Origin: Lentisphaera profundi
GTDB taxonomy: Bacteria; Verrucomicrobiota; Lentisphaeria; Lentisphaerales; Lentisphaeraceae
DNA: 64,000 bases
NCBI RefSeq assembly: GCF_028728065.1
Contig: NZ_CP117812.1
Location: forward strand, 2,294,001 to 2,358,000
Direction of reading: 5' to 3'
A program made the translations under genes and the position numbers. Positions within the stretch are counted from its first letter, which is position 1. Each line of letters begins with the position of its first letter. A model generated the notes under the pieces. That model was not told the origin of the DNA, searched no databases, and worked only from the letters and a program-made list of their open reading frames with translations. Of the stretch, positions 1 to 64,000 are shown piece by piece.

Positions 1-426
1 CTTATCGGGATGAATCCATACGGGGCCCTCGGCATATTTCACCAGGCGTTCGGCGTGGCTTTTGCCCAACATGTGCATAAAACCCGTACTATGACGGCCT
101 ATAACAATCAGTGAATTCCCTATTTTTTTTGCAATGCTCGCAAGCTCTTTGGCGGTATTGCCCACACTAATGAGTGGTGCCTCAATCTTGTGATGGCCAT
201 TATCGGGATAAAGATGCTGAATTTCATCACTTAACTTTATCATTATTTTATCTAAAACTTCATCTGTAGACTTGGGATGCAGCAACTTCACACTGAGGGG
301 CTCTATGATGTGTACTGGATAAATTAATGCACCAAAAAGCTGACTTAATTTTTGCGCTTCTCGCACAGCTAAACTGAATTGTTTTTTGGAAGTGACGCCC
401 ACTATGATTGTTTCGATATTTTTCAT
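1..426 (-). CDS. Universal stress protein (UspA-like), C-terminus outside window
   Basis: This reverse-strand frame is open for 142 codons from an ATG at 426-424 to the window edge, so the stop is not seen. A GAGGAGC ribosome-binding site lies just upstream. The N-terminus (MKNIETIIVGVTSKKQFSLA) is the first beta strand of a Usp fold. The visible C-terminal part reads VIGRHSTGFMHMLGKSHAERLVKYAEGPVWI, which follows the family pattern of a glycine loop, a helix and a final PVxxI strand. The glycine spacing is shorter than the ATP-binding G2xG9xG(S/T) motif, so it may be of the non-ATP-binding UspA type. It is divergent from the cysQ region and its role is inferred only from the family. Confidence 0.75.
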   Translation of the reverse strand, partial: MKNIETIIVGVTSKKQFSLAVREAQKLSQLFGALIYPVHIIEPLSVKLLHPKSTDEVLDKIMIKLSDEIQHLYPDNGHHKIEAPLISVGNTAKELASIAKKIGNSLIVIGRHSTGFMHMLGKSHAERLVKYAEGPVWIHPDK

Positions 427-837
427 CTTTAAAGCTCCTCGTTTTCCTCAATTTATTACATGGAGAATTCAAATACAAAAAAACACCCTCTCCAAAGACT
501 TAATTTACATAGATTTGTACGCTTCTTAAAAAACACAGAAAACTTATCCGCTGCTAAGCAGCACCAAATGTGCATTCTTTTTATCAAAAATCTTTACCAT
601 TTATTAATCGCTACCTATTTCCTTGCCTAATAAAACAGGTTATAATCTATACTAATTTGTAAAATCTTACTTGATGAAAAGTGCTCACGTCACTTTTCAT
701 GCGGAGCCTGCCTGGCTTTTGCTTCGCAAAAGAATGATCAATTTTAAATACACAATTTTTAATTAGAAGCAACAGCGAGTAGTTCAAACTTGGCAGTCAT
801 CAGCTTAAACCATCTACTACAATCAGGCCATAGGCGG
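427..837. other. Intergenic region with two hairpins, no gene seen
   Basis: This divergent spacer separates the stress-protein gene and cysQ. It holds a 10-bp stem with a 7-nt loop (ATGAAAAGTG at 674-683 pairing with CACTTTTCAT at 691-700). A tighter hairpin TTTTGC-TTC-GCAAAA lies at 717-731. The second has the same short-loop design as the palindromic words found throughout the window. I see no open frame here that looks like a gene. Promoters for both flanking genes should lie here, but I cannot place them with confidence. Confidence 0.5.
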
Positions 838-1030
838 TCTCTCAGCCGTAGGCGTTCTTTCAGCGCAGCGTTCTTTCAGCCGTAGGCGTTCTTTCAGCGC
901 AGCGTTCTTTCAGCCGTAGGCGTTCTTTCAGCGCAGCGTTCTTTCAGCGCAGCGTTCTTTCAGCGCAGCGTTCTTTCAGCCGTAGGCGTTCTTTCAGCCG
1001 TAGGCGGTCTTTCAGCGTAGCGTTCTTTCT
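838..1030. repeat. Tandem array of linker plus mini-palindrome units (GTTCTTTCAG linker)
   Basis: About twelve units of 16-18 bp follow each other directly before cysQ. Each begins with the linker TTCTTTCAG. The insert is either CGCAGCG (16-bp unit) or CCGTAGGCG (18-bp unit), and the two types are mixed irregularly. The GCC-GTA-GGC insert is self-complementary. On the other strand the linker reads CTGAAAGAAC, which is the linker of the arrays near 33.9, 35.2, 43.3 and 44.7 kb. The array ends about 30 bp before the cysQ start codon. Confidence 0.9.
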
Positions 1031-1062
1031 TCTTTAAACCTCACAATAACGAAACTCTATTC

Positions 1063-1806
1063 ATGATAAACGACATAATAAAACTTGCCCGTGAAGCCGG
1101 CGCTAAGATCATGGAGATCTATGCCACTGACTTCGAAGTTTACACCAAAGACGACAAATCTCCCCTTACTGAAGCCGACCAAGCTGCTAACGCAATCATT
1201 TGTGCTGGCTTGCAAGAACTCACTCCAAATATCCCCATCCTCTCTGAAGAAAACAAAACCATTGATTACGCGGATAGAAAAGATTGGACTCAAATGTGGG
1301 TTGTAGATCCCATTGATGGCACCAAAGAGTTTATCAAAAAAAATGGTGAATTCACTGTGAACATCGCCTTAGTAGAGCGCGGCATACCCATTGCCGGCGT
1401 TGTTTATGCTCCTGCCATTGATGATCTTTATTGGGCAGATGAAACGGGTGCCTATAAAAATGGCGATAAATTACCTCTCACGACTAATAACACACCAGAA
1501 AAAGCTCTGACCATTGTGGCCAGCCGCTCACACATGTCTCAAGAAACTCAAGATTATGTCGACTCACTCAAAGCCGGTACCGAATCAATTGAACTCACTT
1601 CTGTGGGTAGCTCACTCAAACTCTGCTACGTTGCCGAAGGCAAAGCGGACCAATACCCTCGCCTCGCCCCCACCATGGAATGGGACACGGCTGCCGCTCA
1701 CGCCGTCGCCCTTCAGGCAGGCAAGGAAGTTCTCGATTTCAAAACACGCAAGCCTCTGCAGTACAACAAAGAAAATCTTCTCAACCCCTGGTTCCTGGTA
1801 AAGTAA
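1063..1806 (+). CDS. cysQ: 3'(2'),5'-bisphosphate nucleotidase CysQ
   Basis: This 247-residue protein belongs to the inositol-monophosphatase-like family. It should hydrolyse PAP (3'-phosphoadenosine 5'-phosphate) to AMP and phosphate, removing the inhibitory by-product of PAPS-dependent sulfation or reduction. The metal and substrate sites are visible: LSEEN near residue 64, the signature VVDPIDGTKEF near residues 80-90, and the C-terminal WDTAAAHAV segment. Length and motifs match CysQ rather than generic inositol monophosphatases, especially GTKEFI and the EFTVNIALV segment after it. Its neighbours cysD and cysNC make PAPS, which fits the assignment. The leader holds a repeat array ending about 30 bp upstream. 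Confidence 0.93.
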   Translation: MINDIIKLAREAGAKIMEIYATDFEVYTKDDKSPLTEADQAANAIICAGLQELTPNIPILSEENKTIDYADRKDWTQMWVVDPIDGTKEFIKKNGEFTVNIALVERGIPIAGVVYAPAIDDLYWADETGAYKNGDKLPLTTNNTPEKALTIVASRSHMSQETQDYVDSLKAGTESIELTSVGSSLKLCYVAEGKADQYPRLAPTMEWDTAAAHAVALQAGKEVLDFKTRKPLQYNKENLLNPWFLVK

Positions 1807-1880
1807 GGAAGAACGTTCACGAGTGAACTTAAAGTAGAAAGATCGCTGCGCTTAAAGAACGGCGTGACGCCTGAAAGAGA
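1807..1880. repeat. Short mini-palindrome array upstream of four-helix-bundle gene 1
   Basis: Three palindromic words sit between A/G-rich linkers: GTTCAC-GA-GTGAAC at 1815-1828, GCTGCGC near 1845, and GGCG-TGA-CGCC at 1861-1871. Linkers read CTTAAAGTAGAAAGATC, TTAAAGAAC and TGAAAGAG. The array begins directly after the cysQ stop codon and ends at the next gene's start region. Confidence 0.85.
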
Positions 1881-1895
1881 AAAATGGAAGAGAAG

Positions 1896-2243
1896 ATGAT
1901 TCATTATTACGAGAAACTCGAGGTATGGAAACAAACCGTGGATTTGAGTCTTGACATCTACAAGGTCTTACATAATTGCAAAGACTATGGTCTCAGAGAT
2001 CAAATGCAAAGAGCTGCAGTCTCCATCCCTTCTAATATTGCCGAAGGTTCACAAAGAAATTCCGACAAAGAATTCATTCGTTTCCTAAATATTTCAAAAG
2101 GCTCAGCAGCTGAACTCAATACGCAAATCATCATTGCTTTTAAACTCAATTATTTTCCTGAAGCAGTATACAATAAGCTCAGAAGTAAATTAAAGGATAT
2201 CCTACAAATGACATCAGGCCTTATAGCCTCTTTACAAAAGTAA
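1896..2243 (+). CDS. Four helix bundle protein (S23/IVP family), copy 1
   Basis: This 115-residue protein has the diagnostic segment AAVSIPSNIAEGSQRNS of the 'four helix bundle' family (23S rRNA intervening-sequence protein; also related to Avd of diversity-generating retroelements). Its biochemical role is unknown. Start choice: the ATG at 1896 gives MIHYYEKLEVW, matching the start of the copy at 43450, and GGAAGAG lies just before it. An in-frame ATG at 1884 is an alternative. It is about 88% identical to the 43450 copy by eye. It interrupts an otherwise sulfur-related gene run and is flanked on both sides by mini-palindrome arrays, which suggests acquisition as a unit. Confidence 0.88.
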   Translation: MIHYYEKLEVWKQTVDLSLDIYKVLHNCKDYGLRDQMQRAAVSIPSNIAEGSQRNSDKEFIRFLNISKGSAAELNTQIIIAFKLNYFPEAVYNKLRSKLKDILQMTSGLIASLQK

Positions 2244-2245
2244 AT

Positions 2246-2475
2246 CTTTCAGCCCTAGGCGTTCTTTCAGCCGTAGCGTTCTTTCAGCCGTAGCGTTCTT
2301 TCAGCGTAGCGTTCTTTCAGCGTAGCGTTCTTTCAGCGTAGCGTTCTTTCAGCGTAGCGTTCTTTCAGCGTAGCGTTCTTTCAGCGTAGCGTTCTTTCAG
2401 CGTAGCGTTCTTTCAGCGTAGCGTTCTTTCAGCGTAGCGTTCTTTCAGCGTAGCGTTCTTTCAGCCAAAGGCGGT
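2246..2475. repeat. Tandem array, ten perfect 16-mers plus variants
   Basis: It begins 3 bp after the four-helix-bundle stop codon. Three variant units (18, 17 and 17 bp, with inserts CCCTAGGCG and CCGTAGCG) are followed by ten identical copies of CTTTCAGCGTAGCGTT at 2298-2457. A last unit carries the self-complementary insert GCC-AAA-GGC. The identical run implies recent expansion by slippage or recombination. The linker CTTTCAG is shared with the 838-1030 array. Confidence 0.93.
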
Positions 2476-2531
2476 CTGCCTTTAACAATCATCATTAAAA
2501 ATTTAAAACTAATAATTTAAAATTATCTATT

Positions 2532-3434
2532 ATGCCTTATTCCATGTCACAACTTGATCAGCTTGAAGCTGAAGCCATCCATATTATTCGCGAAGCCGTT
2601 GCTCAGGCCGAAAATCCCGTCATGCTTTACTCAGTCGGGAAAGACTCCGCCGTCATGGTGCGTTTAGCGCAAAAAGCTTTTGCTCCCGGCCCGGTGCCCT
2701 TCCCCCTGCTTCACATTGATTCTCAATGGAAGTTCAAAGAAATGATCCAATTTAGAGATAAGTTCTGTGAAGAAAATGGCCTCAAGCTTCTCGTCCATTA
2801 CAATAAGGAAGGCAAAGCAGCAGGTGTCGGCCCCTTCACCCATGGCAGCCGTAAACATACTGATATCATGAAAACTCAAGCGCTGGTGCAATCTTTAGAG
2901 CAAGGTGGCTATGATATGATTTTTGGTGGTGCACGTCGCGACGAGGAAAAATCTCGCGCAAAAGAAAGAATTTATTCTTTCCGTGATAAATTTAATCAGT
3001 GGGATCCAAAAAACCAACGCCCTGAAGTCTGGTCTTTATATAATGGTAAAATCAATCCTAATGAATCCGTTCGCGTCTTTCCCATTTCTAACTGGACCGA
3101 AATGGATGTCTGGAGATATATTGAACGCGAGAGCATCCCGATTGTCCCTTTATATTTTGCCAAAAAACGTCCTTATGTCGAGATTGATGGCAACCTCATC
3201 ATGGTTGATGACGATCGTATGCCACTGGAAGGCCGCGAAGTCAAAGAGGACTACATTCGCTTCCGTACCCTAGGTTGCTACCCTTTAACTGGCGGCGTGC
3301 TCTCCACTGTAACGACTATGGCTGAAATGATCGAAGAGATGATTAACTCGGATATCTCGGAACGTAACTCACGAGTCATTGACTTTGATGGTGAAGCTTC
3401 CATGGAACAAAAGAAACGCGAAGGCTATTTTTGA
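2532..3434 (+). CDS. cysD: Sulfate adenylyltransferase subunit 2 (CysD)
   Basis: This is the small, catalytic subunit of ATP sulfurylase. It forms adenosine 5'-phosphosulfate (APS) from ATP and sulfate in complex with the GTPase CysN. The 300-residue length is typical. The PP-loop SVGKDS is at residues 34-39 of an ATP-pyrophosphatase (PAPS-reductase-like) fold. The segments [16 protein letters not shown] and [12 protein letters not shown] are characteristic of CysD. cysNC follows 126 bp downstream. No clear Shine-Dalgarno is seen; an AT-rich dispersed repeat runs up to the start codon. Confidence 0.96.
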
Positions 3435-3560
3435 TCTAAACAATTAAACATATCTTACTAATCGAAGCACAAAAGTACTAAGACAATCAAAACCACCTGT
3501 GAAATACTGAATAATCTGTGGTTTAAATAACTTAAAATTTAAAATTAAGCATTTAAAATT

Positions 3561-5429
3561 ATGAAAAAATCCCTCTTACGATTCCTTACCTGTGGTTCCG
3601 TTGACGATGGCAAATCCACTCTCATTGGCAACCTACTCTTCAACTCAAAAAAACTCTGTCAGGACCAAATTGCCACTTTAGAACGCGATTCTAAAAAACA
3701 CGGCACTCAAGGCGACAAAGTTGACTACGCTTTGCTGATGGATGGTTTGGCTTCCGAACGCGAACAGGGCATCACTATTGATGTCGCTTATCGCTTCTTC
3801 GAAACACCTGAAAGAAAATTTATTGTTGCCGACACACCTGGCCACGAACAATATACGCGAAATATGGTCACTGGTGCCAGTACTGCAGATTTAGCCATTA
3901 TCCTTGTGGATGCCTCCAAGGGCCTGCTTACACAATCTCGTCGTCATGCTTTCCTTGTTAGTCTTCTTCAAATTCCTCACGTTGTGCTCGCAGTCAATAA
4001 AATGGACCTCGTCAATTACTCGGAAGACGTGTACAACAAAATCGTTGAAGATTTCAAAGAATTTAGTACCAAGCTCAATTTACAAGATATTACTTTTATT
4101 CCCGTCTCAGCCAGAGATAGTGATAATGTCACAGAGAAATCCTCCAAGACGCCATGGTATAAAGGTGAAGCACTCTTGCCTTTCTTGGAAAAAGTCTATG
4201 TCAAAAGCGATAAAAACTTTGTTGACTTTCGTTACCCAGTTCAAACGGTCATTCGTCCCAATTCAAATTTCCGTGGTTTTGCTGGACGCATTGCTTCTGG
4301 TACCATTCGCCCCGGTGAAGAAGTCATTGCCCTGCCTTCCGAAAAATCTTCGCGAGTCAAAGATATTCACCTCTATGATCGCACTCTACCCGAAGCCTTT
4401 GCGGGTCAATCGGTGTGCATCACCCTGGAAGACGAAATTGATATCAGCCGTGGCGACATGCTTGTCCGCAAGAATAATCTCCCCAAGATGTCCAATGAAA
4501 TTGATGTTACACTCTGCTGGATGAATGAAAAACCACTTGATTTGAGTTCTCCTAAGCGCCTCATTGTGAAGCATACTTCACGTGAGATCAATGCCTTCGT
4601 AGAAAAAATTGATTATACGATAGATGTCAATACCCTGCATCGTAATCAAACCAATATATTACACCTCAACGATATTGCGCGCGTCAAAATAACCACGGCT
4701 CAAAAGCTTTATTTTGATAACTACAAAACCAACCGCAATACCGGCTCGATTATTCTCATTGATCCCATTACTAATGAAACGGTAGCCGCGGGCATGATTA
4801 AATCTGAATCACGTGAAACTCATTCAGATGAAATTAAATCTACCAACATTAATTTCGAAGACTTTCAACTCACTCGTGAAGATTACGAGAAACGCAATGG
4901 TCACCTCGGTGCCGTTATATGGCTCACGGGTCTTTCTGGCTCAGGTAAATCTACCATTGCCAAAGCGATACTAGCTAAACTCAACGCTGATGGCAAACAC
5001 GTCAACTGCCTCGATGGTGATAATGTACGTCATGGCCTCTGCTCGGACTTGGGCTTCACTGCGGATGATCGCTCGGAGAATATCCGTCGCATTGGTGAAC
5101 TCTCCAAGTTATTCGTTGAGAATGGCAATATCACTATCTGCTCCTTCATCTCTCCCTACCAAAAAGATCGTGATTTTGTGCGCTCGATTCTCCCTGAAGG
5201 TAAATTTTTTGAAACTTACATTGATTGCGATATCGAGACCTGTAAGCAACGCGATCCCAAGGGACTCTACAAAAAAGCTATTGCCGGAGAAATCAATGGC
5301 TTCACGGGCATTGACTCACCCTACGAGGCTCCTACAAATCCAGACATTCGTCTCAAATCCGATACTTACCCAGTAGCAGACCTCGTCGAATCAGTCATCG
5401 TGAAGCTGAAGGATCAAGGGATTATTTAG
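3561..5429 (+). CDS. cysNC: Bifunctional sulfate adenylyltransferase subunit 1 / adenylylsulfate kinase (CysN-CysC fusion)
   Basis: This 622-residue fusion resembles rhizobial NodQ. The N-terminal GTPase (residues 1-430) has the P-loop [10 protein letters not shown] (about 11-20), DTPGHEQY (about 91-98) and NKMD. It couples GTP hydrolysis to APS formation by CysD. The C-terminal APS kinase (about 445-622) has its own P-loop GLSGSGKST (about 456-464), the [15 protein letters not shown] segment and the FISPYQKDR motif, and makes PAPS. The fused form points to PAPS as the intended product. PAPS could serve sulfotransferases or reductive assimilation. Neither a sulfotransferase nor CysH occurs here, so the destination is inferred from the adjoining polysaccharide locus. 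Confidence 0.96.
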
Positions 5430-5514
5430 CGAAGGAAGGTCGTGTAGCTCCAATTTTGAATGTTGAATTCTTAATTTTAAATTATGAAAGACAAATGCCT
5501 GGAGCTTGGGAGCG

Positions 5515-5605
5515 GTTTCTCAGCGAAGGCGTTCTCTCAGCCGAAGGCGTTCTCTCAGCCGAAGGCGTTCTCTCAGCGAAGCGGTCTTTAGCGTAGCGGT
5601 CTTTC
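5515..5605. repeat. Mini-palindrome array (CTCTCAG linker)
   Basis: Six or so units lie between cysNC and the WecA-like gene, with linker GTTCTCTCAG (a variant of GTTCTTTCAG) and inserts CGAAGGCG, GCC-GAA-GGC (twice), CGAAGCG and CGTAGCG. An AT-rich dispersed repeat follows at about 5640-5683 and a pyrimidine run (CTCCCCCCTCCCCTCCT) ends at the next start codon. Confidence 0.85.
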
Positions 5606-5698
5606 CTCTATATTTCATTTACTCACTCAATGCTTAACTTTTTCTCATTAAAAATTCAACATTCATAATTAAAAATTAATTCTCCCCCCTCCCCTCCT

Positions 5699-7189
5699 AT
5701 GCCCTATTTCTACCTCACAATTTTCACTTTTCTCGGATCGCTGATCATCACTCTGATCTGCCGTTCCTTGGGGCACCGCTTGAAAATTGTCGATCAACCC
5801 GATAACTACCGAAAAGTCCACGAAAAACCCATCCCTTTGATGGGTGGCTACGCCATTTTCTTGAGTAGCCTCTTAAGTTTTTGCTTTGTCTTTTACTTTC
5901 AAAAATCACTCTTCAAAACTGAAGTCATTGATCCGCAGTTTTGGTCACTACTCGTAGGTGCGATCATCATTTTGATCACCGGTGCCTACGACGACCTGCA
6001 CGATATGAAGCCTCGTCATAAAGCACTGATGCAGGCCTTTGTTGCGAGCCTACTGTATATGATGGGTTTTGCCATCAACAAAGTTTCCATCCCCTATGTC
6101 GGCACTGTGGACTTCACCATGATTTCCTATCCCATCACCATCTTTTGGTTCATGGGCTGCATGAATGTCATCAACTTGCTTGATGGCCTCGATGGACTTG
6201 CGAGTGGCGTCAGCCTCTTTGCGGTTATTACCCTAACCGTGAGTGCCGCTAATAGTGGCAACACCACCATCCTCGTACTGAACCTGATTGTCGCAGCTGC
6301 CATTTTAGCCTTCCTCATTTTTAATTTTAACCCCGCCTCGATTTTTCTCGGTGACTCTGGTGCCATGCTGCTGGGTTACTATATTGCCACCATCTCCCTC
6401 ATCTCCAATCACAAAGCCGAAACGGCCCTCACGCTAGCTATCCCCTTTATTGCCATTGGCCTGCCCGTTTTTGATACCATTGTCGCCTTTCTTCGTCGCT
6501 GGTCACGTCGCGTCCCCATTTCCTCTGCCGATCGCAAACATATTCATCATGTCTTGCTCAATAGCGGCTTAAGCACCAAATCAGTTGTGCTCATACTCTA
6601 CGCGATCTGCATCATCTTTTCTTCCGTTTCCTACCTGCTGATTTTAAAACGCGATGGCGTCGCCATGATTTTCCTCTCCATTATCCTCATTATTGCCTTT
6701 CTCTATGCCAAACGCTTCGGCATCATTAATACCGAACAAATCCTCAAACGCATCAAAGAAGATCACTACGGAAATAAACACTCCTCCAAAGTCCACGTCG
6801 AGTTAGAAAAAGCACTGCACCAATTCGAAGACGCTCAATCATTAGCCGAACTCTGGCAAGTTTCACTCCCCGTTTTCCAAGAGATGAAACTCGATCAAGT
6901 CATTTTTGTGAGCGAACAAAATCAAGAAAAACTTCACTGGAAGAATGATTTAACACCCACGAATACCAAGCCAGAAGATATTGTTGATCAATGGTCCATT
7001 TCCCTTAAAGTTTTCAAAGATCAAAACCTCTATGGCAAACTCGAAATCTCAATGACTGCAGAGGACACCCACTTGCGCGATATATTTTCCCAAGTCAATT
7101 CACTGCGTGAAGCCATCGCCAATCACATCACAAGAATCACTCAGCAAAAAGAAAACGCCTCCACTGAACACGCCGCTCAATCAGATTAG
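5699..7189 (+). CDS. Undecaprenyl-phosphate sugar-1-phosphate transferase (WecA/MraY family) with cytoplasmic extension
   Basis: This integral membrane protein should transfer a sugar-1-phosphate (HexNAc-1-P in most relatives) from UDP-sugar to undecaprenyl phosphate, starting a lipid-linked glycan. Family motifs are clear: DQPDNYRKVHEKPIPLMGG near residues 32-50, GAYDDLHDMKPRHK, NVINLLDGLDGLASG, NFNPASIFLGDSGAMLLGY and the SSADRKHIHH substrate motif. About ten hydrophobic segments fill residues 1-335. The protein has 496 residues, whereas WecA-type enzymes are usually 330-370. The last 150 are hydrophilic and unrelated to the catalytic fold, perhaps a sensory or docking domain. No Shine-Dalgarno is seen; a pyrimidine tract abuts the ATG. 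It opens the polysaccharide locus. Confidence 0.92.
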   Translation: MPYFYLTIFTFLGSLIITLICRSLGHRLKIVDQPDNYRKVHEKPIPLMGGYAIFLSSLLSFCFVFYFQKSLFKTEVIDPQFWSLLVGAIIILITGAYDDLHDMKPRHKALMQAFVASLLYMMGFAINKVSIPYVGTVDFTMISYPITIFWFMGCMNVINLLDGLDGLASGVSLFAVITLTVSAANSGNTTILVLNLIVAAAILAFLIFNFNPASIFLGDSGAMLLGYYIATISLISNHKAETALTLAIPFIAIGLPVFDTIVAFLRRWSRRVPISSADRKHIHHVLLNSGLSTKSVVLILYAICIIFSSVSYLLILKRDGVAMIFLSIILIIAFLYAKRFGIINTEQILKRIKEDHYGNKHSSKVHVELEKALHQFEDAQSLAELWQVSLPVFQEMKLDQVIFVSEQNQEKLHWKNDLTPTNTKPEDIVDQWSISLKVFKDQNLYGKLEISMTAEDTHLRDIFSQVNSLREAIANHITRITQQKENASTEHAAQSD

Positions 7190-7228
7190 TTTCACCCCTT
7201 CAGTCTTTCCCTTTCTAAACTCTTTTCA

Positions 7229-7352
7229 CTGACAACTGACAACTGACAACTGACAACTGACAACTGACAACTGACAAATGACAAATGACAACTGACAACT
7301 GACAACTGACAACTGACAACTGACAACTGACAACTGACAACTGACAACTGAC
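7229..7352. repeat. Heptanucleotide array (CTGACAA), about 17.7 copies
   Basis: The unit CTGACAA is repeated without interruption over 124 bp, with two units reading ATGACAA. It lies in the 307-bp gap between the WecA-like gene and the ABC transporter. The rest of the gap holds degenerate words of the same flavour (ACTGAAAACTGAGGACTGATC) and no gene. Confidence 0.95.
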
Positions 7353-7496
7353 TATCTATCCTCCCTTATGCCTTTCCGTGACTTCAGTACTAATCGCTTT
7401 TTACTGAAAACTGAGGACTGATCACTACAGACTTTATTAATCCGCGTATTTAGTATTTCCCCTTATTTCATCTCAATATCTCATTAGATCTATTCC

Positions 7497-9239
7497 ATGA
7501 ATAATATCATTAAAGCCTTAAAATTTTTAAATAAAATCCTCAATCGCAAAGACAAGAAAAATGCCATGCTGGTGGCCTTGGCCATGTTGATTAATGTGCT
7601 CTCGGATCTACTCAGCTTGGCACTAGTCCTCCCCGTGATCAACCTCGTCTTAACTGACGACTTTCTTCAAAAGAATGACTCAGTCAAATACTTATACGAC
7701 TTTTTTGGTTTCTGGCAGGAAAAAACGTTTATTATTGCGACGTGTCTAAGTCTTTTTATTATATTTTTAATAAAAAATCTTCTCAGCCTGTGGATTGCTC
7801 GTTTTCAAATCAAGCATATCCAAAATTTTGTCAATAATAATGCCCTCCAACTTCTAGAGATTTACTTTAGGAAAGGTCTCAATTATATTAAAAATAATAA
7901 CTCTAATAAATTAATATTTAATATTTATGCCGGTAGTCAGCGCCTCGGGAATAATGTTTTATTAAGTCTCATTAATCTTGGCAATGAATGTTTAATCATT
8001 CTTCTAATCACCATCTCCATTGCCCTTTACGATATCAAGATAGTTATGCTTCTCGCCCTTTTAATCACACCTTTTTTTCTCATCTTTTATCGAAAAACAA
8101 AGCATAAAATAAGCGCACTTGGCTATAGCCTTAATAAAGAAACTCCAAAACTGAATGAATATCTCTTTCAAACATTCCACGGTTATTGCGATACAGTAGT
8201 GAGCGATACTTTTCCCTATCAAAAACAGCGTATTACTGATAAGCTTAATACCCTCAAAGATATTCAAACAAAAAGCTTTCTCTACAGACTCTGTCCCACG
8301 AAAATTATCGAAACTTGCCTCATCTTATCAATTAGTACTATTGTGATCTATGGTATCTATTTTATCGACTCTAAAGAACAACTCATCACGCTTATAGGAA
8401 TATTTTTCCTTGCGGCCTACCGCACCATGCCTTCTATCAATAGGATCATGATTGCCCTCATGAGCTTAAACGAAAATTTGTTTTTACTTGATACACTTAA
8501 AGACCTCAACCAAAAAGCATCTCACGAAGAAAAACCTAGTACAGTCAAATTCACTTCCTCTCTAAAGCTCGAAAATATCTCCTATGCTTTTCCGGATAAA
8601 CCCCATGACTTTATTTTTGAAAATTTTGATTTAGAAATAAAAAAAGGAGAAACGGTGGGCATCATCGGTAGCTCCGGCTCGGGTAAAACAACTTTAATGA
8701 ATATCCTTCTCGGTTTCTACCCCCTGAGCAAAGGTCACTACCTCATTGATGAACAAGATATCGAGAATTTCAACAAAAACTCCTTTTACGGCAAAGTCGG
8801 CTATGTTCAACAAAACGTCTATTTAACGGATAGCTCTATTGCTTCCAATGTGGCTTATGGTCAAAATGAAAATGATTTTGATAGAGACAAAATAAAACAC
8901 TGCTTAGAACAAGCTCAACTTACTGAGTTTCACCTCACTCAAGAGCAAGGGATTGATAGCCTTATTGGTGAAAATGGCGTCAAGATTTCTGGAGGTCAAC
9001 GACAACGCATTGGTATTGCTCGCGCGCTCTATTACGATGCCGAGATCCTCTTTTTTGATGAAGCGACATCAGCCTTAGATAGTCAAACCGAAGATGAAAT
9101 TACTAAAGCTATTGAGTCTTTAAGTAAAACCAACTTAACCATCATTATCATAGCTCATCGCATTTCCACACTTAAACATACAGACTATATTATTGAATTA
9201 AATAACGGTCGTATTCAAAAGACACTAGAACAGAAATAA
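7497..9239 (+). CDS. ABC transporter, fused membrane and ATPase domains (PglK/MsbA-type flippase)
   Basis: This 580-residue half-transporter has six predicted membrane helices in residues 20-320 and one ATPase domain in 345-580. Visible motifs are Walker A GSSGSGKTT, the signature SGGQRQRIGIARAL and Walker B ILFFDEATSALD, followed by the switch histidine in IIAHRIS. It should act as a homodimer in the inner membrane. Position between the initiating transferase and the glycosyltransferases suggests it flips the lipid-linked glycan, as PglK does. No Wzx flippase was seen in the window, which supports this. Lipid A export (MsbA) is an alternative but less likely in this context. Confidence 0.85.
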   Translation: MNNIIKALKFLNKILNRKDKKNAMLVALAMLINVLSDLLSLALVLPVINLVLTDDFLQKNDSVKYLYDFFGFWQEKTFIIATCLSLFIIFLIKNLLSLWIARFQIKHIQNFVNNNALQLLEIYFRKGLNYIKNNNSNKLIFNIYAGSQRLGNNVLLSLINLGNECLIILLITISIALYDIKIVMLLALLITPFFLIFYRKTKHKISALGYSLNKETPKLNEYLFQTFHGYCDTVVSDTFPYQKQRITDKLNTLKDIQTKSFLYRLCPTKIIETCLILSISTIVIYGIYFIDSKEQLITLIGIFFLAAYRTMPSINRIMIALMSLNENLFLLDTLKDLNQKASHEEKPSTVKFTSSLKLENISYAFPDKPHDFIFENFDLEIKKGETVGIIGSSGSGKTTLMNILLGFYPLSKGHYLIDEQDIENFNKNSFYGKVGYVQQNVYLTDSSIASNVAYGQNENDFDRDKIKHCLEQAQLTEFHLTQEQGIDSLIGENGVKISGGQRQRIGIARALYYDAEILFFDEATSALDSQTEDEITKAIESLSKTNLTIIIIAHRISTLKHTDYIIELNNGRIQKTLEQK

Positions 9240-9321
9240 TCATATCAAGCAAATCATGCTTCATGTAATTACACGAATTTTGTAAATAGAATAATTGACT
9301 TCCATAGGACACGTTAATACC

Positions 9322-9954
9322 ATGACATCTATAATTATAACCGCCTTTAACTACGAAAAATACCTAGAGCGCGCCATAAGAAGTGCAATAAAACAAAGCA
9401 TTAAAGATTATGAAATTATTGTCGTAAATGACTGTAGCACCGACCGCACAAAAGAAATCCTCGATAATTATACAGATGAAGTCCGCGTTTATAATTTAGA
9501 AAAGAATGTGGGACTCTCTGCGGCCAGAAATTTTGGCCTCAGAAAAGCAAAAGGTCAGTTTGTCACTTTCCTTGACGCCGATGACTACATTCATAGTGAT
9601 TTACTCTATACATCATCACTGTTCTTATATGAAAACAATGACTTAGATGCCATTTCTGTTGATTATCATCTCGTTGATGAAAGAGGAAATCATATAGAAA
9701 TGATAAACGCAGATAAATCACCAATTGCCTGTGGCATACTGTTTAGGAAAGACCAACTCTTTGAAATTGGTTTATACGATGAATGTTTTTTAGCTAGAGA
9801 GGAGGAAGATCTAAGAATTCGCTTCCTAAAAAAATATAAAATCACTAGAATCCCCATCCCTCTCTATAGATATAGGATGCATCAACGTAATTTAACTAAA
9901 GATGACAAAAAAATGGATGTTTTTAAAGATCAATTAGAAAGGAAACATGTTTAA
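9322..9954 (+). CDS. Glycosyltransferase family 2
   Basis: This protein of about 210 residues has the GT-A fold start SIIITAFNYEKYLERAIRSA, then VVNDCSTDRTKE and the metal-binding acidic motif TFLDADDYIH. It should add one sugar from a nucleotide donor to the growing lipid-linked glycan. I chose the ATG at 9322 because the family begins at MTSIIITAFN; an upstream in-frame TTG at 9295 would add nine non-family residues. It is somewhat short for the family. Its stop overlaps the next gene by one base, so the two are probably cotranslated. Donor and acceptor cannot be read from the sequence. Confidence 0.88.
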   Translation: MTSIIITAFNYEKYLERAIRSAIKQSIKDYEIIVVNDCSTDRTKEILDNYTDEVRVYNLEKNVGLSAARNFGLRKAKGQFVTFLDADDYIHSDLLYTSSLFLYENNDLDAISVDYHLVDERGNHIEMINADKSPIACGILFRKDQLFEIGLYDECFLAREEEDLRIRFLKKYKITRIPIPLYRYRMHQRNLTKDDKKMDVFKDQLERKHV

Positions 9955-10478
9955 TGGCACATTTTTTAAAAGGTAATAATTTAGAGTTAGAAGCCATCTC
10001 TTTAGATCACATTTCTGACAAATATATATCATGGTTTCACGATAAAGATGTCAAAAAAGGATTATATTCTGGTCGAAAGCCTGCCAGCACAACAAGTCTG
10101 GAGTCATATATAGCCACTACTTTGGCAAACCCTAAAGCTATAATGTTTGCTATCATTTATCAAAGTGAACACATCGGAAATATAAAGATCGATAATTTTG
10201 ATTCCATCTCACAAACAGCAGAATTAGGCATATTAATTGGTGAAAAGCAACACTGGGGAAAGGGCCTAGGCTTCGAAGCTTGTCAACTTGTTATTGATTA
10301 TGCGTTTAATGAATTAAATTTTAGAAAAATTCTTCTGAGTGTTTTCACCAACAACCCAAATGCGACTAGATTATATGAAAAACTTGGATTTAATATTGAA
10401 GGACAATTAAAGGAACAAGTTTACATTGATGGCCAGTATGTAGATAAAATTTATATGGGTTTATTTAAAGATAAATGA
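9954..10478 (+). CDS. GNAT family N-acetyltransferase (PseH/RimJ-like)
   Basis: This 174-residue acetyltransferase shows the acetyl-CoA binding segment as GEKQHWGKGLGFEACQLVIDYAF, followed by LNFRKILLSVFTNNPNATRLYEKLGF and a GQLKEQVYIDGQYVDKIYMG end. These are typical of the RimJ/RimL and PseH subgroup. PseH acetylates the 4-amino group of the pseudaminic acid precursor. The adjacent nucleotidyltransferase, transaminase and NeuB genes suggest a similar role on an amino-sugar intermediate. The exact substrate is inferred. Start and stop overlap the neighbours by 1 and 4 bases. Confidence 0.85.
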   Translation: MAHFLKGNNLELEAISLDHISDKYISWFHDKDVKKGLYSGRKPASTTSLESYIATTLANPKAIMFAIIYQSEHIGNIKIDNFDSISQTAELGILIGEKQHWGKGLGFEACQLVIDYAFNELNFRKILLSVFTNNPNATRLYEKLGFNIEGQLKEQVYIDGQYVDKIYMGLFKDK

Positions 10479-11239
10479 AAAATATTTTAATGCTCATTCA
10501 AGCTCGCATGGGTTCGTCACGTTTACCACAAAAAGTTCTGACTGAAATCGCTGAAAAACCTTTAATTCAACATCTGTGGGATCGCTTAAAAAAAAGTCAA
10601 TTTATTGAACACTCGGCCATTATCACTACTACCAATAAAGAGGATGATCAATTAGTCGCTTATTGCAATGCCAATCATATCCCTATACATCGTGGTTCTG
10701 ATTGGGATGTACTTGATCGTTTTTACCAAAGTTCTTTAAATTATCCTAATTCCGACACTATCGTAAGAATATGTTCAGACAACCCGCTACACAGTTATAA
10801 AGTTTTGGATTTTGTCATTAATCAATACCTAGGTTCAAACGTTGATTATTTTTCAAATTCAAATCATGAGCCAGACTATTTAGAAGATGGCTTTGATGTA
10901 GAAATTTTTTCCAAAGAAACCTTACATACAGCATGGAAAAATGCAAAGCTTTTATCTGAGCGTGAACACGTCACTCCCTATATAAAAAACTCCGGTTTGT
11001 TTAAATGTGCATGGAAGAAAGCCTGTAAAGATTATCATTTTAAGCTATCGGTTGACACCGAAAATGATCGACTTGCCGTTGAGGAAATTTTTAAAGCTCT
11101 ACGTAGTATCGAGGATTTCTCTATTGAAGAGGTTGTCACTTTACTCCAAGAAAAACCCGAAATCCTAAAAATCAACCAAGAGAGTATTATTAACTCAGGG
11201 TATCTAAAGTCCCTTAAAGAAGATAAGGAAATCTACTGA
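10475..11239 (+). CDS. SpsF-type cytidylyltransferase (CMP-sugar synthetase-like)
   Basis: This 254-residue protein begins MLIQARMGSSRLPQKVL, the nucleotide-binding loop of the SpsF/NeuA/KdsB superfamily, followed by HRGSDWDVLDRFYQ and VRICSDNPLHS. It should activate an acidic or amino sugar with CTP; in this cluster the NeuB product is the obvious substrate. The SpsF branch is distinct from canonical NeuA and is often found in nonulosonate or spore-coat glycan clusters. It overlaps the upstream GNAT by ATGA and the downstream transaminase by one base, giving tight translational coupling. Confidence 0.88.
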   Translation: MKNILMLIQARMGSSRLPQKVLTEIAEKPLIQHLWDRLKKSQFIEHSAIITTTNKEDDQLVAYCNANHIPIHRGSDWDVLDRFYQSSLNYPNSDTIVRICSDNPLHSYKVLDFVINQYLGSNVDYFSNSNHEPDYLEDGFDVEIFSKETLHTAWKNAKLLSEREHVTPYIKNSGLFKCAWKKACKDYHFKLSVDTENDRLAVEEIFKALRSIEDFSIEEVVTLLQEKPEILKINQESIINSGYLKSLKEDKEIY

Positions 11240-12552
11240 TGCAGATAGGTAAATCTCAAAAACTGTATACCAAAGCCAAAAAAATCATTCCCGGTGGCAC
11301 TCAACTTTTATCGAAACGCCCAGAGATGTTTTTACCTGATTACTGGCCTGCTTACTTTTCTAAGGCTAAAGGTTGTGAAGTTTGGGATCTAGATAATAAG
11401 CACTATTACGACTTTGCTTACATGGGAGTAGGAGCAAATTTACTCGGCTATGCAAATGATATTATTGATCAAAAGGTTATTGAGTCAATTCATAATGGAA
11501 CTAACTCTACATTAAATTGCCCCGAAGAAATTGACTTAGCCGAAAAACTAATATCGCTCCACCCGTGGTCTGATATGGTTAGATACACAAAAACTGGTGG
11601 TGAAGCCATGTCCGTAGCCGTTCGTATTGCTCGTGCTCATACCCACAAAGAAAAAATATTATTTTGTGGGTATCATGGTTGGCACGATTGGTATATAGCC
11701 TCAAACTTAAGTTCTGATAGCTCATTAAATGGTCACCTACTTCCCGGCCTCTCTCCTGCAGGTGTCCCACAATCACTTGAGGGAACATCTTTCCCCTTCA
11801 CTTATAACGATACTGAAGGCTTTAAAACTCTATTTGAGAGCCATAAAGGTGAACTCGCTTGTATCGTCATGGAACCAGTCAGAAATCATGAGCCATCCAC
11901 AGAATTCCTAACAACTATTCGCACTTTATGTACTGCATATAATATCGTATTAATCGTCGACGAAATCACTGCTGGATTTAGAATGAATATTGGAGGAGCT
12001 CATCTTCGTTATGATTTTGAACCCGATATTGCTACTTTTGGTAAAGCTTTTAGTAATGGTTACCCAATGGGAGCCATTATTGGTAAGAGAAAAATCATGG
12101 AGGCTGCACAAGGCTCTTTCATCAGCAGCCTTTTTTGGACTGAACGCACGGGCTTAACCGCAGCCTTAGCTACTATCAAAGAGATGGAAAGTCAGAATAC
12201 ACCCGACACTATTATGAAAGTGGGAACTCGAGTCAAAAATGCTTGGCTAGAAATTTCTGAATCAACTGTTGTCCCCATTACAATAACAGGCCTACCCTCA
12301 GTTATTTCCATGAGCTTTGATCATGAGAAAAAGCTTGAGTTAAAAACCCTTTTAACTCAAGAAATGTTAAAGCGTGGTTTCTTAGCTACCACAGCATTTT
12401 ACGCTTGCTCCGCCCATGAGCCCTATATCGATCACTATCTAGATAATTTAAAAGCCGTTTTTCAAACACTAAAAATCGCCATCGACAACAATACGATTGA
12501 AGCTTCACTTCTAGGGGAAGTTTGTCACGCAGGATTTAAAAGGTTAACCTAA
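11239..12552 (+). CDS. Class III PLP aminotransferase (glutamate-1-semialdehyde aminomutase-like)
   Basis: This 437-residue protein resembles HemL in fold: KIIPGGTQLLSKRP near the start, KTGGEAMSVAVRIARAHT, CGYHGWHDWY, VDEITAGFRMNIGG, and the PLP lysine in ATFGKAFSNGYPMGAIIG (about residue 269). A tetrapyrrole role is unlikely, because the gene is locked between a cytidylyltransferase and an SDR in a polysaccharide operon. It more probably transaminates or isomerises a sugar aldehyde or ketone. The usual nonulosonate transaminases (PseC, LegC) belong to the DegT family, so this enzyme class marks a non-standard pathway. Confidence 0.9.
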   Translation: MQIGKSQKLYTKAKKIIPGGTQLLSKRPEMFLPDYWPAYFSKAKGCEVWDLDNKHYYDFAYMGVGANLLGYANDIIDQKVIESIHNGTNSTLNCPEEIDLAEKLISLHPWSDMVRYTKTGGEAMSVAVRIARAHTHKEKILFCGYHGWHDWYIASNLSSDSSLNGHLLPGLSPAGVPQSLEGTSFPFTYNDTEGFKTLFESHKGELACIVMEPVRNHEPSTEFLTTIRTLCTAYNIVLIVDEITAGFRMNIGGAHLRYDFEPDIATFGKAFSNGYPMGAIIGKRKIMEAAQGSFISSLFWTERTGLTAALATIKEMESQNTPDTIMKVGTRVKNAWLEISESTVVPITITGLPSVISMSFDHEKKLELKTLLTQEMLKRGFLATTAFYACSAHEPYIDHYLDNLKAVFQTLKIAIDNNTIEASLLGEVCHAGFKRLT

Positions 12553-13370
12553 TGAAAAGAACTACCGACCCACAAGAAATTGACTTCAAATCAAAATTTG
12601 ATCTTCAAGATAAAGTAATTATTATAACGGGTGCCTGCGGTTTAATTGGTCGGGCCTTCTGTGAAGCTGCGGCACAATTTGGCGCTCATATTGTCGTGGC
12701 CGATATTGAAAAAGCTAATCCCACTGAGTTCGCCGATTCACTTACTAAAAGACACAATAGAACGATGCTGGGAGTCACAGTTGATGTGGTAGACAAGAGC
12801 TCAGTTCAGCAATTATTAGATATAACTTTAAAAACTTTTTCAAAAGTCAATGGACTCGTAAATAGTCATCAAAATAAAACCAATAGTTTTTTTGAGAAAT
12901 TTGAAGATTATACTGAAGATAATTGGGATGCTGTTGTGGAAACAAACTTAAAGGGGACTTTCCTAAGCTGCCAAGTTATCGGCACATGGATGGCGAATCA
13001 TAAGGGTGGGAAAATTGTTAATATCCCATCAACTTATTCTGTCGTCGCTCCTAATCAAAATCTTTATAAAGGCACAAACATGGGTTGTCCTGCCGCCTAT
13101 TCTGCGAGCAAAGGTGGGGTTGATGCACTCTCAAGGTATCTGGCTTCATATTGGGCAAATAAAAACATTCAAGTCAATATGATAACTCCTCATGGTGTCT
13201 GGAATAAGCATGAAGAGAATTTTGAAGAGAATTTCTCGCAATTCTCTCCTATGGAAAGAATGAGCTACAACCATGAAGTCGCCTCTGCACTAATCTATCT
13301 TTTAAGCGATGCCTCCTCATATGTCACTGGTGACAATATGCTCGTAGAGGGCGGTTGGACGGTCTGGTGA
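12552..13370 (+). CDS. Short-chain dehydrogenase/reductase (SDR)
   Basis: This is a classical SDR of 272 residues. The cofactor site is IITGACGLIGRAF near residue 25, the NAG-like position reads GLVNSHQNKTN, and the catalytic residues are in NIPSTYS and CPAAYSASKGG (Tyr and Lys). The C-terminus SYVTGDNMLVEGGWTVW is typical. It should oxidise or reduce a hydroxyl or keto group of a sugar or sugar acid. It starts one base inside the stop codon of the transaminase gene and precedes NeuB, so it probably works on an intermediate of the same acidic sugar. Confidence 0.9.
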   Translation: MKRTTDPQEIDFKSKFDLQDKVIIITGACGLIGRAFCEAAAQFGAHIVVADIEKANPTEFADSLTKRHNRTMLGVTVDVVDKSSVQQLLDITLKTFSKVNGLVNSHQNKTNSFFEKFEDYTEDNWDAVVETNLKGTFLSCQVIGTWMANHKGGKIVNIPSTYSVVAPNQNLYKGTNMGCPAAYSASKGGVDALSRYLASYWANKNIQVNMITPHGVWNKHEENFEENFSQFSPMERMSYNHEVASALIYLLSDASSYVTGDNMLVEGGWTVW

Positions 13371-13404
13371 AAATCAAAAAATTTATTAATTTTAAGGAAT
13401 ACAT

Positions 13405-14454
13405 ATGAAAACAACCGATATCTTCCCAAAACATAAGGGTAACAGCCCTTATATAATCGCCGAAGCAGGCGTGAATCATGAAGGCTCCATTGACCTGGCT
13501 AAGCGTCTTATCGAAGAAGCAAAAGAAGGTGGCGCTCACGCCATTAAATTCCAAACCTATAAAGCAGAAACAATCGCCTCCAAAGACTCACCTTACTACT
13601 GGGATTTGAATTCAGAACCCACGACAAGTCAGTATGAACTATTCAAAAAATATGATAGTTTTTGGAAGGAAGAATACGGCCAATTAAAAGAGCATTGCGA
13701 TAAGTTTGATATTGAATTCATGAGTACAGCTTTTGATGCTGAATCAGCAATCTTTTTAAATGAACTTATGAATGTGTTTAAAATCTCTTCATCAGATTTA
13801 ACCAATCTTCCCTTCATTGAATTACAATGCTCATTTAATAAGCCCGTCCTTTTATCCACCGGTGCAGCTTACAAATGGGAAATCATGCAGGCACTCGAAA
13901 GCATCCACAAATATAAAAACCCCACTTGCCTTTTCCATTGTATTTTGAATTACCCGACGCCCAATAAAAATGCTAATTTAGCGATGATCAGAGATTTGAA
14001 ACAAACTTTCCCCAATGTAGTTCCGGGCTACTCTGATCACACTTTACCTGGTGACATGTCAAACCTTGTCTATTCTGCTTTACTTGGCGCTCAAATTATT
14101 GAGAAACATTTCACCCATGACAAGACTTTGCCTGGTAATGATCATTACCATGCTATGGATAAAGAAGATTTAAAACATTTTTGGACGAAATGGAATGAAG
14201 TCGAAGAATTACTAGGTCACTCAGAGATCACCGCTCTAGATGTTGAAAATTCTGCTCGTCAAAATGCTCGCCGCAGTCTCGTTACAAGTCGATATATAAA
14301 AGCAGGCACTATGATCACCGAAGCTGACCTGACATGGAAACGTCCTGCTTCGGGTATCTCCCCCAAATATATATCAGACGTAATTGGATCACGCGTACTC
14401 AAAGACATCCCAGAAGATAGCGTCATGAAGTGGAGCATGCTGGAAGGTCAATGA
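13405..14454 (+). CDS. neuB: N-acetylneuraminate synthase family (NeuB-like) with SAF domain
   Basis: This 349-residue enzyme condenses phosphoenolpyruvate with a six-carbon amino-sugar aldehyde to give a nine-carbon sialic-acid-type sugar. The NeuB TIM barrel is shown by YIIAEAGVNHEGSIDLAKRLIEEA, HAIKFQTYKAE, FKISSSDLTN, HCILNYPTP, GYSDHT and IEKHFTHDK. A C-terminal antifreeze-like SAF domain (about 280-345) includes RRSLVTSRYIKAGTMI. AAGGAATACAT before the ATG gives a clear Shine-Dalgarno. No PseB/PseC/LegB homologues are nearby, so the precursor is unknown. The next gene overlaps by ATGA. Confidence 0.93.
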   Translation: MKTTDIFPKHKGNSPYIIAEAGVNHEGSIDLAKRLIEEAKEGGAHAIKFQTYKAETIASKDSPYYWDLNSEPTTSQYELFKKYDSFWKEEYGQLKEHCDKFDIEFMSTAFDAESAIFLNELMNVFKISSSDLTNLPFIELQCSFNKPVLLSTGAAYKWEIMQALESIHKYKNPTCLFHCILNYPTPNKNANLAMIRDLKQTFPNVVPGYSDHTLPGDMSNLVYSALLGAQIIEKHFTHDKTLPGNDHYHAMDKEDLKHFWTKWNEVEELLGHSEITALDVENSARQNARRSLVTSRYIKAGTMITEADLTWKRPASGISPKYISDVIGSRVLKDIPEDSVMKWSMLEGQ

Positions 14455-15725
14455 TTAAAGATCTAGAACAGCTTTTTGATGACTTATGGCCCATATGCAG
14501 AAGTATTACGGGTGATGGCCTTAGACAGTCATTTAAATTATTACAGGAAGTTGCGCCCTATCGATTAACAGAAGTTCCTTCTGGAACCAAAGTTTTTGAT
14601 TGGGAAGTTCCTAGAGAATGGAATATTCATCAGGCCTACATTCTTGATCCCGAGGGTAAAAGAATTTGTGACTTCAAGGTAAATAACTTACACGTCGTTA
14701 ATTATAGTTGCCCGATCACATGTGAAATGAGTTTAGAGCAGCTCATTCCTCATCTGCATTATCTTGAAAATCAACCCGAAATAATCCCCTATATAACCTC
14801 CTATTATCAAGATAACTGGGGATTTTGCTTAAGTCACAATCAATTTAAGTCACTGAGAGAAGGTTTATATCAAGTAGTTATAGCAAGTTCACTTGAAAAA
14901 GGTAGCCTCACCTACGGCGATCTCATTCTAAAAGGAGCATCCGAGCAGGAAATATTATTAACCTCTTATCTCTGCCATCCGAGTATGGCTATTAACGAAT
15001 TATCCGGCCCTTTAGTTTTATCTTTTTTATACCGAGAACTCAATAAAATCAAAAATAGGAAGTTCACTTATCGTTTTGTTCTTGCGCCAGAGACCATTGG
15101 CCATATTGCCTACATCGATCAACACCATCAAATTTTAAAGAAAAACGTTGTCGCTGGCTATGTTATAACATGTGTTGGTCATGATGGGAAATTCGTCTAC
15201 AAAAAATCCCGTTTAGGCGATAAAACTGTTGATCAAATCACGGAACATTATTTGAAATTTTCTGCTAAAACATTTGAAGCTAGACCTTTTACGACCGGAG
15301 GAAGCGACGAACGACAATACTGTAGTCCTGGCATTGATCTACCCGTAGGTTCACTTATGCGTACGCCATATAAAGAATACGCTGAGTATCATACTTCTGC
15401 AGATAATAAAGCCATAATTTCTTTTGACGCCTTACAAGAGACCGTAGAAGCATACCAAGATTTGGTCAAGTGTATTGAGCTCAACCAAACGTACATTCGT
15501 ACTAATCCACACTGTGAAGTCCAATTGGGTAAAAGAGGCTTATACGATAATATTGGCGCTTGGACAAAAAGGAATGACTTTAGATCAAACTTGTTAAATT
15601 TCTTAGCATTCTGTGATGGGAATTTGTCACTTCTCGAAATTTCTGAATTAAGTCAAACCTTTATTCTCGATTATACGGCTGTTATCGAGGCCTGCCTAGA
15701 ACACGATTTGATTAAATTAACATGA
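14451..15725 (+). CDS. DUF4910 aminopeptidase-like protein with C-terminal winged helix
   Basis: This protein of 424 residues matches what I know as the DUF4910 family: an M28-like zinc-hydrolase fold followed by a small winged-helix (HTH_47) domain. Visible segments are LWPICRSITGDGLR, the putative zinc-ligand region YLCHPSMAINELSGP, FVLAPETIGHIAYI and the C-terminal winged helix starting near NLLNFLAFCDGNLSL. The ATG at 14451 overlaps the neuB stop (ATGA) and is preferred over an in-frame upstream codon at 14430. The family recurs in surface-glycan clusters. A deacylase or amidase acting on an amino-sugar intermediate is my inference. Confidence 0.8.
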   Translation: MIKDLEQLFDDLWPICRSITGDGLRQSFKLLQEVAPYRLTEVPSGTKVFDWEVPREWNIHQAYILDPEGKRICDFKVNNLHVVNYSCPITCEMSLEQLIPHLHYLENQPEIIPYITSYYQDNWGFCLSHNQFKSLREGLYQVVIASSLEKGSLTYGDLILKGASEQEILLTSYLCHPSMAINELSGPLVLSFLYRELNKIKNRKFTYRFVLAPETIGHIAYIDQHHQILKKNVVAGYVITCVGHDGKFVYKKSRLGDKTVDQITEHYLKFSAKTFEARPFTTGGSDERQYCSPGIDLPVGSLMRTPYKEYAEYHTSADNKAIISFDALQETVEAYQDLVKCIELNQTYIRTNPHCEVQLGKRGLYDNIGAWTKRNDFRSNLLNFLAFCDGNLSLLEISELSQTFILDYTAVIEACLEHDLIKLT

Positions 15726-17092
15726 CCTTTGAAGAAATAAAAAAAGACTTCTATGCCAAAGCAGGTGATCTTTCACTCTTCGAGGGGACGAAAGCTAATT
15801 ACCTAAAAGTAGCTCTGGATGGAATAAAGGTAAACTATCAAAAACAGGGGGCTTTTAAAACTCCAATTTTTGATAATATTTTTGCTTTTAGACTGCGTAA
15901 TATTTTAAAACGCTCCATATCTTTTTTTAGTGATCAAAGAAAGCAGTATAAGAAACATCTGACAATGGCTAAGAAAAATCAAAATCCTGATGTTTTTTTA
16001 CTTGACCCAGGTCGTTCAAGTAAAAATGAATTCGGTGAATATGTTTCATTTTATTTCCATAAGCTTTACAATGAATTCGGTGATCGAAATATATTTTTTG
16101 CTTCTGAGAAAAAAATAGAGAATTATGCCTTACATCAAGATTCTTATAATGACAAAGCTTATTATGCTCCATTAACTTTATCTCAACAAAGTAAGGACGT
16201 ACTTAAAGACATAAAAAAAGTCTATCAAAACATAAAAAAACAAGGCTACTTTTCAGACCCAGACCTAACAAATATTCGCCTCGCGTTTCAAGTTTTCTTC
16301 AATCAATATCTTTACTGGTCACCTATATTCAAATATCTATCACCTAAAGAACTTCACTTCATCTGCCATTATCATAAAGAAGGTATGATTATGGCCGCAA
16401 AGCAGCAGAATATTAAACTTATTGAATACCAGCATGGTCTCATTGCTAAGAGTGATATTTTTTACGATTTCCCAAAAGGGATTATTTCCTTTAGAGAAAA
16501 AATGCTTTTTGCTGATCAAATCAAGGTCTATGGTCAGTTTTGGAAAGATAAAATCATCTCCGGTCACGCCTACAGTGATCTGCAAATTGAACTAAAAGGC
16601 TTCTATCAATACGAGTGTACTAGTTTCCCCTCTAACATTAGAGAGGAATTTCATTCAGATAATTTCGATCATATTTTTCTTATCACAACACAGACTTACT
16701 TGGCCGAAGCATTTATTGAATACACCCAGTTCTTACTAAACCACATTCATGAGCATAAACTCAAGATTTTAATTATAGTGAAAATACACCCTTCAGAGGA
16801 TTTAAATATTTATACCGAAAACCTTTCACCGAATCCTAATTTAATTATCACCAAAGAATTAGCTTTGGCACCCCTACTTAAAACTTCTGACCTAAATATC
16901 ACTATATATAGCACCACCGTTTATGATGCATTGAGACATAATACTCCTAGTGTTCTCCTGAATCATTCAAAATGTCGTGATTATGTTTTTGAATTACACC
17001 AAGATAGTCAATCACCCATAATTGAATTAAAGCAATTTCCAAATCTTGATTTCAACCAAAAAACCCTAACCGTAGATCACTTCTTTTCGTGA
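15722..17092 (+). CDS. Hypothetical polysaccharide biosynthesis protein, possibly GT-B glycosyltransferase
   Basis: This 456-residue soluble protein has no segment I can assign firmly. LIEYQHGLIAKSDIF (about residues 231-245) resembles the QHG motif of capsule and polysialyl-type GT-B transferases. Near the C-terminus IVKIHPSED and a TSDLNITIYSTTVYDALRHNTPSVLLNH stretch look like the donor-binding half of a GT-B fold. It overlaps DUF4910 by ATGA, so it belongs to the nonulosonate operon. A sialyltransferase-like role adding the NeuB-derived sugar is plausible but unproven. Confidence 0.6.
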   Translation: MTFEEIKKDFYAKAGDLSLFEGTKANYLKVALDGIKVNYQKQGAFKTPIFDNIFAFRLRNILKRSISFFSDQRKQYKKHLTMAKKNQNPDVFLLDPGRSSKNEFGEYVSFYFHKLYNEFGDRNIFFASEKKIENYALHQDSYNDKAYYAPLTLSQQSKDVLKDIKKVYQNIKKQGYFSDPDLTNIRLAFQVFFNQYLYWSPIFKYLSPKELHFICHYHKEGMIMAAKQQNIKLIEYQHGLIAKSDIFYDFPKGIISFREKMLFADQIKVYGQFWKDKIISGHAYSDLQIELKGFYQYECTSFPSNIREEFHSDNFDHIFLITTQTYLAEAFIEYTQFLLNHIHEHKLKILIIVKIHPSEDLNIYTENLSPNPNLIITKELALAPLLKTSDLNITIYSTTVYDALRHNTPSVLLNHSKCRDYVFELHQDSQSPIIELKQFPNLDFNQKTLTVDHFFS

Positions 17093-17203
17093 GAATGATT
17101 AAATATATATGGAAACTTGGGGTAATTATAAATTACGACATTTTAATCCCCAAAAAATACCCTAACGATTTTTCAACTCCAAATATTTATTCATAACTAA
17201 AAA

Positions 17204-18118
17204 ATGCTCATTAGTGTTATCATCCCTTGTTTTAATGTCGAAGACTACATACAAGAATGTTTAGAGTCGGTTTACCAACAGACTTATGTAAATCTTGAAG
17301 TTATCTGTATTGATAACAAGTCTTCTGATACGACTTGGGCTAAGTTGCAAGAATTAAAAAATACCTATCCCACTTTAATTCTTGAGGAAGAAATCAAGCC
17401 CGGTGCTCCAGCAGCTAGAAATAAAGGTTTAGCCTTAGCTAAAGGTGAGTGGATACAATTTCTCGATGCTGATGATTTATTGTTACAAGATAAGCTTACC
17501 CATCAGATGAGCTTAATCAAAACTGAAACCAACATGATTGTAGCGACTTCTTTTCGACGAAATACCAATGGCCATGAAAAGAGTATGAGTATCAATAGAG
17601 ATGCTTGGCTAGGCCTTTTTAGTACCTCGCTTGGAATTACATCGGCAAATTTATGGAAAAAAGACTTGCTCGTAGAAGTAAATGGATGGAATGATAGCCT
17701 AAAAAGTAGTCAAGAATACAACCTTATGTTTCGTTGCCTACAAAATGATGCGAATATCTGTTTCGATGATAAGCCATTAACCATTATACGAGAACGTGAA
17801 TCCGGCCAAATATCACAATCTAATCCAGGACCCAAATGGATTCGCTACATAGAACTGCGAAAAAATATCCTAAGTTATCTTAAAGAAAATAATCCAGTGA
17901 TAATTAAAGAAAACAATACTTTCTTTCAACAGCGTCTTTTCAATGCTATTAGAACTCTTTATCCGCATGCTCCCCAACGAGCAATTTCATTTCACCATGA
18001 ACTTATTGACAAAAAATTTCGTCCTTCAGTCGATGGAACCAACACGAAAAATTATATCCTCATGTACAACATTCTGGGTTTTAGATTAACAGAAAAAATC
18101 AAATCTCTATTCAAATGA
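17204..18118 (+). CDS. Glycosyltransferase family 2
   Basis: This 304-residue protein starts with the GT2 signature LISVIIPCFNVEDYIQECLESV, then VICIDNKSSD and a metal-binding WIQFLDADDLLLQDKL. After residue 200 the sequence is less conserved. It probably acts at the cytoplasmic face on the lipid-linked oligosaccharide. A gap of 111 bp with no repeat array precedes it. It shares ATGA with the following GT2 gene. Sugar specificity is not readable. Confidence 0.9.
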   Translation: MLISVIIPCFNVEDYIQECLESVYQQTYVNLEVICIDNKSSDTTWAKLQELKNTYPTLILEEEIKPGAPAARNKGLALAKGEWIQFLDADDLLLQDKLTHQMSLIKTETNMIVATSFRRNTNGHEKSMSINRDAWLGLFSTSLGITSANLWKKDLLVEVNGWNDSLKSSQEYNLMFRCLQNDANICFDDKPLTIIRERESGQISQSNPGPKWIRYIELRKNILSYLKENNPVIIKENNTFFQQRLFNAIRTLYPHAPQRAISFHHELIDKKFRPSVDGTNTKNYILMYNILGFRLTEKIKSLFK

Positions 18119-19086
18119 TTTCCATCATTATTCCGAATTTTAATAAGGCTTCCTTCATTACTGAAACCTTAGACTCATTGTTAGGTCAACTTTTCACTGA
18201 TTGGGAAGTCATCATTATAGATGATTGTTCAAGCGATGATTCATTAGCGATCATCAATGAGTATTTAATCAAAGACACACGCTTCCGTTTAATTAAAAAT
18301 TCGACGAATTCAGGTGGATCGTATTCACGTAATCGAGGTCTTGATGACGCAAAAGGCGAGTACCTGATTTTCCTTGATTCAGATGATATACTCTCTCCGA
18401 AATGTTTAGAATTACGCTATTCTTCTATACGTAACTCTGACTACAACTTAGTCGTATTTCCAATGGGAACTTTTTATAAAACAATCGGTGATTCCCCAAG
18501 TCAATGGATTCCTAAGGCAAGAGATAATCACCTAAAGAAATTTCTTAGTCATGATATACCTTGGTCAATCATGCAAACTATCTGGCGCAAAGATTTTTTA
18601 TTTGCCTTAGAAGGCTTTGACGAATACTACCCCCGACTCCAAGATGTCGAACTTCATACTCGCGCCCTACTGGACAAGGGTCTAAATTATCATATAGATA
18701 ATTCCGGTACAACTGATTGTTTTTATAGAATTGATGAGCGTCGTTTAAATTTTAATCAAGATGATTTCATGCTACGTTGCTACAGGGGAATCGAGCTCTA
18801 TATCACCAAGTTTAGTACTTTATTAGACAAAAAACACTTAAAATTCTTAAGAGGGACATACTTTTCCTTTCTCAATCAAGTACTTAATAAAAAAATCACA
18901 CAGCAAATCAACCGCGACACCTACGAAAACATCTATAATAAACTTTCAACTGTGTCCTTACCTCATTTAAAGTTATCAGCTCTCGCGAAACTCCATTTAA
19001 ACTTATATTGTCGTCTATATCTTTGCGGTGCCTATAAAATCAAAGGCTTTAATTTCATCTTTAAAAAAATATTTCAAAAACTGTGA
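18115..19086 (+). CDS. Glycosyltransferase family 2
   Basis: This 323-residue enzyme begins MISIIIPNFNKASFITETLDSLL and carries VIIIDDCSSDDS, GSYSRNRGLDDAKGEYLIFLDSDDI and a later QDVELHTRALL segment typical of the GT2 acceptor half. It is similar in layout to the preceding GT2 but clearly not a recent duplicate. It overlaps the preceding gene by 4 bases and the next by 4, indicating an operon of sequentially acting transferases. Confidence 0.9.
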   Translation: MISIIIPNFNKASFITETLDSLLGQLFTDWEVIIIDDCSSDDSLAIINEYLIKDTRFRLIKNSTNSGGSYSRNRGLDDAKGEYLIFLDSDDILSPKCLELRYSSIRNSDYNLVVFPMGTFYKTIGDSPSQWIPKARDNHLKKFLSHDIPWSIMQTIWRKDFLFALEGFDEYYPRLQDVELHTRALLDKGLNYHIDNSGTTDCFYRIDERRLNFNQDDFMLRCYRGIELYITKFSTLLDKKHLKFLRGTYFSFLNQVLNKKITQQINRDTYENIYNKLSTVSLPHLKLSALAKLHLNLYCRLYLCGAYKIKGFNFIFKKIFQKL

Positions 19087-20219
19087 AAATTGCCTTACTC
19101 ACAGACGGACTCTACCCCTATGTATTAGGAGGCATACAAAAGCATTCTTTTTATTTGGCTAAATACTTGGCTCGTGAAAAAATTAAGGTTCATATTATTC
19201 ACTGCGTGGCAAAGGATCAAGGCATTATTGAAGAGCTCGAAGGCTTCAGTGAAGCCGAGCTCAAACTTATTTCATTTTCATGTATTCGCAAACGTAAGCC
19301 TAAATCTTACCCGGGTCATTACATACGTGAATCATACTTACTCTCCAAACTCATGTTTGAAACCATGAGTGACTACTCCCAATTCGACTTTATTTATGCG
19401 CAAGGATTCACCGGTTGGCATTATGGAAGAGTACGAGTAAAAGATAAATCATTGCCACCACTGATTACGAATTTTCATGGCTTAGAAATGTTTCAGCATG
19501 CAGCTTCCCTCAAAGAGAAGTTAAAACAAGAGCTCTTTAAGTGGCCCGTGACTCATGTATCACGCCTCAGTGGTTTAAACTGTTCTTTAGGTGGTAAACT
19601 CACTGCTATTCTTGAAAACTTAGTTTCACCAAATAAAATCATTGAAACTCCCATTGGCATAAGTGAAGATTGGCTCATTGATTCAAACACGATTCAAAGG
19701 AATAAAATTAGAAAATTTGTTTTTGTGGGACGCTATGAAAGGCGTAAAGGGATCGAAGAACTAAGCGCAGTCTTGAAAACACTCATCCATACACAAAACT
19801 TTGAATTTCATTTCATTGGCCCCATTCCTGAAGGCAAACAAATTTCATCCAAAAAAATCATTTATCATGGCTTATTAGAAGAAGCAGGTGTCAAAGAACT
19901 ACTCTGTAGTGCTGATCTTCTTGTTTGCCCGAGTTATTCTGAGGGCATGCCTACCGTTATTTTAGAAGCCATGGCAAATGGCTGTGCTATTATTGCCTCT
20001 GATGTCGGGGCAGTATCTGAAGAAGTCGATAAATCAAACGGGATACTTATTGAAGCTGGAAGTAAAGAACAATTAAAAGATGCTATCCTAGATTTTATTA
20101 AGATGAATGATGAGCAACTCATCAAATTAAAAGAGGCTTCTCTTCAGCGCGTTCGAGAGCAGTTCCTGTGGTCCAAAGTCATAATGCAAAACCTCAAGAA
20201 AATCACAGATCATGTTTGA
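19083..20219 (+). CDS. Glycosyltransferase family 4 (GTG start)
   Basis: This 378-residue GT-B enzyme starts at a GTG that overlaps the previous stop (GTGA). The N-terminal half begins KIALLTDGLYPYVLGGIQKHSFYLA, with the usual GG loop. The donor-binding half has FVFVGRYERRKGIEEL and the retaining-family motif CPSYSEGMPTVILEAMANGCAII. It transfers a hexose-type sugar with retention of configuration in most relatives. It overlaps the polymerase-like gene by 8 bases. Confidence 0.92.
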   Translation: MKIALLTDGLYPYVLGGIQKHSFYLAKYLAREKIKVHIIHCVAKDQGIIEELEGFSEAELKLISFSCIRKRKPKSYPGHYIRESYLLSKLMFETMSDYSQFDFIYAQGFTGWHYGRVRVKDKSLPPLITNFHGLEMFQHAASLKEKLKQELFKWPVTHVSRLSGLNCSLGGKLTAILENLVSPNKIIETPIGISEDWLIDSNTIQRNKIRKFVFVGRYERRKGIEELSAVLKTLIHTQNFEFHFIGPIPEGKQISSKKIIYHGLLEEAGVKELLCSADLLVCPSYSEGMPTVILEAMANGCAIIASDVGAVSEEVDKSNGILIEAGSKEQLKDAILDFIKMNDEQLIKLKEASLQRVREQFLWSKVIMQNLKKITDHV

Positions 20220-21546
20220 TCACTTCCTATCAGCTTTACGTGAACATAAAGCCCTATGGAAATCTGCTGCATGCTTAATCATCGCCGGAATTATTCATCC
20301 CTATGCCGCTTTAGCAGTACTTCCCTTGCTCTGCTTACATTTGAGCTCTAAAAAGAACGATAGCGATTTATTTATACTCTTTTTTATTACCCTCATACTC
20401 TCCGATAGCCGTAGTATAATCTTTCGCTTTGCCCATACCATCAAACCTTTTTTTGCTATTTTTTTATGCCTCATCATTTTTAGTCAAAAAAAACATTTCA
20501 AGGCAAAAAACAAAACTTTCCTTTGCTTCATTCCTTTCTTTTTCATAGCTTTTTATGCTATACAGAATAATCCCAATCCTTCAAATTCACTCCTTAAAGC
20601 GATCTCTTATTGCCTCTTACTATTTGTAGTACCCATTTTCGTTAAAGCTCTTTGGCAAAGTGCTCCAGAAAAACTATTAAAAACGACTTTACTGAGTGGT
20701 CAAATCATCTTAGTCCTCGGCCTACTTGCACGCTTAGTTTATCCCAATCTAGCTACCTTAGCAGGACGTTACCGCGGGCTCTTAGGCAACCCCAATGGTC
20801 TCGGTATTTATTGCACGCTATTTTTCATTTTATCTTACTGTATATGGTTTTATCACAAGCAGCTCATGACCAAGCGAATTTGGCTGATGCATTTTGCTAT
20901 GATTGGCTTCAGTATTTTATTATCTGCCTCTAGAAATGCACTGCTCAGTTGCCTACTCTTTGCTTTCATGGCTATCATTCTTCGAAAAAGTCGCGTGCTG
21001 CAAATCCTGACTATCCTCTTTGCCATTTTCCTTTTACCGCTATTAAAAATCTATTTTGTAGAACTGGTTTTGGAGAATGATTTAGGCGAATTCTTTCGGA
21101 TCTCCTCGGTAGAAGACTTAGAAAAAGGTTCCGGAAGGGCTATTGCCTTTGAATTTGCTTGGCAGTGGATTCAAGATCACTACTGGGAGGGCCAGGGCTT
21201 TGGCTTTACTGAATACCTTTTTAAAGAACATTCAGAAAGACTCCGGCTACTTGGCCATGTGGGTAATGCTCATAATAGTTTTTTAACCATTTGGATTGAC
21301 ACAGGTTTCATCGGCTTGATCTGTTTCATTGCTGCTTGGTCTTGGAGCTTCATCAAGGCTTCTTCAAAATCTGACCTCGCCCTACCTGCTTATCTAGCGA
21401 TCTGCTTTTCCTGTACTTTTGAATCTTGGTTAGCCGCTTCACTCAATCCCTTCACTATTCAGGCTCTCATTATTCTCACTTTACTCTCGCAAAAATCATT
21501 CATATCAAAACAAAATCATGAAAAAACTACTCTTCCTCTACACTGA
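20212..21546 (+). CDS. O-antigen polymerase/ligase family membrane protein (Wzy/WaaL-like)
   Basis: This 444-residue membrane protein has about eleven hydrophobic segments. A GRYRGLLGNPNGLGIYCTLFF segment and the periplasmic loop ending GHVGNAHNSFLTIWIDTGFIG match the O-antigen ligase/polymerase (Wzy_C) family. It should polymerise glycan repeat units at the periplasmic face, or transfer the finished chain to an acceptor. Its presence with an ABC flippase could mean per-unit export with later polymerisation. Polymerase and ligase cannot be told apart from sequence alone. It overlaps the next GT4 gene by 29 bases. Confidence 0.85.
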   Translation: MFDHFLSALREHKALWKSAACLIIAGIIHPYAALAVLPLLCLHLSSKKNDSDLFILFFITLILSDSRSIIFRFAHTIKPFFAIFLCLIIFSQKKHFKAKNKTFLCFIPFFFIAFYAIQNNPNPSNSLLKAISYCLLLFVVPIFVKALWQSAPEKLLKTTLLSGQIILVLGLLARLVYPNLATLAGRYRGLLGNPNGLGIYCTLFFILSYCIWFYHKQLMTKRIWLMHFAMIGFSILLSASRNALLSCLLFAFMAIILRKSRVLQILTILFAIFLLPLLKIYFVELVLENDLGEFFRISSVEDLEKGSGRAIAFEFAWQWIQDHYWEGQGFGFTEYLFKEHSERLRLLGHVGNAHNSFLTIWIDTGFIGLICFIAAWSWSFIKASSKSDLALPAYLAICFSCTFESWLAASLNPFTIQALIILTLLSQKSFISKQNHEKTTLPLH

Positions 21547-22552
21547 ATTAGCCGATTATTTCGTTAATTGCCTCAATTTATTAGCGCAAGACCCTGAGCT
21601 AGAGATTCATTTGGTCTTTTGGCCCGTGAAATCTGAGGCTCCTTTCCAATTTTCATTTAATGACAAAATTCAGCTTTATCAACGCGCTGATTATAATAAA
21701 CAAACACTCCATGCACTCAGTCAAGAGATTGCCCCGCAACTCCTATTCTGCAGTGGTTGGCGCGATAAAGCTTATCTCAGTATCGCAAAACATTATCGTT
21801 CCTCCATACCAAGCATTAGCGCCATGGATAATCACTGGAAGGGATCATTGAGGCAACAAATTGCACGAGTTATCTCGCCACTTACTTTAAAACGCTATTT
21901 TTCTCACATCTGGATCCCTGGCCAGGCTCAAAAAGAATATGCCCTTAAACTTGGTTTCAAAAAAGAGCAAATCCTCAGTGGCTTTTACGTCGCTAATCAA
22001 CAACGATTTGAGGCCCTTTTCAGGCAGAGAGAAGATTATCCGAAAAACTTCATTTTTGTGGGTCGTTACATCCCTCATAAAGGTATCTATGATTTATGGC
22101 AAGCCTTTATAGAACTCAAAGAGGAATACCCTAATGACTGGACACTCACCTGCCTAGGCACCGGTAGTGATTGGGATCAACGAATTCAACACCCCGATAT
22201 CAAACACCTCGGCTTTATTCAACCCCAGGATATGTCTAAGCATATCTTAAATGCCTCCGTATTTATCTTGCCTTCTCATTTTGAGCCCTGGGGCGTTGTC
22301 GTTCATGAAATGGCTTATGCTGGTTTAGCAATGATTTGTAGCTCAGAAATTGGAGCTAGTCGTCAATTCCTAAAAGAAGGTGAAAATGGATTTAGTTTCG
22401 CGGCTCATTCTCTTGATGAATTAAAAAATGCTATGCGCAAATTTATTCAAATGGAAGAAGCACAAATACTAAAAATGGGGGATGCGAGTCATGATATAGC
22501 TCAATCTTTAACACCTCAAACATGGGTCAATACCTTGAAGGATTTAATCTAG
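21518..22552 (+). CDS. Glycosyltransferase family 4
   Basis: This 344-residue GT-B transferase has an atypical N-terminus (MKKLLFLYTELADYFVNCLNLLA) and a clear donor half: NFIFVGRYIPHKGIYDLWQAF, LTCLGTGSDWD and FILPSHFEPWGVVVHEMAYAGLAMICS, which carries the EX7E-like motif. It starts 29 bases inside the polymerase gene and ends 2 bp before asnB, so it is co-expressed with them. Confidence 0.9.
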   Translation: MKKLLFLYTELADYFVNCLNLLAQDPELEIHLVFWPVKSEAPFQFSFNDKIQLYQRADYNKQTLHALSQEIAPQLLFCSGWRDKAYLSIAKHYRSSIPSISAMDNHWKGSLRQQIARVISPLTLKRYFSHIWIPGQAQKEYALKLGFKKEQILSGFYVANQQRFEALFRQREDYPKNFIFVGRYIPHKGIYDLWQAFIELKEEYPNDWTLTCLGTGSDWDQRIQHPDIKHLGFIQPQDMSKHILNASVFILPSHFEPWGVVVHEMAYAGLAMICSSEIGASRQFLKEGENGFSFAAHSLDELKNAMRKFIQMEEAQILKMGDASHDIAQSLTPQTWVNTLKDLI

Positions 22553-22554
22553 TC

Positions 22555-24396
22555 ATGTGTGGTATCAATGGTATTATCGGCCTAAAAGATCCCGCTAATC
22601 GCGAACTGAAAGTACAGGCCATGAATCACGCCATGCTCCATCGAGGTCCCGATGATGGCGGCCTCTATTCAGATCGCAATCTGACGCTGGGTCATCGACG
22701 ACTCGCGATTATTGATTTATCAAATCACGCTCATCAACCCATGACGAGTGCTGATCAAAATCACACACTGGTATTCAATGGCGAAATTTATAATTTCCAA
22801 GAAATTAAAAATGAATTAAAGGATTATACTTTTTCTAGTCAGAGTGATAGCGAAGTTATTTTGGCTGCTTACCAAAAATGGGGTATAAAATGTTTAGAGA
22901 AATTCAATGGCATGTTTGCCTTTGCCATTTATGATAAAACTTTAAATAAACTCTTCATTGCCCGTGATAGACTCGGGATTAAACCACTCTATTATTACCA
23001 TCACAATAATACTTTTCTTTTCAGTTCTGAAATTCGATCTTTATTAGCTTCTGATTTAACACCCCGAAAAATCAATCAATCATGCCTGAGTGAATACCTC
23101 TCTTTTCAGACTGTCCACGCACCCAATACGCTTGTTCAAGATATTAGTTTGCTCGAAGCGGGCCATTACTTAGAGCTTAATTGTGAATCTCTGGAAGTTC
23201 AGAAAAAACAATGGTGGCAAGCCGGTACTGAAGCTCCATTAGATCTCAGTGCCCAAGAAGCCCAAGAAAAAACTAAAGAACTCTTTTACTCCGCAGTTGA
23301 AAGACGCCTCGTTTCCGATGTGCCTTTCGGCGCTTTCCTCTCTGGTGGTATTGATTCCAGTGCGCTTGTAGGTGCAATGGCAGACATTTCTAACAAACCC
23401 ATTGAGACCTTTAATATTTCCTTTGCAGAAGAAGAATTTTCCGAAGCCATGTACGCTCGAGAAATTGCCAAACTTAATAAGACGAATCATCATGAAATAA
23501 AATTAAGCCCAGATGATTTTTTAAAATATTTACCCGATGCATTACAAGCTATTGATCATCCCTCTGGGGATGGCCCCAATACTTGGGTAGTCTCGCAAGC
23601 GATAAAAGATCACTGCATTACCGTGGCATTATCAGGACTTGGTGGAGATGAACTCTTTGCGGGATACGCAATTTTTGAACGCATGCAAAAAATTCAAAAC
23701 TTGAAAATCTTATGGTCCTTACCCACTCCCCTGCGCTCTTTAATGGGTTCTAGTCTTTGCAAACTTAAACCCTCCATTGCCAGTCAAAAAATACGTGAAC
23801 TTTTAAAACTCCAAAATTTTAATTTCAGTGATGTCCATGCAATTTCTCGTAAAGTTTTAATGACCCATCAAGTTGAGAACTTATTAGCTATCCCTCGAAT
23901 TCGCGAACATTCAAAAAATGACTTTATTAGTGATAAAGACTTTATTCATGCTCAAACTTCGATGCAAGAAATATCGACTTATCTGCAACATGTTTTATTA
24001 CGTGATTGCGACCAAATGAGCATGGCTCATTCATTAGAAATCAGGGTGCCGTTTCTCGATCACAATTTAGTTGAATTCGCGCTATCGTTACCGGATCAGC
24101 TCAAGCCCTACGGCAAGGGTCTATTAGTTGAGAGTCTCAAACATAAATTACCCGAGTCCATTGTTAATCGTCCAAAAATGGGTTTTGTCTTTCCTTGGCA
24201 AGATTGGTTAAAAAATCAACTCTTTTCATTAGCAGAAAAAAATATTAAGTCTCTTGCACAAAAAAGCTATTTCCATCAAAATGAAGTCTTAAAGCTTTGG
24301 CAACAATTCCTCAATAATGACCCTACCGTTAACTACTCACGTATTTGGCCTTTAGTCGTTCTCAATCATTGGATGGATAGTAATGGTATTGACTAA
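22555..24396 (+). CDS. asnB: Glutamine-hydrolysing asparagine synthase family (AsnB-like)
   Basis: This protein of about 613 residues has an N-terminal class II glutaminase whose catalytic Cys2 is exposed by the start at 22555 (MCGINGIIG). An upstream in-frame start at 22522 would bury that cysteine. Glutaminase motifs include LHRGPDDGG and NGEIYNF. The ATP-pyrophosphatase synthase domain has FLSGGIDSSALVGAM (about residue 263) and ALSGLGGDELFAGY. In a polysaccharide operon such proteins often amidate uronic acids (WbpS-like) rather than aspartate. With a TviB-like dehydrogenase nearby that is plausible here. Confidence 0.9.
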   Translation: MCGINGIIGLKDPANRELKVQAMNHAMLHRGPDDGGLYSDRNLTLGHRRLAIIDLSNHAHQPMTSADQNHTLVFNGEIYNFQEIKNELKDYTFSSQSDSEVILAAYQKWGIKCLEKFNGMFAFAIYDKTLNKLFIARDRLGIKPLYYYHHNNTFLFSSEIRSLLASDLTPRKINQSCLSEYLSFQTVHAPNTLVQDISLLEAGHYLELNCESLEVQKKQWWQAGTEAPLDLSAQEAQEKTKELFYSAVERRLVSDVPFGAFLSGGIDSSALVGAMADISNKPIETFNISFAEEEFSEAMYAREIAKLNKTNHHEIKLSPDDFLKYLPDALQAIDHPSGDGPNTWVVSQAIKDHCITVALSGLGGDELFAGYAIFERMQKIQNLKILWSLPTPLRSLMGSSLCKLKPSIASQKIRELLKLQNFNFSDVHAISRKVLMTHQVENLLAIPRIREHSKNDFISDKDFIHAQTSMQEISTYLQHVLLRDCDQMSMAHSLEIRVPFLDHNLVEFALSLPDQLKPYGKGLLVESLKHKLPESIVNRPKMGFVFPWQDWLKNQLFSLAEKNIKSLAQKSYFHQNEVLKLWQQFLNNDPTVNYSRIWPLVVLNHWMDSNGID

Positions 24397-24490
24397 GTCT
24401 CCAGTTGGCAGTTTCCAGTTGGCAAAGTAAGAGCCTCTAAAACCATTTTTATGAACTACAGATAATCACCCATGCTCCCTTCCTAGTATA

Positions 24491-25481
24491 ATGAAAAATG
24501 AAACCACAAATATTAATATAATAAGCTCAATGCGCGGGTTTGCTGCCATTGCAGTATGCCTTTATCATTTTGTGTGTACAACTACCGGATATATTGAAAA
24601 CGAACAACTGCTTAACTTCTTTGCGTGGGGAGCAAAAGGAGTTCAAATGTTTTTTATTATTTCTGGTGTAGTCATTCCACTATCAATGATTAAAGATAAC
24701 TATACGTACAACAATTTCTCTTATTTTATTAAAAAACGCTTTATAAGAATTGAGCCCCCATACATTGCTACCGTAATATTAGGAATTTTGTATCTAGTCT
24801 TACGAAATCATATTCCTGGGAGCACTCCCATTGACATGACTCCATCAGTCAGAGATACTTTGTTGCATATACCATATTTTATTCCTTGTTGTCGAAAATG
24901 CTAAATGGATTAATCCAGTATTCTGGACTCTTTCGATCGAATTTCAATATTACGTGATTTTGGCCTTGCTCTTTCCCTTATTACAGGGAAAGAACAAATT
25001 TACAAAACATTTGTTTTTTATTGGTTTGATCTCTTTAAGTTTATATCCAAGTCATACAAAATTTTATATCTATTGGTCTGCCTACTTTGCAATAGGTATT
25101 CTCTACACATGTAAAATTAAATCTCTAATATCAGCTAAAACTTTTATTGCTTATAATCTTTTTGCCGCTTTCGTCGTTATTAATCATCAAGGATTAAATG
25201 ATTATATCATTGGTATTTTTACACTATTTCTTATTCATCAATATCCTAATTTCAAAAATCACATTGGTGATTTTTTTGGCAAAATATCTTATTCTCTATA
25301 TTTAATTCACAGCATTATTGGAGCTGCGCTTATTAACTTCTTGTCTAAACGCTTCAATTTACCCTATCAAAAACTTCTCGTTATTAGCCTTGGGTTTATC
25401 ATAAGTATTGTTTTTGCGTATTTTTTCTGGAAACTCATTGAGCATCCCACTCACAAATTAGCTAAACGATTAAAGAAATAA
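24491..25481 (+). pseudogene. Acyltransferase 3 family membrane protein, frameshifted
   Basis: The first part (24491-24904) shows the acyltransferase-3 start MRGFAAIAVCLYHFV and a first membrane segment, then meets a stop. The second part continues in another frame. ENAKWINPVFWTLSIEFQYYVI, the family's NPxFWTLxxExQFY motif, can be read only if the frame changes near 24885-24895. The local sequence CCTTGTTGTCG would read PLFV if each T run had one more T, so two single-T losses explain it. The intact protein would be about 330 residues with ten membrane helices, probably O-acetylating the glycan. Genuine decay and homopolymer sequencing errors cannot be separated here. Confidence 0.85.
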
Positions 25482-25708
25482 ACAAATATTTTATTGATTG
25501 TTACCTCCGTCCTCTTTAAATAAAAATTGCGAATTTTACTTCAAAAGGTCTTCCTCTCTTTCCCTGCTTAAATTGATTCCTGATCTAACCAATCTTATCG
25601 GTCTGTACTTGCTTTCCGTATTTTCTGTGTCTTCCGTGGTTCAATCTCTCTTTCGACTGCAAACTTTAAACTGACGACTGCCTACTTTAAACTGATAACT
25701 TCCCCTCA
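25482..25708. other. Intergenic region with dispersed 'cttccgtggttc' words, no gene
   Basis: This 227-bp gap carries one set of the window's periodic T/G-rich words (TTTTCTGTGTCTTCCGTGGTTC, and AAACTTTAAACTGACGACTG repeated with small changes). No gene is apparent. Confidence 0.5.
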
Positions 25709-27187
25709 ATGCATAAAATACTACTCATTCTACTTATTGGCACGCTAGCTTATGCAGATACTCCTGTGGAGTATCTGCATAAGCAGCCTCCCCCCGTGTT
25801 TAAAAAAGAGCATGGACTCTACCCCCTATCACGCTGGGGTTGGTCTTTGGACTTTGATACTAATAAAGAATTTGCTGATAACTGGGGCTATGCTTTAGAG
25901 TTTGGAGCTTATGCCACTCCCCAGGCAGTACAAAAACTTGATGACCCCCATTCCTTTCAAAGTAAAGTATGTGCCTTAGTAGCATCCAATCCAGATAAAT
26001 ATAAATTGGCCGTCATTCCTGATCGTCCTTTAATAAAAATGGCTAAAGAAAATCGACTTCCTGAAGCTTATTGGCTCAAAGATAAAGATGGTAAGAAACT
26101 CGATGCCCCCACCTGGAAAACAAAAAATCCTGAAGCACCTCAAACGATTTTCAAAGAAGCCGCAAAAATCACTGCTGATTCACTCAAGCGTATACGCGAG
26201 ATCTGTTCCATTAGCATTGTACTTGATGGTGGAGAAAATGGACTAAGTGAATTTGGTCATACTTATCCCTACCTCAAAAAGGATCCCTCAATTTTTTCTG
26301 CTCCTAAGAAAGAACTTTGGGATTATTATTCAAAACATAAATATCGCACGACGATGCCTAATACCCTTGCTATACGCGAAGCTATACCCGATCGTAAAGT
26401 TCATGTTTGGTATCATTTTGGTGGCTTACCCTATTGGACTGATTATCGCTGGTCATGGAATTATGAGTACATGCGTAAACTAGCCGACATGCCGGGCCAA
26501 AGTCTCTATTATAAGCAATTCAATGATGGCTGGGAAGCGGATGATGACCTACTCACTTTTTTTCTATGCTCCTATGCTCAGGCAGCTGAATACGGCGATA
26601 AGCTCAGTTACAACTGGCTTTGTGCTGGTTGGAAAGAAAATCAATTTTCCGATATCGATCGCTACATGGGCTTTCTCAAATGTCTCTATACCGCAGGCCA
26701 AGTTGGTGGCGTGGCGGGTTATTTTTCTTATCCCAAAGACAAATTTAAAAATGACTTCGGAAGTAAGCCTCCGCATTGGCTCAAGCAAATGATTGCACTC
26801 TCCCGAGTTCACGCCTTCTTTAGTCATTTTGATGATTTCATCCTCAAGGGCGAACTACTCCCTGGTCCCAATACTCATGCCCTCGTAAAAAAACGTGTCG
26901 GCTTAGACTTACCCGCCTATGAATTCCCTACAGGTGATAAAAATATTCGAGTTCTGGTACGTAAAAATAAAGATGAGTGCTTAGTGACTGCTTGGGCCGC
27001 AGTAGGTGATTCCAAAGAAGTCGAAGTCTTTATTGATGAATTAGGAGAAATTAACCTTCTGGCTCGCCCTGAGGGCTCAGTCTATAAAATTTCCATCAAG
27101 GAACAAATCCGATTTGAGCCACCTGAACTCCATATTCAACTTCTCGATAAGAATGGTCTCATGCCAAGTCAAGGATTTAAGGAATAG
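25709..27187 (+). CDS. Secreted protein of unknown function, possible TIM-barrel glycoside hydrolase
   Basis: This 492-residue protein starts with a signal peptide, MHKILLILLIGTLAYA, with probable cleavage after AYA. The mature part is rich in aromatic residues and has segments like WGWSLDFDTN, GWEADDDLL, IVLDGGENGLSEFG and SYNWLCAGW, in the style of (beta/alpha)8 sugar-active enzymes. A small beta-type C-terminal domain (LVTAWAAVGDSKEVEVFID) is often attached to glycoside hydrolases. I cannot name a family. It might trim or degrade the polysaccharide made by its neighbours. A perfect hairpin lies in the coding sequence at the signal-peptide junction (25748-25784). No overlapping neighbours, so it may be its own transcript. 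Confidence 0.65.
   Translation: MHKILLILLIGTLAYADTPVEYLHKQPPPVFKKEHGLYPLSRWGWSLDFDTNKEFADNWGYALEFGAYATPQAVQKLDDPHSFQSKVCALVASNPDKYKLAVIPDRPLIKMAKENRLPEAYWLKDKDGKKLDAPTWKTKNPEAPQTIFKEAAKITADSLKRIREICSISIVLDGGENGLSEFGHTYPYLKKDPSIFSAPKKELWDYYSKHKYRTTMPNTLAIREAIPDRKVHVWYHFGGLPYWTDYRWSWNYEYMRKLADMPGQSLYYKQFNDGWEADDDLLTFFLCSYAQAAEYGDKLSYNWLCAGWKENQFSDIDRYMGFLKCLYTAGQVGGVAGYFSYPKDKFKNDFGSKPPHWLKQMIALSRVHAFFSHFDDFILKGELLPGPNTHALVKKRVGLDLPAYEFPTGDKNIRVLVRKNKDECLVTAWAAVGDSKEVEVFIDELGEINLLARPEGSVYKISIKEQIRFEPPELHIQLLDKNGLMPSQGFKE
25748..25784 (+). repeat. Perfect 17-bp inverted repeat with 3-nt loop inside a coding region
   Basis: GCTTATGCAGATACTCC at 25748-25764 is the exact reverse complement of GGAGTATCTGCATAAGC at 25768-25784, with loop TGT. 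It lies at codons 14-26 of the secreted-protein gene, right across the predicted signal-peptidase site. In mRNA it would form a very stable hairpin about 40 nt after the start codon. Confidence 0.95.
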
Positions 27188-27648
27188 TTTTCAGTTTTCA
27201 GTTAAAAAATTTGAACCACGAATTGAGCGAATGAAACAAATAAAAAACTTATTCACCACAGATTAAACAGATCAACACAGATTATTCTTTAATTTAAAAT
27301 TGAGAATTAAACATTTAAAATTTGAGCGAAGTGATCGATCCGTGTTTTTCTGTGTCTTCCGTTGTTTATTTCATTTTTACTGCAAACTGATGTCTGCCTA
27401 CTGTAAACTTTTTCATAACTGATGACTGCAAACTAATAAGCCTTTCCGTGTTTTTCAGTGCCTTCCGTGGTTCGTCTCATGTTCACTGTAAACTGACGAC
27501 TGATCACTTCAAAATTCCAAACCCTGTCTATCCGTGGTTCATTCACCTTTTATTGGAAACGTTTCAGCTCTTCATCTGTGATTAACATCTAAGCTTTTTC
27601 TATGATTCCACTTTTCTTTCAACTTGTAACTGTTTTAAAATATTTATT
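27188..27648. other. 461-bp intergenic region of dispersed repeats, no gene
   Basis: It contains several repeat families seen elsewhere. One is CCACGAATTGAGCGAATGAAAC, followed by CCACAGATTAAACAGATCAACACAGAT near 27255. Next comes the AT-rich TTAAAATTGAGAATTAAACATTTAAAATTTGAGCGAA near 27295. CGTGTTTTTCTGTGTCTTCCGTTGTTT and ACTGATGACTGCAAACT words follow. All are degenerate periodic strings. No open frame here looks coding. Confidence 0.6.
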
Positions 27649-29514
27649 ATGAAATACCGTCCAGAAATTGATGGCTTACGTGCCATTGCAGTTATTCCCG
27701 TTATACTTTTCCATCTTTCTCCTGCTTTATTTCCTTCAGGTTTTATTGGCGTCGACATATTTTTTGTTATTTCCGGATTTCTGATCACCTCTTTAGTCTT
27801 AAAAGAACAAACCAAAGGGAACTTCTCATTTAAAGACTTTTGGATTCGCAGAATCAAGCGTCTATTCCCTGCCATGGCGACAGTTTTGATCGCGACCTTA
27901 ATTGCAGGATATTTTTTATTGTTTGAAAATGAGTTTAAGTCTCTCGCCGCCCAAACAATTGCAGTTTTGCTTATGCTCGCAAATATTAAAATGTGGAAAA
28001 TGTCTGACTATTGGGCTCCTGCTGCAGAAGAAATCCCTTTACTCCATACATGGTCACTCGGAGTGGAAGAACAATTTTATGTACTTTATGTACTTCTCTT
28101 GGTTTTCATTCTCAAGTTTTCTAAAAAACACTTACTACCTATTATTTCACTGTTATTTATTATAAGTTTTTCTTTATGTATTTACTCCGCAAGTCGCTAC
28201 CCTGATGCCAATTGGTATTTCTTGCATACACGTGCCTGGGAACTTTTAGCAGGTGCCATTGTCGCAATTCTTCTTCAAAAGAATATTTATATTCCCAAAT
28301 ACTTTTCCCTAGTGGGTCTGATTGGAATAGCCATATCCTACATCATTATTGATAAAACATTTCTTTTTCCTAGTGGGATAACAATACTTCCTATTTTAGC
28401 AACAGCATGCTTCATTTTTGCTTCTCATCAAAATAGGTTACTGACGCTAAGTCCCATTGTTTATATAGGAAAAATTTCTTACCCGCTCTACCTTTGGCAT
28501 TGGCCTATTATTGTTTTTTATCATAACGTAATTTATCCAAGTAAGTTGGGCTGGACCGATATCGTATACATTCTTTTACTTACGTTTTTTTGCTCCATTA
28601 CCTCCTATCATTTTATCGAAAATCCAATCCGCCGAAGTCGATATAAGTACACAAGTAAACTCATTTTTACCGTATTAATACTTGTTTTTTGTGTGAGTTT
28701 CGCCATTAAAAAAGATTTTATTGTAAATACTGATAATAGTACATATACCGCAGGTCACAATTCTCAACAAAAATACGAATTAGTCCATCATTGGAAAGAT
28801 GGCCCGCTTATTTTTGGCAAAGACTCACCACAAGTTGTACTTATAGGTTCATCACATGCTAGAATGTATGCGCCAATTATTCATGAAATTTGCGAAGAAC
28901 TAAATATATCTAGCGCTTATTTCACCGCTTCTGGCACAAGTGCACCTTTTGTCTCTGAGTTTTATGATCCCAAAAATGTGAAAATTGGTGGGAATGACCG
29001 AAGCGAATACGATGAAATCAAGCGAAAGAATTTAGCTTTGTGGAAACCTAATATTATAATAACGATAGATAGATATGAAGAATTTTTTTCAGATCCGAAT
29101 ATTGAGCAAATTTACAAGCTTTATTTTTCAGAGCTTAACAAGTATTCTTCCAATATAATAACTCTTGAGCAAATTCCTATTGCTGGTACAGCATCAAATT
29201 TATTACTAAACCTTGAGAGAAATAAATTTAAAAATAACTCTATGTCAGAACATCCTAAACACACTAAAGTACGTAACTTAGCTCACAAAGTAATAAATAA
29301 CCTTTGTAAAGAGTATGATATTGATTTTATCAAAACCCAAGATTTATTCTTGAATTCTGATGGAAAAGTCATTTTTGCCGATAAAAACAATGTCACCTAT
29401 TACAAAGATGATGACCACCTTAATGATCATGGTGCAAGATTAGTAAAATCTCGTTTAAAAGCTGCTATCCTAAGGGCTTTAAAAAAAGCACCCGCCGAAT
29501 ATGCTTCTCCCTAA
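27649..29514 (+). CDS. Acyltransferase 3 with C-terminal SGNH domain (OafA/YrhL-like)
   Basis: This 621-residue protein fuses a ten-to-eleven-helix acyltransferase-3 membrane domain (residues 1-345) to a periplasmic SGNH hydrolase-type domain (about 385-620). The membrane domain has YRPEIDGLRAIAVIPVILFHL, FFVISGFLIT, IRRIKRLFPAM and HTWSLGVEEQFY. The SGNH part has VVLIGSSHARM (block I) and a DDHLNDHGARLV end (Asp/His block V). It should O-acetylate a surface glycan, moving acetyl groups across the inner membrane. Full length, unlike the frameshifted acyltransferase upstream. Confidence 0.93.
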   Translation: MKYRPEIDGLRAIAVIPVILFHLSPALFPSGFIGVDIFFVISGFLITSLVLKEQTKGNFSFKDFWIRRIKRLFPAMATVLIATLIAGYFLLFENEFKSLAAQTIAVLLMLANIKMWKMSDYWAPAAEEIPLLHTWSLGVEEQFYVLYVLLLVFILKFSKKHLLPIISLLFIISFSLCIYSASRYPDANWYFLHTRAWELLAGAIVAILLQKNIYIPKYFSLVGLIGIAISYIIIDKTFLFPSGITILPILATACFIFASHQNRLLTLSPIVYIGKISYPLYLWHWPIIVFYHNVIYPSKLGWTDIVYILLLTFFCSITSYHFIENPIRRSRYKYTSKLIFTVLILVFCVSFAIKKDFIVNTDNSTYTAGHNSQQKYELVHHWKDGPLIFGKDSPQVVLIGSSHARMYAPIIHEICEELNISSAYFTASGTSAPFVSEFYDPKNVKIGGNDRSEYDEIKRKNLALWKPNIIITIDRYEEFFSDPNIEQIYKLYFSELNKYSSNIITLEQIPIAGTASNLLLNLERNKFKNNSMSEHPKHTKVRNLAHKVINNLCKEYDIDFIKTQDLFLNSDGKVIFADKNNVTYYKDDDHLNDHGARLVKSRLKAAILRALKKAPAEYASP

Positions 29515-29922
29515 GTTGACACTCCTTTCGAGTCACAAAACTGTATAGATTTGTTTAAGCCACAGAAGGTTTAAATTGCTGAGTGATTCGTTCGCTACGC
29601 TAAGAACTGTAAAACTTCTACCACATTTAATTTTTCTACTTCGCAAGCGCCATTGGTCTGAGCGTGCTAAGGATAAAAATTGAAGTCCAATCACATTTCT
29701 GCATTAAACAGATCTTACAGATTATTCTTTAATTCAAAATTGAGAATTAAACATTTAAAATTTGAACGCAGTGATAGCTCTGTGGTTAAACCTTTTTTTC
29801 CTTCCGTGTTTTTCTGTGCCTTCTGTGGTTCAAGTTTTCTTTCTACTGATAACTGCTAGATCTGTGGTTAAACATAATTATGAATTTATCATTCAACATT
29901 TAAATTTGGAACTCCGTTCCCC
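29515..29922. other. 408-bp intergenic region with inverted dispersed repeat
   Basis: A stretch at about 29635-29704 (TTCTACTTCGCAAGCGCCAT onwards) recurs almost exactly, in reverse orientation, at about 35420-35487. The rest holds AT-rich and TGTGGTT/CCGTG words as in other gaps. GGAAC-TCC-GTTCC, a mini-palindrome, sits at about 29908-29920, immediately before the next start codon. No gene is seen. Confidence 0.6.
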
Positions 29923-31077
29923 ATGATCCTCCACACACACATCACCCTTGATCCTACTTATGGTGGCCCTGCACGTACAGTGCCGGCCCTCTGCGATGCT
30001 GTGGCTCAAACACGGGAAGTGAGCTTAATTAGTACTTTTACAGGAAATAGGAAACAGGAAACAGGAGGCAGGGGAAAGCAAGAAAGTGCTCAGGTGTCAG
30101 TTGGTAGTGGTCAGGCGAAAAGCTTTGAATTAGTTCAAGTTGGTGATGGAAGCTACAGGAGTTTTGCAACAGCTATAGAGCAAGAAATTGAAAATACTGA
30201 AATCATTCATGATCATGGTGCTTGGCTGCCGAATAATTTAGCCAGCTTCAAAATGGCTAAAAAACATAATAAGCCTTTTATACTCACGACACGAGGCATG
30301 TTTGAGCCCTGGGCGATGGATCATAAGAAATGGAAAAAAAAGCTGGCTTGGTGGCTCTATGAAAGGCGAATCTTACTAGGTGCTGATTTAATTCATGCAA
30401 CGGCTATGAGTGAGGCTCAAAACTTGCGCGCCTTAGGCTGCAAGCAGGATATTGTCTTGATCCCCAATGGCGTTGATTTTCCTAAAATTTTGCCAAGGCC
30501 GCAAAAACAAGAAAACAAAACTTTACTCTTTATTTCTCGGATTCATAAAGTCAAAGGGCTCATGAATCTACTCCAAGCATGGGCGAAGCTGCAGAATGAT
30601 GATTGGTGCATTCGTATTGCAGGACCCAGCGAAGAGGGTCATCGCGAAGAACTCGAAGGCTATATTGCTGATCATCAGCTCAAAAACATTTCTTTCTTAG
30701 GGTCACTCAATGATTCTGAAAAATGGCAAGAATACGTCAATGCCGATCTCTTTGTGCTTCCTACTCATTCAGAGAACTTTGGTGTGGTCGTAGCAGAAGC
30801 CATGGCCGCGGGCCTACCAGTCATTACCACCAAGGGCGCCCCTTGGGCAATGCTCAATGAAAACAATTGCGGTTGGTGGATTGATATTGGGGTAGAACCA
30901 CTTATCGAAGCAATCAGAGAGGCGATGAATCTCAATGATGATGAGAGGCAGAGCCAAGGAGCCATTGCCCAAAAACTTGCCCACGATCATTTCTCTTGGC
31001 CTAAAATCGGTACCGAAATGAATCAGGTTTATGATTACGTACTCGGCAAGGGGGATAGGCCGGGGTGTGTTATCTAA
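29923..31077 (+). CDS. Glycosyltransferase family 4 with repeat-derived insertion
   Basis: This 384-residue GT-B enzyme begins MILHTHITLDPTYGGPARTV. It has the acceptor-side segment IIHDHGAWLPNN and the donor-side motifs LLFISRIHKVKGLMNLL and LPTHSENFGVVVAEAMAAGLPVI. Between strand and helix, residues about 41-70 (TGNRKQETGGRGKQESAQVS onwards) are low-complexity and absent from family relatives I know. The DNA there is a heptamer run (AGGAAAC) plus a GTCAGTTGGTAGTGGTCAGG string, exactly like the intergenic repeats. The reading frame survives, so the enzyme may still be active. Confidence 0.88.
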   Translation: MILHTHITLDPTYGGPARTVPALCDAVAQTREVSLISTFTGNRKQETGGRGKQESAQVSVGSGQAKSFELVQVGDGSYRSFATAIEQEIENTEIIHDHGAWLPNNLASFKMAKKHNKPFILTTRGMFEPWAMDHKKWKKKLAWWLYERRILLGADLIHATAMSEAQNLRALGCKQDIVLIPNGVDFPKILPRPQKQENKTLLFISRIHKVKGLMNLLQAWAKLQNDDWCIRIAGPSEEGHREELEGYIADHQLKNISFLGSLNDSEKWQEYVNADLFVLPTHSENFGVVVAEAMAAGLPVITTKGAPWAMLNENNCGWWIDIGVEPLIEAIREAMNLNDDERQSQGAIAQKLAHDHFSWPKIGTEMNQVYDYVLGKGDRPGCVI

Positions 31078-31078
31078 G

Positions 31079-31122
31079 TTGGCAGTTGGCTGTTGGCTGT
31101 TGGCTGTTGGCTGTTGGCTGTT
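31079..31122. repeat. Heptanucleotide array (TTGGCTG), six copies
   Basis: TTGGCAG is followed by five TTGGCTG units and a partial unit. It lies directly after the GT4 stop codon and ends about 14 bp before the Shine-Dalgarno of the next gene. Confidence 0.93.
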
Positions 31123-31150
31123 AATATAATTGAAGAAGGAGGCAATTGAT

Positions 31151-31492
31151 ATGGCATTTGAAGATTTAGAAGTTTGGAAACGATCTGCAGCTTTATCAGC
31201 TGAAGTGTACCTAGTTTTAAAAGACTTGAAAGATTATGGCTTCAAGGATCAAATCACAAGATCATGCTTGTCCATCTCCAGTAATGTAGCCGAAGGTATT
31301 GAACGAAAAACGAGTAAAGATACTTTAAAGTTCTTAACTTACTCACAAGGCTCATGCGCAGAATTCAGATCTCAAACATATATTGGAATCAAAATAAATT
31401 ACATCCCTAGTAAAATTGGTCATCAATGGGTTCAAGAAAGTAAAGAAATCTCGGCTATGATTATTGGCTTATCTAAATCAATAGCTAATTAA
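31151..31492 (+). CDS. Four helix bundle protein (S23/IVP family), copy 2
   Basis: This 113-residue protein begins MAFEDLEVWKRSAALSAEVY and has LSISSNVAEGIERKT, the hallmark of the family. GAAGGAGG lies 9 bases before the ATG at 31151, which settles the start over an upstream TTG at 31130. It is clearly divergent from copies 1 and 4. Function is unknown; relatives are found inside 23S rRNA intervening sequences and as Avd in diversity-generating retroelements. It follows a heptamer array and sits alone between two polysaccharide genes. Confidence 0.88.
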   Translation: MAFEDLEVWKRSAALSAEVYLVLKDLKDYGFKDQITRSCLSISSNVAEGIERKTSKDTLKFLTYSQGSCAEFRSQTYIGIKINYIPSKIGHQWVQESKEISAMIIGLSKSIAN

Positions 31493-31569
31493 AAAATCTT
31501 TAAACTGCCCACTGAAGACTGATAACTTTAAAAGAAGCTCTCTAATAACTGCAAACTGATGACTCATCT

Positions 31570-32112
31570 ATGATGAAACAAAACTTAGAAAAATTTAATA
31601 ACTCCGACTTTGATCGCGGTGCGTCCAAAGGCAAAGAACTCTTTTGGTTACTCTTGCGTGGCTTCTTCTTTGAATTCTCAGTTCTTCCCCTCAGTGGACT
31701 GCGCCGCAAGATTCTTAATCTCTTTGGTTCGAAGATACAGGGGTCTGTCACCCTCAAACCCCAAGTGAAAATTACTTTCCCCTGGAAACTCTCTGTGGGT
31801 GAAAATTCTTGGATTGGTGAAGAAGCTTGGTTAATGAATCTCGCTCCCATCGAGATCGGAGCTAATGTATCCATCTCTCAAAGAGTTATGCTCTGTACTG
31901 GTAGCCACAATTGGAAAAAAGAGAGCTTTGATCTGATTACTCAACCGATCATTATCAAAGATGGTGCCTGGATTTGTGCCAATGTATTTATTGGGCCCGG
32001 CGTCACCATTGGTGAAAACTGTGTCGTCACGGCAGGCTCAGTAGTGACATGCGACTTGCCAGCAAATATGATTTGCTCGGGCAATCCGGCTAAGCCGGTT
32101 AAAGAAAGATAG
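31570..32112 (+). CDS. WcaF-type hexapeptide-repeat acetyltransferase
   Basis: This 180-residue protein belongs to the left-handed parallel beta-helix acetyltransferases. Hexapeptide repeats run from about residue 65 to 175, including VGENSWIGEEAWLMNLAPIEIGANVSISQRVMLCTGSHNW and IIIKDGAWICANVFIGPGVTIGENCVVTAGSVV. The catalytic His is probably in GSHNW. The N-terminal ENFNN-like region and a hydrophobic segment (LLLRGFFFEFSVLPL) match the colanic-acid WcaF subgroup. It should O-acetylate a sugar of the glycan using acetyl-CoA. Its neighbours are a four-helix-bundle gene and the TviB-like dehydrogenase. Confidence 0.9.
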   Translation: MMKQNLEKFNNSDFDRGASKGKELFWLLLRGFFFEFSVLPLSGLRRKILNLFGSKIQGSVTLKPQVKITFPWKLSVGENSWIGEEAWLMNLAPIEIGANVSISQRVMLCTGSHNWKKESFDLITQPIIIKDGAWICANVFIGPGVTIGENCVVTAGSVVTCDLPANMICSGNPAKPVKER

Positions 32113-32472
32113 CAGATAAAAGAAAGCAAATCACAGATCTAGCAGATAAGACAGATTATTAATAAGTTCGGAGTCATCAGTCATCAGTCATCAGTTAAAA
32201 GTACTAAAGCACGGAATACACGGAAAAGCACGGAATGAAGTCGCTGCGCTCCAATTTTAAATTTTGAATGATAAGGTAGAGTTAACCACGAATTGAGCGA
32301 ATGAAACGAATTGTTCTAGAAGAAAGACACCACAGATCGGGCGCTAGGCTCCAATTTTTAATGGTGAATGTTAAATTTTTAATTGAAAAAGAATACCATC
32401 CGTGTAGATCTGCATAATCTGTGGTTAAAAATAATATTTGTAAAGAACTGAAAACTGAAAACTGAAAAAACT
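32113..32472. other. 360-bp intergenic region with heptamer and dispersed repeats
   Basis: It holds three AGTCATC units at about 32172-32195 and three AACTGAA units at 32446-32466. Between them are AT-rich CCAATTTTTAATGGTGAATG words and CACGGAATACACGGAAAAGC / CCACGAATTGAGCGAATG strings. The last heptamer run lies just before the next start codon. No gene is seen. Confidence 0.65.
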
Positions 32473-33719
32473 ATGAAAATTTCTATTATTGGCCAAGGTT
32501 ATGTTGGCCTACCACTCGCCATTGAATTTGGCAAAAATTCACCACCCTAGGTTTTGATATCAATGAATCACGAATCCCAGAACTTCAAACTGGGAAGGAC
32601 TCTACCCTAGAAGTTGAAGATATAGAATTTGAAGAAGCCAAAGAATTAAGTTTCTCCCGAAATGTCGAAGAACTCAAGGGTTCTGATTATTTTATTGTCA
32701 CGGTTCCCACTCCCATTGACCGTGCTAATAAGCCTGATTTACGACCTCTTGAATCTGCTTCTAAAATGATTGGCTCAGTTATTCAAAAAGGTGCAATCGT
32801 CATCTATGAATCCACCGTCTATCCCGGTGCGACTGAAGAAGTGTGTATCCCCATCATTGAAAAGCATTCAGGGCTGAAATTTAATCGTGATTTTTTTGCT
32901 GGTTATTCTCCTGAACGTATTAACCCAGGTGACAAAGAGCGCCGCTTGCCAAATATCTTAAAGATCACTGCTGGCTCCACTCCGGAAATTGCCGATAAAG
33001 TTGACCAGCTCTATCGTACTATCATCACTGCAGGAACTCACAAGGCCTCGTGCATCAAAGTTGCTGAGGCCGCAAAAGTGATTGAGAATACTCAGCGTGA
33101 TGTCAATATTGCCTTAGTTAATGAACTCTCCCTCATTTTTAACCGCATTGGCATTGATACCCTAGAAGTCTTAGAGGCAGCAGGAACCAAATGGAATTTT
33201 TTACCCTTCCGTCCTGGCTTAGTCGGAGGTCATTGCATTAGTGTCGATCCCTACTACTTGACCCATAAAGCCCAAGAACTCGGCTATCACCCCGAGATTA
33301 TTCTTGCTGGGCGTCGTCTCAATAATGACATGGCCAATTTTGTCGCACAAGAAGTCGTCAAACTAATGATCAAGAAAGGCAATATTGTCCATCAAGCGAA
33401 ATTCCTTATCCTCGGTATTACTTTCAAAGAAAATTGTCCTGACGTACGGAACTCGGGTGCGGTTGATGTGGTCACTGAACCCGAAGAATTTGGTTGCGAC
33501 GTCTCCGTCTATGACCCCTGGGCCGATAAAGCTGAAGTTAAGCATGAATACGATATAGATTTGATTGATAAGCCTAACTCGAAATATGATGCCATTGTCT
33601 TAACAGTCGGTCACAAAGAATTTCAAGAAATGCAACTGCAAGAATTGAGTAATGAAAAAACCGTCATTTACGATATTAAGTATGCCTTGGATAAAAATAT
33701 TGTCGATGGAAGGCTTTAG
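32473..33719 (+). pseudogene. tviB: UDP-N-acetylhexosamine dehydrogenase (TviB/WbpA-like), frameshifted
   Basis: The first 20 codons read [20 protein letters not shown], the NAD-binding start of nucleotide-sugar dehydrogenases. The frame then stops, and the rest continues in another frame to 33719. One missing A in the run at 32533-32537 restores [12 protein letters not shown]. The remainder has [39 protein letters not shown] and the catalytic cysteine in [19 protein letters not shown], all typical of TviB/WbpO enzymes that oxidise UDP-GlcNAc or UDP-GalNAc to the uronate. The intact length would be about 415 residues. Either a sequencing error in the homopolymer or a recent null mutation. Confidence 0.9.
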
Positions 33720-34005
33720 TCGCTGCGCTCCAATTTTTAATGGTGAATTCTTAATTTTAAATTGAAAAGAGTTTAACCATGAATTGAGCGCATGAAACGA
33801 ATTTAAAGAGAGAAGACTTTAACCACGGAATACACTGAAAAGCACGGAAGGTTGATAGACAGTTGCTAGGAAAGAACGTCCATTTCATGGACTGAAAGAT
33901 CACTGCGTTCAAAGAACGTTCGCAAGCGAACTGATAGAACGGCAAAGCCTTAAAGAAGAAAGATAAAAGTCTCTAAGTACTTAAGAATTACTACTGCCAA
34001 CTTTT
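33720..34005. repeat. Mini-palindrome array and AT-rich dispersed repeat
   Basis: After an AT-rich CCAATTTTTAATGGTGAATT element (33730-33768) comes an array of words: GTCCAT-TTC-ATGGAC at 33878-33892, GTTCGC-AA-GCGAAC at 33918-33931 and GGC-AAA-GCC at 33941-33949. Linkers read CTGAAAGATC, CAAAGAAC, TGATAGAAC and TTAAAGAAG. The same words recur at 35.1-35.3 kb in the same order. Confidence 0.85.
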
Positions 34006-34009
34006 ATCA

Positions 34010-34235
34010 CTCAGCGCGAAGCGCGTTAACTTAGGTTAAAGGCTCTTTTCTCAGCGCGAAGCGCGTTAACTTAGGCCGAAGGCCGTTTTCTCAGCGCGAA
34101 GCGCGTTAACTTAGGCCGAAGGCCGTTTTCTCAGCGCGAAGCGCGTTAACTTAGGCCGAAGGCCGTTTTCTCAGCGCGAAGCGCGCTATCAGTGAGGCAC
34201 GAATGCTATTAGGCCAAAGGCCGTTTTCTCCAAAG
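34010..34235. repeat. 40-bp tandem repeat with two mini-palindromes per unit
   Basis: About four and a half units of 40 bp. Each unit has the word GCGC-GAA-GCGC (for example 34054-34064), the linker GTTAACTTA, the word GGCC-GAA-GGCC (for example 34074-34084), and the linker GTTTTCTCA. A related array at 39.97-40.07 kb keeps the stems but changes the loops (GCGC-ATT-GCGC, GGCC-AAA-GGCC). It precedes the AbrB/PIN pair. Confidence 0.93.
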
Positions 34236-34311
34236 CAAGAAATGATAAACACTTGACTAATGCAAACAAAAGTAATACCTTAAAGTAAGGAAAAATAAAA
34301 AGGTAAGAATT

Positions 34312-34560
34312 ATGGCTTTAGCAAAACTTACAACCAAGGGACAAGTCACCATCCCTAAAAGCATCCGAGAATCGCTTCACCTTAATACAGGAGATAAAAT
34401 TGAAATTGTCATCAACAAAGAAGGCGAAGCTGTTATTAGACCCATATCCAAAAAAGTTGATGATATCTTTGGTATTCTGAAAAAACCTCAGCAAAAAACT
34501 CTTAGCATTGAAGAAATGAATGAAGCGATTAGAGATAGAATGCAAAGTAAAACTTCATGA
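34312..34560 (+). CDS. AbrB/SpoVT-family antitoxin
   Basis: This 82-residue protein has the swapped-hairpin DNA-binding domain at residues 1-45: LAKLTTKGQVTIPKSIRESLHLNTGDKIEIVI. The C-terminal 35 residues (KKPQQKTLSIEEMNEAIRDR) should wrap the toxin. It should neutralise the PIN protein encoded next and repress the shared promoter. AAAGGTAAGAATT precedes the ATG. It overlaps the toxin gene by ATGA, the usual toxin-antitoxin arrangement. Confidence 0.92.
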   Translation: MALAKLTTKGQVTIPKSIRESLHLNTGDKIEIVINKEGEAVIRPISKKVDDIFGILKKPQQKTLSIEEMNEAIRDRMQSKTS

Positions 34561-34949
34561 TTGCAGTTGATACAAATATATTAGTTCGTTTCCTTGTTGG
34601 AGATGATGAAAAACAATCTGAAAAAGTTTATGAAATCTTCAAAGATTCGGAAAGTGAGAAATCACAAGTCTATGTTGCCTTACTTGTCATTCTTGAATTG
34701 ATTTGGGTTCTAGAATCTGCTTATAAAATTGATCGTGATGATATTATTAATTCTATAGATCAAATGATTTTAATGCCCATTTTTGATTTTGAAAACTTAG
34801 CAGTCATTCAAAAATTCATTGCTGACGCTAAGAAGTCAAAGTTTGATTTATCCGACTTACTTATCGCACATAGTGCCACTCAAGCTGGCTGTGACAAGGT
34901 CATTACATTTGATAAAAAAGCCTCGAAACATAGCTATTTGAGCTCTTGA
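34557..34949 (+). CDS. PIN-domain toxin (VapC-like ribonuclease)
   Basis: This 130-residue PIN protein shows the acidic residues of the metal site: Asp5 in MIAVDTNILVRFL, a Glu in VILELIWVLES, the Asp pair in KFDLSDLLIAHSA and an Asp in KVITFDKKA. It should cut RNA, often tRNA or rRNA, when released from its antitoxin. The partner is AbrB-type rather than a RHH VapB. The pair lies between the 40-bp palindrome array and a further array at 34.95-35.3 kb. Confidence 0.92.
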   Translation: MIAVDTNILVRFLVGDDEKQSEKVYEIFKDSESEKSQVYVALLVILELIWVLESAYKIDRDDIINSIDQMILMPIFDFENLAVIQKFIADAKKSKFDLSDLLIAHSATQAGCDKVITFDKKASKHSYLSS

Positions 34950-35738
34950 AATAAAGAAGAAAGATCGCTGCGCTCTAATTATGAATGTTGAATTTTAAAT
35001 TGAAAAGAAAGCCAACCACAGATCTAGCGGATAAGACAGATAGGTCGCTGCGCTCTAATTTTTAATGAGAGAGTTAGAACCACGAATTAGGCGAATGAAA
35101 CGAATTGTTCTAGAAGATAAACCGGCGTGCCGCCTCAAAGAAGAAAGAACGTCCATTTCATGGACTTAAAGATCGCTGCGCTGCTAGAAGTAAGATCGTT
35201 CGCAAGCGAACTGATAGAGATAAGAACGGCTAAAGCCTTAAAGAAGAAAGATCGTCCATTTCATGGGCTGAAAGATCACTGCGTTCAAAGAACGTTCGCA
35301 AGCGAACTAAAAGAACGGCTAAAGCCTTAAAGAAGTAGAATCGAGCTAAGTACATAAGAAGCTCTACTGCCAACTGACGGCTGATAACTGCCAACTTTTA
35401 AAATCTGTTTTATCTGTACGTGCAGAAATGTGATTGGACTTATATCCTTAGCACGCTCGGACCAATGGCGCTTGCGAAGTAGAAAAATCAAATGTGCTTA
35501 AATCTGTTTTATCTGTGCGGTTTTGGAGGCCATGCCAAGCTGGTGCTTGGCGTACCCAGGGGATGACAAATTCATTAGCCTGTAATAGATCTGTTATGGC
35601 TATCAAGCTCTTTTTAATTTTCGTGAATTCTGTGTTTTCCGTGGTTAAATCTGTTTTATCCGCACGATCTGTGTTGGTCTTTTACCTGGCATTAATGCGT
35701 TCTTTCAGAACTCCTGAACTTTCATAATCATATTTCCT
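34950..35738. repeat. 789-bp repeat-rich spacer with mini-palindrome arrays
   Basis: Mini-palindrome arrays fill about 34955-34975 and 35130-35335, repeating the words GTCCAT-TTC-ATGGAC, GTTCGC-AA-GCGAAC and GGCT-AA-AGCC twice in the same order. AT-rich and CCACAGAT/CCACGAATT words lie between. A 70-bp segment at about 35420-35487 is the inverted partner of 29635-29704. The last 75 bp (from GGTCTTTTACCTGGC) are the left half of a dispersed element whose intact copy is at 45.97-46.15 kb. No gene is seen. Confidence 0.8.
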
Positions 35739-35757
35739 AGGGCTCACGCCCTGGCTT

Positions 35758-36093
35758 TTATACACTTTTTTGAAGAGCTAATAATTCGAGGGAAAGGTCT
35801 ATCCATTCACCAGTCAATTGTTTAAGTTTTTTATAGTTGTGAATTTGCTCTGAAACATTGTGTAGATCTGCTTCTTTTATGAACTGTGTATATCCTTTGC
35901 CTTTTCTCCTATAACTAAGCTTATGATATGGCCCATGCTTTTGGGGATCCTGCTTGTCTTTACACTTACAGCTGGGGTTTCCACACACATTATATTGTTG
36001 TGAAATACTTCCAGGTCGGAGTTCTCCTAGTTCAGAGATTTCCTGTTTTATTCTTTCGATTCGTGCTTTTATTTCCTGATCAGTTTTACTCAT
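35758..36093 (-). CDS. DUF6788-like accessory protein of the IS4-type element
   Basis: This 111-residue protein (starting MSKTDQEIKARIERIKQEI) contains a CGNPSCKCKDKQDPQKHGPYHKLSYRRKGK segment, a CxxxxCxC putative metal-binding cluster typical of DUF6788 proteins that travel with transposases. AAGGGGCTTTATA precedes the ATG at 36093; an in-frame upstream start would add hydrophobic residues encoded by the palindrome, so I rejected it. A heptad-like helical region opens and closes the protein. It is divergent from the transposase gene, sharing a palindromic spacer. A DNA-binding or regulatory role is inference. Confidence 0.72.
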   Translation of the reverse strand: MSKTDQEIKARIERIKQEISELGELRPGSISQQYNVCGNPSCKCKDKQDPQKHGPYHKLSYRRKGKGYTQFIKEADLHNVSEQIHNYKKLKQLTGEWIDLSLELLALQKSV

Positions 36094-36113
36094 TATAAAG
36101 CCCCTTTTATTCG

Positions 36114-36161
36114 TTGAAATAATTACCGATATCACTATAGTGATATCGGTAATTATTTCAA
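36114..36161. promoter_or_regulatory. Perfect 48-bp palindrome between divergent IS genes
   Basis: 24 bases from 36114 (TTGAAATAATTACCGATATC onwards) are exactly mirrored by 36138-36161, with no spacer at the centre (CACTA/TAGTG). It lies 20 bp upstream of the DUF6788 start and 29 bp upstream of the transposase start. It could be an operator for a dimeric regulator or a cruciform recognised during transposition. Confidence 0.9.
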
Positions 36162-36190
36162 TATAAATCAATCGATGGAAGGTGATTAAA

Positions 36191-36754
36191 ATGATAGCGG
36201 AAAAAGAACTGGAGCTATGGCATGAACTTGCTCAAAAAGTTGGGATGAAACATCTTTCTACGAAGAAGGCTTTTCTACGTCAGCTGGAGCTATATAGCAA
36301 CTCACCTACGGGATCATCATGTCAAATAGCGGGTAGGTCCCCAAGTACTCTTCCTTGGAGTGAAGTTATTTCTACGTATCGTTTTATGGATAATGAAAAT
36401 ATTAGTTTAAAGGCTTTGCGTAGTTTTCGTCGTGAGCTCAGCTTAGCACATCACCCCAAAGGAAGTGATGTACTAGTCATGAACGATATTTCATTATTAG
36501 ACTATTATCATCACACTACCAAGGAAGATCGACGAGCTATTGGTGACGGCAAAGGGAAAGGTTATGAGTATGTTTGTAACCTTGCGGTCAACCCAAGTGA
36601 TGGAGGTGTCCTAGGCGTTCTTCACGATTGTCTAGTTAACTGTGATGGGCCTGACGATGTGGATATGGTGGATTATTCAGATTCGTATCTGAAGAAATAT
36701 CTGAGCACAGATGATTTAGAAGAAATCAAAGAAAACCATAAACGGATATTCTTT
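36191..36754 (+). pseudogene. Tn5-like transposase, N-terminal part (interrupted)
   Basis: This fragment encodes the first 188 residues of an IS4-superfamily transposase. STYRFMDNENISLKALRS corresponds to the Tn5 N-terminal DNA-binding region, and VLVMNDISLLDYYHH holds the first catalytic Asp of the DDE triad. The reading frame is lost at 36754 where the IS1634-like element begins, and resumes at 38594. ATG at 36191 follows GGAAGG; a GTG at 36182 is an alternative. Confidence 0.88.
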
Positions 36755-38593
36755 GACTGAAACGAACTTAACCTGTTTAATTGCAATGATTTAAGTTCTG
36801 TTCAAAATAAAAAAATACTGGCTACTTGAGTTTCACCCCTAGTAGATTCAGAATTTTTTGCTGTTCTTCATCGGGTTGAGAGACCTCTTTTTTGACAACA
36901 ACGCCGTCAATTAAGTTCTCAGTTATACGTATAGATTTTAAGCGCTCAACGACATGCTGGAAAGTCCAGCGCTTTTCTTTGTACTTTCCGTCTTCGTCAA
37001 ATAGTGGCTTTAGTAATTGCGTCGCATTCCACTGTATGTAATACGCTAAGGTAGAAAGAAAAATGTGTGACTTTAAGCGCTCATCGGTTTTGTGGTGCAT
37101 TGGCCGCAACTCAAGAGAAACGGTCTTTAGGTTTCTGAAGGCCTGTTCGACTTTTTGTAAGTCTCTATAAGCTAATACCGTCTCATCTTTACCGATATTT
37201 TCTTTGGGCGCGTCAGTTCGAATTATGTAACAGCCGTCGAATTTTTCTTCTTGCTTCACTTTTTCTTCATTAAGCGACCAGGTTAATTTCCCATTATCGT
37301 CCACATCCCATTGGAAAAACTTCTCCACTTTACAGCGCTCAAATAAACGGCCTACACTGGCCGCCACTCTCACGCGTTGACGCTTCTGTTTTACGCTGGA
37401 CTTCTGAGTTAATTCCTTCTCTATTTTAGCGATAAGAGCTCGTCTAGTTGCATTCTCATCCCTCATTGTATTTTCATTTTTGCACAGCATGTAGCGTATA
37501 TTCTTGTTGTCGTCATCCATTACTTCGAGGATACTCCTGGAGTCAAACAACTCCATTTGGATATTATCTTTTTCGTGCAAAGTTTTAATTTGAGAATGAG
37601 TTAGAGCCGTGATGGTGCTGTAATCAATTTCATTAACTTCAGCAATTCTTTTCGGGGTGAGCATGCCTCGATCTCCTGTGAAGATGAGGTTTTTAAGCCC
37701 ATACTTCTCGGAAAGCTTTTTCACCTCGCCCAATACTGTAGTCTGATCTGAGGTAGAACCCTTAAATATCTCTACGCCAACGGGGCAGCCTTTTTTGTCG
37801 GTGAGCAGGCCGATGGCAATCTGTTTGTAGCCTACCTTGCCACCCTTAGGTTTTCCAAATGCGACTAAATCTGAATCTTCATATTTGCCTTCGAACCATG
37901 TATTTGTCATGTCGTATAGAACCATACAGCCGTCTTCTAGGTGTTTTTTTGAAAGCTTGCGTTCGATCTTATCTTTTCGCTCGAGTAGCTCATCCATGGG
38001 CTTGTAGCAATGGGCTTCAACATCTGGACGAACTCCGAGTTCATGCCCGGCGAGAGCCCAAAGAAATGTATCTTGGTACATGTTCGTTAGACTGAGTTTA
38101 CTGCCTTGATAAACCAGACGCCCCACAATCATCGCCAAAACATCCTCTCGGCACTGAGTTTTTTGAGAGAAAATCATTTTATCGAGCCCGAGATTCTTAG
38201 CGAGCTCCATGAAGACGTAGCTCGCACCAAATTCATAGCTGCGCCCGTGCCGTAAGTCCTCCAGGTTAAAATCACCTTTCTTGCCCTTGAGACTATTCTT
38301 TAGAGCCAATAATTGAGCTGGGGGTAACTTCGAAACATTACTGAGCGTGCGATGCTTGATCTTTCCGTCTTCACGAAAAGTCTCACGAACGAGATGGCTC
38401 ACATAGATTTTTCCGTTGCGCTTAGATTTTATGGTCTCGAGATACATACTGGCTACTCTTTTTAGGATTATTTTTGATAAAATAAAGGTAAAAACATAAA
38501 AATCAATATGAAATAATTATATTTTACTGGCTACACTTTTTAATCAAAATAAGCACAAGCCTATATGGGTGAGGTGCTTGCGCTAAAAAACCA
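36755..38593. mobile_element. IS1634-like insertion sequence inside the IS4-type element
   Basis: This element of about 1.84 kb holds one transposase gene on the minus strand. The outer transposase frame breaks at 36754 and resumes at 38594. The bases on either side are CGGATATTCTTT (36743-36754) and AAAGAATATCCG (38594-38605), exact reverse complements, so the target was a palindrome. I could not find convincing terminal inverted repeats or a target duplication, so the ends are approximate by a few bases. GTAGCCAGT occurs three times in it. Confidence 0.8.
36822..38447 (-). CDS. IS1634-family (IS4 superfamily) transposase
   Basis: This 541-residue transposase starts MYLETIKSKRNGKIYVSHLVRE, the usual IS1634 N-terminus. 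Catalytic regions are MVLYDMTNTWFEG (first Asp), LIFTGDRGMLTPKRI (second Asp) and the C-terminal YRDLQKVEQAFRNLKT (Glu) with its helical insertion. The frame is complete, so the element may be active. It lies antisense to the transposase gene it disrupts. Confidence 0.93.
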   Translation of the reverse strand: MYLETIKSKRNGKIYVSHLVRETFREDGKIKHRTLSNVSKLPPAQLLALKNSLKGKKGDFNLEDLRHGRSYEFGASYVFMELAKNLGLDKMIFSQKTQCREDVLAMIVGRLVYQGSKLSLTNMYQDTFLWALAGHELGVRPDVEAHCYKPMDELLERKDKIERKLSKKHLEDGCMVLYDMTNTWFEGKYEDSDLVAFGKPKGGKVGYKQIAIGLLTDKKGCPVGVEIFKGSTSDQTTVLGEVKKLSEKYGLKNLIFTGDRGMLTPKRIAEVNEIDYSTITALTHSQIKTLHEKDNIQMELFDSRSILEVMDDDNKNIRYMLCKNENTMRDENATRRALIAKIEKELTQKSSVKQKRQRVRVAASVGRLFERCKVEKFFQWDVDDNGKLTWSLNEEKVKQEEKFDGCYIIRTDAPKENIGKDETVLAYRDLQKVEQAFRNLKTVSLELRPMHHKTDERLKSHIFLSTLAYYIQWNATQLLKPLFDEDGKYKEKRWTFQHVVERLKSIRITENLIDGVVVKKEVSQPDEEQQKILNLLGVKLK

Positions 38594-39595
38594 AAAGAAT
38601 ATCCGCATAAACACCAAATGGTCTCTCATATTCGCGCTAGTGCAGAGCACTTGAAAGAGTGGAACCCAATTCATGTAGGAGATCGGGAGTTTGATGATAT
38701 TTTTATCATGTTAGCCACGATGGATAAAAACCATGATTTTGTACTGCGAGCCAAGAGTATTCGGAATGTTCAAACACCAAATTTTGACGCGTTACCTGAA
38801 TCCGCTCTTGTAAAAAAACAGGGTGGACATCCCATGAAAGATGGATATGTCTGTACAAAAATTAGTGAACTTATCAAGTATATCCCACTCAGTCCTTATA
38901 AGGAATTGCCCTTAGATGGACGCGGTCGAGTAACGGAGCAGATAAATGCTAAACGTAACGCGCAATTACATATAGGCAGTGTACCAATCAGCTTATATCG
39001 TCAGGCCAAACGAAATCATAAATATATAAAAACCCCGCAAGCAGTAGATGTCAATTTAGTTGTTATCAAAGAACTTAACCCTCCTGAAGGTGAAGAACCT
39101 TTGTTGTGGATTCTTTTTACAAACAGGGATGTAGATACCTTAGAAAAAATGACCTATATTGGAAAAATTTATGAATTGAGGTGGAAAATTGAGGAATTTT
39201 TTCGCCTCTTAAAGACCACTTATAAATTGGAGCAAGCACGCTATAATTCAGCTTCCAAAGTCGCCCGTTACCTAGTTTTAATAACTATTGCAGCTCAAAT
39301 GACCATGAAACTCCGAAGTCTTGCGGGTATTAGTCAATCAGCTTCTCTCGACGATGAGGAATACCATAAAGTCAAAGAAGCCATGAAACACCCAAATGAT
39401 GATAAGATCGACATCAATTTGAGACTCTTTGCTCTTATCGCTCGTAGAGGCGGTTGGTTAGGACGAAGGCGAGACCCCATTGGTTCAACAATTTTATCCA
39501 GGGGTATGATGGATGTCTTGACCGTATTGCAATTTCAACAAGAACACAAAGACTTGTTAAATGAACTGCAAAATAATCCTCAAAATATCTTTTAA
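38594..39595 (+). pseudogene. Tn5-like transposase, C-terminal part (interrupted)
   Basis: The frame resumes as KEYPHKHQMVSHIRASAEHL and includes HVGDREFDDIFI (second catalytic Asp) and YELRWKIEEFFRLLKTTYKLEQARY (YREK-like motif with the catalytic Glu). Joined to 36191-36754 it gives a transposase of about 520 residues. It lacks its own start, so the pair is dead unless the inner element leaves precisely. Confidence 0.9.
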
Positions 39596-39639
39596 CCTAG
39601 CCCTTCAAAAAAGTGTATAAAAGCCAGGGCTCACGCCCT

Positions 39640-40087
39640 AGGCTACCTTTCGTCGTGCTTTCAGCACTCACTTCATGACTTTTTACTGTAAACCCGACCT
39701 TTGTTTCCGTGCCTTCAGTGTTTTCAGTGTTTTCAGTGTTTAAAATTTTCGTCTTTATCTCCACCATCAATTACAAGTGTAGCGATAGATCTGTAGTTTA
39801 GTATTTATGAATTCGTTTCATTCGCTTAATTAGTGGTTCCTCTCAAGTGTAACTAACTTGATGACATCATTTTTCAATTGAGAATTAAACATTTAAAATT
39901 TGAGCGCAGCGATCGATCTTTCTACTTTCAATCCTCTGATAACTCAGCCCATTTATTGGCGTAAACTCAGCTTCGCGTTAACTTAGGCCAAAGGCCGTTT
40001 TCTCAGCGCATTGCGCGTTAACTTAGGCCAAAGGCCGTTTTCTCAGCGCATTGCGCGTTAACTTTTATATAAAACTCGGAAAAACTT
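39640..40087. repeat. Right half of split dispersed repeat, plus palindrome array before the UDP-xylose synthase gene
   Basis: 39640-39720 continues the dispersed element split by the IS (GGCTACCTTTCGTCGTGCTT onwards), matching 46064-46135. Then come three CAGTGTTTT units, a CGCTTAATTAGTGGTT word and an AT-rich element near 39885. 39965-40070 is a palindrome array with GGCC-AAA-GGCC and GCGC-ATT-GCGC words and the GTTAACTTA / GTTTTCTCA linkers of the 34.0-kb array. It ends 18 bp before the next start codon. Confidence 0.8.
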
Positions 40088-41041
40088 ATGGCAAAAAACA
40101 TACTCGTAACTGGCGGCGCCGGTTTTTTAGGTTCTCATCTCTGTGATCGTCTCATCAATGAAGGTCACAACGTAATTTGCCTTGATAGCCTGCAAACTGG
40201 CTATAAACAGAATATAGCTCACCTCTTACAGCATCCCCGCTTTGAATTTATTCGTCACGATATCTGTGACTCGATTCGCTTGGAAGTGGAAGAAATCTAT
40301 AATTTGGCTTGCCCCGCTTCTCCGCCGCATTATCAGAAAAACCCTGTTGGCACCACCAAGACTTGCGTCTTGGGTTCCATCAATATGCTTGGCCTTGCCA
40401 AGCGCAATAATGCCAAAATTCTTCAGGCCTCTACTTCGGAAGTTTATGGTGACCCAAAAGTTCATCCGCAAGTGGAAGAATACCGCGGTGATGTGAATCC
40501 CATTGGCATACGTGCCTGCTATGACGAGGGTAAACGCTGTGCCGAGACACTCTTTTTTGATTATTTTCGTCAGCATCAGACACGCATCAAAGTAATGCGT
40601 ATCTTCAATACCTACGGCCCAAAAATGGACCCCAATGATGGCCGCGTGGTCAGTAATTTCATTGTTCAGGCCTTGCAGGGCAAAGATATCACCATCTATG
40701 GCGATGGCTCACAGACGCGTTCTTTTTGCTTCAAGGATGACCTCCTCGATGGCATGCAAGCGCTGATGAATTCGGATGATTCTATTACCGGCCCCATCAA
40801 TATCGGCAATCCTGATGAGTTCACCATCAAGGAACTCGCCGAGGCAGTGATTGCCCAAATTGATACCAAGAGCCAAATCGTTTTCGAGCCCCTACCCTCG
40901 GATGACCCAACTCGCCGCAAGCCGGATATCTCCAAAGCCAAAGCAATGCTTGGCTGGGAACCAACAATCAAACTTGAACAAGGCCTGAAGCCGACAATTG
41001 AGTATTTCGCAAAGCTTTTAGCAGGTGAGATTCAGCTTTAG
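40088..41041 (+). CDS. uxs: UDP-glucuronate decarboxylase / UDP-xylose synthase (UXS-type SDR)
   Basis: This 317-residue extended SDR binds NAD at [18 protein letters not shown]. The sequence [20 protein letters not shown], then [10 protein letters not shown], and [20 protein letters not shown] with the catalytic Tyr and Lys, is characteristic of UDP-xylose synthases. It converts UDP-GlcA to UDP-Xyl in the cytoplasm. The UDP-glucose dehydrogenase at 41914 supplies its substrate. A repeat array precedes it, and a second array plus a four-helix-bundle gene separate it from the dehydrogenase. Confidence 0.92.
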
Positions 41042-41160
41042 GGAAGCTTCGCGGGGAGCGGCAACAAGTTGCCTGAGAGCGAAGCGGAGCTTCTGTACAG
41101 CACGAAGTGCGCTATCAAGTGAGGCACGAACGTAAACAGCAAAACGGGGATCATAAAGAC
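41041..41160. repeat. Mini-palindrome array upstream of four-helix-bundle gene 3
   Basis: Words GGCAAC-AA-GTTGCC at 41060-41073 and GCAC-GAA-GTGC at 41100-41110 are followed by the linker GCTATCAAGTGAGGCACGAA. That linker also ends the 34.0-kb array. The array starts at the stop codon of the UDP-xylose synthase gene. Confidence 0.85.
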
Positions 41161-41516
41161 ATGAATAGAAAACATAAAAACTTGAAGCTTGGCAACTTAG
41201 CATGGGACTTGTTTCTGAAATATATAAAATACAATTTCCTGTACATGAAATCTATGGTCTAAGTTCACAAATTAGGCGTGCAAGTGTTTCTGTTCCTAGT
41301 AATATTGCTGAAGGTGCTGCACGGGGATCCCTGAAAGAATACGTACATTTCCTTAATATTGCTAATGGATCCCTCAGTGAAGTTGATACTCAAATAGAAA
41401 TTTGTAAATCATTAGACTATATTAGCGAAAATCAGTATAAATCATTGAACGAGAAAGTTAATACTATCTCGATTAAACTCATTAATTTAATAAGGTCACT
41501 TAAGAAAAATATTTAA
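41161..41516 (+). pseudogene. Four helix bundle protein (S23/IVP family), copy 3, frameshifted
   Basis: The family signature RASVSVPSNIAEGAARGS is present, but the frame beginning at the ATG at 41161 (MNRKHKNLKL) breaks after AAGCTTGG. One extra T there (CTTTGG) would give KLWQLSMGLVSEIYKIQ, as expected for the first helix. The corrected product would be 118 residues. An internal ATG at 41202 could give a shorter protein lacking part of helix 1. The gene sits between a palindrome array and the 22-copy 17-mer array. Confidence 0.82.
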
Positions 41517-41517
41517 A

Positions 41518-41891
41518 GCCGAAGGCGCTATCAAGCCGAAGGCGCTATCAAGCCGAAGGCGCTATCAAGCCGAAGGCGCTATCAAGCCGAAGGCGCTATC
41601 AAGCCGAAGGCGCTATCAAGCCGAAGGCGCTATCAAGCCGAAGGCGCTATCAAGCCGAAGGCGCTATCAAGCCGAAGGCGCTATCAAGCCGAAGGCGCTA
41701 TCAAGCCGAAGGCGCTATCAAGCCGAAGGCGCTATCAAGCCGAAGGCGCTATCAAGCCGAAGGCGCTATCAAGCCGAAGGCGCTATCAAGCCGAAGGCGC
41801 TATCAAGCCGAAGGCGCTATCAAGCCGAAGGCGCTATCAAGCCGAAGGCGCTATCAAGCCGAAGGCGCTATCAAGCCGAAGGCGCTATCAA
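41518..41891. repeat. Perfect 17-bp tandem repeat, 22 copies
   Basis: GCCGAAGGCGCTATCAA is repeated exactly 22 times over 374 bp with no mismatch. Each unit holds the palindrome GCC-GAA-GGC and the linker GCTATCAA. It starts two bases after the four-helix-bundle stop codon and ends 22 bp before the UDP-glucose dehydrogenase gene. Confidence 0.98.
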
Positions 41892-41913
41892 TTTTAAAAC
41901 GCAAAGGTAAAAA

Positions 41914-43287
41914 ATGTCAATTAAAAATATCGTCTGTATTGGTGCTGGATATGTCGGTGGACCGACCATGTCTGTTGTCGCCCAAAAATGTCCTCATTTG
42001 AATATCACTATTGTTGATCTCAATCAAGCACGTATTGATGCTTGGAATTCCGATTCACTTCCCATTTATGAGCCCGGACTCGAAGAAGTCGTACAAGAAG
42101 CTCGTGGCCGCAATCTTTTTTTCTCAACTGAGATCGAAGCTAATATTGCCAAAGCCGACATGGTTTTTGTGTCGGTCAATACGCCGACCAAGACTTTCGG
42201 CAAGGGTGCCGGAGTTGCTGCCAACTTGGAATTCATTGAGAAGTGTGCGCGTACAATCCGCAAGCATGCTTCAAAAGACCTCATTGTCGTCGAAAAATCC
42301 ACCCTGCCGGTACGTACCGCCGAGACGCTAGAAAAGATCTTGCATTCGGGTGATTCTAAATATCATTTTGAAATCCTTTCCAATCCTGAATTTTTAGCGG
42401 AAGGTACTGCCATTACTGATCTTCATGATCCCGATCGCGTTCTCATTGGTGGTCGCCAAAATGAGCTTGGCTTAGCTGCCACCCAGGAGTTGGTCAAGAT
42501 ATACGCCAATTGGGTCCCTAGCGAAAAAATTCTCACCACGAATACTTGGTCCTCTGAGCTCTCAAAACTCGTTGCGAATGCCTTCCTTGCGCAGCGTGTA
42601 AGCTCGATCAATAGTATTTCTAGCCTTTGTGAATCCACGGAAGCGGACGTGAGTGAAGTGGCGCGCGCAATTGGTATGGATTCCCGCATTGGCTCAAAAT
42701 TCCTTAAAGCCTCCATTGGCTTTGGTGGCTCATGCTTCAAAAAAGATATCCTCAACTTAGTTTATATCTGCCGTACTTATGGCCTCGCAGCTGAAGCGGA
42801 TTACTGGGAGCAAGTCATCCTCATAAATGATCATCAGCAATCGCGCTTTGTGGACAAACTTGTGAGCACGATGTTTAATACTGTCTCAGATAAAAAGATT
42901 GCCGTGCTCGGCTTTGCTTTCAAGGCTGATACCGGTGATACTCGTGAATCCCCTGCAATTAATGTGGTCCATCAACTTTGCGAAGAGCATGCGCGCGTCA
43001 CTGTCTCAGATCCTCAAGCCCTCGGCTATGCCAAGACTGATTTAGCTGGCCTCGAAGAGTTCGTCACTCTAGAAGAAGATCCCTACAAGGCTTGCGAAGG
43101 TGCTGACGCCATCTGTATCCTCACTGAATGGCAGCTCTACAAAGATCTCGATTACCAGAAGATCTACGAAAAAATGAATAAGCCCGCTTTCCTCTTTGAT
43201 GGTCGTAATATTGTCAACCATCAAGAGCTCTATGATATTGGCTTCAATGTCTATCCCATTGGTAAGGGGCAGTTGAGTCATCTTTAG
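41914..43287 (+). CDS. ugd: UDP-glucose 6-dehydrogenase (eukaryote-like UGDH)
   Basis: This 457-residue enzyme oxidises UDP-glucose to UDP-glucuronate with two NAD. It starts [23 protein letters not shown] and continues with [21 protein letters not shown] and [13 protein letters not shown], features of the longer animal-type UGDH class. The catalytic Cys is in [16 protein letters not shown], and the UDP-binding domain includes [15 protein letters not shown]. With the UDP-xylose synthase at 40088 it forms a UDP-GlcA/UDP-Xyl supply. A tandem 17-mer array fills the leader up to 22 bp before the start. Confidence 0.96.
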
Positions 43288-43289
43288 GG

Positions 43290-43440
43290 GAATAAGAACG
43301 CTGCGCTTAAAGAACGGCGTACCGCCTGAAAGAGCACCTTCGGCTGTATGAATGCTCAGTGCCTGGGCTGAAAGAGCCTTCGCAAGCGAACTGTAAGAGG
43401 TAAGAGCGCCTTCGGCTTCAAGAAAAAAATGAAAAAACGG
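43290..43440. repeat. Mini-palindrome array upstream of four-helix-bundle gene 4
   Basis: Words include GCTGCGC, GGCG-TAC-CGCC, GCC-TTC-GGC (three times), and CTTCGC-AA-GCGAAC, separated by TTAAAGAAC, CTGAAAGAG and TGTAAGAG linkers. It begins after the ugd stop and ends at GGGGAGGG, the ribosome-binding site of the next gene. Confidence 0.85.
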
Positions 43441-43449
43441 GGAGGGTAG

Positions 43450-43797
43450 ATGGTTCATTATTATGAGAAACTTGAAGTTTGGAAACAATCCTTAAATTTG
43501 AGTCTTGAAATCTATAAAGTCTTGCATAACTGTAAGGATTATGGCCTCAGGGATCAAATGCAAAGAGCTGCCGTATCTATCCCTTCGAATATTGCAGAGG
43601 GTTCACAAAGAAATTCTAATAAAGAGTTCATTCGCTTTCTTAATATTTCAAAAGGTTCTGCTGCTGAACTCAATACACAAATCATCATTGCATTTAAACT
43701 CAATTACTTTCCTGAATCAAGCTACAATGATCTCAGAACTAAGTTAAAAGAAATCCTTCAAATGACCTCAGGGCTTATCGCTTCTTTAAAAGAATAA
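43450..43797 (+). CDS. Four helix bundle protein (S23/IVP family), copy 4
   Basis: This 115-residue protein is about 88% identical to copy 1 (MVHYYEKLEVWKQSLNLSLE; AAVSIPSNIAEGSQRNS). Differences cluster at the helix ends. GGGGAGGGTAG before the ATG is a strong ribosome-binding site. Copies 1 and 4 share upstream and downstream palindrome arrays as well as the gene, 41 kb apart, so the unit appears to have duplicated or arrived twice. Function is unknown. Confidence 0.9.
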   Translation: MVHYYEKLEVWKQSLNLSLEIYKVLHNCKDYGLRDQMQRAAVSIPSNIAEGSQRNSNKEFIRFLNISKGSAAELNTQIIIAFKLNYFPESSYNDLRTKLKEILQMTSGLIASLKE

Positions 43798-43799
43798 AT

Positions 43800-43850
43800 C
43801 TTTCCGTTCAGAGACTGAACAGTCTTTAAGCGTAGCGATCTTTCCTCTTT
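43800..43850. repeat. Short mini-palindrome array downstream of four-helix-bundle gene 4
   Basis: It contains the word GTTCAG-AGA-CTGAAC at 43806-43820 and an AGCGTAGCGA insert, with AGTCTTTAAG and ATCTTTCC linkers. Confidence 0.75.
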
Positions 43851-43889
43851 CAAGGCACCTGATCTTTAAACACTACTCACTATCAAAAA

Positions 43890-44651
43890 ATGAAAATATC
43901 TATAATCACCATTTGCTATAATAATGCTAAAGAACTGAAGTCCGCAATTGATTCCGTTCTTGGGCAGAGCTATGAAGATATTGAGTACATCATTGTTGAT
44001 GGTGGCTCCTGTGATGGCACACAAGAGCTTGTTGAAAGCTATGGGAATCGCATTGCCAAGTACACCTCAGAACCCGACAAGGGGATTTATGATGCCTTGA
44101 ATAAGGGCATTAACTTAGCCACGGGTGACTTTATTGGCTTTATGCATTCCGATGATATCTATGCCCACGCCGATGTCATCAAGGATGTAGTTGAAGCTTT
44201 GAAAAAAAATAATTCACAAGCGATTTACTCTGACTTGCAATACGTCGATAAGAATGATACTTCCCTAATTAAACGTTTTTGGACTAGTGGTGAATACCAA
44301 AAAGCTAAGCTCAAAAAAGGTTGGATGCCACCCCACCCCACGCTTTTTCTTCACAAGGATATCTATCAATTGGCGAAGTTGCCCTCAGGTGAATACTTCG
44401 ATACCTCAATGAAAATTGCTGCGGATTACGACTTCATGGTTCGCATCCTCAATAAATATGATATCAGCCCCATCTACCTGCCTCAAGTTACGGTGAAAAT
44501 GCGTGTTGGTGGCGCTTCTAACCGCAATCTCAAGGCGCTAATTAATAAATCAAAAGAAGATATGCGCGTCATGCGTCGCAATGGCCTCAATCCTTGGACG
44601 ACACTCTTCTTCAAAAACTTTAAGATTTTTAAGCAGATTTTTAAGAAGTAA
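43890..44651 (+). CDS. Glycosyltransferase family 2 (WcaA-like)
   Basis: This 253-residue transferase begins MKISIITICYNNAKELKSAIDSVL and has YIIVDGGSCDGTQELV, EPDKGIYDALNKGI and the acidic motif FIGFMHSDDIYA. GWMPPHPTLFLHKDIY and IAADYDFMVRIL are typical of the WcaA subgroup in colanic-acid-like clusters. It probably uses a UDP-sugar supplied by neighbouring enzymes. A palindrome array begins right after its stop. Confidence 0.92.
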   Translation: MKISIITICYNNAKELKSAIDSVLGQSYEDIEYIIVDGGSCDGTQELVESYGNRIAKYTSEPDKGIYDALNKGINLATGDFIGFMHSDDIYAHADVIKDVVEALKKNNSQAIYSDLQYVDKNDTSLIKRFWTSGEYQKAKLKKGWMPPHPTLFLHKDIYQLAKLPSGEYFDTSMKIAADYDFMVRILNKYDISPIYLPQVTVKMRVGGASNRNLKALINKSKEDMRVMRRNGLNPWTTLFFKNFKIFKQIFKK

Positions 44652-44951
44652 GAACGTTCGCAAGCGAACTGAAAGAACGGCGTACCGCCTCAAAGAGGAA
44701 AGACCGAGCTAAAGCTCTGAAAGACCGTTGCGCTTGAAGACTGAAAGAACGTTCGCAAGCGAACTGAAAGAACGGCGTCCCGCCTCAAAGAGGAAAGACC
44801 GAGCTAAAGCTCTGAAAGAGGAAAGAGGAAAGAGGAAAGAGGAAAGAGGGAGAGGGAGAGGGAGAGGGAGAGGGAGAAGTAAGGACTGAATCGCCTTTAG
44901 TACTTTTTCTTAAAAAATTTGTAAATCATATAGGGAAGGGTAACTTTTGGG
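44652..44951. repeat. Duplicated palindrome array followed by purine-rich short repeats
   Basis: The order GTTCGC-AA-GCGAAC (44656-44669), GGCG-TAC-CGCC (44679-44689), GAGCT-AA-AGCTC (44706-44717) recurs from 44751 with GGCGTCCCGCC as middle word. Then come five AAAGAGG heptamers (44815-44849) and four to five GAGAGG hexamers to about 44877. The all-purine stretch is about 60 bp. No gene is seen. Confidence 0.92.
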
Positions 44952-45329
44952 ATGATTACAATTAATACAGAACATATTATAAAATCCCTTCAAGAACTCC
45001 ACCCTGAAGGACTGATCTTATTTGGATCACATAGTAAAGGCTGTGCTCGTAAAGATAGTGATATTGACATCGCATTTTTGAGCTCAAAATCATTCAGTGA
45101 ATACGATGTTTTTTGCAAAGCTGAGGCATTAGCAAGTGAACTCAATTGTGACATCAACCTCATAAATCTTCAAAATGCTAGCACCGTCTTTGCCTACAAT
45201 ATTTTGACAAGTGGAACTATCCTGCAGATAAGCAATGACTATCATTGGAACCGTTTTTCTTATCTAACTTATAGTCTCTATGCGAAACTCAATGAAGAAC
45301 GACATGAAATTTTAACGGCCGTATCATGA
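44952..45329 (+). CDS. mntA: Nucleotidyltransferase antitoxin (MntA-type)
   Basis: This 125-residue minimal nucleotidyltransferase has the catalytic motif LILFGSHSKGCARKDSDIDIAFL (GSx10DxD). In characterised MntA/HepT pairs the enzyme adds AMP groups to a tyrosine of HepT and so inactivates it. The gene overlaps hepT by ATGA. GGGAAGGG lies upstream of the ATG. It follows a palindrome array, like the AbrB/PIN pair. Confidence 0.88.
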   Translation: MITINTEHIIKSLQELHPEGLILFGSHSKGCARKDSDIDIAFLSSKSFSEYDVFCKAEALASELNCDINLINLQNASTVFAYNILTSGTILQISNDYHWNRFSYLTYSLYAKLNEERHEILTAVS

Positions 45330-45736
45330 TTGATGATGTGAAATTTAATAAGCTCAATACGATTGAGCGCTGCCTCAAACGAATTGATGAAGAGTATCAG
45401 AATTCGCACGAACGTTATTTGAGTTCTTTCACTATTCAAGATTCTATTATTTTGAATTTACAACGCGCCTGTGAAGCCTCTATTGATCTAGCTATGCACC
45501 TCATTGCTCAAGGAAAACTAGGTATCCCCCAAACTTCTCGTGATGCCTTTAAAATCCTTGAAGAAAAACAAATGATAGATTCAAATTTAAGTAAAGAGCT
45601 TCAGGCAATGGTGGGGTTTAGAAATATTGCCGTACATGATTATCAAGACTTACAGGGGCCGATTGTCTTAGCTATTCTCGATAAACATCTAAGTAGCTTC
45701 ACCGACTTTATTCAAAAAATAAACTCTCTAAGTTAA
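45326..45736 (+). CDS. hepT: HEPN-domain toxin (HepT-type ribonuclease)
   Basis: This 136-residue all-helical protein has the HEPN RNase motif RNIAVHDY (Rx4HxY) in MVGFRNIAVHDYQDL, near residue 92. The tyrosine is the site AMPylated by MntA in studied systems. DSIILNLQRACEASIDLAMHLIA is the conserved first-helix pattern. It probably cuts tRNA or mRNA when not modified. Toxin-antitoxin use is a family-based inference. A palindrome array follows it at 45.76-45.91 kb. Confidence 0.88.
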   Translation: MIDDVKFNKLNTIERCLKRIDEEYQNSHERYLSSFTIQDSIILNLQRACEASIDLAMHLIAQGKLGIPQTSRDAFKILEEKQMIDSNLSKELQAMVGFRNIAVHDYQDLQGPIVLAILDKHLSSFTDFIQKINSLS

Positions 45737-46196
45737 AATGAGCTGGAAGACGGAACAAGTTCCTAAGGTGACGCTACGCTGAGGTGACGTGCTGCGCACT
45801 GAGTTAACGGCCTTCGGCCTAAGTTTACGCCAACAAGTTGGCTAAGTTGAGAGTTTGGGAAGAACCTTCGCAAGCGAAGTCAAAGAACGGCGTTCGCCTC
45901 AAAGATCGCGACATTTAACTTTTACTGCCAACTGAGTTCTGATAACTGCCAACTTTTTTATCTGTTTTATCAGCTAGATCCGTGGTGGTCTTTTACCTGG
46001 CCTTAATGCGTTCTTTCAGAACTCCTGAACTTTCATGATCATTTCCCCTAGGGCTCACGCCCTAGGCTACCTTTAGCCGTGCTTTCAGTACTCATCTTAT
46101 GACTTTTTACTGTAAACCCGACCTTTGTTTCAGTGTTTTCCGTGGTTAACTTTTTCTGATAACTGCCAACTTTTAAAAACTCAGCACGAAGCGCGT
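45737..46196. repeat. Palindrome array and intact copy of the dispersed element targeted by the IS4-type element
   Basis: 45760-45910 holds the words GTGC-TGC-GCAC (45789-45799), GGCC-TTC-GGCC (45809-45819), GCCAAC-AA-GTTGGC (45829-45842) and CTTCGC-AA-GCGAAG (45866-45879). 45970-46155 is the uninterrupted dispersed element: it matches 35665-35752 on one side and 39626-39720 on the other, joined at AGGGCTCACGCCCT (46050-46063). No gene is seen. Confidence 0.88.
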
Positions 46197-48593
46197 TTAG
46201 CCCATAATCACTTCAACTGAGTTTTGACTTCCTTTGGCACATAGGGGTAGACATTGGCCCGCGATGATTTCGCCATTGAGTTTAATGGAAGCAATTCCCT
46301 TATTGACTTTATTGGGATTTGTCACCGTGATTTGGTAAGTGGCGCCACGGAATTGGCGACTGACTTGGAATTTATCCCAATGGCTCGGAATACAGGGGTC
46401 GATTGTTAAGCCATGATAATCTGGTTGAATACCAATAATATATTGAGAAGCGGCATAGAAAGCCCAAGTGGCGGCACCCGTTAACCAAGGTAATCTTGAA
46501 GCTCCTTCAAGGGGGTGGAACTTGGAAATTGTCGATTGACAATAGACGTAGGGTTCAATCTGTCTGAGTTCAGCGCGATCATTATATGCGGCTGGAAGAG
46601 TCGATTTATAATAATCAAAAGCACGATCACCACGGCCAAGCATGGCTTCGGCCATAATAGTCCAGCCCTGAGTATGAGTGAAAATAGCGGCATTCTCTTT
46701 GAGGCCAGGATTAAAGAGTGCGGCACGAACCACTTTATAATCAGTCTTAACAAATGGTGGTGCACAAAGCATGACGCCGTAATCCGTAGCTAGCTCACTA
46801 TGAACTGCGTCCATTGCCGATTTCTGCTCTTGTTCAGAAGCATGACCAGAAAGCACTGACCAAGTTTGTGTATTAAGGAAAATCGAGCCCTCATCATTTT
46901 CTTTCGAACCAAATTTCAAGCCATCATCACGATAAGCACGTAAGAACCACTCGCCATCCCAAGCATGATCATGCAGGTTTTTATCGAGTTTTTCGAGCGC
47001 TGCTTGAGCCCAAGTAATTTCCGATTCTAACTTGCCCAAGAGTTCACAAATTTCGATATAAGTTTTGAGTCCATAACGTAGCTGGAAAGCCACAAATACA
47101 GTTTCACCTTCTTGGCCCAATTCTAGGCAATCATTCCAATCGGCCAACATTCCGCATGGGAAGCCATGGGCACCTGAATATTTGATACTGAATTCAATTG
47201 CTTGACGCAAGTGTTGTAAAATTGTGCCTTCACCCTTATCTGCGTAAGGAAGAACTTTATGATAGAAATCGAGATCGCCCGTTTCTTTGACATAGGCAGG
47301 TACTGCATTAAATAACCAGAGCGCATCATCTGAACGGAATTCTTCAGGTGTGGGTTCTTTCTCAAAACCTGGTCGATGAGCAAAGGGTTTCACTACTGGC
47401 ATGGCACCACCGCTAGCAACTTGTCCCGTGATCATTAATTCCAAGCGCTCTTGCACGAGTTCAGGAATTGCGTGCATCACACCCAGCATATCCTGCACTG
47501 TGTCGCGATAGCCCAAGCCATCACGTGCTCCGGAATAAACTAAACTAGCCGCTCGTGACCAAAAGAAAGTCATGAGGCTATTGAATTGACTCCACATATT
47601 AAGCATAGAATCGACATCACTATCAGGTGTTTGTACTGACATTTGTGACATCTTCGAATGCCAATGATTTTTAAGCTTATTAAATTCTTCGTCTATAAGT
47701 TCGAGATTCGCAAACTTTTCGATTACTGCTTTGCCTTCTTTCTCTGCGCGACCAATGCCCATAAAAATCGCAAAATCTTTTTCTTCGCCCGGCTCAAGGG
47801 TGATTTCGAATTGCAATGTTCCGCAAGGATTGCCGGCTTTTGCCAGTGAATTACTGCACTGACCCTTCTCTACTGCAATGGGATTGGCATAAGTGCGGTA
47901 AGGCCCCAAGAAAGCTTCACGATCCGTATCGTAAGCGACTGGCTCTACTCCCACGGCACCTAAAAATGTATATCGCGCCTGATCTTTCTCTTCGAAATCG
48001 TCGGGCATTTCTGGAAGATTAACATTGGAGGCGTGACTAATGATGCTATCTACCACATTCATATTGGTGATATATTGCGAATACTGCAAATTATTTAAAT
48101 CATCACCCGCATTCCAATTGCAACCATACTCCACATAAGTAAAGAGTTTTAGCGTACGGCGTTTGCTACCCTTATTTTTGACCTTTGTTGACCAACACTC
48201 ATAATCAGCATCTAGGGGCACAAAAAAAGTTGTCTCTGTACTAATTTCTGAATAATCTGATGAAATTTTGGTATAAGCTGAGCCATGACGACACTCAGAT
48301 TTGTATTGATCCAAGGGTTTTGCCACGGGCTGCCATGAAGTTGACCAATAATCTTTGCTCTCGGCATCATGAATATAGATATAACGTCCCGCTTGGTCCA
48401 TGGGAACGGCATTAAAACGCAGGCGAGTGAAACGCCCTTGGGCCACAGATTTAAAAAAACTATATCCACCAGCATTATTGGTAATGATTGCGCCATAACG
48501 AGTTGAGCCAAGGTAGTTGCTCCAAGAACTCGGAGTATCAGGTTTTTCGATTACGTATTCTTTGTTTTGATCGTCAAAATAGCCGTATTTCAT
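46197..48593 (-). CDS. GH94 glycoside phosphorylase (cellobiose/chitobiose phosphorylase family)
   Basis: This 798-residue cytoplasmic enzyme should cleave a beta-linked disaccharide with phosphate, giving a sugar-1-phosphate. The N-terminus MKYGYFDDQNKEYVIEKPDT, the NNAGGYSF and DAESKDYWSTSWQPV segments, and the catalytic Asp in ADWNDCLELG (about residue 483) are typical of GH94. The C-terminal beta domain reads GLTIDPCIPSHWDKFQVSR. AAGGAAAC precedes the ATG. Sequence resembles both N,N'-diacetylchitobiose and cellobiose phosphorylases, so the substrate is open. The gene stands alone and opposite to its neighbours. Confidence 0.93.
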   Translation of the reverse strand: MKYGYFDDQNKEYVIEKPDTPSSWSNYLGSTRYGAIITNNAGGYSFFKSVAQGRFTRLRFNAVPMDQAGRYIYIHDAESKDYWSTSWQPVAKPLDQYKSECRHGSAYTKISSDYSEISTETTFFVPLDADYECWSTKVKNKGSKRRTLKLFTYVEYGCNWNAGDDLNNLQYSQYITNMNVVDSIISHASNVNLPEMPDDFEEKDQARYTFLGAVGVEPVAYDTDREAFLGPYRTYANPIAVEKGQCSNSLAKAGNPCGTLQFEITLEPGEEKDFAIFMGIGRAEKEGKAVIEKFANLELIDEEFNKLKNHWHSKMSQMSVQTPDSDVDSMLNMWSQFNSLMTFFWSRAASLVYSGARDGLGYRDTVQDMLGVMHAIPELVQERLELMITGQVASGGAMPVVKPFAHRPGFEKEPTPEEFRSDDALWLFNAVPAYVKETGDLDFYHKVLPYADKGEGTILQHLRQAIEFSIKYSGAHGFPCGMLADWNDCLELGQEGETVFVAFQLRYGLKTYIEICELLGKLESEITWAQAALEKLDKNLHDHAWDGEWFLRAYRDDGLKFGSKENDEGSIFLNTQTWSVLSGHASEQEQKSAMDAVHSELATDYGVMLCAPPFVKTDYKVVRAALFNPGLKENAAIFTHTQGWTIMAEAMLGRGDRAFDYYKSTLPAAYNDRAELRQIEPYVYCQSTISKFHPLEGASRLPWLTGAATWAFYAASQYIIGIQPDYHGLTIDPCIPSHWDKFQVSRQFRGATYQITVTNPNKVNKGIASIKLNGEIIAGQCLPLCAKGSQNSVEVIMG

Positions 48594-49175
48594 TAGTGAG
48601 TTTCCTTATCTAAATTTATTTTTTAGTATACGGGATTAATAACTGCGCTGGTAACTTAATTGACAGCAAGGGGTCTTTTTATCGGGAGTTTTGTGTTTAG
48701 AACGGCATTCGCCTGAAAGAGATAAGATCGGGCTAAAGCTCTGAAAGATCGCTTCGCTCAAAGAGGGGAACCACAGATCGAACAGATAGGGCAGATGAAA
48801 GAACGCTTCGCAAGCGAACTCAAAGAACGGCATTCGCCTGACAGAGGACAGAGGACAGAGGACAGAGGATAGAGGATAGAGGATAGAGGACAATAATTTT
48901 AAATGATGAATTTTGAATTAAAAAAATAGAACGGAACCACAGATCGAACAGATAAGGCAGGTGAAAATAATTTTAAATGTTGAATTTTTAATGAAAAAGA
49001 GAGAACGGAACTACAAATCACAGAAATGAAACGAGTCTCTAACAATTTAAAATTGAGAATTAAACATTCAAAATTTGAGCGAAGCGAACATGAATAAATC
49101 GTGAATGTTCTGGGCTGTAAGCTTGTAAGCCTTTGAGCCTGCTTTAATTTGAGCGAAATCACTAAGAGGAATTTA
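48594..49175. repeat. 582-bp intergenic region with palindrome arrays and heptamer array
   Basis: Palindrome arrays at about 48695-48760 and 48795-48840 hold GGCATTCGCC, GGGCTAAAGCTC, CGCTTCGC and GCTTCGC-AA-GCGAAC words. Seven heptamers follow at 48841-48889: four ACAGAGG and three ATAGAGG. Two AT-rich elements and CCACAGATCGAACAGAT words fill the rest. Promoters for the flanking divergent genes must lie here, but none is distinct. Confidence 0.8.
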
Positions 49176-50444
49176 ATGAAAGGCATCTTTTTTCTTACCT
49201 GGCGTTATTTAAAGCCCAAGAAAAACATCTCATCGATCGTCACCTGGCTCTCCTGTCTTGGACCCATGCTGGGCGTGGGAGTTTTATTAGTCGTGATGAG
49301 TGTCATGAATGGGCACCCTCATGAGATTCAAAAGAAAATTATGGAAGTGGAATCTCATATCTCGATTAGTCGCTATGATGGCAAGTTTTTTCCTGATTAC
49401 CTCGAGATGATGGATCACCTCGAAAAGACTTACGATTTTAAGTGCTCGCCCTATACCCAAATGCCGATTTTCATTCAGCAGGACAAGAGTATAAAATCAT
49501 TTTTAGCTAAGGGGATTCTTGCTGAATACGATCAAGAAGCCTCCTTACTCAATACCTATATTATTGATGGCCTCGATGAAAATGGTAAATACCGCTTAGA
49601 TCCTAAAGAAGCGCTCATCTCCAGTCGCTTAGCGACCATGCTAGGTGTCGCCTTAGGCGATAAAATCATTGTGCATTCACCGCAAAAATATGGTAAGCTG
49701 CTCCTTCAAAAAGAAGAAGGCAAAGTTGATGATGTCTATCTCAACATGGCTTTGGAACTAACCATCTCGGGAATTTTTCGCACTGGCTATGTCGATATCG
49801 ACAAAAATTTGATGTTCATTCATCTCGATAGTGCCAACGAACTTCTGGAACAAGATTGGGGGGCGTCTCTAGGCCTGGACCTCTCGATTCCCGAACCGAC
49901 CAAAGCCGAAGAAGTGGCTAAAACGCTTTCAAGTGACCCGTATTTCTTTGACAAGAAGGCGCAATTCTATCCTTGGCAATACAAGAAAAAGCAATTTTTT
50001 GATATCGTTAAAAAAGAAAAAACGATGATGACGCTGGTGCTGTTCTTCATTGTCGGTGGTGCCGCCGTGGGCGTCGCCGCTTGCCTGTTCTCACTTGTGC
50101 TCCAAAAAACACGAGAAATCGGGGTGCTGAAAGCTATTGGTGCCACCCCGATTCAAATCATGTGGGTGTTTTTAATTCAAGGTCTCGTGCTTGGCATTCT
50201 AGGCTCAACACTGGGGCTCATTGGTGGCTTACTCACTTTGCACAATCGCGAATGGGTGGTCGCTCGCCTAGGAAATTGGGATGCCGATTTTTATATGCTT
50301 GATCGTGTACCGATGCTGATATTACCTGCGGATGTACATTTAATTTTTTGGGGTGCGATCATTATCTGTTCCCTCGCCTCACTCTTTCCTGCTTTCGTAG
50401 CGGTCTCCGTCAACCCAGTTAAGGCTTTGCAATCCAATGAGTAA
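49176..50444 (+). CDS. Lipoprotein-releasing ABC transporter permease (LolC/LolE family)
   Basis: This protein of 422 residues belongs to the FtsX/LolE permeases. One membrane helix lies near residues 25-45 (LGVGVLLVVMSVMNG), a large periplasmic domain follows, and three helices close the protein. The C-terminal KTREIGVLKAIGATPIQIMWVFLIQG is the family's coupling motif. With LolD it should extract outer-membrane lipoproteins from the inner membrane. AAGAGGA precedes the ATG at 49176; a TTG at 49149 is less likely. Only one permease gene is seen, so it may be a homodimer. The next gene overlaps by 8 bases. Confidence 0.92.
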   Translation: MKGIFFLTWRYLKPKKNISSIVTWLSCLGPMLGVGVLLVVMSVMNGHPHEIQKKIMEVESHISISRYDGKFFPDYLEMMDHLEKTYDFKCSPYTQMPIFIQQDKSIKSFLAKGILAEYDQEASLLNTYIIDGLDENGKYRLDPKEALISSRLATMLGVALGDKIIVHSPQKYGKLLLQKEEGKVDDVYLNMALELTISGIFRTGYVDIDKNLMFIHLDSANELLEQDWGASLGLDLSIPEPTKAEEVAKTLSSDPYFFDKKAQFYPWQYKKKQFFDIVKKEKTMMTLVLFFIVGGAAVGVAACLFSLVLQKTREIGVLKAIGATPIQIMWVFLIQGLVLGILGSTLGLIGGLLTLHNREWVVARLGNWDADFYMLDRVPMLILPADVHLIFWGAIIICSLASLFPAFVAVSVNPVKALQSNE

Positions 50445-51108
50445 ATTCTTATCCGCAAAAAATATTTGCAAGCATTACAAATCTGCTGACGCAGGTCGCA
50501 TCCAAGTTTTAGATAAGGTGAGCCTAGAAATCAATAAAGGCGACTGGGCCATGCTCATTGGTTCATCTGGCAGTGGCAAATCAACTTTCCTCAATATTAT
50601 CGGAACGCTCGATAAAGCCGACAGCGGTCAACTCATGCTAGAGGGAAAAGATTACGCCAAGTTCTCTGCTATGGCCAAAGCCAAATTACGACAAGAACAA
50701 TTGGGCTTTGTCTTTCAATCTTTTCAGCTCATCCCCGAGCTCACTGCCCTCGAAAATGTTATGCTTCCGGCACAATTCAGTAGCCGCAGCTCTCAGGCAA
50801 AAAAACGCGCCTTAGAACTACTTGATCGCGTTGGCCTCAGTTCACGATCAAGCCATCATCCGGGAGCCCTTTCTGGTGGTGAACAACAACGGGTCGCCAT
50901 TTGTCGCGCCCTGATCAATGATCCCGATATTATTTTAGCGGATGAGCCTACTGGCAATCTAGATCCCGATACTTCTGCCGAGCTGATTAAATTTTTTAGC
51001 GAACTCCGCAAACAGGGAAAAACGATTGTTATGGTGACACATGATCACCAACTCAAAAAACATGCCACCAAAGTCTTTTCCCTCGATCAAGGAAAACTCA
51101 AATCATGA
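50437..51108 (+). CDS. lolD: Lipoprotein-releasing system ATP-binding protein LolD
   Basis: This 223-residue ATPase has Walker [11 protein letters not shown] near residue 42, the Q-loop [21 protein letters not shown], the signature [15 protein letters not shown] and Walker [12 protein letters not shown]. The FQFHxLLPE-like region matches LolD/MacB-type ATPases. It powers lipoprotein release with the permease encoded just before. Overlaps on both sides (8 and 4 bases) show an operon with tadA. Confidence 0.93.
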
Positions 51109-51626
51109 GTGACGAAGGCTTTTTTGAAGATGAAGTAGATGCCCCGATCACTTTTTCAGATGAACATTATATGCGCATGGCGATTCGTCAGGCTGAGCAA
51201 GCTTTTCAAGCTGGGGAAGTCCCCATTGGGGCGATCATTGTTCACGAAGATGAAGTCATTGCCAAAGCTTGGAATCAAGTGGAAATGCTCAAAGATGCTA
51301 CCGCTCATGCCGAAATCCTTGCTCTCACTCAAGCCTCGGCTCAGCTCGACCGCTGGCGCCTGCATGGTTGCACACTCTATGTCACCAAAGAGCCCTGCCC
51401 GATGTGTGCGGGTGCTTTAGTAAACTCTCGTATTGATCGCGTTGTTTTTGGCTTAGCTGATGATAAAGGCGGGGGTTGTGGCGGTGCGTTTGATATTCAC
51501 GATCACGATGGACTCCTGCATAAAGTCCCTAGTGAGGGCCATTGCTGTGAAGAAGATTGTCGGCTCTTAATTCAAAGCTTTTTTAAAATGCGTCGCCAAG
51601 CTCAAAAGGACAAGAAAAATGAATAA
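51105..51626 (+). CDS. tadA: tRNA-specific adenosine deaminase TadA
   Basis: This 173-residue zinc deaminase converts adenosine 34 of tRNA-Arg(ACG) to inosine. The zinc and catalytic site is TAHAEILAL (His67, Glu69) plus PCPMCAGA with two Cys (about 97 and 100). RIDRVVFGLADDKGGGCGGAFDI is characteristic of TadA rather than guanine deaminase. An N-terminal tail of about 15 residues is slightly longer than usual. Confidence 0.94.
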   Translation: MSDEGFFEDEVDAPITFSDEHYMRMAIRQAEQAFQAGEVPIGAIIVHEDEVIAKAWNQVEMLKDATAHAEILALTQASAQLDRWRLHGCTLYVTKEPCPMCAGALVNSRIDRVVFGLADDKGGGCGGAFDIHDHDGLLHKVPSEGHCCEEDCRLLIQSFFKMRRQAQKDKKNE

Positions 51627-52398
51627 ACCTGCTGCTATAATTGACTTTGATGGTACTCTCACCCGCGTACGCTGTGGTTGGGAAGATAAAATGAAAGAAT
51701 TTTTCTTGAGCAAAATCTTCACGGATAAGACAACACTCAGTCCCGAACTCTCGCAAGAAGCTCGAAGCATGTGTGATGAGTGGATTGCTCAGGCCCCAGG
51801 CACCACCATTGTTCAACAGATCTCTGCACTCGCAAATATTCTTGATTTCTGTAAAATAACTTATGACTTTGATAGACTCATAGATGAATTCGATATTTAT
51901 TCGAGTGACTGGGAATACCAACGCGTGAATGAGTGCAAAGAATCTGGTGAATTAGAAAGCCTGATGCTTCTGGGTGCTCGAAAATTTTTAGAAGATTTAC
52001 AAGCACTTGGTTATGAATTGCACTTGCTCTCGGGCACGAGTCACGAAAAACTCATTTTTGAATGTAAAACTCTGGGTTTAAGTCATTTTTTCAAACATAT
52101 CCAAGGCTTTGAAACTCATTTAGCGATGCCCTATAAACCTCAATCCATTCGTAAAACAATTGCGGATTATAAGTATGAAGTCAAGAGTACTTTAATTATT
52201 GGTGATGGTTTAACAGAGCTCAATGCCGGACGAGAATTAAAGTGTCCATGCATTGGCGTTGCCATCGATGAAAATGATGGAAAGAGCTGTGATACTCATA
52301 AGCTGCAAATTTTAAAGGACGCAGGCTTTGAAGATATCATCAGCGATTTTGATAATGCTTTACAATTTATTCCGCTGGCGAATCCCGCACAAAACTGA
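51619..52398 (+). CDS. HAD-superfamily hydrolase
   Basis: This 259-residue protein has the HAD catalytic motif I as AIIDFDGTLTRVRCGW (Asp nucleophile and acid), motif II as LHLLSGTSHEKL, a Lys in MPYKPQSIRKTI and motif IV as LIIGDGLTEL. An inserted helical cap lies at residues 25-110. It should be a phosphatase for a small metabolite, possibly a sugar phosphate. The acidic motif IV is GDGLTE rather than GDxxxD, a mild deviation. It starts 8 bases inside tadA. Confidence 0.88.
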   Translation: MNKPAAIIDFDGTLTRVRCGWEDKMKEFFLSKIFTDKTTLSPELSQEARSMCDEWIAQAPGTTIVQQISALANILDFCKITYDFDRLIDEFDIYSSDWEYQRVNECKESGELESLMLLGARKFLEDLQALGYELHLLSGTSHEKLIFECKTLGLSHFFKHIQGFETHLAMPYKPQSIRKTIADYKYEVKSTLIIGDGLTELNAGRELKCPCIGVAIDENDGKSCDTHKLQILKDAGFEDIISDFDNALQFIPLANPAQN

Positions 52399-52827
52399 TA
52401 TTTCAGCGTAGATAGGTTTTTCGGTACATTTTTGCGAAGCGAGTCCGCCCGCCGGAGGGTGCTGCCACACAGGCGATAAAAATATATGGGGCTCTGCCTC
52501 AATGGATGGGCATTTAAGCACATGCCGAAGGTATGTAGTATGGTACCCACCGGATTTATCCGGTGGGTATTGTTAAAAAAATGATATTCATGCCGAAGGT
52601 ATGAAGCTAAAGCTCTGCAGCGTACCTTCGGCACGCACGATTCTGTTATTCAAATACCACGGACTTACGTCCATGGCACCATTCCTAAGCTCTTCGAGCC
52701 CAAATATCTCTTAAGTTCCCTACCATTAGGAGCCAATTCTATTAAGTTTCTTTACATCTTCGAATGTAAGTTCTTATGACAAATGCGGGCGAGACGCCCG
52801 CGCTCCCAGGTAATGATCTGCTTGTGA
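52399..52827. repeat. 429-bp intergenic region with several hairpins and target-site repeat
   Basis: Besides the strong hairpin at 52544-52569, it holds TGCCGAAGGTATG words near 52523 and 52592 and an inverted GTACCTTCGGCA near 52622. A CCACGGAC-TTAC-GTCCATGG stem lies near 52657, and GCTC-TTC-GAGC near 52690. 52775-52819 is a dispersed element with stem GCGGGCG-AGA-CGCCCGC. The last 8 bp (GCTTGTGA) are the left target duplication of the IS66 element. No gene is seen. Confidence 0.75.
52544..52569. terminator. 12-bp hairpin, possible bidirectional terminator
   Basis: TACCCACCGGAT (52544-52555) pairs perfectly with ATCCGGTGGGTA (52558-52569), leaving a 2-nt loop in DNA or 4 nt in RNA if the top pair opens. 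A weak T-rich TTGTT then A7 follow. It is 146 bp after the HAD gene; a terminator for the lol-tadA operon is possible. Confidence 0.5.
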
Positions 52828-52900
52828 GTAAAGGGCAATTTGAACCATATCCCGAGGGAGAGTAGTTGAATTAGAGTCTGGGCTTACCCCAGGAGATACA

Positions 52901-53212
52901 ATGTTAGAATATTTTAAAGATCGTAAGTTAAAACTACATCCCGAACCCGTGAACCTCCGCAAAGGCTTCAATGGCTTAACCGCGTTAAGTAATCTGGAAA
53001 ATCTCTTTGCAGGAGATGTCTACCTTTTCATAAATCGACGGCGTAATTTATTGAAAGGTCTCTACTGGGATGAAGGTGGTTTTTGTATTTTCAATAAACA
53101 GTTGGAGCGCGGAACTTTTAGCGACATGTCCGAAGCTAAAACTGAGCTTAGTTTTCGGGAATTTCTGCTAATGATCCACTGCTGTAAAGGGGCCTATTTT
53201 AAGATCAAATAG
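52901..53212 (+). CDS. tnpB: IS66 family accessory protein TnpB
   Basis: This 103-residue protein contains LRKGFNGLTALSNLENLFAGDVYLFINRRRNLLKGLYWDEGGFCIFNKQLERGTF, the conserved TnpB core. It is required for IS66 transposition in studied elements, though its biochemical role is unclear. CAGGAGATACA precedes the ATG. It ends 31 bp before tnpC. Confidence 0.93.
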   Translation: MLEYFKDRKLKLHPEPVNLRKGFNGLTALSNLENLFAGDVYLFINRRRNLLKGLYWDEGGFCIFNKQLERGTFSDMSEAKTELSFREFLLMIHCCKGAYFKIK

Positions 53213-53243
53213 CCTGGTTTTATAGCTGAAAAATCATGGGGTT

Positions 53244-54731
53244 ATGCTATATTATTTCATGACTAAAACTATCTCAGACCTCACCAAAAAAGTTGTGTTT
53301 TTAGAAGAGGAAAACACCTATCTAAAAGCCCAGCTGTATGGTCGTAAAAAAGAGACTGTAGTCTTTGATAACTCAGATACTTTTCCTGAGTGGACTGAAT
53401 ACCTTAAGGATCTGGGCGATTCAAATTCACCAGAAAGAGATGAAGAACCCAAAGTAAATACCCTAAAAAAGAAGAAGAAACGCAAGCCCTTTACGCATTT
53501 CAATTTCCCTGAGAATGCTGAACGCGAAATTAAAATCATTGATTTGCCCGAAGATGAAAAAGTTGATCCCATAACTGGTGTAGAACTGAAACTCATGGGA
53601 TTCGATACATCAGAAAAACTTGTTTATGTTCATGGTCGTTACAAAGTCATAGAGACTCGTGTACGTAAATACAATATTCCAAATAAGCCCAAGGCAGGAG
53701 TTATCTCCGCTCTAGTTCCCAGCCATCCGATAACAGGCTGTCGTGCTGATGTGAGCTTGTTGTCACATATACTCATTTCAAAATATGCCGACCATTTACC
53801 TCTTTATCGTATCGAAGAGCAATTCAAACGAGATGGACTTACTATTGCGCGACAAACGCTTTCCAACTGGGTTCTCCAGTTAGGAAAAACTCTCCAACCT
53901 TTAGGTGATTTATTACGAGATCAAATTTTAAACTCATCAAGAGTTTTTACAGATGACAGCCCTGTTAAGCTTCAAACAAAAGGTAAAGGTAAGCTTCAAG
54001 AAGGTCGGATTTGGGTTTATGTCGGCGGCGATGGTCCAGACCCTCCTCTCGTTTGGTTCGAATTCACCAAAGACCGTTCACACTCCCATACATTAGATCG
54101 AATGAAAGACTTTCAAGGAGTTTTTCATGCCGATGCTTTTGCTGCGTATGAAAAAATGGATAAGCTTGATGGTATCGATTGGCAGGCTTGCTGGGCTCAT
54201 GCCAGGCGTAAGTTTTTTGACACACCCAATCCAAACGAATTCTGTAAACAAGTGCTTATTTTGATGGATAAGCTCTTTGAACTCGAACAGGATGCTTGGG
54301 CGCTTGGTACTTCGGCAAAGCGACAGAGCTTTCGCAATAGGAAAACAAAGCCTTTTGTTGAAGCTCTATTAAAGACGATTCAAGATCATTACTACAAAGC
54401 ATGTGAGCCCAAAGGCAAACTCAAAACGGCAATGGAGTACCTACTTAAACGGCAAGAAGCATTTAAAGCTTTTCTTGCTTATCCGGATGCTCGCATAGAT
54501 AACAATGTGAGTGAACGCGCTATTCGTCCGCTTACTATTGGTAGAAAAAACTGGCTTTTCTTCGGCAGTGAAAAAGGCGGCCAAGCGGCTGCCAATATCA
54601 TCTCCTTAATCCAGACTTGTCGTAAGCTGGGTATCAATCCAAAAGAATACTTAGAGGATGTGCTCAGGAGAATCATTGATCACCCAAAAGAAAATTTAAT
54701 GGAACTCCTACCACAAAACTGGAAGAAATAG
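53244..54731 (+). CDS. tnpC: IS66 family transposase TnpC
   Basis: This 495-residue DDE transposase has an N-terminal coiled-coil (KKVVFLEEENTYLKAQLYG). Then come a variant zinc-finger-like region, the helix-turn-helix RDGLTIARQTLSNWVLQLG, and catalytic residues in VFTDDSPVKL, FHADAFAAYEKM and RIDNNVSERAIRPL. The C-terminal IS66 tail NIISLIQTCRKLGINPKEYLEDVLRRI is intact. The start may be the ATG at 53244 or 53259. The frame is complete, so the element may be active. Confidence 0.93.
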   Translation: MLYYFMTKTISDLTKKVVFLEEENTYLKAQLYGRKKETVVFDNSDTFPEWTEYLKDLGDSNSPERDEEPKVNTLKKKKKRKPFTHFNFPENAEREIKIIDLPEDEKVDPITGVELKLMGFDTSEKLVYVHGRYKVIETRVRKYNIPNKPKAGVISALVPSHPITGCRADVSLLSHILISKYADHLPLYRIEEQFKRDGLTIARQTLSNWVLQLGKTLQPLGDLLRDQILNSSRVFTDDSPVKLQTKGKGKLQEGRIWVYVGGDGPDPPLVWFEFTKDRSHSHTLDRMKDFQGVFHADAFAAYEKMDKLDGIDWQACWAHARRKFFDTPNPNEFCKQVLILMDKLFELEQDAWALGTSAKRQSFRNRKTKPFVEALLKTIQDHYYKACEPKGKLKTAMEYLLKRQEAFKAFLAYPDARIDNNVSERAIRPLTIGRKNWLFFGSEKGGQAAANIISLIQTCRKLGINPKEYLEDVLRRIIDHPKENLMELLPQNWKK

Positions 54732-54780
54732 ACTTTTTTTCGAAATAGGCATTCAAATATTCAGCTCAATTGACGCTTAC

Positions 54781-55107
54781 GCTTGTGAATTTAATGGATA
54801 TTATGACAAATGCGGGCGAGACGCCCGCGCTCCCAGCTTATGATCTGCTTTGACAAAATTCTCCAAAAAACCAAAAAGTGCTCTCCTCCAATGAGTTATG
54901 AGGAACTTAATAGCGTTGGGCGGAGAGCCTCCGCGGCCTGGGTAAAAAGCGTTATACCTACGGCATGAATATGATGAATTAGATTTTATAATGCCTCCGG
55001 CGGGCGGAGAGCCTCCGCGGCCTGAATGAAAAGCTTTAAATACTATCAAGTATGCCCCCGCGACCTGGGTGAAAAGCTTTAAATATGCCTCCGACCTGGG
55101 TGAAAAG
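54781..55107. repeat. Dispersed GCGGGCG element and CGGAG-AGC-CTCCG repeats
   Basis: 54781-54788 is the right IS66 target duplication. 54801-54849 repeats the GCGGGCG-AGA-CGCCCGC element found at 52775. From 54915 four degraded units of about 45-60 bp follow, each with a GCCTCCG(CG)GCCTGGGTGAAAAGC core. Two contain the hairpin CGGAG-AGC-CTCCG (54921-54933, 55005-55017). The repeats run into the end of the minus-strand phhB gene. Confidence 0.8.
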
Positions 55108-55434
55108 CTAGGTCAGTAAATTATTGACTTTAGCCGCACAAATAAAATCGTTATCACTAATGCCGTCAATCGCATGAGTCCAGTAATAAATAGTGACATC
55201 CCGAAAACCAACTTCCATCATCGGATGATGATTCTCGCTATGAGAAATCCATGCCACGGCATTGACGAAAGAAATGGCTTGGTAATGATTTTTGAAATCA
55301 AATTTTCGCGATAAACGCAAATCTTTATATTCCCAGCCAGGGATCGTTGATAAATAATCATTTATCACTACTTCACTCAAGGGATCTACTCCGCCTTCAC
55401 AAGCTTTACATTTTTTATCTAACCATTGATTCAT
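55108..55434 (-). CDS. phhB: Pterin-4a-carbinolamine dehydratase
   Basis: This 108-residue enzyme dehydrates 4a-hydroxytetrahydropterin. The active-site histidines are in SHSENHHPMMEVGFRDVTIYYWTHAIDGIS, matching the family's HHP and THxxxG pattern. WEYKDLRLSRKFDFKNHYQAISFVNAVA is the usual first half. An N-terminal CKACEG segment adds two cysteines. No phenylalanine hydroxylase is nearby, so a molybdopterin-related or general pterin role is possible. Confidence 0.92.
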   Translation of the reverse strand: MNQWLDKKCKACEGGVDPLSEVVINDYLSTIPGWEYKDLRLSRKFDFKNHYQAISFVNAVAWISHSENHHPMMEVGFRDVTIYYWTHAIDGISDNDFICAAKVNNLLT

Positions 55435-55543
55435 CTTAAGTCCTCGAGATTTTATTTTAAAAATTAGGCTTTATCCTATGCTCCTTAATGTACACTCTGA
55501 AACGACGCCTCATTTTTATCCTCTATAAAAAAACTATGAATTT

Positions 55544-56569
55544 ATGACTTACCTACGCACTAGCAGCGACTTACTCAAGCATAAGTTAATTGCTGAAGAC
55601 AAAATAGAGGCCATCGAAAAAGTTGCCGAGCAATTTCAAGTTAGCTTGAGCCCCGAAGTCATTAAGGCTTTTGAGCACGAGGAAGTTCGTCAGCAGTACC
55701 TACCGAGTGAAAATGAGCTCAAAATACTACCTGAAGAATTACGCGATCCCATTGGAGACCAAACTTTCACCCCGGTCAAAGGCATCACCCATAGATACCC
55801 CGACCGCGTCTTACTGAAGCCCCTGCATACCTGTAGCGTCTATTGCCGCTTCTGTTTTCGTCGCGAAAAAGTAGGCCAAGCAGATGAGATCTTACGCCAA
55901 GGTGAACTCAAAAAGGCCTTAAATTACATCAAAGATCATAAAGAGATTTGGGAAGTGATTTTAACTGGTGGTGACCCACTAAGCCTCTCAGCAAAAAAAC
56001 TTAGTGCTATTCTCGATGAGCTCGAAGCCATTGAGCATGTGAAAATCATTCGCATTCACACACGCATCCCACTGGTGGCTCCAGAGAAAGTGACGGACGA
56101 GCTCTTAGAAGTTTTGGATCGTGAAAAAGCGACTTACCTGATCTTGCACTGCAATTCCCATAAAGAACTCAGTGATGATGTGAAAAAAGCTATTAAACGC
56201 CTGAGTAAAAGTGGTCTGCCACTGCTCAGTCAAAGTGTCCTCCTCAAAAATATTAATGACTCAACTGAGAAGCTTGAGAAGCTCTTTCGGAGTCTGCTCG
56301 AAATCCGTGTAAAGCCCTACTACCTCCATCATCCCGACTTAGCTCAGGGAACGAGTCATTTTCGTGTGAGCCTCGAAAATGGACGTCAAATCACTGCCGA
56401 TTTGCGCAAGACCTTATCTGGCTTAGCACAGCCACTCTATGTGCTCGACGTCCCAGGAGGCTTGGGTAAAGTTCCTGCGGGCAAAGAATTTATCCAAGAG
56501 AGCGGGAAAGAGGCATGGAAAATCCAGACTATTCATGATACTTTCGTGGATTATCAGGATTATCTCTAG
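55544..56569 (+). CDS. epmB: Lysine 2,3-aminomutase family radical SAM protein (KamA/EpmB)
   Basis: This 341-residue radical SAM enzyme has the iron-sulfur motif CSVYCRFCFRRE (about residues 96-107), a TGGDPLSLSAKKL segment and HTRIPLVAPEKV. The PLP lysine is probably in the C-terminal VPGGLGKVPAGKEFI region, truncated relative to long KamA enzymes. The length matches EpmB, which makes beta-lysine for elongation factor P modification, rather than 415-residue catabolic aminomutases. No epmA or efp lies in the window, so the symbol is tentative. Confidence 0.85.
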   Translation: MTYLRTSSDLLKHKLIAEDKIEAIEKVAEQFQVSLSPEVIKAFEHEEVRQQYLPSENELKILPEELRDPIGDQTFTPVKGITHRYPDRVLLKPLHTCSVYCRFCFRREKVGQADEILRQGELKKALNYIKDHKEIWEVILTGGDPLSLSAKKLSAILDELEAIEHVKIIRIHTRIPLVAPEKVTDELLEVLDREKATYLILHCNSHKELSDDVKKAIKRLSKSGLPLLSQSVLLKNINDSTEKLEKLFRSLLEIRVKPYYLHHPDLAQGTSHFRVSLENGRQITADLRKTLSGLAQPLYVLDVPGGLGKVPAGKEFIQESGKEAWKIQTIHDTFVDYQDYL

Positions 56570-56576
56570 GAAAGAC

Positions 56577-57518
56577 ATGTTAAAAAATACCTTCAGTGAC
56601 GAAGATCACACCCTCATTCTCAAAGCACTTGCCGACGAAACTCGCTTAAGGCTCATTCGTATTTTGCAAAAAGAAGAACTGAATGTTCAGGAAATCTGTG
56701 AGATCACCACCCTACCCCAACCGAAAATATCGCGTCACTTAGCGATCCTGAAAAACTCAAATTTACTCAATGATAGGCGTGATGGCACTCGAATTTTCTA
56801 TACTGCCATTAACTTAAATAAGAGTTGCCCTAGCTTAGCTGAGTATATCAATACACTCGTGGGTTTCGATCATCCCGATTTATCTCGCTTGGAAAAAGTC
56901 ATTCAAAAACGCGCGAAAGAAAGTCGGGCGGTAATGCACGGCCTCGCCGATCAATGGGATGAAGTTATTTCCTCTCTTCATCATCCTGGCGCGGCAGTAT
57001 TTGCCTTGCCAGGCTTTGCGCCTAAGGGAATGAAAATTGCCGATCTCGGTTGTGGTACGGGTTTGCTTCTACCCCTACTTGATCGCTTTGATGGTGAAAT
57101 CTATGCGGTGGATCAGAGTGAAGTGATGCTTGCGAAAGCCCAACAACGGGCCGAAGAAAATAAATTGGGTCAGATAAATTTTGTTCAAAATGACCTCAAC
57201 TCTGGGGAACTTAAGATCCCTCAGTGTGATGCCCTACTCTTGCACTTTGTTATGCACCAAATCCCCAGTCCTCAAAGTTTATTGAAATCGATTGCCAATC
57301 GCTGTGTCGATAAGGGTCGCATCATCATTGTCGATATGAATCGCCACGAAGACGAAAGCACGCGCGAACGCTTTGGCTCTGTATGGTTGGGTTTTGACCA
57401 AGCTCAAGTCGAAGAATGGTTACTGGAAGCAGGATTTAGTCAAATCAATTTCTCTAGCTTGCAAGACAAATCTCAGGCAGGAAAAAATCCCTTCGTCTGC
57501 ATCGCCGTCAAAGAGTAA
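56577..57518 (+). CDS. ArsR-family regulator fused to SAM-dependent methyltransferase
   Basis: This protein of 313 residues has a winged-helix ArsR domain at residues 1-90 (ALADETRLRLIRILQKEELNVQEIC and PQPKISRHLAILKNSNLL). A class I methyltransferase domain follows, with IADLGCGTGLLLPLLDRF, AVDQSEVMLAKAQQ and LLHFVMHQI. Such fusions are widespread but poorly characterised; a link to methionine or arsenic metabolism is suggested for relatives. The ATG at 56577 (after AGGAAAGAC, 8 bp beyond the epmB stop) starts at the domain edge. No arsenical ligand cysteines are visible. Confidence 0.9.
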   Translation: MLKNTFSDEDHTLILKALADETRLRLIRILQKEELNVQEICEITTLPQPKISRHLAILKNSNLLNDRRDGTRIFYTAINLNKSCPSLAEYINTLVGFDHPDLSRLEKVIQKRAKESRAVMHGLADQWDEVISSLHHPGAAVFALPGFAPKGMKIADLGCGTGLLLPLLDRFDGEIYAVDQSEVMLAKAQQRAEENKLGQINFVQNDLNSGELKIPQCDALLLHFVMHQIPSPQSLLKSIANRCVDKGRIIIVDMNRHEDESTRERFGSVWLGFDQAQVEEWLLEAGFSQINFSSLQDKSQAGKNPFVCIAVKE

Positions 57519-57570
57519 CACGATTAGGTAGATGATGCCGTAGATTTATTATCTGGTGCTTCGCACACGA

Positions 57571-57652
57571 GGGAGCTCTGCCCCTCGAGCTCCCCGCAAG
57601 GACCTGCCGGCCCTTAACCCGGCGAATTGAGTACTTCGTACTCACCTTGCGG
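57571..57652. repeat. Structured palindromic element between convergent genes
   Basis: An 8-bp hairpin (GGGAGCTC at 57571, GAGCTCCC at 57587) is followed by a nested structure: CCGCAAGG (57594-57601) pairs with CCTTGCGG (57645-57652). It encloses GCCGG/CCGGC (57606-57623) and GAGTAC-TTC-GTACTC (57629-57643). GTGC-TTC-GCAC lies just upstream at 57556. It may end transcription of both convergent genes; there is no clear U-tract. Confidence 0.75.
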
Positions 57653-57679
57653 CGTTAGATGGGTAATCGTAAAGAATAA

Positions 57680-58372
57680 TTAATAATTGAACTGCTTCTG
57701 CTGCTTACTTTTCACTTGTACAATGTGCTTACTTGGAAATAGGTAAGCCGATAAATGGCCCCCATAAACACAGCCGGTATCGAGTCCCATAATACGTCCG
57801 TATTCACAAACGGACTTTTTAGCCCAGTGACCGTGAATAATTTCTCGCTTACCCGGCTTTAAATAGGCATACTCTTCATACCATGGCGTTAAATCATTTG
57901 CGTGCTTATCTTTAGCAAAAAGTTCTTTCGTCTTTTTGTTGACATAGCGAACCGTAAATAAATCTCTTGCTACCGTATCTTTGATTTTAGCATAGGGAGA
58001 TAAACCGGCGTGGACCGCAATAAAATCTTTTTCCTTTATGTACAGTGGTAAAGACTCTAACCAAGAAAGGATTTCTTTTTTTGAATAGACTGAGTCGGCA
58101 ATGATTTTTTCTCCTTCAGCATACATCTTACACTCACCTACTATGGCTCTCTGAAGCCAGTCCTCATGATTGCCTTTGACCACTTCTAATGTATTAGCAA
58201 TGAAGTAATCTAATACCGCGGCTGACTGAGGACCTTTATTGATTATATCACCCACAGAAATAAGGCGATCTGATACAGGATCATAATTAACTTTTTTTAA
58301 TAAGTCTAGGAACTCAGTATAGCAGCCATGGATATCTCCAACAAAAACCTTTCTTTTCAATTTAACTTCCAT
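57680..58372 (-). CDS. Calcineurin-like metallophosphoesterase (PrpE/ApaH-like)
   Basis: This 230-residue phosphoesterase has the metal motifs GDIHGCYTEF, GDIINKGPQS, GNHEDW and a C-terminal GHWAKK. The second motif reads GDxxNKG rather than GDxxDRG, a variant also seen in dinucleoside-polyphosphate hydrolases. It should hydrolyse phosphomonoesters, phosphoproteins or diadenosine polyphosphates; which one cannot be told. It is divergent from the following secreted-protein gene. Confidence 0.9.
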   Translation of the reverse strand: MEVKLKRKVFVGDIHGCYTEFLDLLKKVNYDPVSDRLISVGDIINKGPQSAAVLDYFIANTLEVVKGNHEDWLQRAIVGECKMYAEGEKIIADSVYSKKEILSWLESLPLYIKEKDFIAVHAGLSPYAKIKDTVARDLFTVRYVNKKTKELFAKDKHANDLTPWYEEYAYLKPGKREIIHGHWAKKSVCEYGRIMGLDTGCVYGGHLSAYLFPSKHIVQVKSKQQKQFNY

Positions 58373-58466
58373 TTATTATTGAATACTCTTTATAGAAAAT
58401 TTGTCTAAACTTGCTATAGTTTCTGATTATAAAAATACATTATTTTGCCATATGGAACAGTTTAAA

Positions 58467-60017
58467 ATGAAAAAAATCTTTTATCTCTTGTGTTTATTAC
58501 TCATAAATTCACTATCTGCTTTGGACTCTGCCGATCTACAGATAATTAAAAATGGCATCAATAATGCTTCTCCTAATTTTGGCAGCCCACAAATAGAATT
58601 ATTCTTAGAAGATAGTTCCCTATCCAGTGAAAGCCTAATCCTTGAACGATTACTCGCGCTCTACCAACTCAAAGATCAAAAATTTGATCCAAATAAATCG
58701 CAACTAAATGAAACTTACCTCGATAAAATAAAGAGCCTAGATAACCCCTCTTTAAATATTGAACTCAAAAAACAGTTTAGACTTTTGGTTATTATAAGTG
58801 CCTCCAATCACGAGCGTAATACAGGTCATACCATCAGCTCTCTAGACCCCATTATTTTCGAGGCTCCTAATACTGAAGTCGTCAATATTGAAGGGACGAA
58901 GTTACCTGAAGAGAGTATCACACAAGGAGAAGATTTAGAAGTAAGTGTTAAACTTATCAATACAGCCTTAAATGACATCGCCGAAAATGAGGCGAGGGGC
59001 TTATACAATTTAGCGAAACTTAGTTTCAAAATAAAAAATCCGATCTTGCAAGGGGCCGTGACTAAAACAACACTGCTCGGTCTCATTAAAAATAAGCATG
59101 CAAAAACGAGCTCGTATCGTGCGGCGGTTGAAAAAAGCATGGGTAAAGAAATGACTGCCTTTGCTTATGGCTCAGACTTTTTCAAAACTTGCCCGACTTG
59201 CTCTGGAGAAGGACAAAACGAAAGCGATTGTCGTTCCTGTGAACAGGGTCAATGCTCCAACAACGCATGCCAAAAGGGTATGGTCATCTATAAAGGCCTG
59301 AGCGCACAAATCGTGCGCAAAGATTGCCCTACATGTAAAGGCACGGGGTCTTGCGCTAAATGTGCTGGTGCAGGAATCATATTCTCCAATTGTCGCTCTT
59401 GTGCTGGCAAGGGCAAAATATTCACATCAGAAAATGCCCCCATTCTCTTTGTGGAATCCCTGAGTCAACTCAGAAACTTAGCCGATGAAATCGCTAAAAA
59501 TCCTAATATGCGTGATCCTGAGCGACTAAGTTCTAGGCCAGAGATGATTCTTCCCGAACTGTCTCAAGAGCTTCCCCGCCTTGAAAATGCGATCACTGAA
59601 AAACCGATGAATAAAAATACTGTTGCTGAAGCCAATAGCTTTGATTTTGATCCTCCTAGTATTGGCAGCAAGGTTGTTGAGGGTAAAACACCGCAGCACT
59701 TAAAGCTTGTTGTTGAAGAATTCTACGATCGTTTAAAAGCTCAACAAAGACAAAATGGCGTCACCTTAGCTTCGCGCATTTATGCCTTAGATAAAGACAA
59801 TAAAGGCAACTTCAAAACAACCCTTTATATTACTGCCACTGACGACCTCCTTAACGATGCTCGCAAACATGATATCCTCATTGGTTTATTTGAATTCTGG
59901 AAAATGCGCTGTGGCTCTAATAGTGTGCTACAGGTTGGCGGTGCATGTATCTTGATTTTAGATGAAGATGATAAAGTTATTGGCGTGGCCAATAGCGCCA
60001 CAGATATTCAAATCTAA
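58467..60017 (+). CDS. Secreted protein with DnaJ-type cysteine-rich domain, function unknown
   Basis: This protein of about 516 residues starts with a signal peptide, MKKIFYLLCLLLINSLSA. I chose the ATG at 58467 because an upstream in-frame start at 58401 would bury it. Residues about 230-310 contain five or more CxxC pairs (CPTCSGEG, CRSC, CPTCKGTG, CAKCAGAG, CRSCAGKG), a pattern like the zinc-binding centre of DnaJ. The C-terminal domain (about 400-516) is mixed alpha/beta without known motifs. No J-domain is present. It may be periplasmic or outer-membrane-associated, with a structural zinc or thiol role. I do not recognise a family. Confidence 0.7.
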   Translation: MKKIFYLLCLLLINSLSALDSADLQIIKNGINNASPNFGSPQIELFLEDSSLSSESLILERLLALYQLKDQKFDPNKSQLNETYLDKIKSLDNPSLNIELKKQFRLLVIISASNHERNTGHTISSLDPIIFEAPNTEVVNIEGTKLPEESITQGEDLEVSVKLINTALNDIAENEARGLYNLAKLSFKIKNPILQGAVTKTTLLGLIKNKHAKTSSYRAAVEKSMGKEMTAFAYGSDFFKTCPTCSGEGQNESDCRSCEQGQCSNNACQKGMVIYKGLSAQIVRKDCPTCKGTGSCAKCAGAGIIFSNCRSCAGKGKIFTSENAPILFVESLSQLRNLADEIAKNPNMRDPERLSSRPEMILPELSQELPRLENAITEKPMNKNTVAEANSFDFDPPSIGSKVVEGKTPQHLKLVVEEFYDRLKAQQRQNGVTLASRIYALDKDNKGNFKTTLYITATDDLLNDARKHDILIGLFEFWKMRCGSNSVLQVGGACILILDEDDKVIGVANSATDIQI

Positions 60018-60189
60018 AATATTGTATTGACTCAATGGTGGACAAGGCACGATAAATTCGCCCTCTTGGCCCCAGATGCAAAAAAATTTGCTTTTGTCGA
60101 ATCCCTAAGGAAAAAGCAATAAAGATGACAACTTGATTCGAACTATTGATGCAACCCACTATAATGGTCGCAATTAAACTAGGAATATC

Positions 60190-60474
60190 ATGAAAAAAAC
60201 TTTTCAACTTGCTCACCCAAAAATTAAGTATCCACGCATGATTGAAGCGATTAAAGCTGACATCAGAAAATACCTCAAACGCAATCGCCGTAAGACTTTA
60301 CCTGAGGGTTTCGACTTCTGGGACTTTGATTGTAAGTTTGGCGCTATCGAAAGTGATGCCGAAAAAGTTCACCTTACAGAAATTGATAAGCATATCAATC
60401 AAGCTGAAAAAGATGAACTTCAATCATTCTACGTCGAAATTATTGGCCGCGCTGCCAAGCGTCAAAAAAAGTAG
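60190..60474 (+). CDS. DUF6172-like small basic protein
   Basis: This 94-residue protein is basic and compact: MKKTFQLAHPKIKYPRMIEA, KYLKRNRRKTLPEGFDFWDFDCKFG, and a C-terminal Lys/Arg tail. The PEGFDFWDFDC segment resembles what I recall as DUF6172. AGGAATATC gives a ribosome-binding site. Its stop is 3 bp from the convergent gene's stop. Function is unknown; RNA or DNA binding would fit the charge. Confidence 0.65.
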   Translation: MKKTFQLAHPKIKYPRMIEAIKADIRKYLKRNRRKTLPEGFDFWDFDCKFGAIESDAEKVHLTEIDKHINQAEKDELQSFYVEIIGRAAKRQKK

Positions 60475-60477
60475 ATC

Positions 60478-61278
60478 TTAGAGATTTAAAACAAAGAAAA
60501 AGCGACCTTGAATCATGTGCATCATTCGCGCCAATGATTCTGGTCGATGCATCCAGCGCACCACTTCTTCGATTGAATAGTGACGGATTTCTATCCAGTG
60601 CCCTGCGGCATCCATTAAAGCTAAGTCCCGAGACATTTTTTCTAATTGTTTAGGGACGGGTTCTAAATCATGGCAAAGTCGATGCATAAACTCGGCCCAA
60701 GCCTCTTGATCATGAAGCGCTTCTTCCAAGCAGAGTTCGACGCCAATCAAATCCAAGAGTAAATGCTGGCGAATGGAATCGCCCCATTGAATTTGTTTGA
60801 TTGAGCCTGACAAAGGCACTAAATGTAAATCTTTGAGTCTTTGTTGGATTTTCGGCTCGAGAGCCTTCAGCCTCATCTTATGTGCGGCATGATCCATCGC
60901 TACATCAAATAAATGCACAAAGCGTTCACGCTTATGGGCATGCCACCACGCGGCTTCTTGCTTAGATCGCAAAAGGTCTACCGCCATTTGGAATTCACTT
61001 CCTTTCTCTTTTAAGTCATTAACATTTTCAGTTATAAACTTAAAAAAATCATAGCGAATGAGCTCGGCACTAGGAATTAATGTGGGCATACCAGTAAGTT
61101 TTGGTAAACCACTGCGAGCATTATCTGCTTTCGCAAATTTTTGTTTATCCTGAGCTTCGGTTTTCCAACATTCTTTACAGAGTCGAGCTTGATGAAATTT
61201 TTTCATGCGAGAGAACTGGCCATTGGCAATTTGATAAGTTTCGATATGCCCACAGCTATGTTTAATTTCTCTCAACAT
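60478..61278 (-). CDS. Hypothetical protein with N-terminal Cys/His cluster
   Basis: This 266-residue protein begins MLREIKHSCGHIETYQIANG, with a CxH and then CKECW, which could bind one zinc ion. The rest is mostly helical and rich in Trp, His and Lys, without membrane segments or known catalytic motifs. It ends in a hydrophobic strand (MIQGRFFFVLNL). It lies 13 bp downstream of the RluA-type gene in the same direction as rluA, yicC and ruvB, so it may be cotranscribed. I do not recognise it. Confidence 0.55.
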   Translation of the reverse strand: MLREIKHSCGHIETYQIANGQFSRMKKFHQARLCKECWKTEAQDKQKFAKADNARSGLPKLTGMPTLIPSAELIRYDFFKFITENVNDLKEKGSEFQMAVDLLRSKQEAAWWHAHKRERFVHLFDVAMDHAAHKMRLKALEPKIQQRLKDLHLVPLSGSIKQIQWGDSIRQHLLLDLIGVELCLEEALHDQEAWAEFMHRLCHDLEPVPKQLEKMSRDLALMDAAGHWIEIRHYSIEEVVRWMHRPESLARMMHMIQGRFFFVLNL

Positions 61279-61291
61279 GATTGCACCTAGT

Positions 61292-62278
61292 TTAGCTTAA
61301 TATAAGTTCTTCTAATTCTTTAGGCAAAGAACTTTTAAATACGAGCTCTTCTCCGCTCATGGGGTGTACGAATGACATCAGTGAGCAATGCAAAGCTTGA
61401 CGCCCTACACGCATACGCTTTTTGTCCTCTGCGCTTAGTGCGCCATCAATAAAGGACAAGAAAAATTGTTCATCAAGACCATAAATTTTATCTCCTACTA
61501 AGGGAAAACCCAAAGACAATAAAGTGGCACGAATCTGATGTGTCCTTCCCGTATGTAAACGGCAATGTAAATGGCTTAGTTCTTGCGATCTTCGCAAAAC
61601 AGAGAAATCGGTATGCGCAGAGAATTTGCCATGCTCTTGCCAGTTTTCGTCTTCAGTGAAGGAAAATTTCTTGCGAATTAGACTCGACTCAGCCGGCCCC
61701 ATAAAGCCCTTTGCTACATAATCGTCCCAAAGCACATTGCCTTCCACTACGACATCATATTCTTTCCCAACTTGGCGGCGTTCAAATTGCTTACCCAAAA
61801 CGGATGCCGCTTTAGAATGCCTTGCAACCAGAACTAAGCCCGAAGTCTCGCGATCCAAACGATTCATAATATGAACATTTCCATACTTTTTCACAAGGAA
61901 ATACCACAGCGTATTTTTGAAGAAGCTCCCGGCAGGATGCACGGGGAGGTCACCCGTTTTTTCCACCATCAACATATCTTCATCCTCATAAATAACCTTG
62001 AAATCCGCATCAATTTTGGGCTCCGGAATATTAGTCACATCAAGTGAAACAATATCTCCCGCTTTGAGGATATAATGATGATCGTCAATGGCTTTGCCAT
62101 TGATTTGAGAGCTTCCATCCTGTAAGGACTCAATCCAAACTTCTCGGGATCGATAGGTGAATTTGGTACACAAAAAATCTAAGACTTCATGGCCTTCCGT
62201 TTCTCGAGTAATTTTTTTACGGACAAGTCGAAGCATTTCTTCAATTTCTTCAGCCGTCTTGGGTACTTTACTCGACAT
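61292..62278 (-). CDS. RluA-family pseudouridine synthase with S4-like domain
   Basis: This protein of about 328 residues has an S4-like RNA-binding domain (about residues 15-85) and the catalytic core. The catalytic Asp is in IMNRLDRETSGLVLVARHS. HCRLHTGRTHQIRATLLSLGFPLVGDKIYG is the second family motif. It should convert uridine to pseudouridine in rRNA or tRNA. I prefer ATG at 62278, inside the yicC end; a GTG at 62293 would add five residues. The target site cannot be deduced. Confidence 0.9.
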   Translation of the reverse strand: MSSKVPKTAEEIEEMLRLVRKKITRETEGHEVLDFLCTKFTYRSREVWIESLQDGSSQINGKAIDDHHYILKAGDIVSLDVTNIPEPKIDADFKVIYEDEDMLMVEKTGDLPVHPAGSFFKNTLWYFLVKKYGNVHIMNRLDRETSGLVLVARHSKAASVLGKQFERRQVGKEYDVVVEGNVLWDDYVAKGFMGPAESSLIRKKFSFTEDENWQEHGKFSAHTDFSVLRRSQELSHLHCRLHTGRTHQIRATLLSLGFPLVGDKIYGLDEQFFLSFIDGALSAEDKKRMRVGRQALHCSLMSFVHPMSGEELVFKSSLPKELEELILS

Positions 62279-63140
62279 TAGCCATCTGCTCACGACACTT
62301 TTCTAATTCTGCTTTAAAGCGAACTACGAGTGCTGACAAACTTGCGTGACTCGATTTTGATCCCGTCGTATTAACTTCTCTGCCCATTTCTTGCATGAGG
62401 AAATCCATTTCACGGCCCACCGGCTCAGTCTTATCAATAAGTTTTTTAAATTGCTTTAAATGAGCCTGTAAACGAACCACTTCTTCAGTAATATCGCTTC
62501 TATCGCTATAAATAATCAGTTCTTGAGCAATGCGATTTTCATCGATATCTACATCGAGTGCCGCTTCTTTGATTCTTTCACTTAGACGTTCGCGATATTC
62601 TTCTAAGGCCTGAGGATAAGTGGATTCAATTTCTTGCTGTAAGTCATGCATGAGTTCATAGCGCTTCACCAAATCGACTTTCATTTCCGCACCTTCTCTG
62701 GTGCGATTTTCAAGTAATTGAATTAAGGCTTTATCTAAAGCTTCACTCGCACATACAATGAGCTTTGCTTCATCAAAAGACTTACCACTATCTTCCAATA
62801 CTCCAGGGATGCTCATTAAGCGCACTGTATCCGGAGTGAAGTCCATTCCAATTTCTTGATGGATTTCTTTGAGTTGATCAATATACGAAAGTATCAATTC
62901 TTTATTGATTTTAGCTTTTGATGCGCCGGAATTTAATGAAATACTGAGGCTGCCAGTCACCATTCCACGCGCTAATACTGCACCAATTTTCTTCCGGATA
63001 ATGCCTTCTAAAGCTAGATATTCACGTGGGTAATTCACCCGCATATCTAAGCCTTTACGATTCACTGTAGATAACTCTACAATAATACTAAAATCTTCTA
63101 TGCTGGCTTCGCCGCGGCCATAACCCGTCATACTTTTCAT
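62268..63140 (-). CDS. yicC: YicC/YloC family endoribonuclease
   Basis: This 290-residue protein starts [19 protein letters not shown], the family signature. It continues with [22 protein letters not shown] and ends with [24 protein letters not shown]. YicC proteins are ring-forming endoribonucleases implicated in RNA turnover. It overlaps ruvB by ATGA upstream and the RluA-type gene downstream. Confidence 0.93.
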
Positions 63141-64000
63141 AATTTTGGTAAATCCTGTTCATTGCTTTGGTTTTCTTGAACGCCAAGCATTTGTTTAGTT
63201 TTTCGTGAAATAACTCGTCCTGTTTGTGTCCGCACTAAATATCCTTCTTGAATCAAGTAGGGCTCATAGACTTCTTCTAATGTCCCGACTTCTTCGCCTA
63301 CGCTTACAGCAATATTTTTTATGCCTACGGGGCCACATTCGAAATTGAAAGCAATTGTTTTCAAAATTTTCTTATCCATTTCATCCAAGCCATTGCTATC
63401 AATATTCAACATATTCAAGGCTTTATTCGCCAGCTCCAAAGTCACAAAGCCATCTGCTTTCACTTGTGCATAATCACGCACCCAATGTAAGAGGTTGTTG
63501 GCAATACGCGGTGTTCCACGACTGCGGCCGGCCACTTCATCACTCGCTTGATGATCCATTTCGCATTTAATGAGTTCAGATGAACGTTTCACGATGCGAC
63601 CTAATTCTTCTGGACTATAATACTCCAAGCGATGAACATGCTGACACCTAGATCTAAGTGGGGCCGAACATAAGCCTAAGCGCGTTGTGGCTCCCACTAA
63701 AGTGAATTTAGGAATATTGAGTCGTACTGACCTCGCCCCCACACCTTGATCAATCATGATGTCGATAAAAAAATCTTCCATTGCCGAGTACAGGTATTCT
63801 TCAATGGCAATTGGGAGGCGATGAATTTCATCGATAAATAAAATATCTCCATCAGTCAAACTCGTGAGTAAGCCAGCTAGATCGCCTGGTTTTTCTAGGA
63901 CTGGGCCGGAAGAAGTTTTAATTCCTTTGCCACGTTCATTAGCCACTATGTAGGCTAAAGTCGTCTTACCTAAGCCAGGAGGACCACTCAAAATAAAGTG
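63137..64000 (-). CDS. ruvB: Holliday junction branch migration helicase RuvB, N-terminus outside window
   Basis: The visible 287 codons cover most of RuvB. Walker A is [19 protein letters not shown], Walker [24 protein letters not shown], sensor [18 protein letters not shown] and sensor [22 protein letters not shown]. The C-terminal winged-helix ([26 protein letters not shown]) binds DNA. RuvB pumps DNA through RuvA-bound Holliday junctions. LxSRC with CxH rather than the usual RFG after sensor I is a small deviation. The gene continues past 64000. Confidence 0.95.

Follow-up and report, generated by a model that had tools for sequence, protein, structure and literature searches.

The hairpin and the gene that carries it

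The window analysed here is a stretch of 64,000 nucleotides from Lentisphaera profundi (contig NZ_CP117812.1, positions 2,294,001 to 2,358,000). It contains a gene for a secreted protein with an inverted repeat among its early codons, and the features concerned are listed below by their positions in the window.

25709..27187, + strand: gene for a 492-aa secreted protein, with signal peptide MHKILLILLIGTLAYA and a mature protein beginning DTPVEYL...; predicted (beta/alpha) barrel and C-terminal beta-sandwich, glycoside-hydrolase-like
25744..25787, + strand: extended stem of the predicted fold, with three further pairs (GCT with AGC) beyond one bulged A at 25747
25748..25764, + strand: left arm of the hairpin, GCTTATGCAGATACTCC, codons 14-19 (A Y A D T P)
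25765..25767, + strand: loop of the hairpin, TGT
25768..25784, + strand: right arm of the hairpin, GGAGTATCTGCATAAGC, from the last base of codon 20 to the first base of codon 26 (V E Y L H K Q)

The repeat, GCTTATGCAGATACTCC-TGT-GGAGTATCTGCATAAGC at 25748-25784, occupies codons 14-26 of the 492-codon open reading frame (ORF) and all 17 of its 17 arm bases are complementary across a 3-nt loop, in agreement with the perfect 17-bp hairpin which a sequence-only reading of this DNA had reported. Its placement had also been read correctly, as the stem, counted from the first start-codon base, begins 39 nt downstream (40 nt had been claimed) and spans the predicted signal-peptidase site AYA/DTP. Folding with RNA and with DNA parameters recovers the hairpin in both cases, together with the three outer pairs. 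For a 201-nt region, the predicted fold has an energy of -57.2 kcal/mol (z = -5.1), and the strand folded as DNA reaches -20.3 kcal/mol (z = -8.5); the start codon is unpaired in the predicted fold and lies outside the stem. A search of the genome gave no second match to either arm with fewer than 2 mismatches, and the hairpin is therefore single-copy. Assignment to a known RNA family was rejected for want of an Rfam match, as was an intrinsic transcription terminator, since neither arm is followed by a T-run and the terminator scan did not call the hairpin.

Gap-free homology on both arms backs the ORF at 25709-27187 and its start at MHKILLILLIGTLAYA/DTP. The 492-aa protein has no Pfam match and no convincing match in NCBIfam. 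Its AlphaFold2 model is of middling confidence (mean pLDDT 69.6, pTM 0.72) and finds structural matches among TIM-barrel glycoside hydrolases, mostly alpha-amylase-like but including GH30 and others, with E-values of 3e-5 and worse and TM-scores of about 0.3-0.5. We take the product to be a secreted glycoside-hydrolase-like protein with a C-terminal beta-sandwich, a function which we infer from the model. GGE and Y-x-W motifs are strongly conserved in the family, whose members are about 32-48% identical to the window protein and scattered over Lentisphaerae (Lentisphaerota), Planctomycetota, Verrucomicrobia (Verrucomicrobiota), Armatimonadetes (Armatimonadota) and others. The gene is absent from both congeners searched, and the genomes searched yielded no relative above about 48% identity.

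The gene adjoins a run of ORFs which, as named by reading of their sequences, are glycosyltransferase-, asparagine-synthase- and acyltransferase-like. An acyltransferase-like gene at 24491-25481 seems to be broken into two ORFs (24491-24904 and 24954-25481) that lie in different frames, which suggests a frameshift. Degenerate intergenic repeats of the types TCCGTGTTTTTCTGTGTCTTCCGTGGTT and AAACTGACGACTGCCTACT flank the hairpin gene (25621-25700 and 27339-27516) and occupy other intergenic places; they recur in the window, where one motif matches 18 times against an expected 3.5, and weakly in the rest of the genome.

Perfect stems within genes and their chance expectation

In-gene stems were counted in a sample of 2.4 Mb of the 5.46-Mb genome, taken in pieces, using genes of at least 150 aa (n = 1,611, 2.0 Mb) and perfect stems with loops of 0-12. 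The window gene was cut by a fragment end in this sample, and its 17-bp stem was added to the counts. Besides this stem, the 1,611 genes contained 14 perfect stems of 11 bp, 4 of 12 bp, 1 of 13 bp and none longer, where 60 synonymous shuffles of the 2.0 Mb of genes gave means of 5.7, 1.5, 0.4, 0.1 and 0.03 for stems of 11, 12, 13, 14 and 15 bp, respectively. Extrapolation by a factor of 4 per bp leads to an expectation of about 0.003 stems of at least 17 bp in 2 Mb and about 0.007 in a whole genome, which bears out the earlier claim that a perfect repeat of this size inside a gene is improbable by chance. Within real genes of the 2.4 Mb sampled, the 17-bp stem is the longest perfect one, and with the amino acids held fixed exactly one synonymous encoding reaches 17/17 pairs, with a probability of 6.5e-6 under host codon usage. 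Although such a stem is improbable by chance, about one outlier of this kind would be expected per ~100 genomes scanned.

Most other long perfect stems in the sample belong to different classes, namely terminators flanked by A- and T-tracts and a 24-bp palindrome present at three places. The suggestion that mini-palindromes elsewhere may be fold-back products does not hold for most of them, as these are mostly the A-tract/T-tract intergenic terminators and the thrice-recurring palindrome beside a transposase-like gene. The latter, at 36114-36161 in the window, is perfect and without a loop; its three copies in the sampled genome are identical, each lies near the start of an ORF of 137-138 aa, and the window copy sits between that ORF and transposase-like ORFs. 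It is probably part of a mobile element.

Considering loop length, the sampled genome has 17 perfect in-gene stems of at least 10 bp with 3-6-nt loops, against 9.1 in shuffles, and the same class gives 5 against 1.3 in a congener (a small sample, 0.33 Mb of genes). Loops of 7-40 nt show no excess in the sampled genome (64 against 73 in shuffles), and the congener also has a slight excess at loops of 7-12. Mirror-repeat controls showed little or no excess, with 18 against 14.5 in the sampled genome and 1 against 2.5 in the congener. The excess of short-loop stems, about twofold or more, is modest and could reflect template switching or selection for RNA hairpins. Perfect inverted repeats of bacteria are mostly intergenic, and their commonest spacer is 4 bp (PMC13155455).

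Homologues at codons 14-26

An alignment-based scan of contigs detected 24 homologue loci, where an earlier single-protein scan had given none. Left out of the table of 20 relatives were L160, L161, L162, L170, L173 and L181 as apparent repeats (of L059, L002, L037, L003, L004 and L038, respectively), L179, L180 and L183, from which no N-terminal motif was recovered, and L182, which needed an offset of one residue. The alignment across codons 14-26 was anchored on the motif P-x-F-x-x-x-H-x-L.

All 20 distinct homologues align over codons 14-26 without a gap, and residues are conserved on both arms: A16 in 17/20, T18 in 14/20, P19 in 11/20, E21 in 12/20 and L23 in 18/20. The corresponding bases pair at only 0-9 of 17 positions (9/17 in L038 and L176), and perfect stems in the vicinity reach at most 4-8 bp. 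The closest resemblance is seen in ARAETP-AGYLQKQ (L178) and GLAETP-SGYLAKQ (L038). Y15, D17 and H24, which carry bases required by the palindrome, are found in none of the 20 relatives, columns 15 and 17 being variable. With a gap-free alignment, any change is confined to the repeat and involves no large insertion; the homologues, the nearest about 48% identical, are too distant to display clustered changes in one arm.

These alignments bear directly on two proposals of the sequence-only reading. A thermosensor or pause element is not supported, because the homologues keep residues of both arms with codons which break the pairing, the very outcome that the sequence-only reading had named as its refutation, and the start codon lies outside the stem; the same grounds speak against an RNA thermometer or other 5' translational regulator. 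A fold-back by insertion of about 12 residues is refuted by the gap-free alignment, and a dispersed palindromic insertion element was rejected as the hairpin is single-copy and opens no gap relative to the 20 homologues. Rickettsia palindromic elements likewise place palindromic DNA within bacterial ORFs, but they are repeated insertions which lengthen the protein, whereas the hairpin described here is single-copy and adds no residues.

The peptide itself is also unusual. Under host codon usage, 10.1 of 17 pairs are expected for the window peptide, whereas the homologue peptides tested give 4.0-8.0 and random gene stretches 4.3. If selection had acted on synonymous sites alone, the peptide should match its relatives in palindrome compatibility, and it exceeds them, which suggests an in-place rewriting of one arm with the other as template. 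The absence of Y15, D17 and H24 in relatives would favour such rewriting and is supportive rather than conclusive. As an illustration and not a reconstruction, a hypothetical ancestral peptide composed of residues common in the family, ALAETPVEYLQKQ, has possible encodings that form about 14-15 of 17 pairs (14 at most among sampled encodings, 15 by hand), so that a short correction would suffice.

Origin of the hairpin

We consider it reasonably probable that the hairpin is a mutational product of quasipalindrome correction, and most likely a scar without function. An imperfect inverted repeat would have pre-existed by chance where the signal peptide joins the mature protein, and DNA polymerase may have briefly copied the other arm of the same strand in an intramolecular template switch, thereby perfecting the repeat; the switch and the choice of template arm, like the lack of function, are what we infer. 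Gene length would have been unchanged by the correction, and since constraint is weak from the signal-peptidase site to the conserved P-x-F-x-x-x-H motif, the rewritten codons may have been tolerated. The one-sided, in-place form of the fold-back proposed in the sequence-only reading is thus the best remaining explanation, while the event as such is not reconstructable from a nearest relative at about 48% identity.

Several processes could otherwise have led to the same sequence. A lineage-specific functional mRNA hairpin, which would pause the ribosome after about 9-10 codons during synthesis of the signal sequence or protect the mRNA, would be in keeping with the very stable predicted fold and with the position at the signal-peptide junction. 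We nevertheless regard it as unlikely, since the hairpin is conserved in none of the 20 homologues, has no Rfam match and only one genomic copy, leaves the start codon free in the predicted fold, and suits the palindrome in its amino acids too, beyond synonymous sites. A combined scenario, in which a hairpin newly arisen in this host by one-step template switching was recruited to time translation and export at the signal-peptide junction, appears decidedly unlikely. Ordinary point mutations might also have yielded a perfect stem by chance in a palindrome-prone stretch of protein (DTP/EY, A/L, K). The family peptide AETPxxYLxKQ already averages 6-8 pairs, two homologues reach 9/17, and many genomes and windows were scanned; against this stand the extrapolated expectation of about 0.003 such stems per 2 Mb of genes and the single synonymous solution, and we hold chance to be quite unlikely. 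The same peptide does count against the scar reading, as L178 and L038 already encode much of both arms; few base changes would be needed and point mutations could have contributed.

The perfect dyad symmetry some 40-76 nt past the start codon could instead mark a DNA operator just within the gene, bound by a dimeric regulator. Most dimer operators are shorter than 37 bp, the length of this dyad; moreover, no second genomic site with fewer than 2 mismatches to the half-site was found, there is no convincing promoter nearby (1 found against 1.0 expected) and the dyad is missing in homologues, all of which makes an operator very improbable. Fold-back chimeras occur in some library types, and an assembly or long-read artefact of this kind was weighed as well; however, unlike an inserted artefact, the hairpin leaves the frame intact and the residues of both its arms match the homologues gap-free, and an artefact is in our view extremely improbable. 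By comparison, template switching may be said, with moderate confidence, to explain a stem that is at once perfect, length-preserving, single-copy, lineage-specific and located where the protein is under weak constraint.

In Escherichia coli, quasipalindrome correction through template switching is an established process, and the mutations in thyA and lacZ reporters (Ripley model, PMC7202029) resemble the present case in their perfected inverted repeat, short loop and location within a gene, although here the product alone is seen, without the ancestral sequence or strand. In coding genes of yeast, template switching homogenizes the arms with nonsynonymous change (PMC8604942), and the Saccharomyces cases are alike in their perfect coding inverted repeats, neighbouring amino-acid replacements being likely here as well; there, a tree of strains allowed the states before and after the event to be reconstructed, whereas the nearest homologue here is about 48% identical. 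Template switching is also able to create perfect RNA stems (PMC8794818). Perfect inverted repeats within protein-coding genes are likewise known from nematomorph mitochondria (PMC6649704), but those are many and reach lengths of up to 284 bp, in contrast to a single 37-bp case in a bacterium.

The hairpin is genuine but unremarkable, and most likely a mutational scar of a familiar kind. If the excess of short-loop stems holds in full genomes, it would offer a simple statistical sign of template switching. The locus offers a clean example of a strong hairpin within a bacterial gene that does not lengthen the protein, and it cautions against taking a perfect in-gene stem as a sign of regulation.
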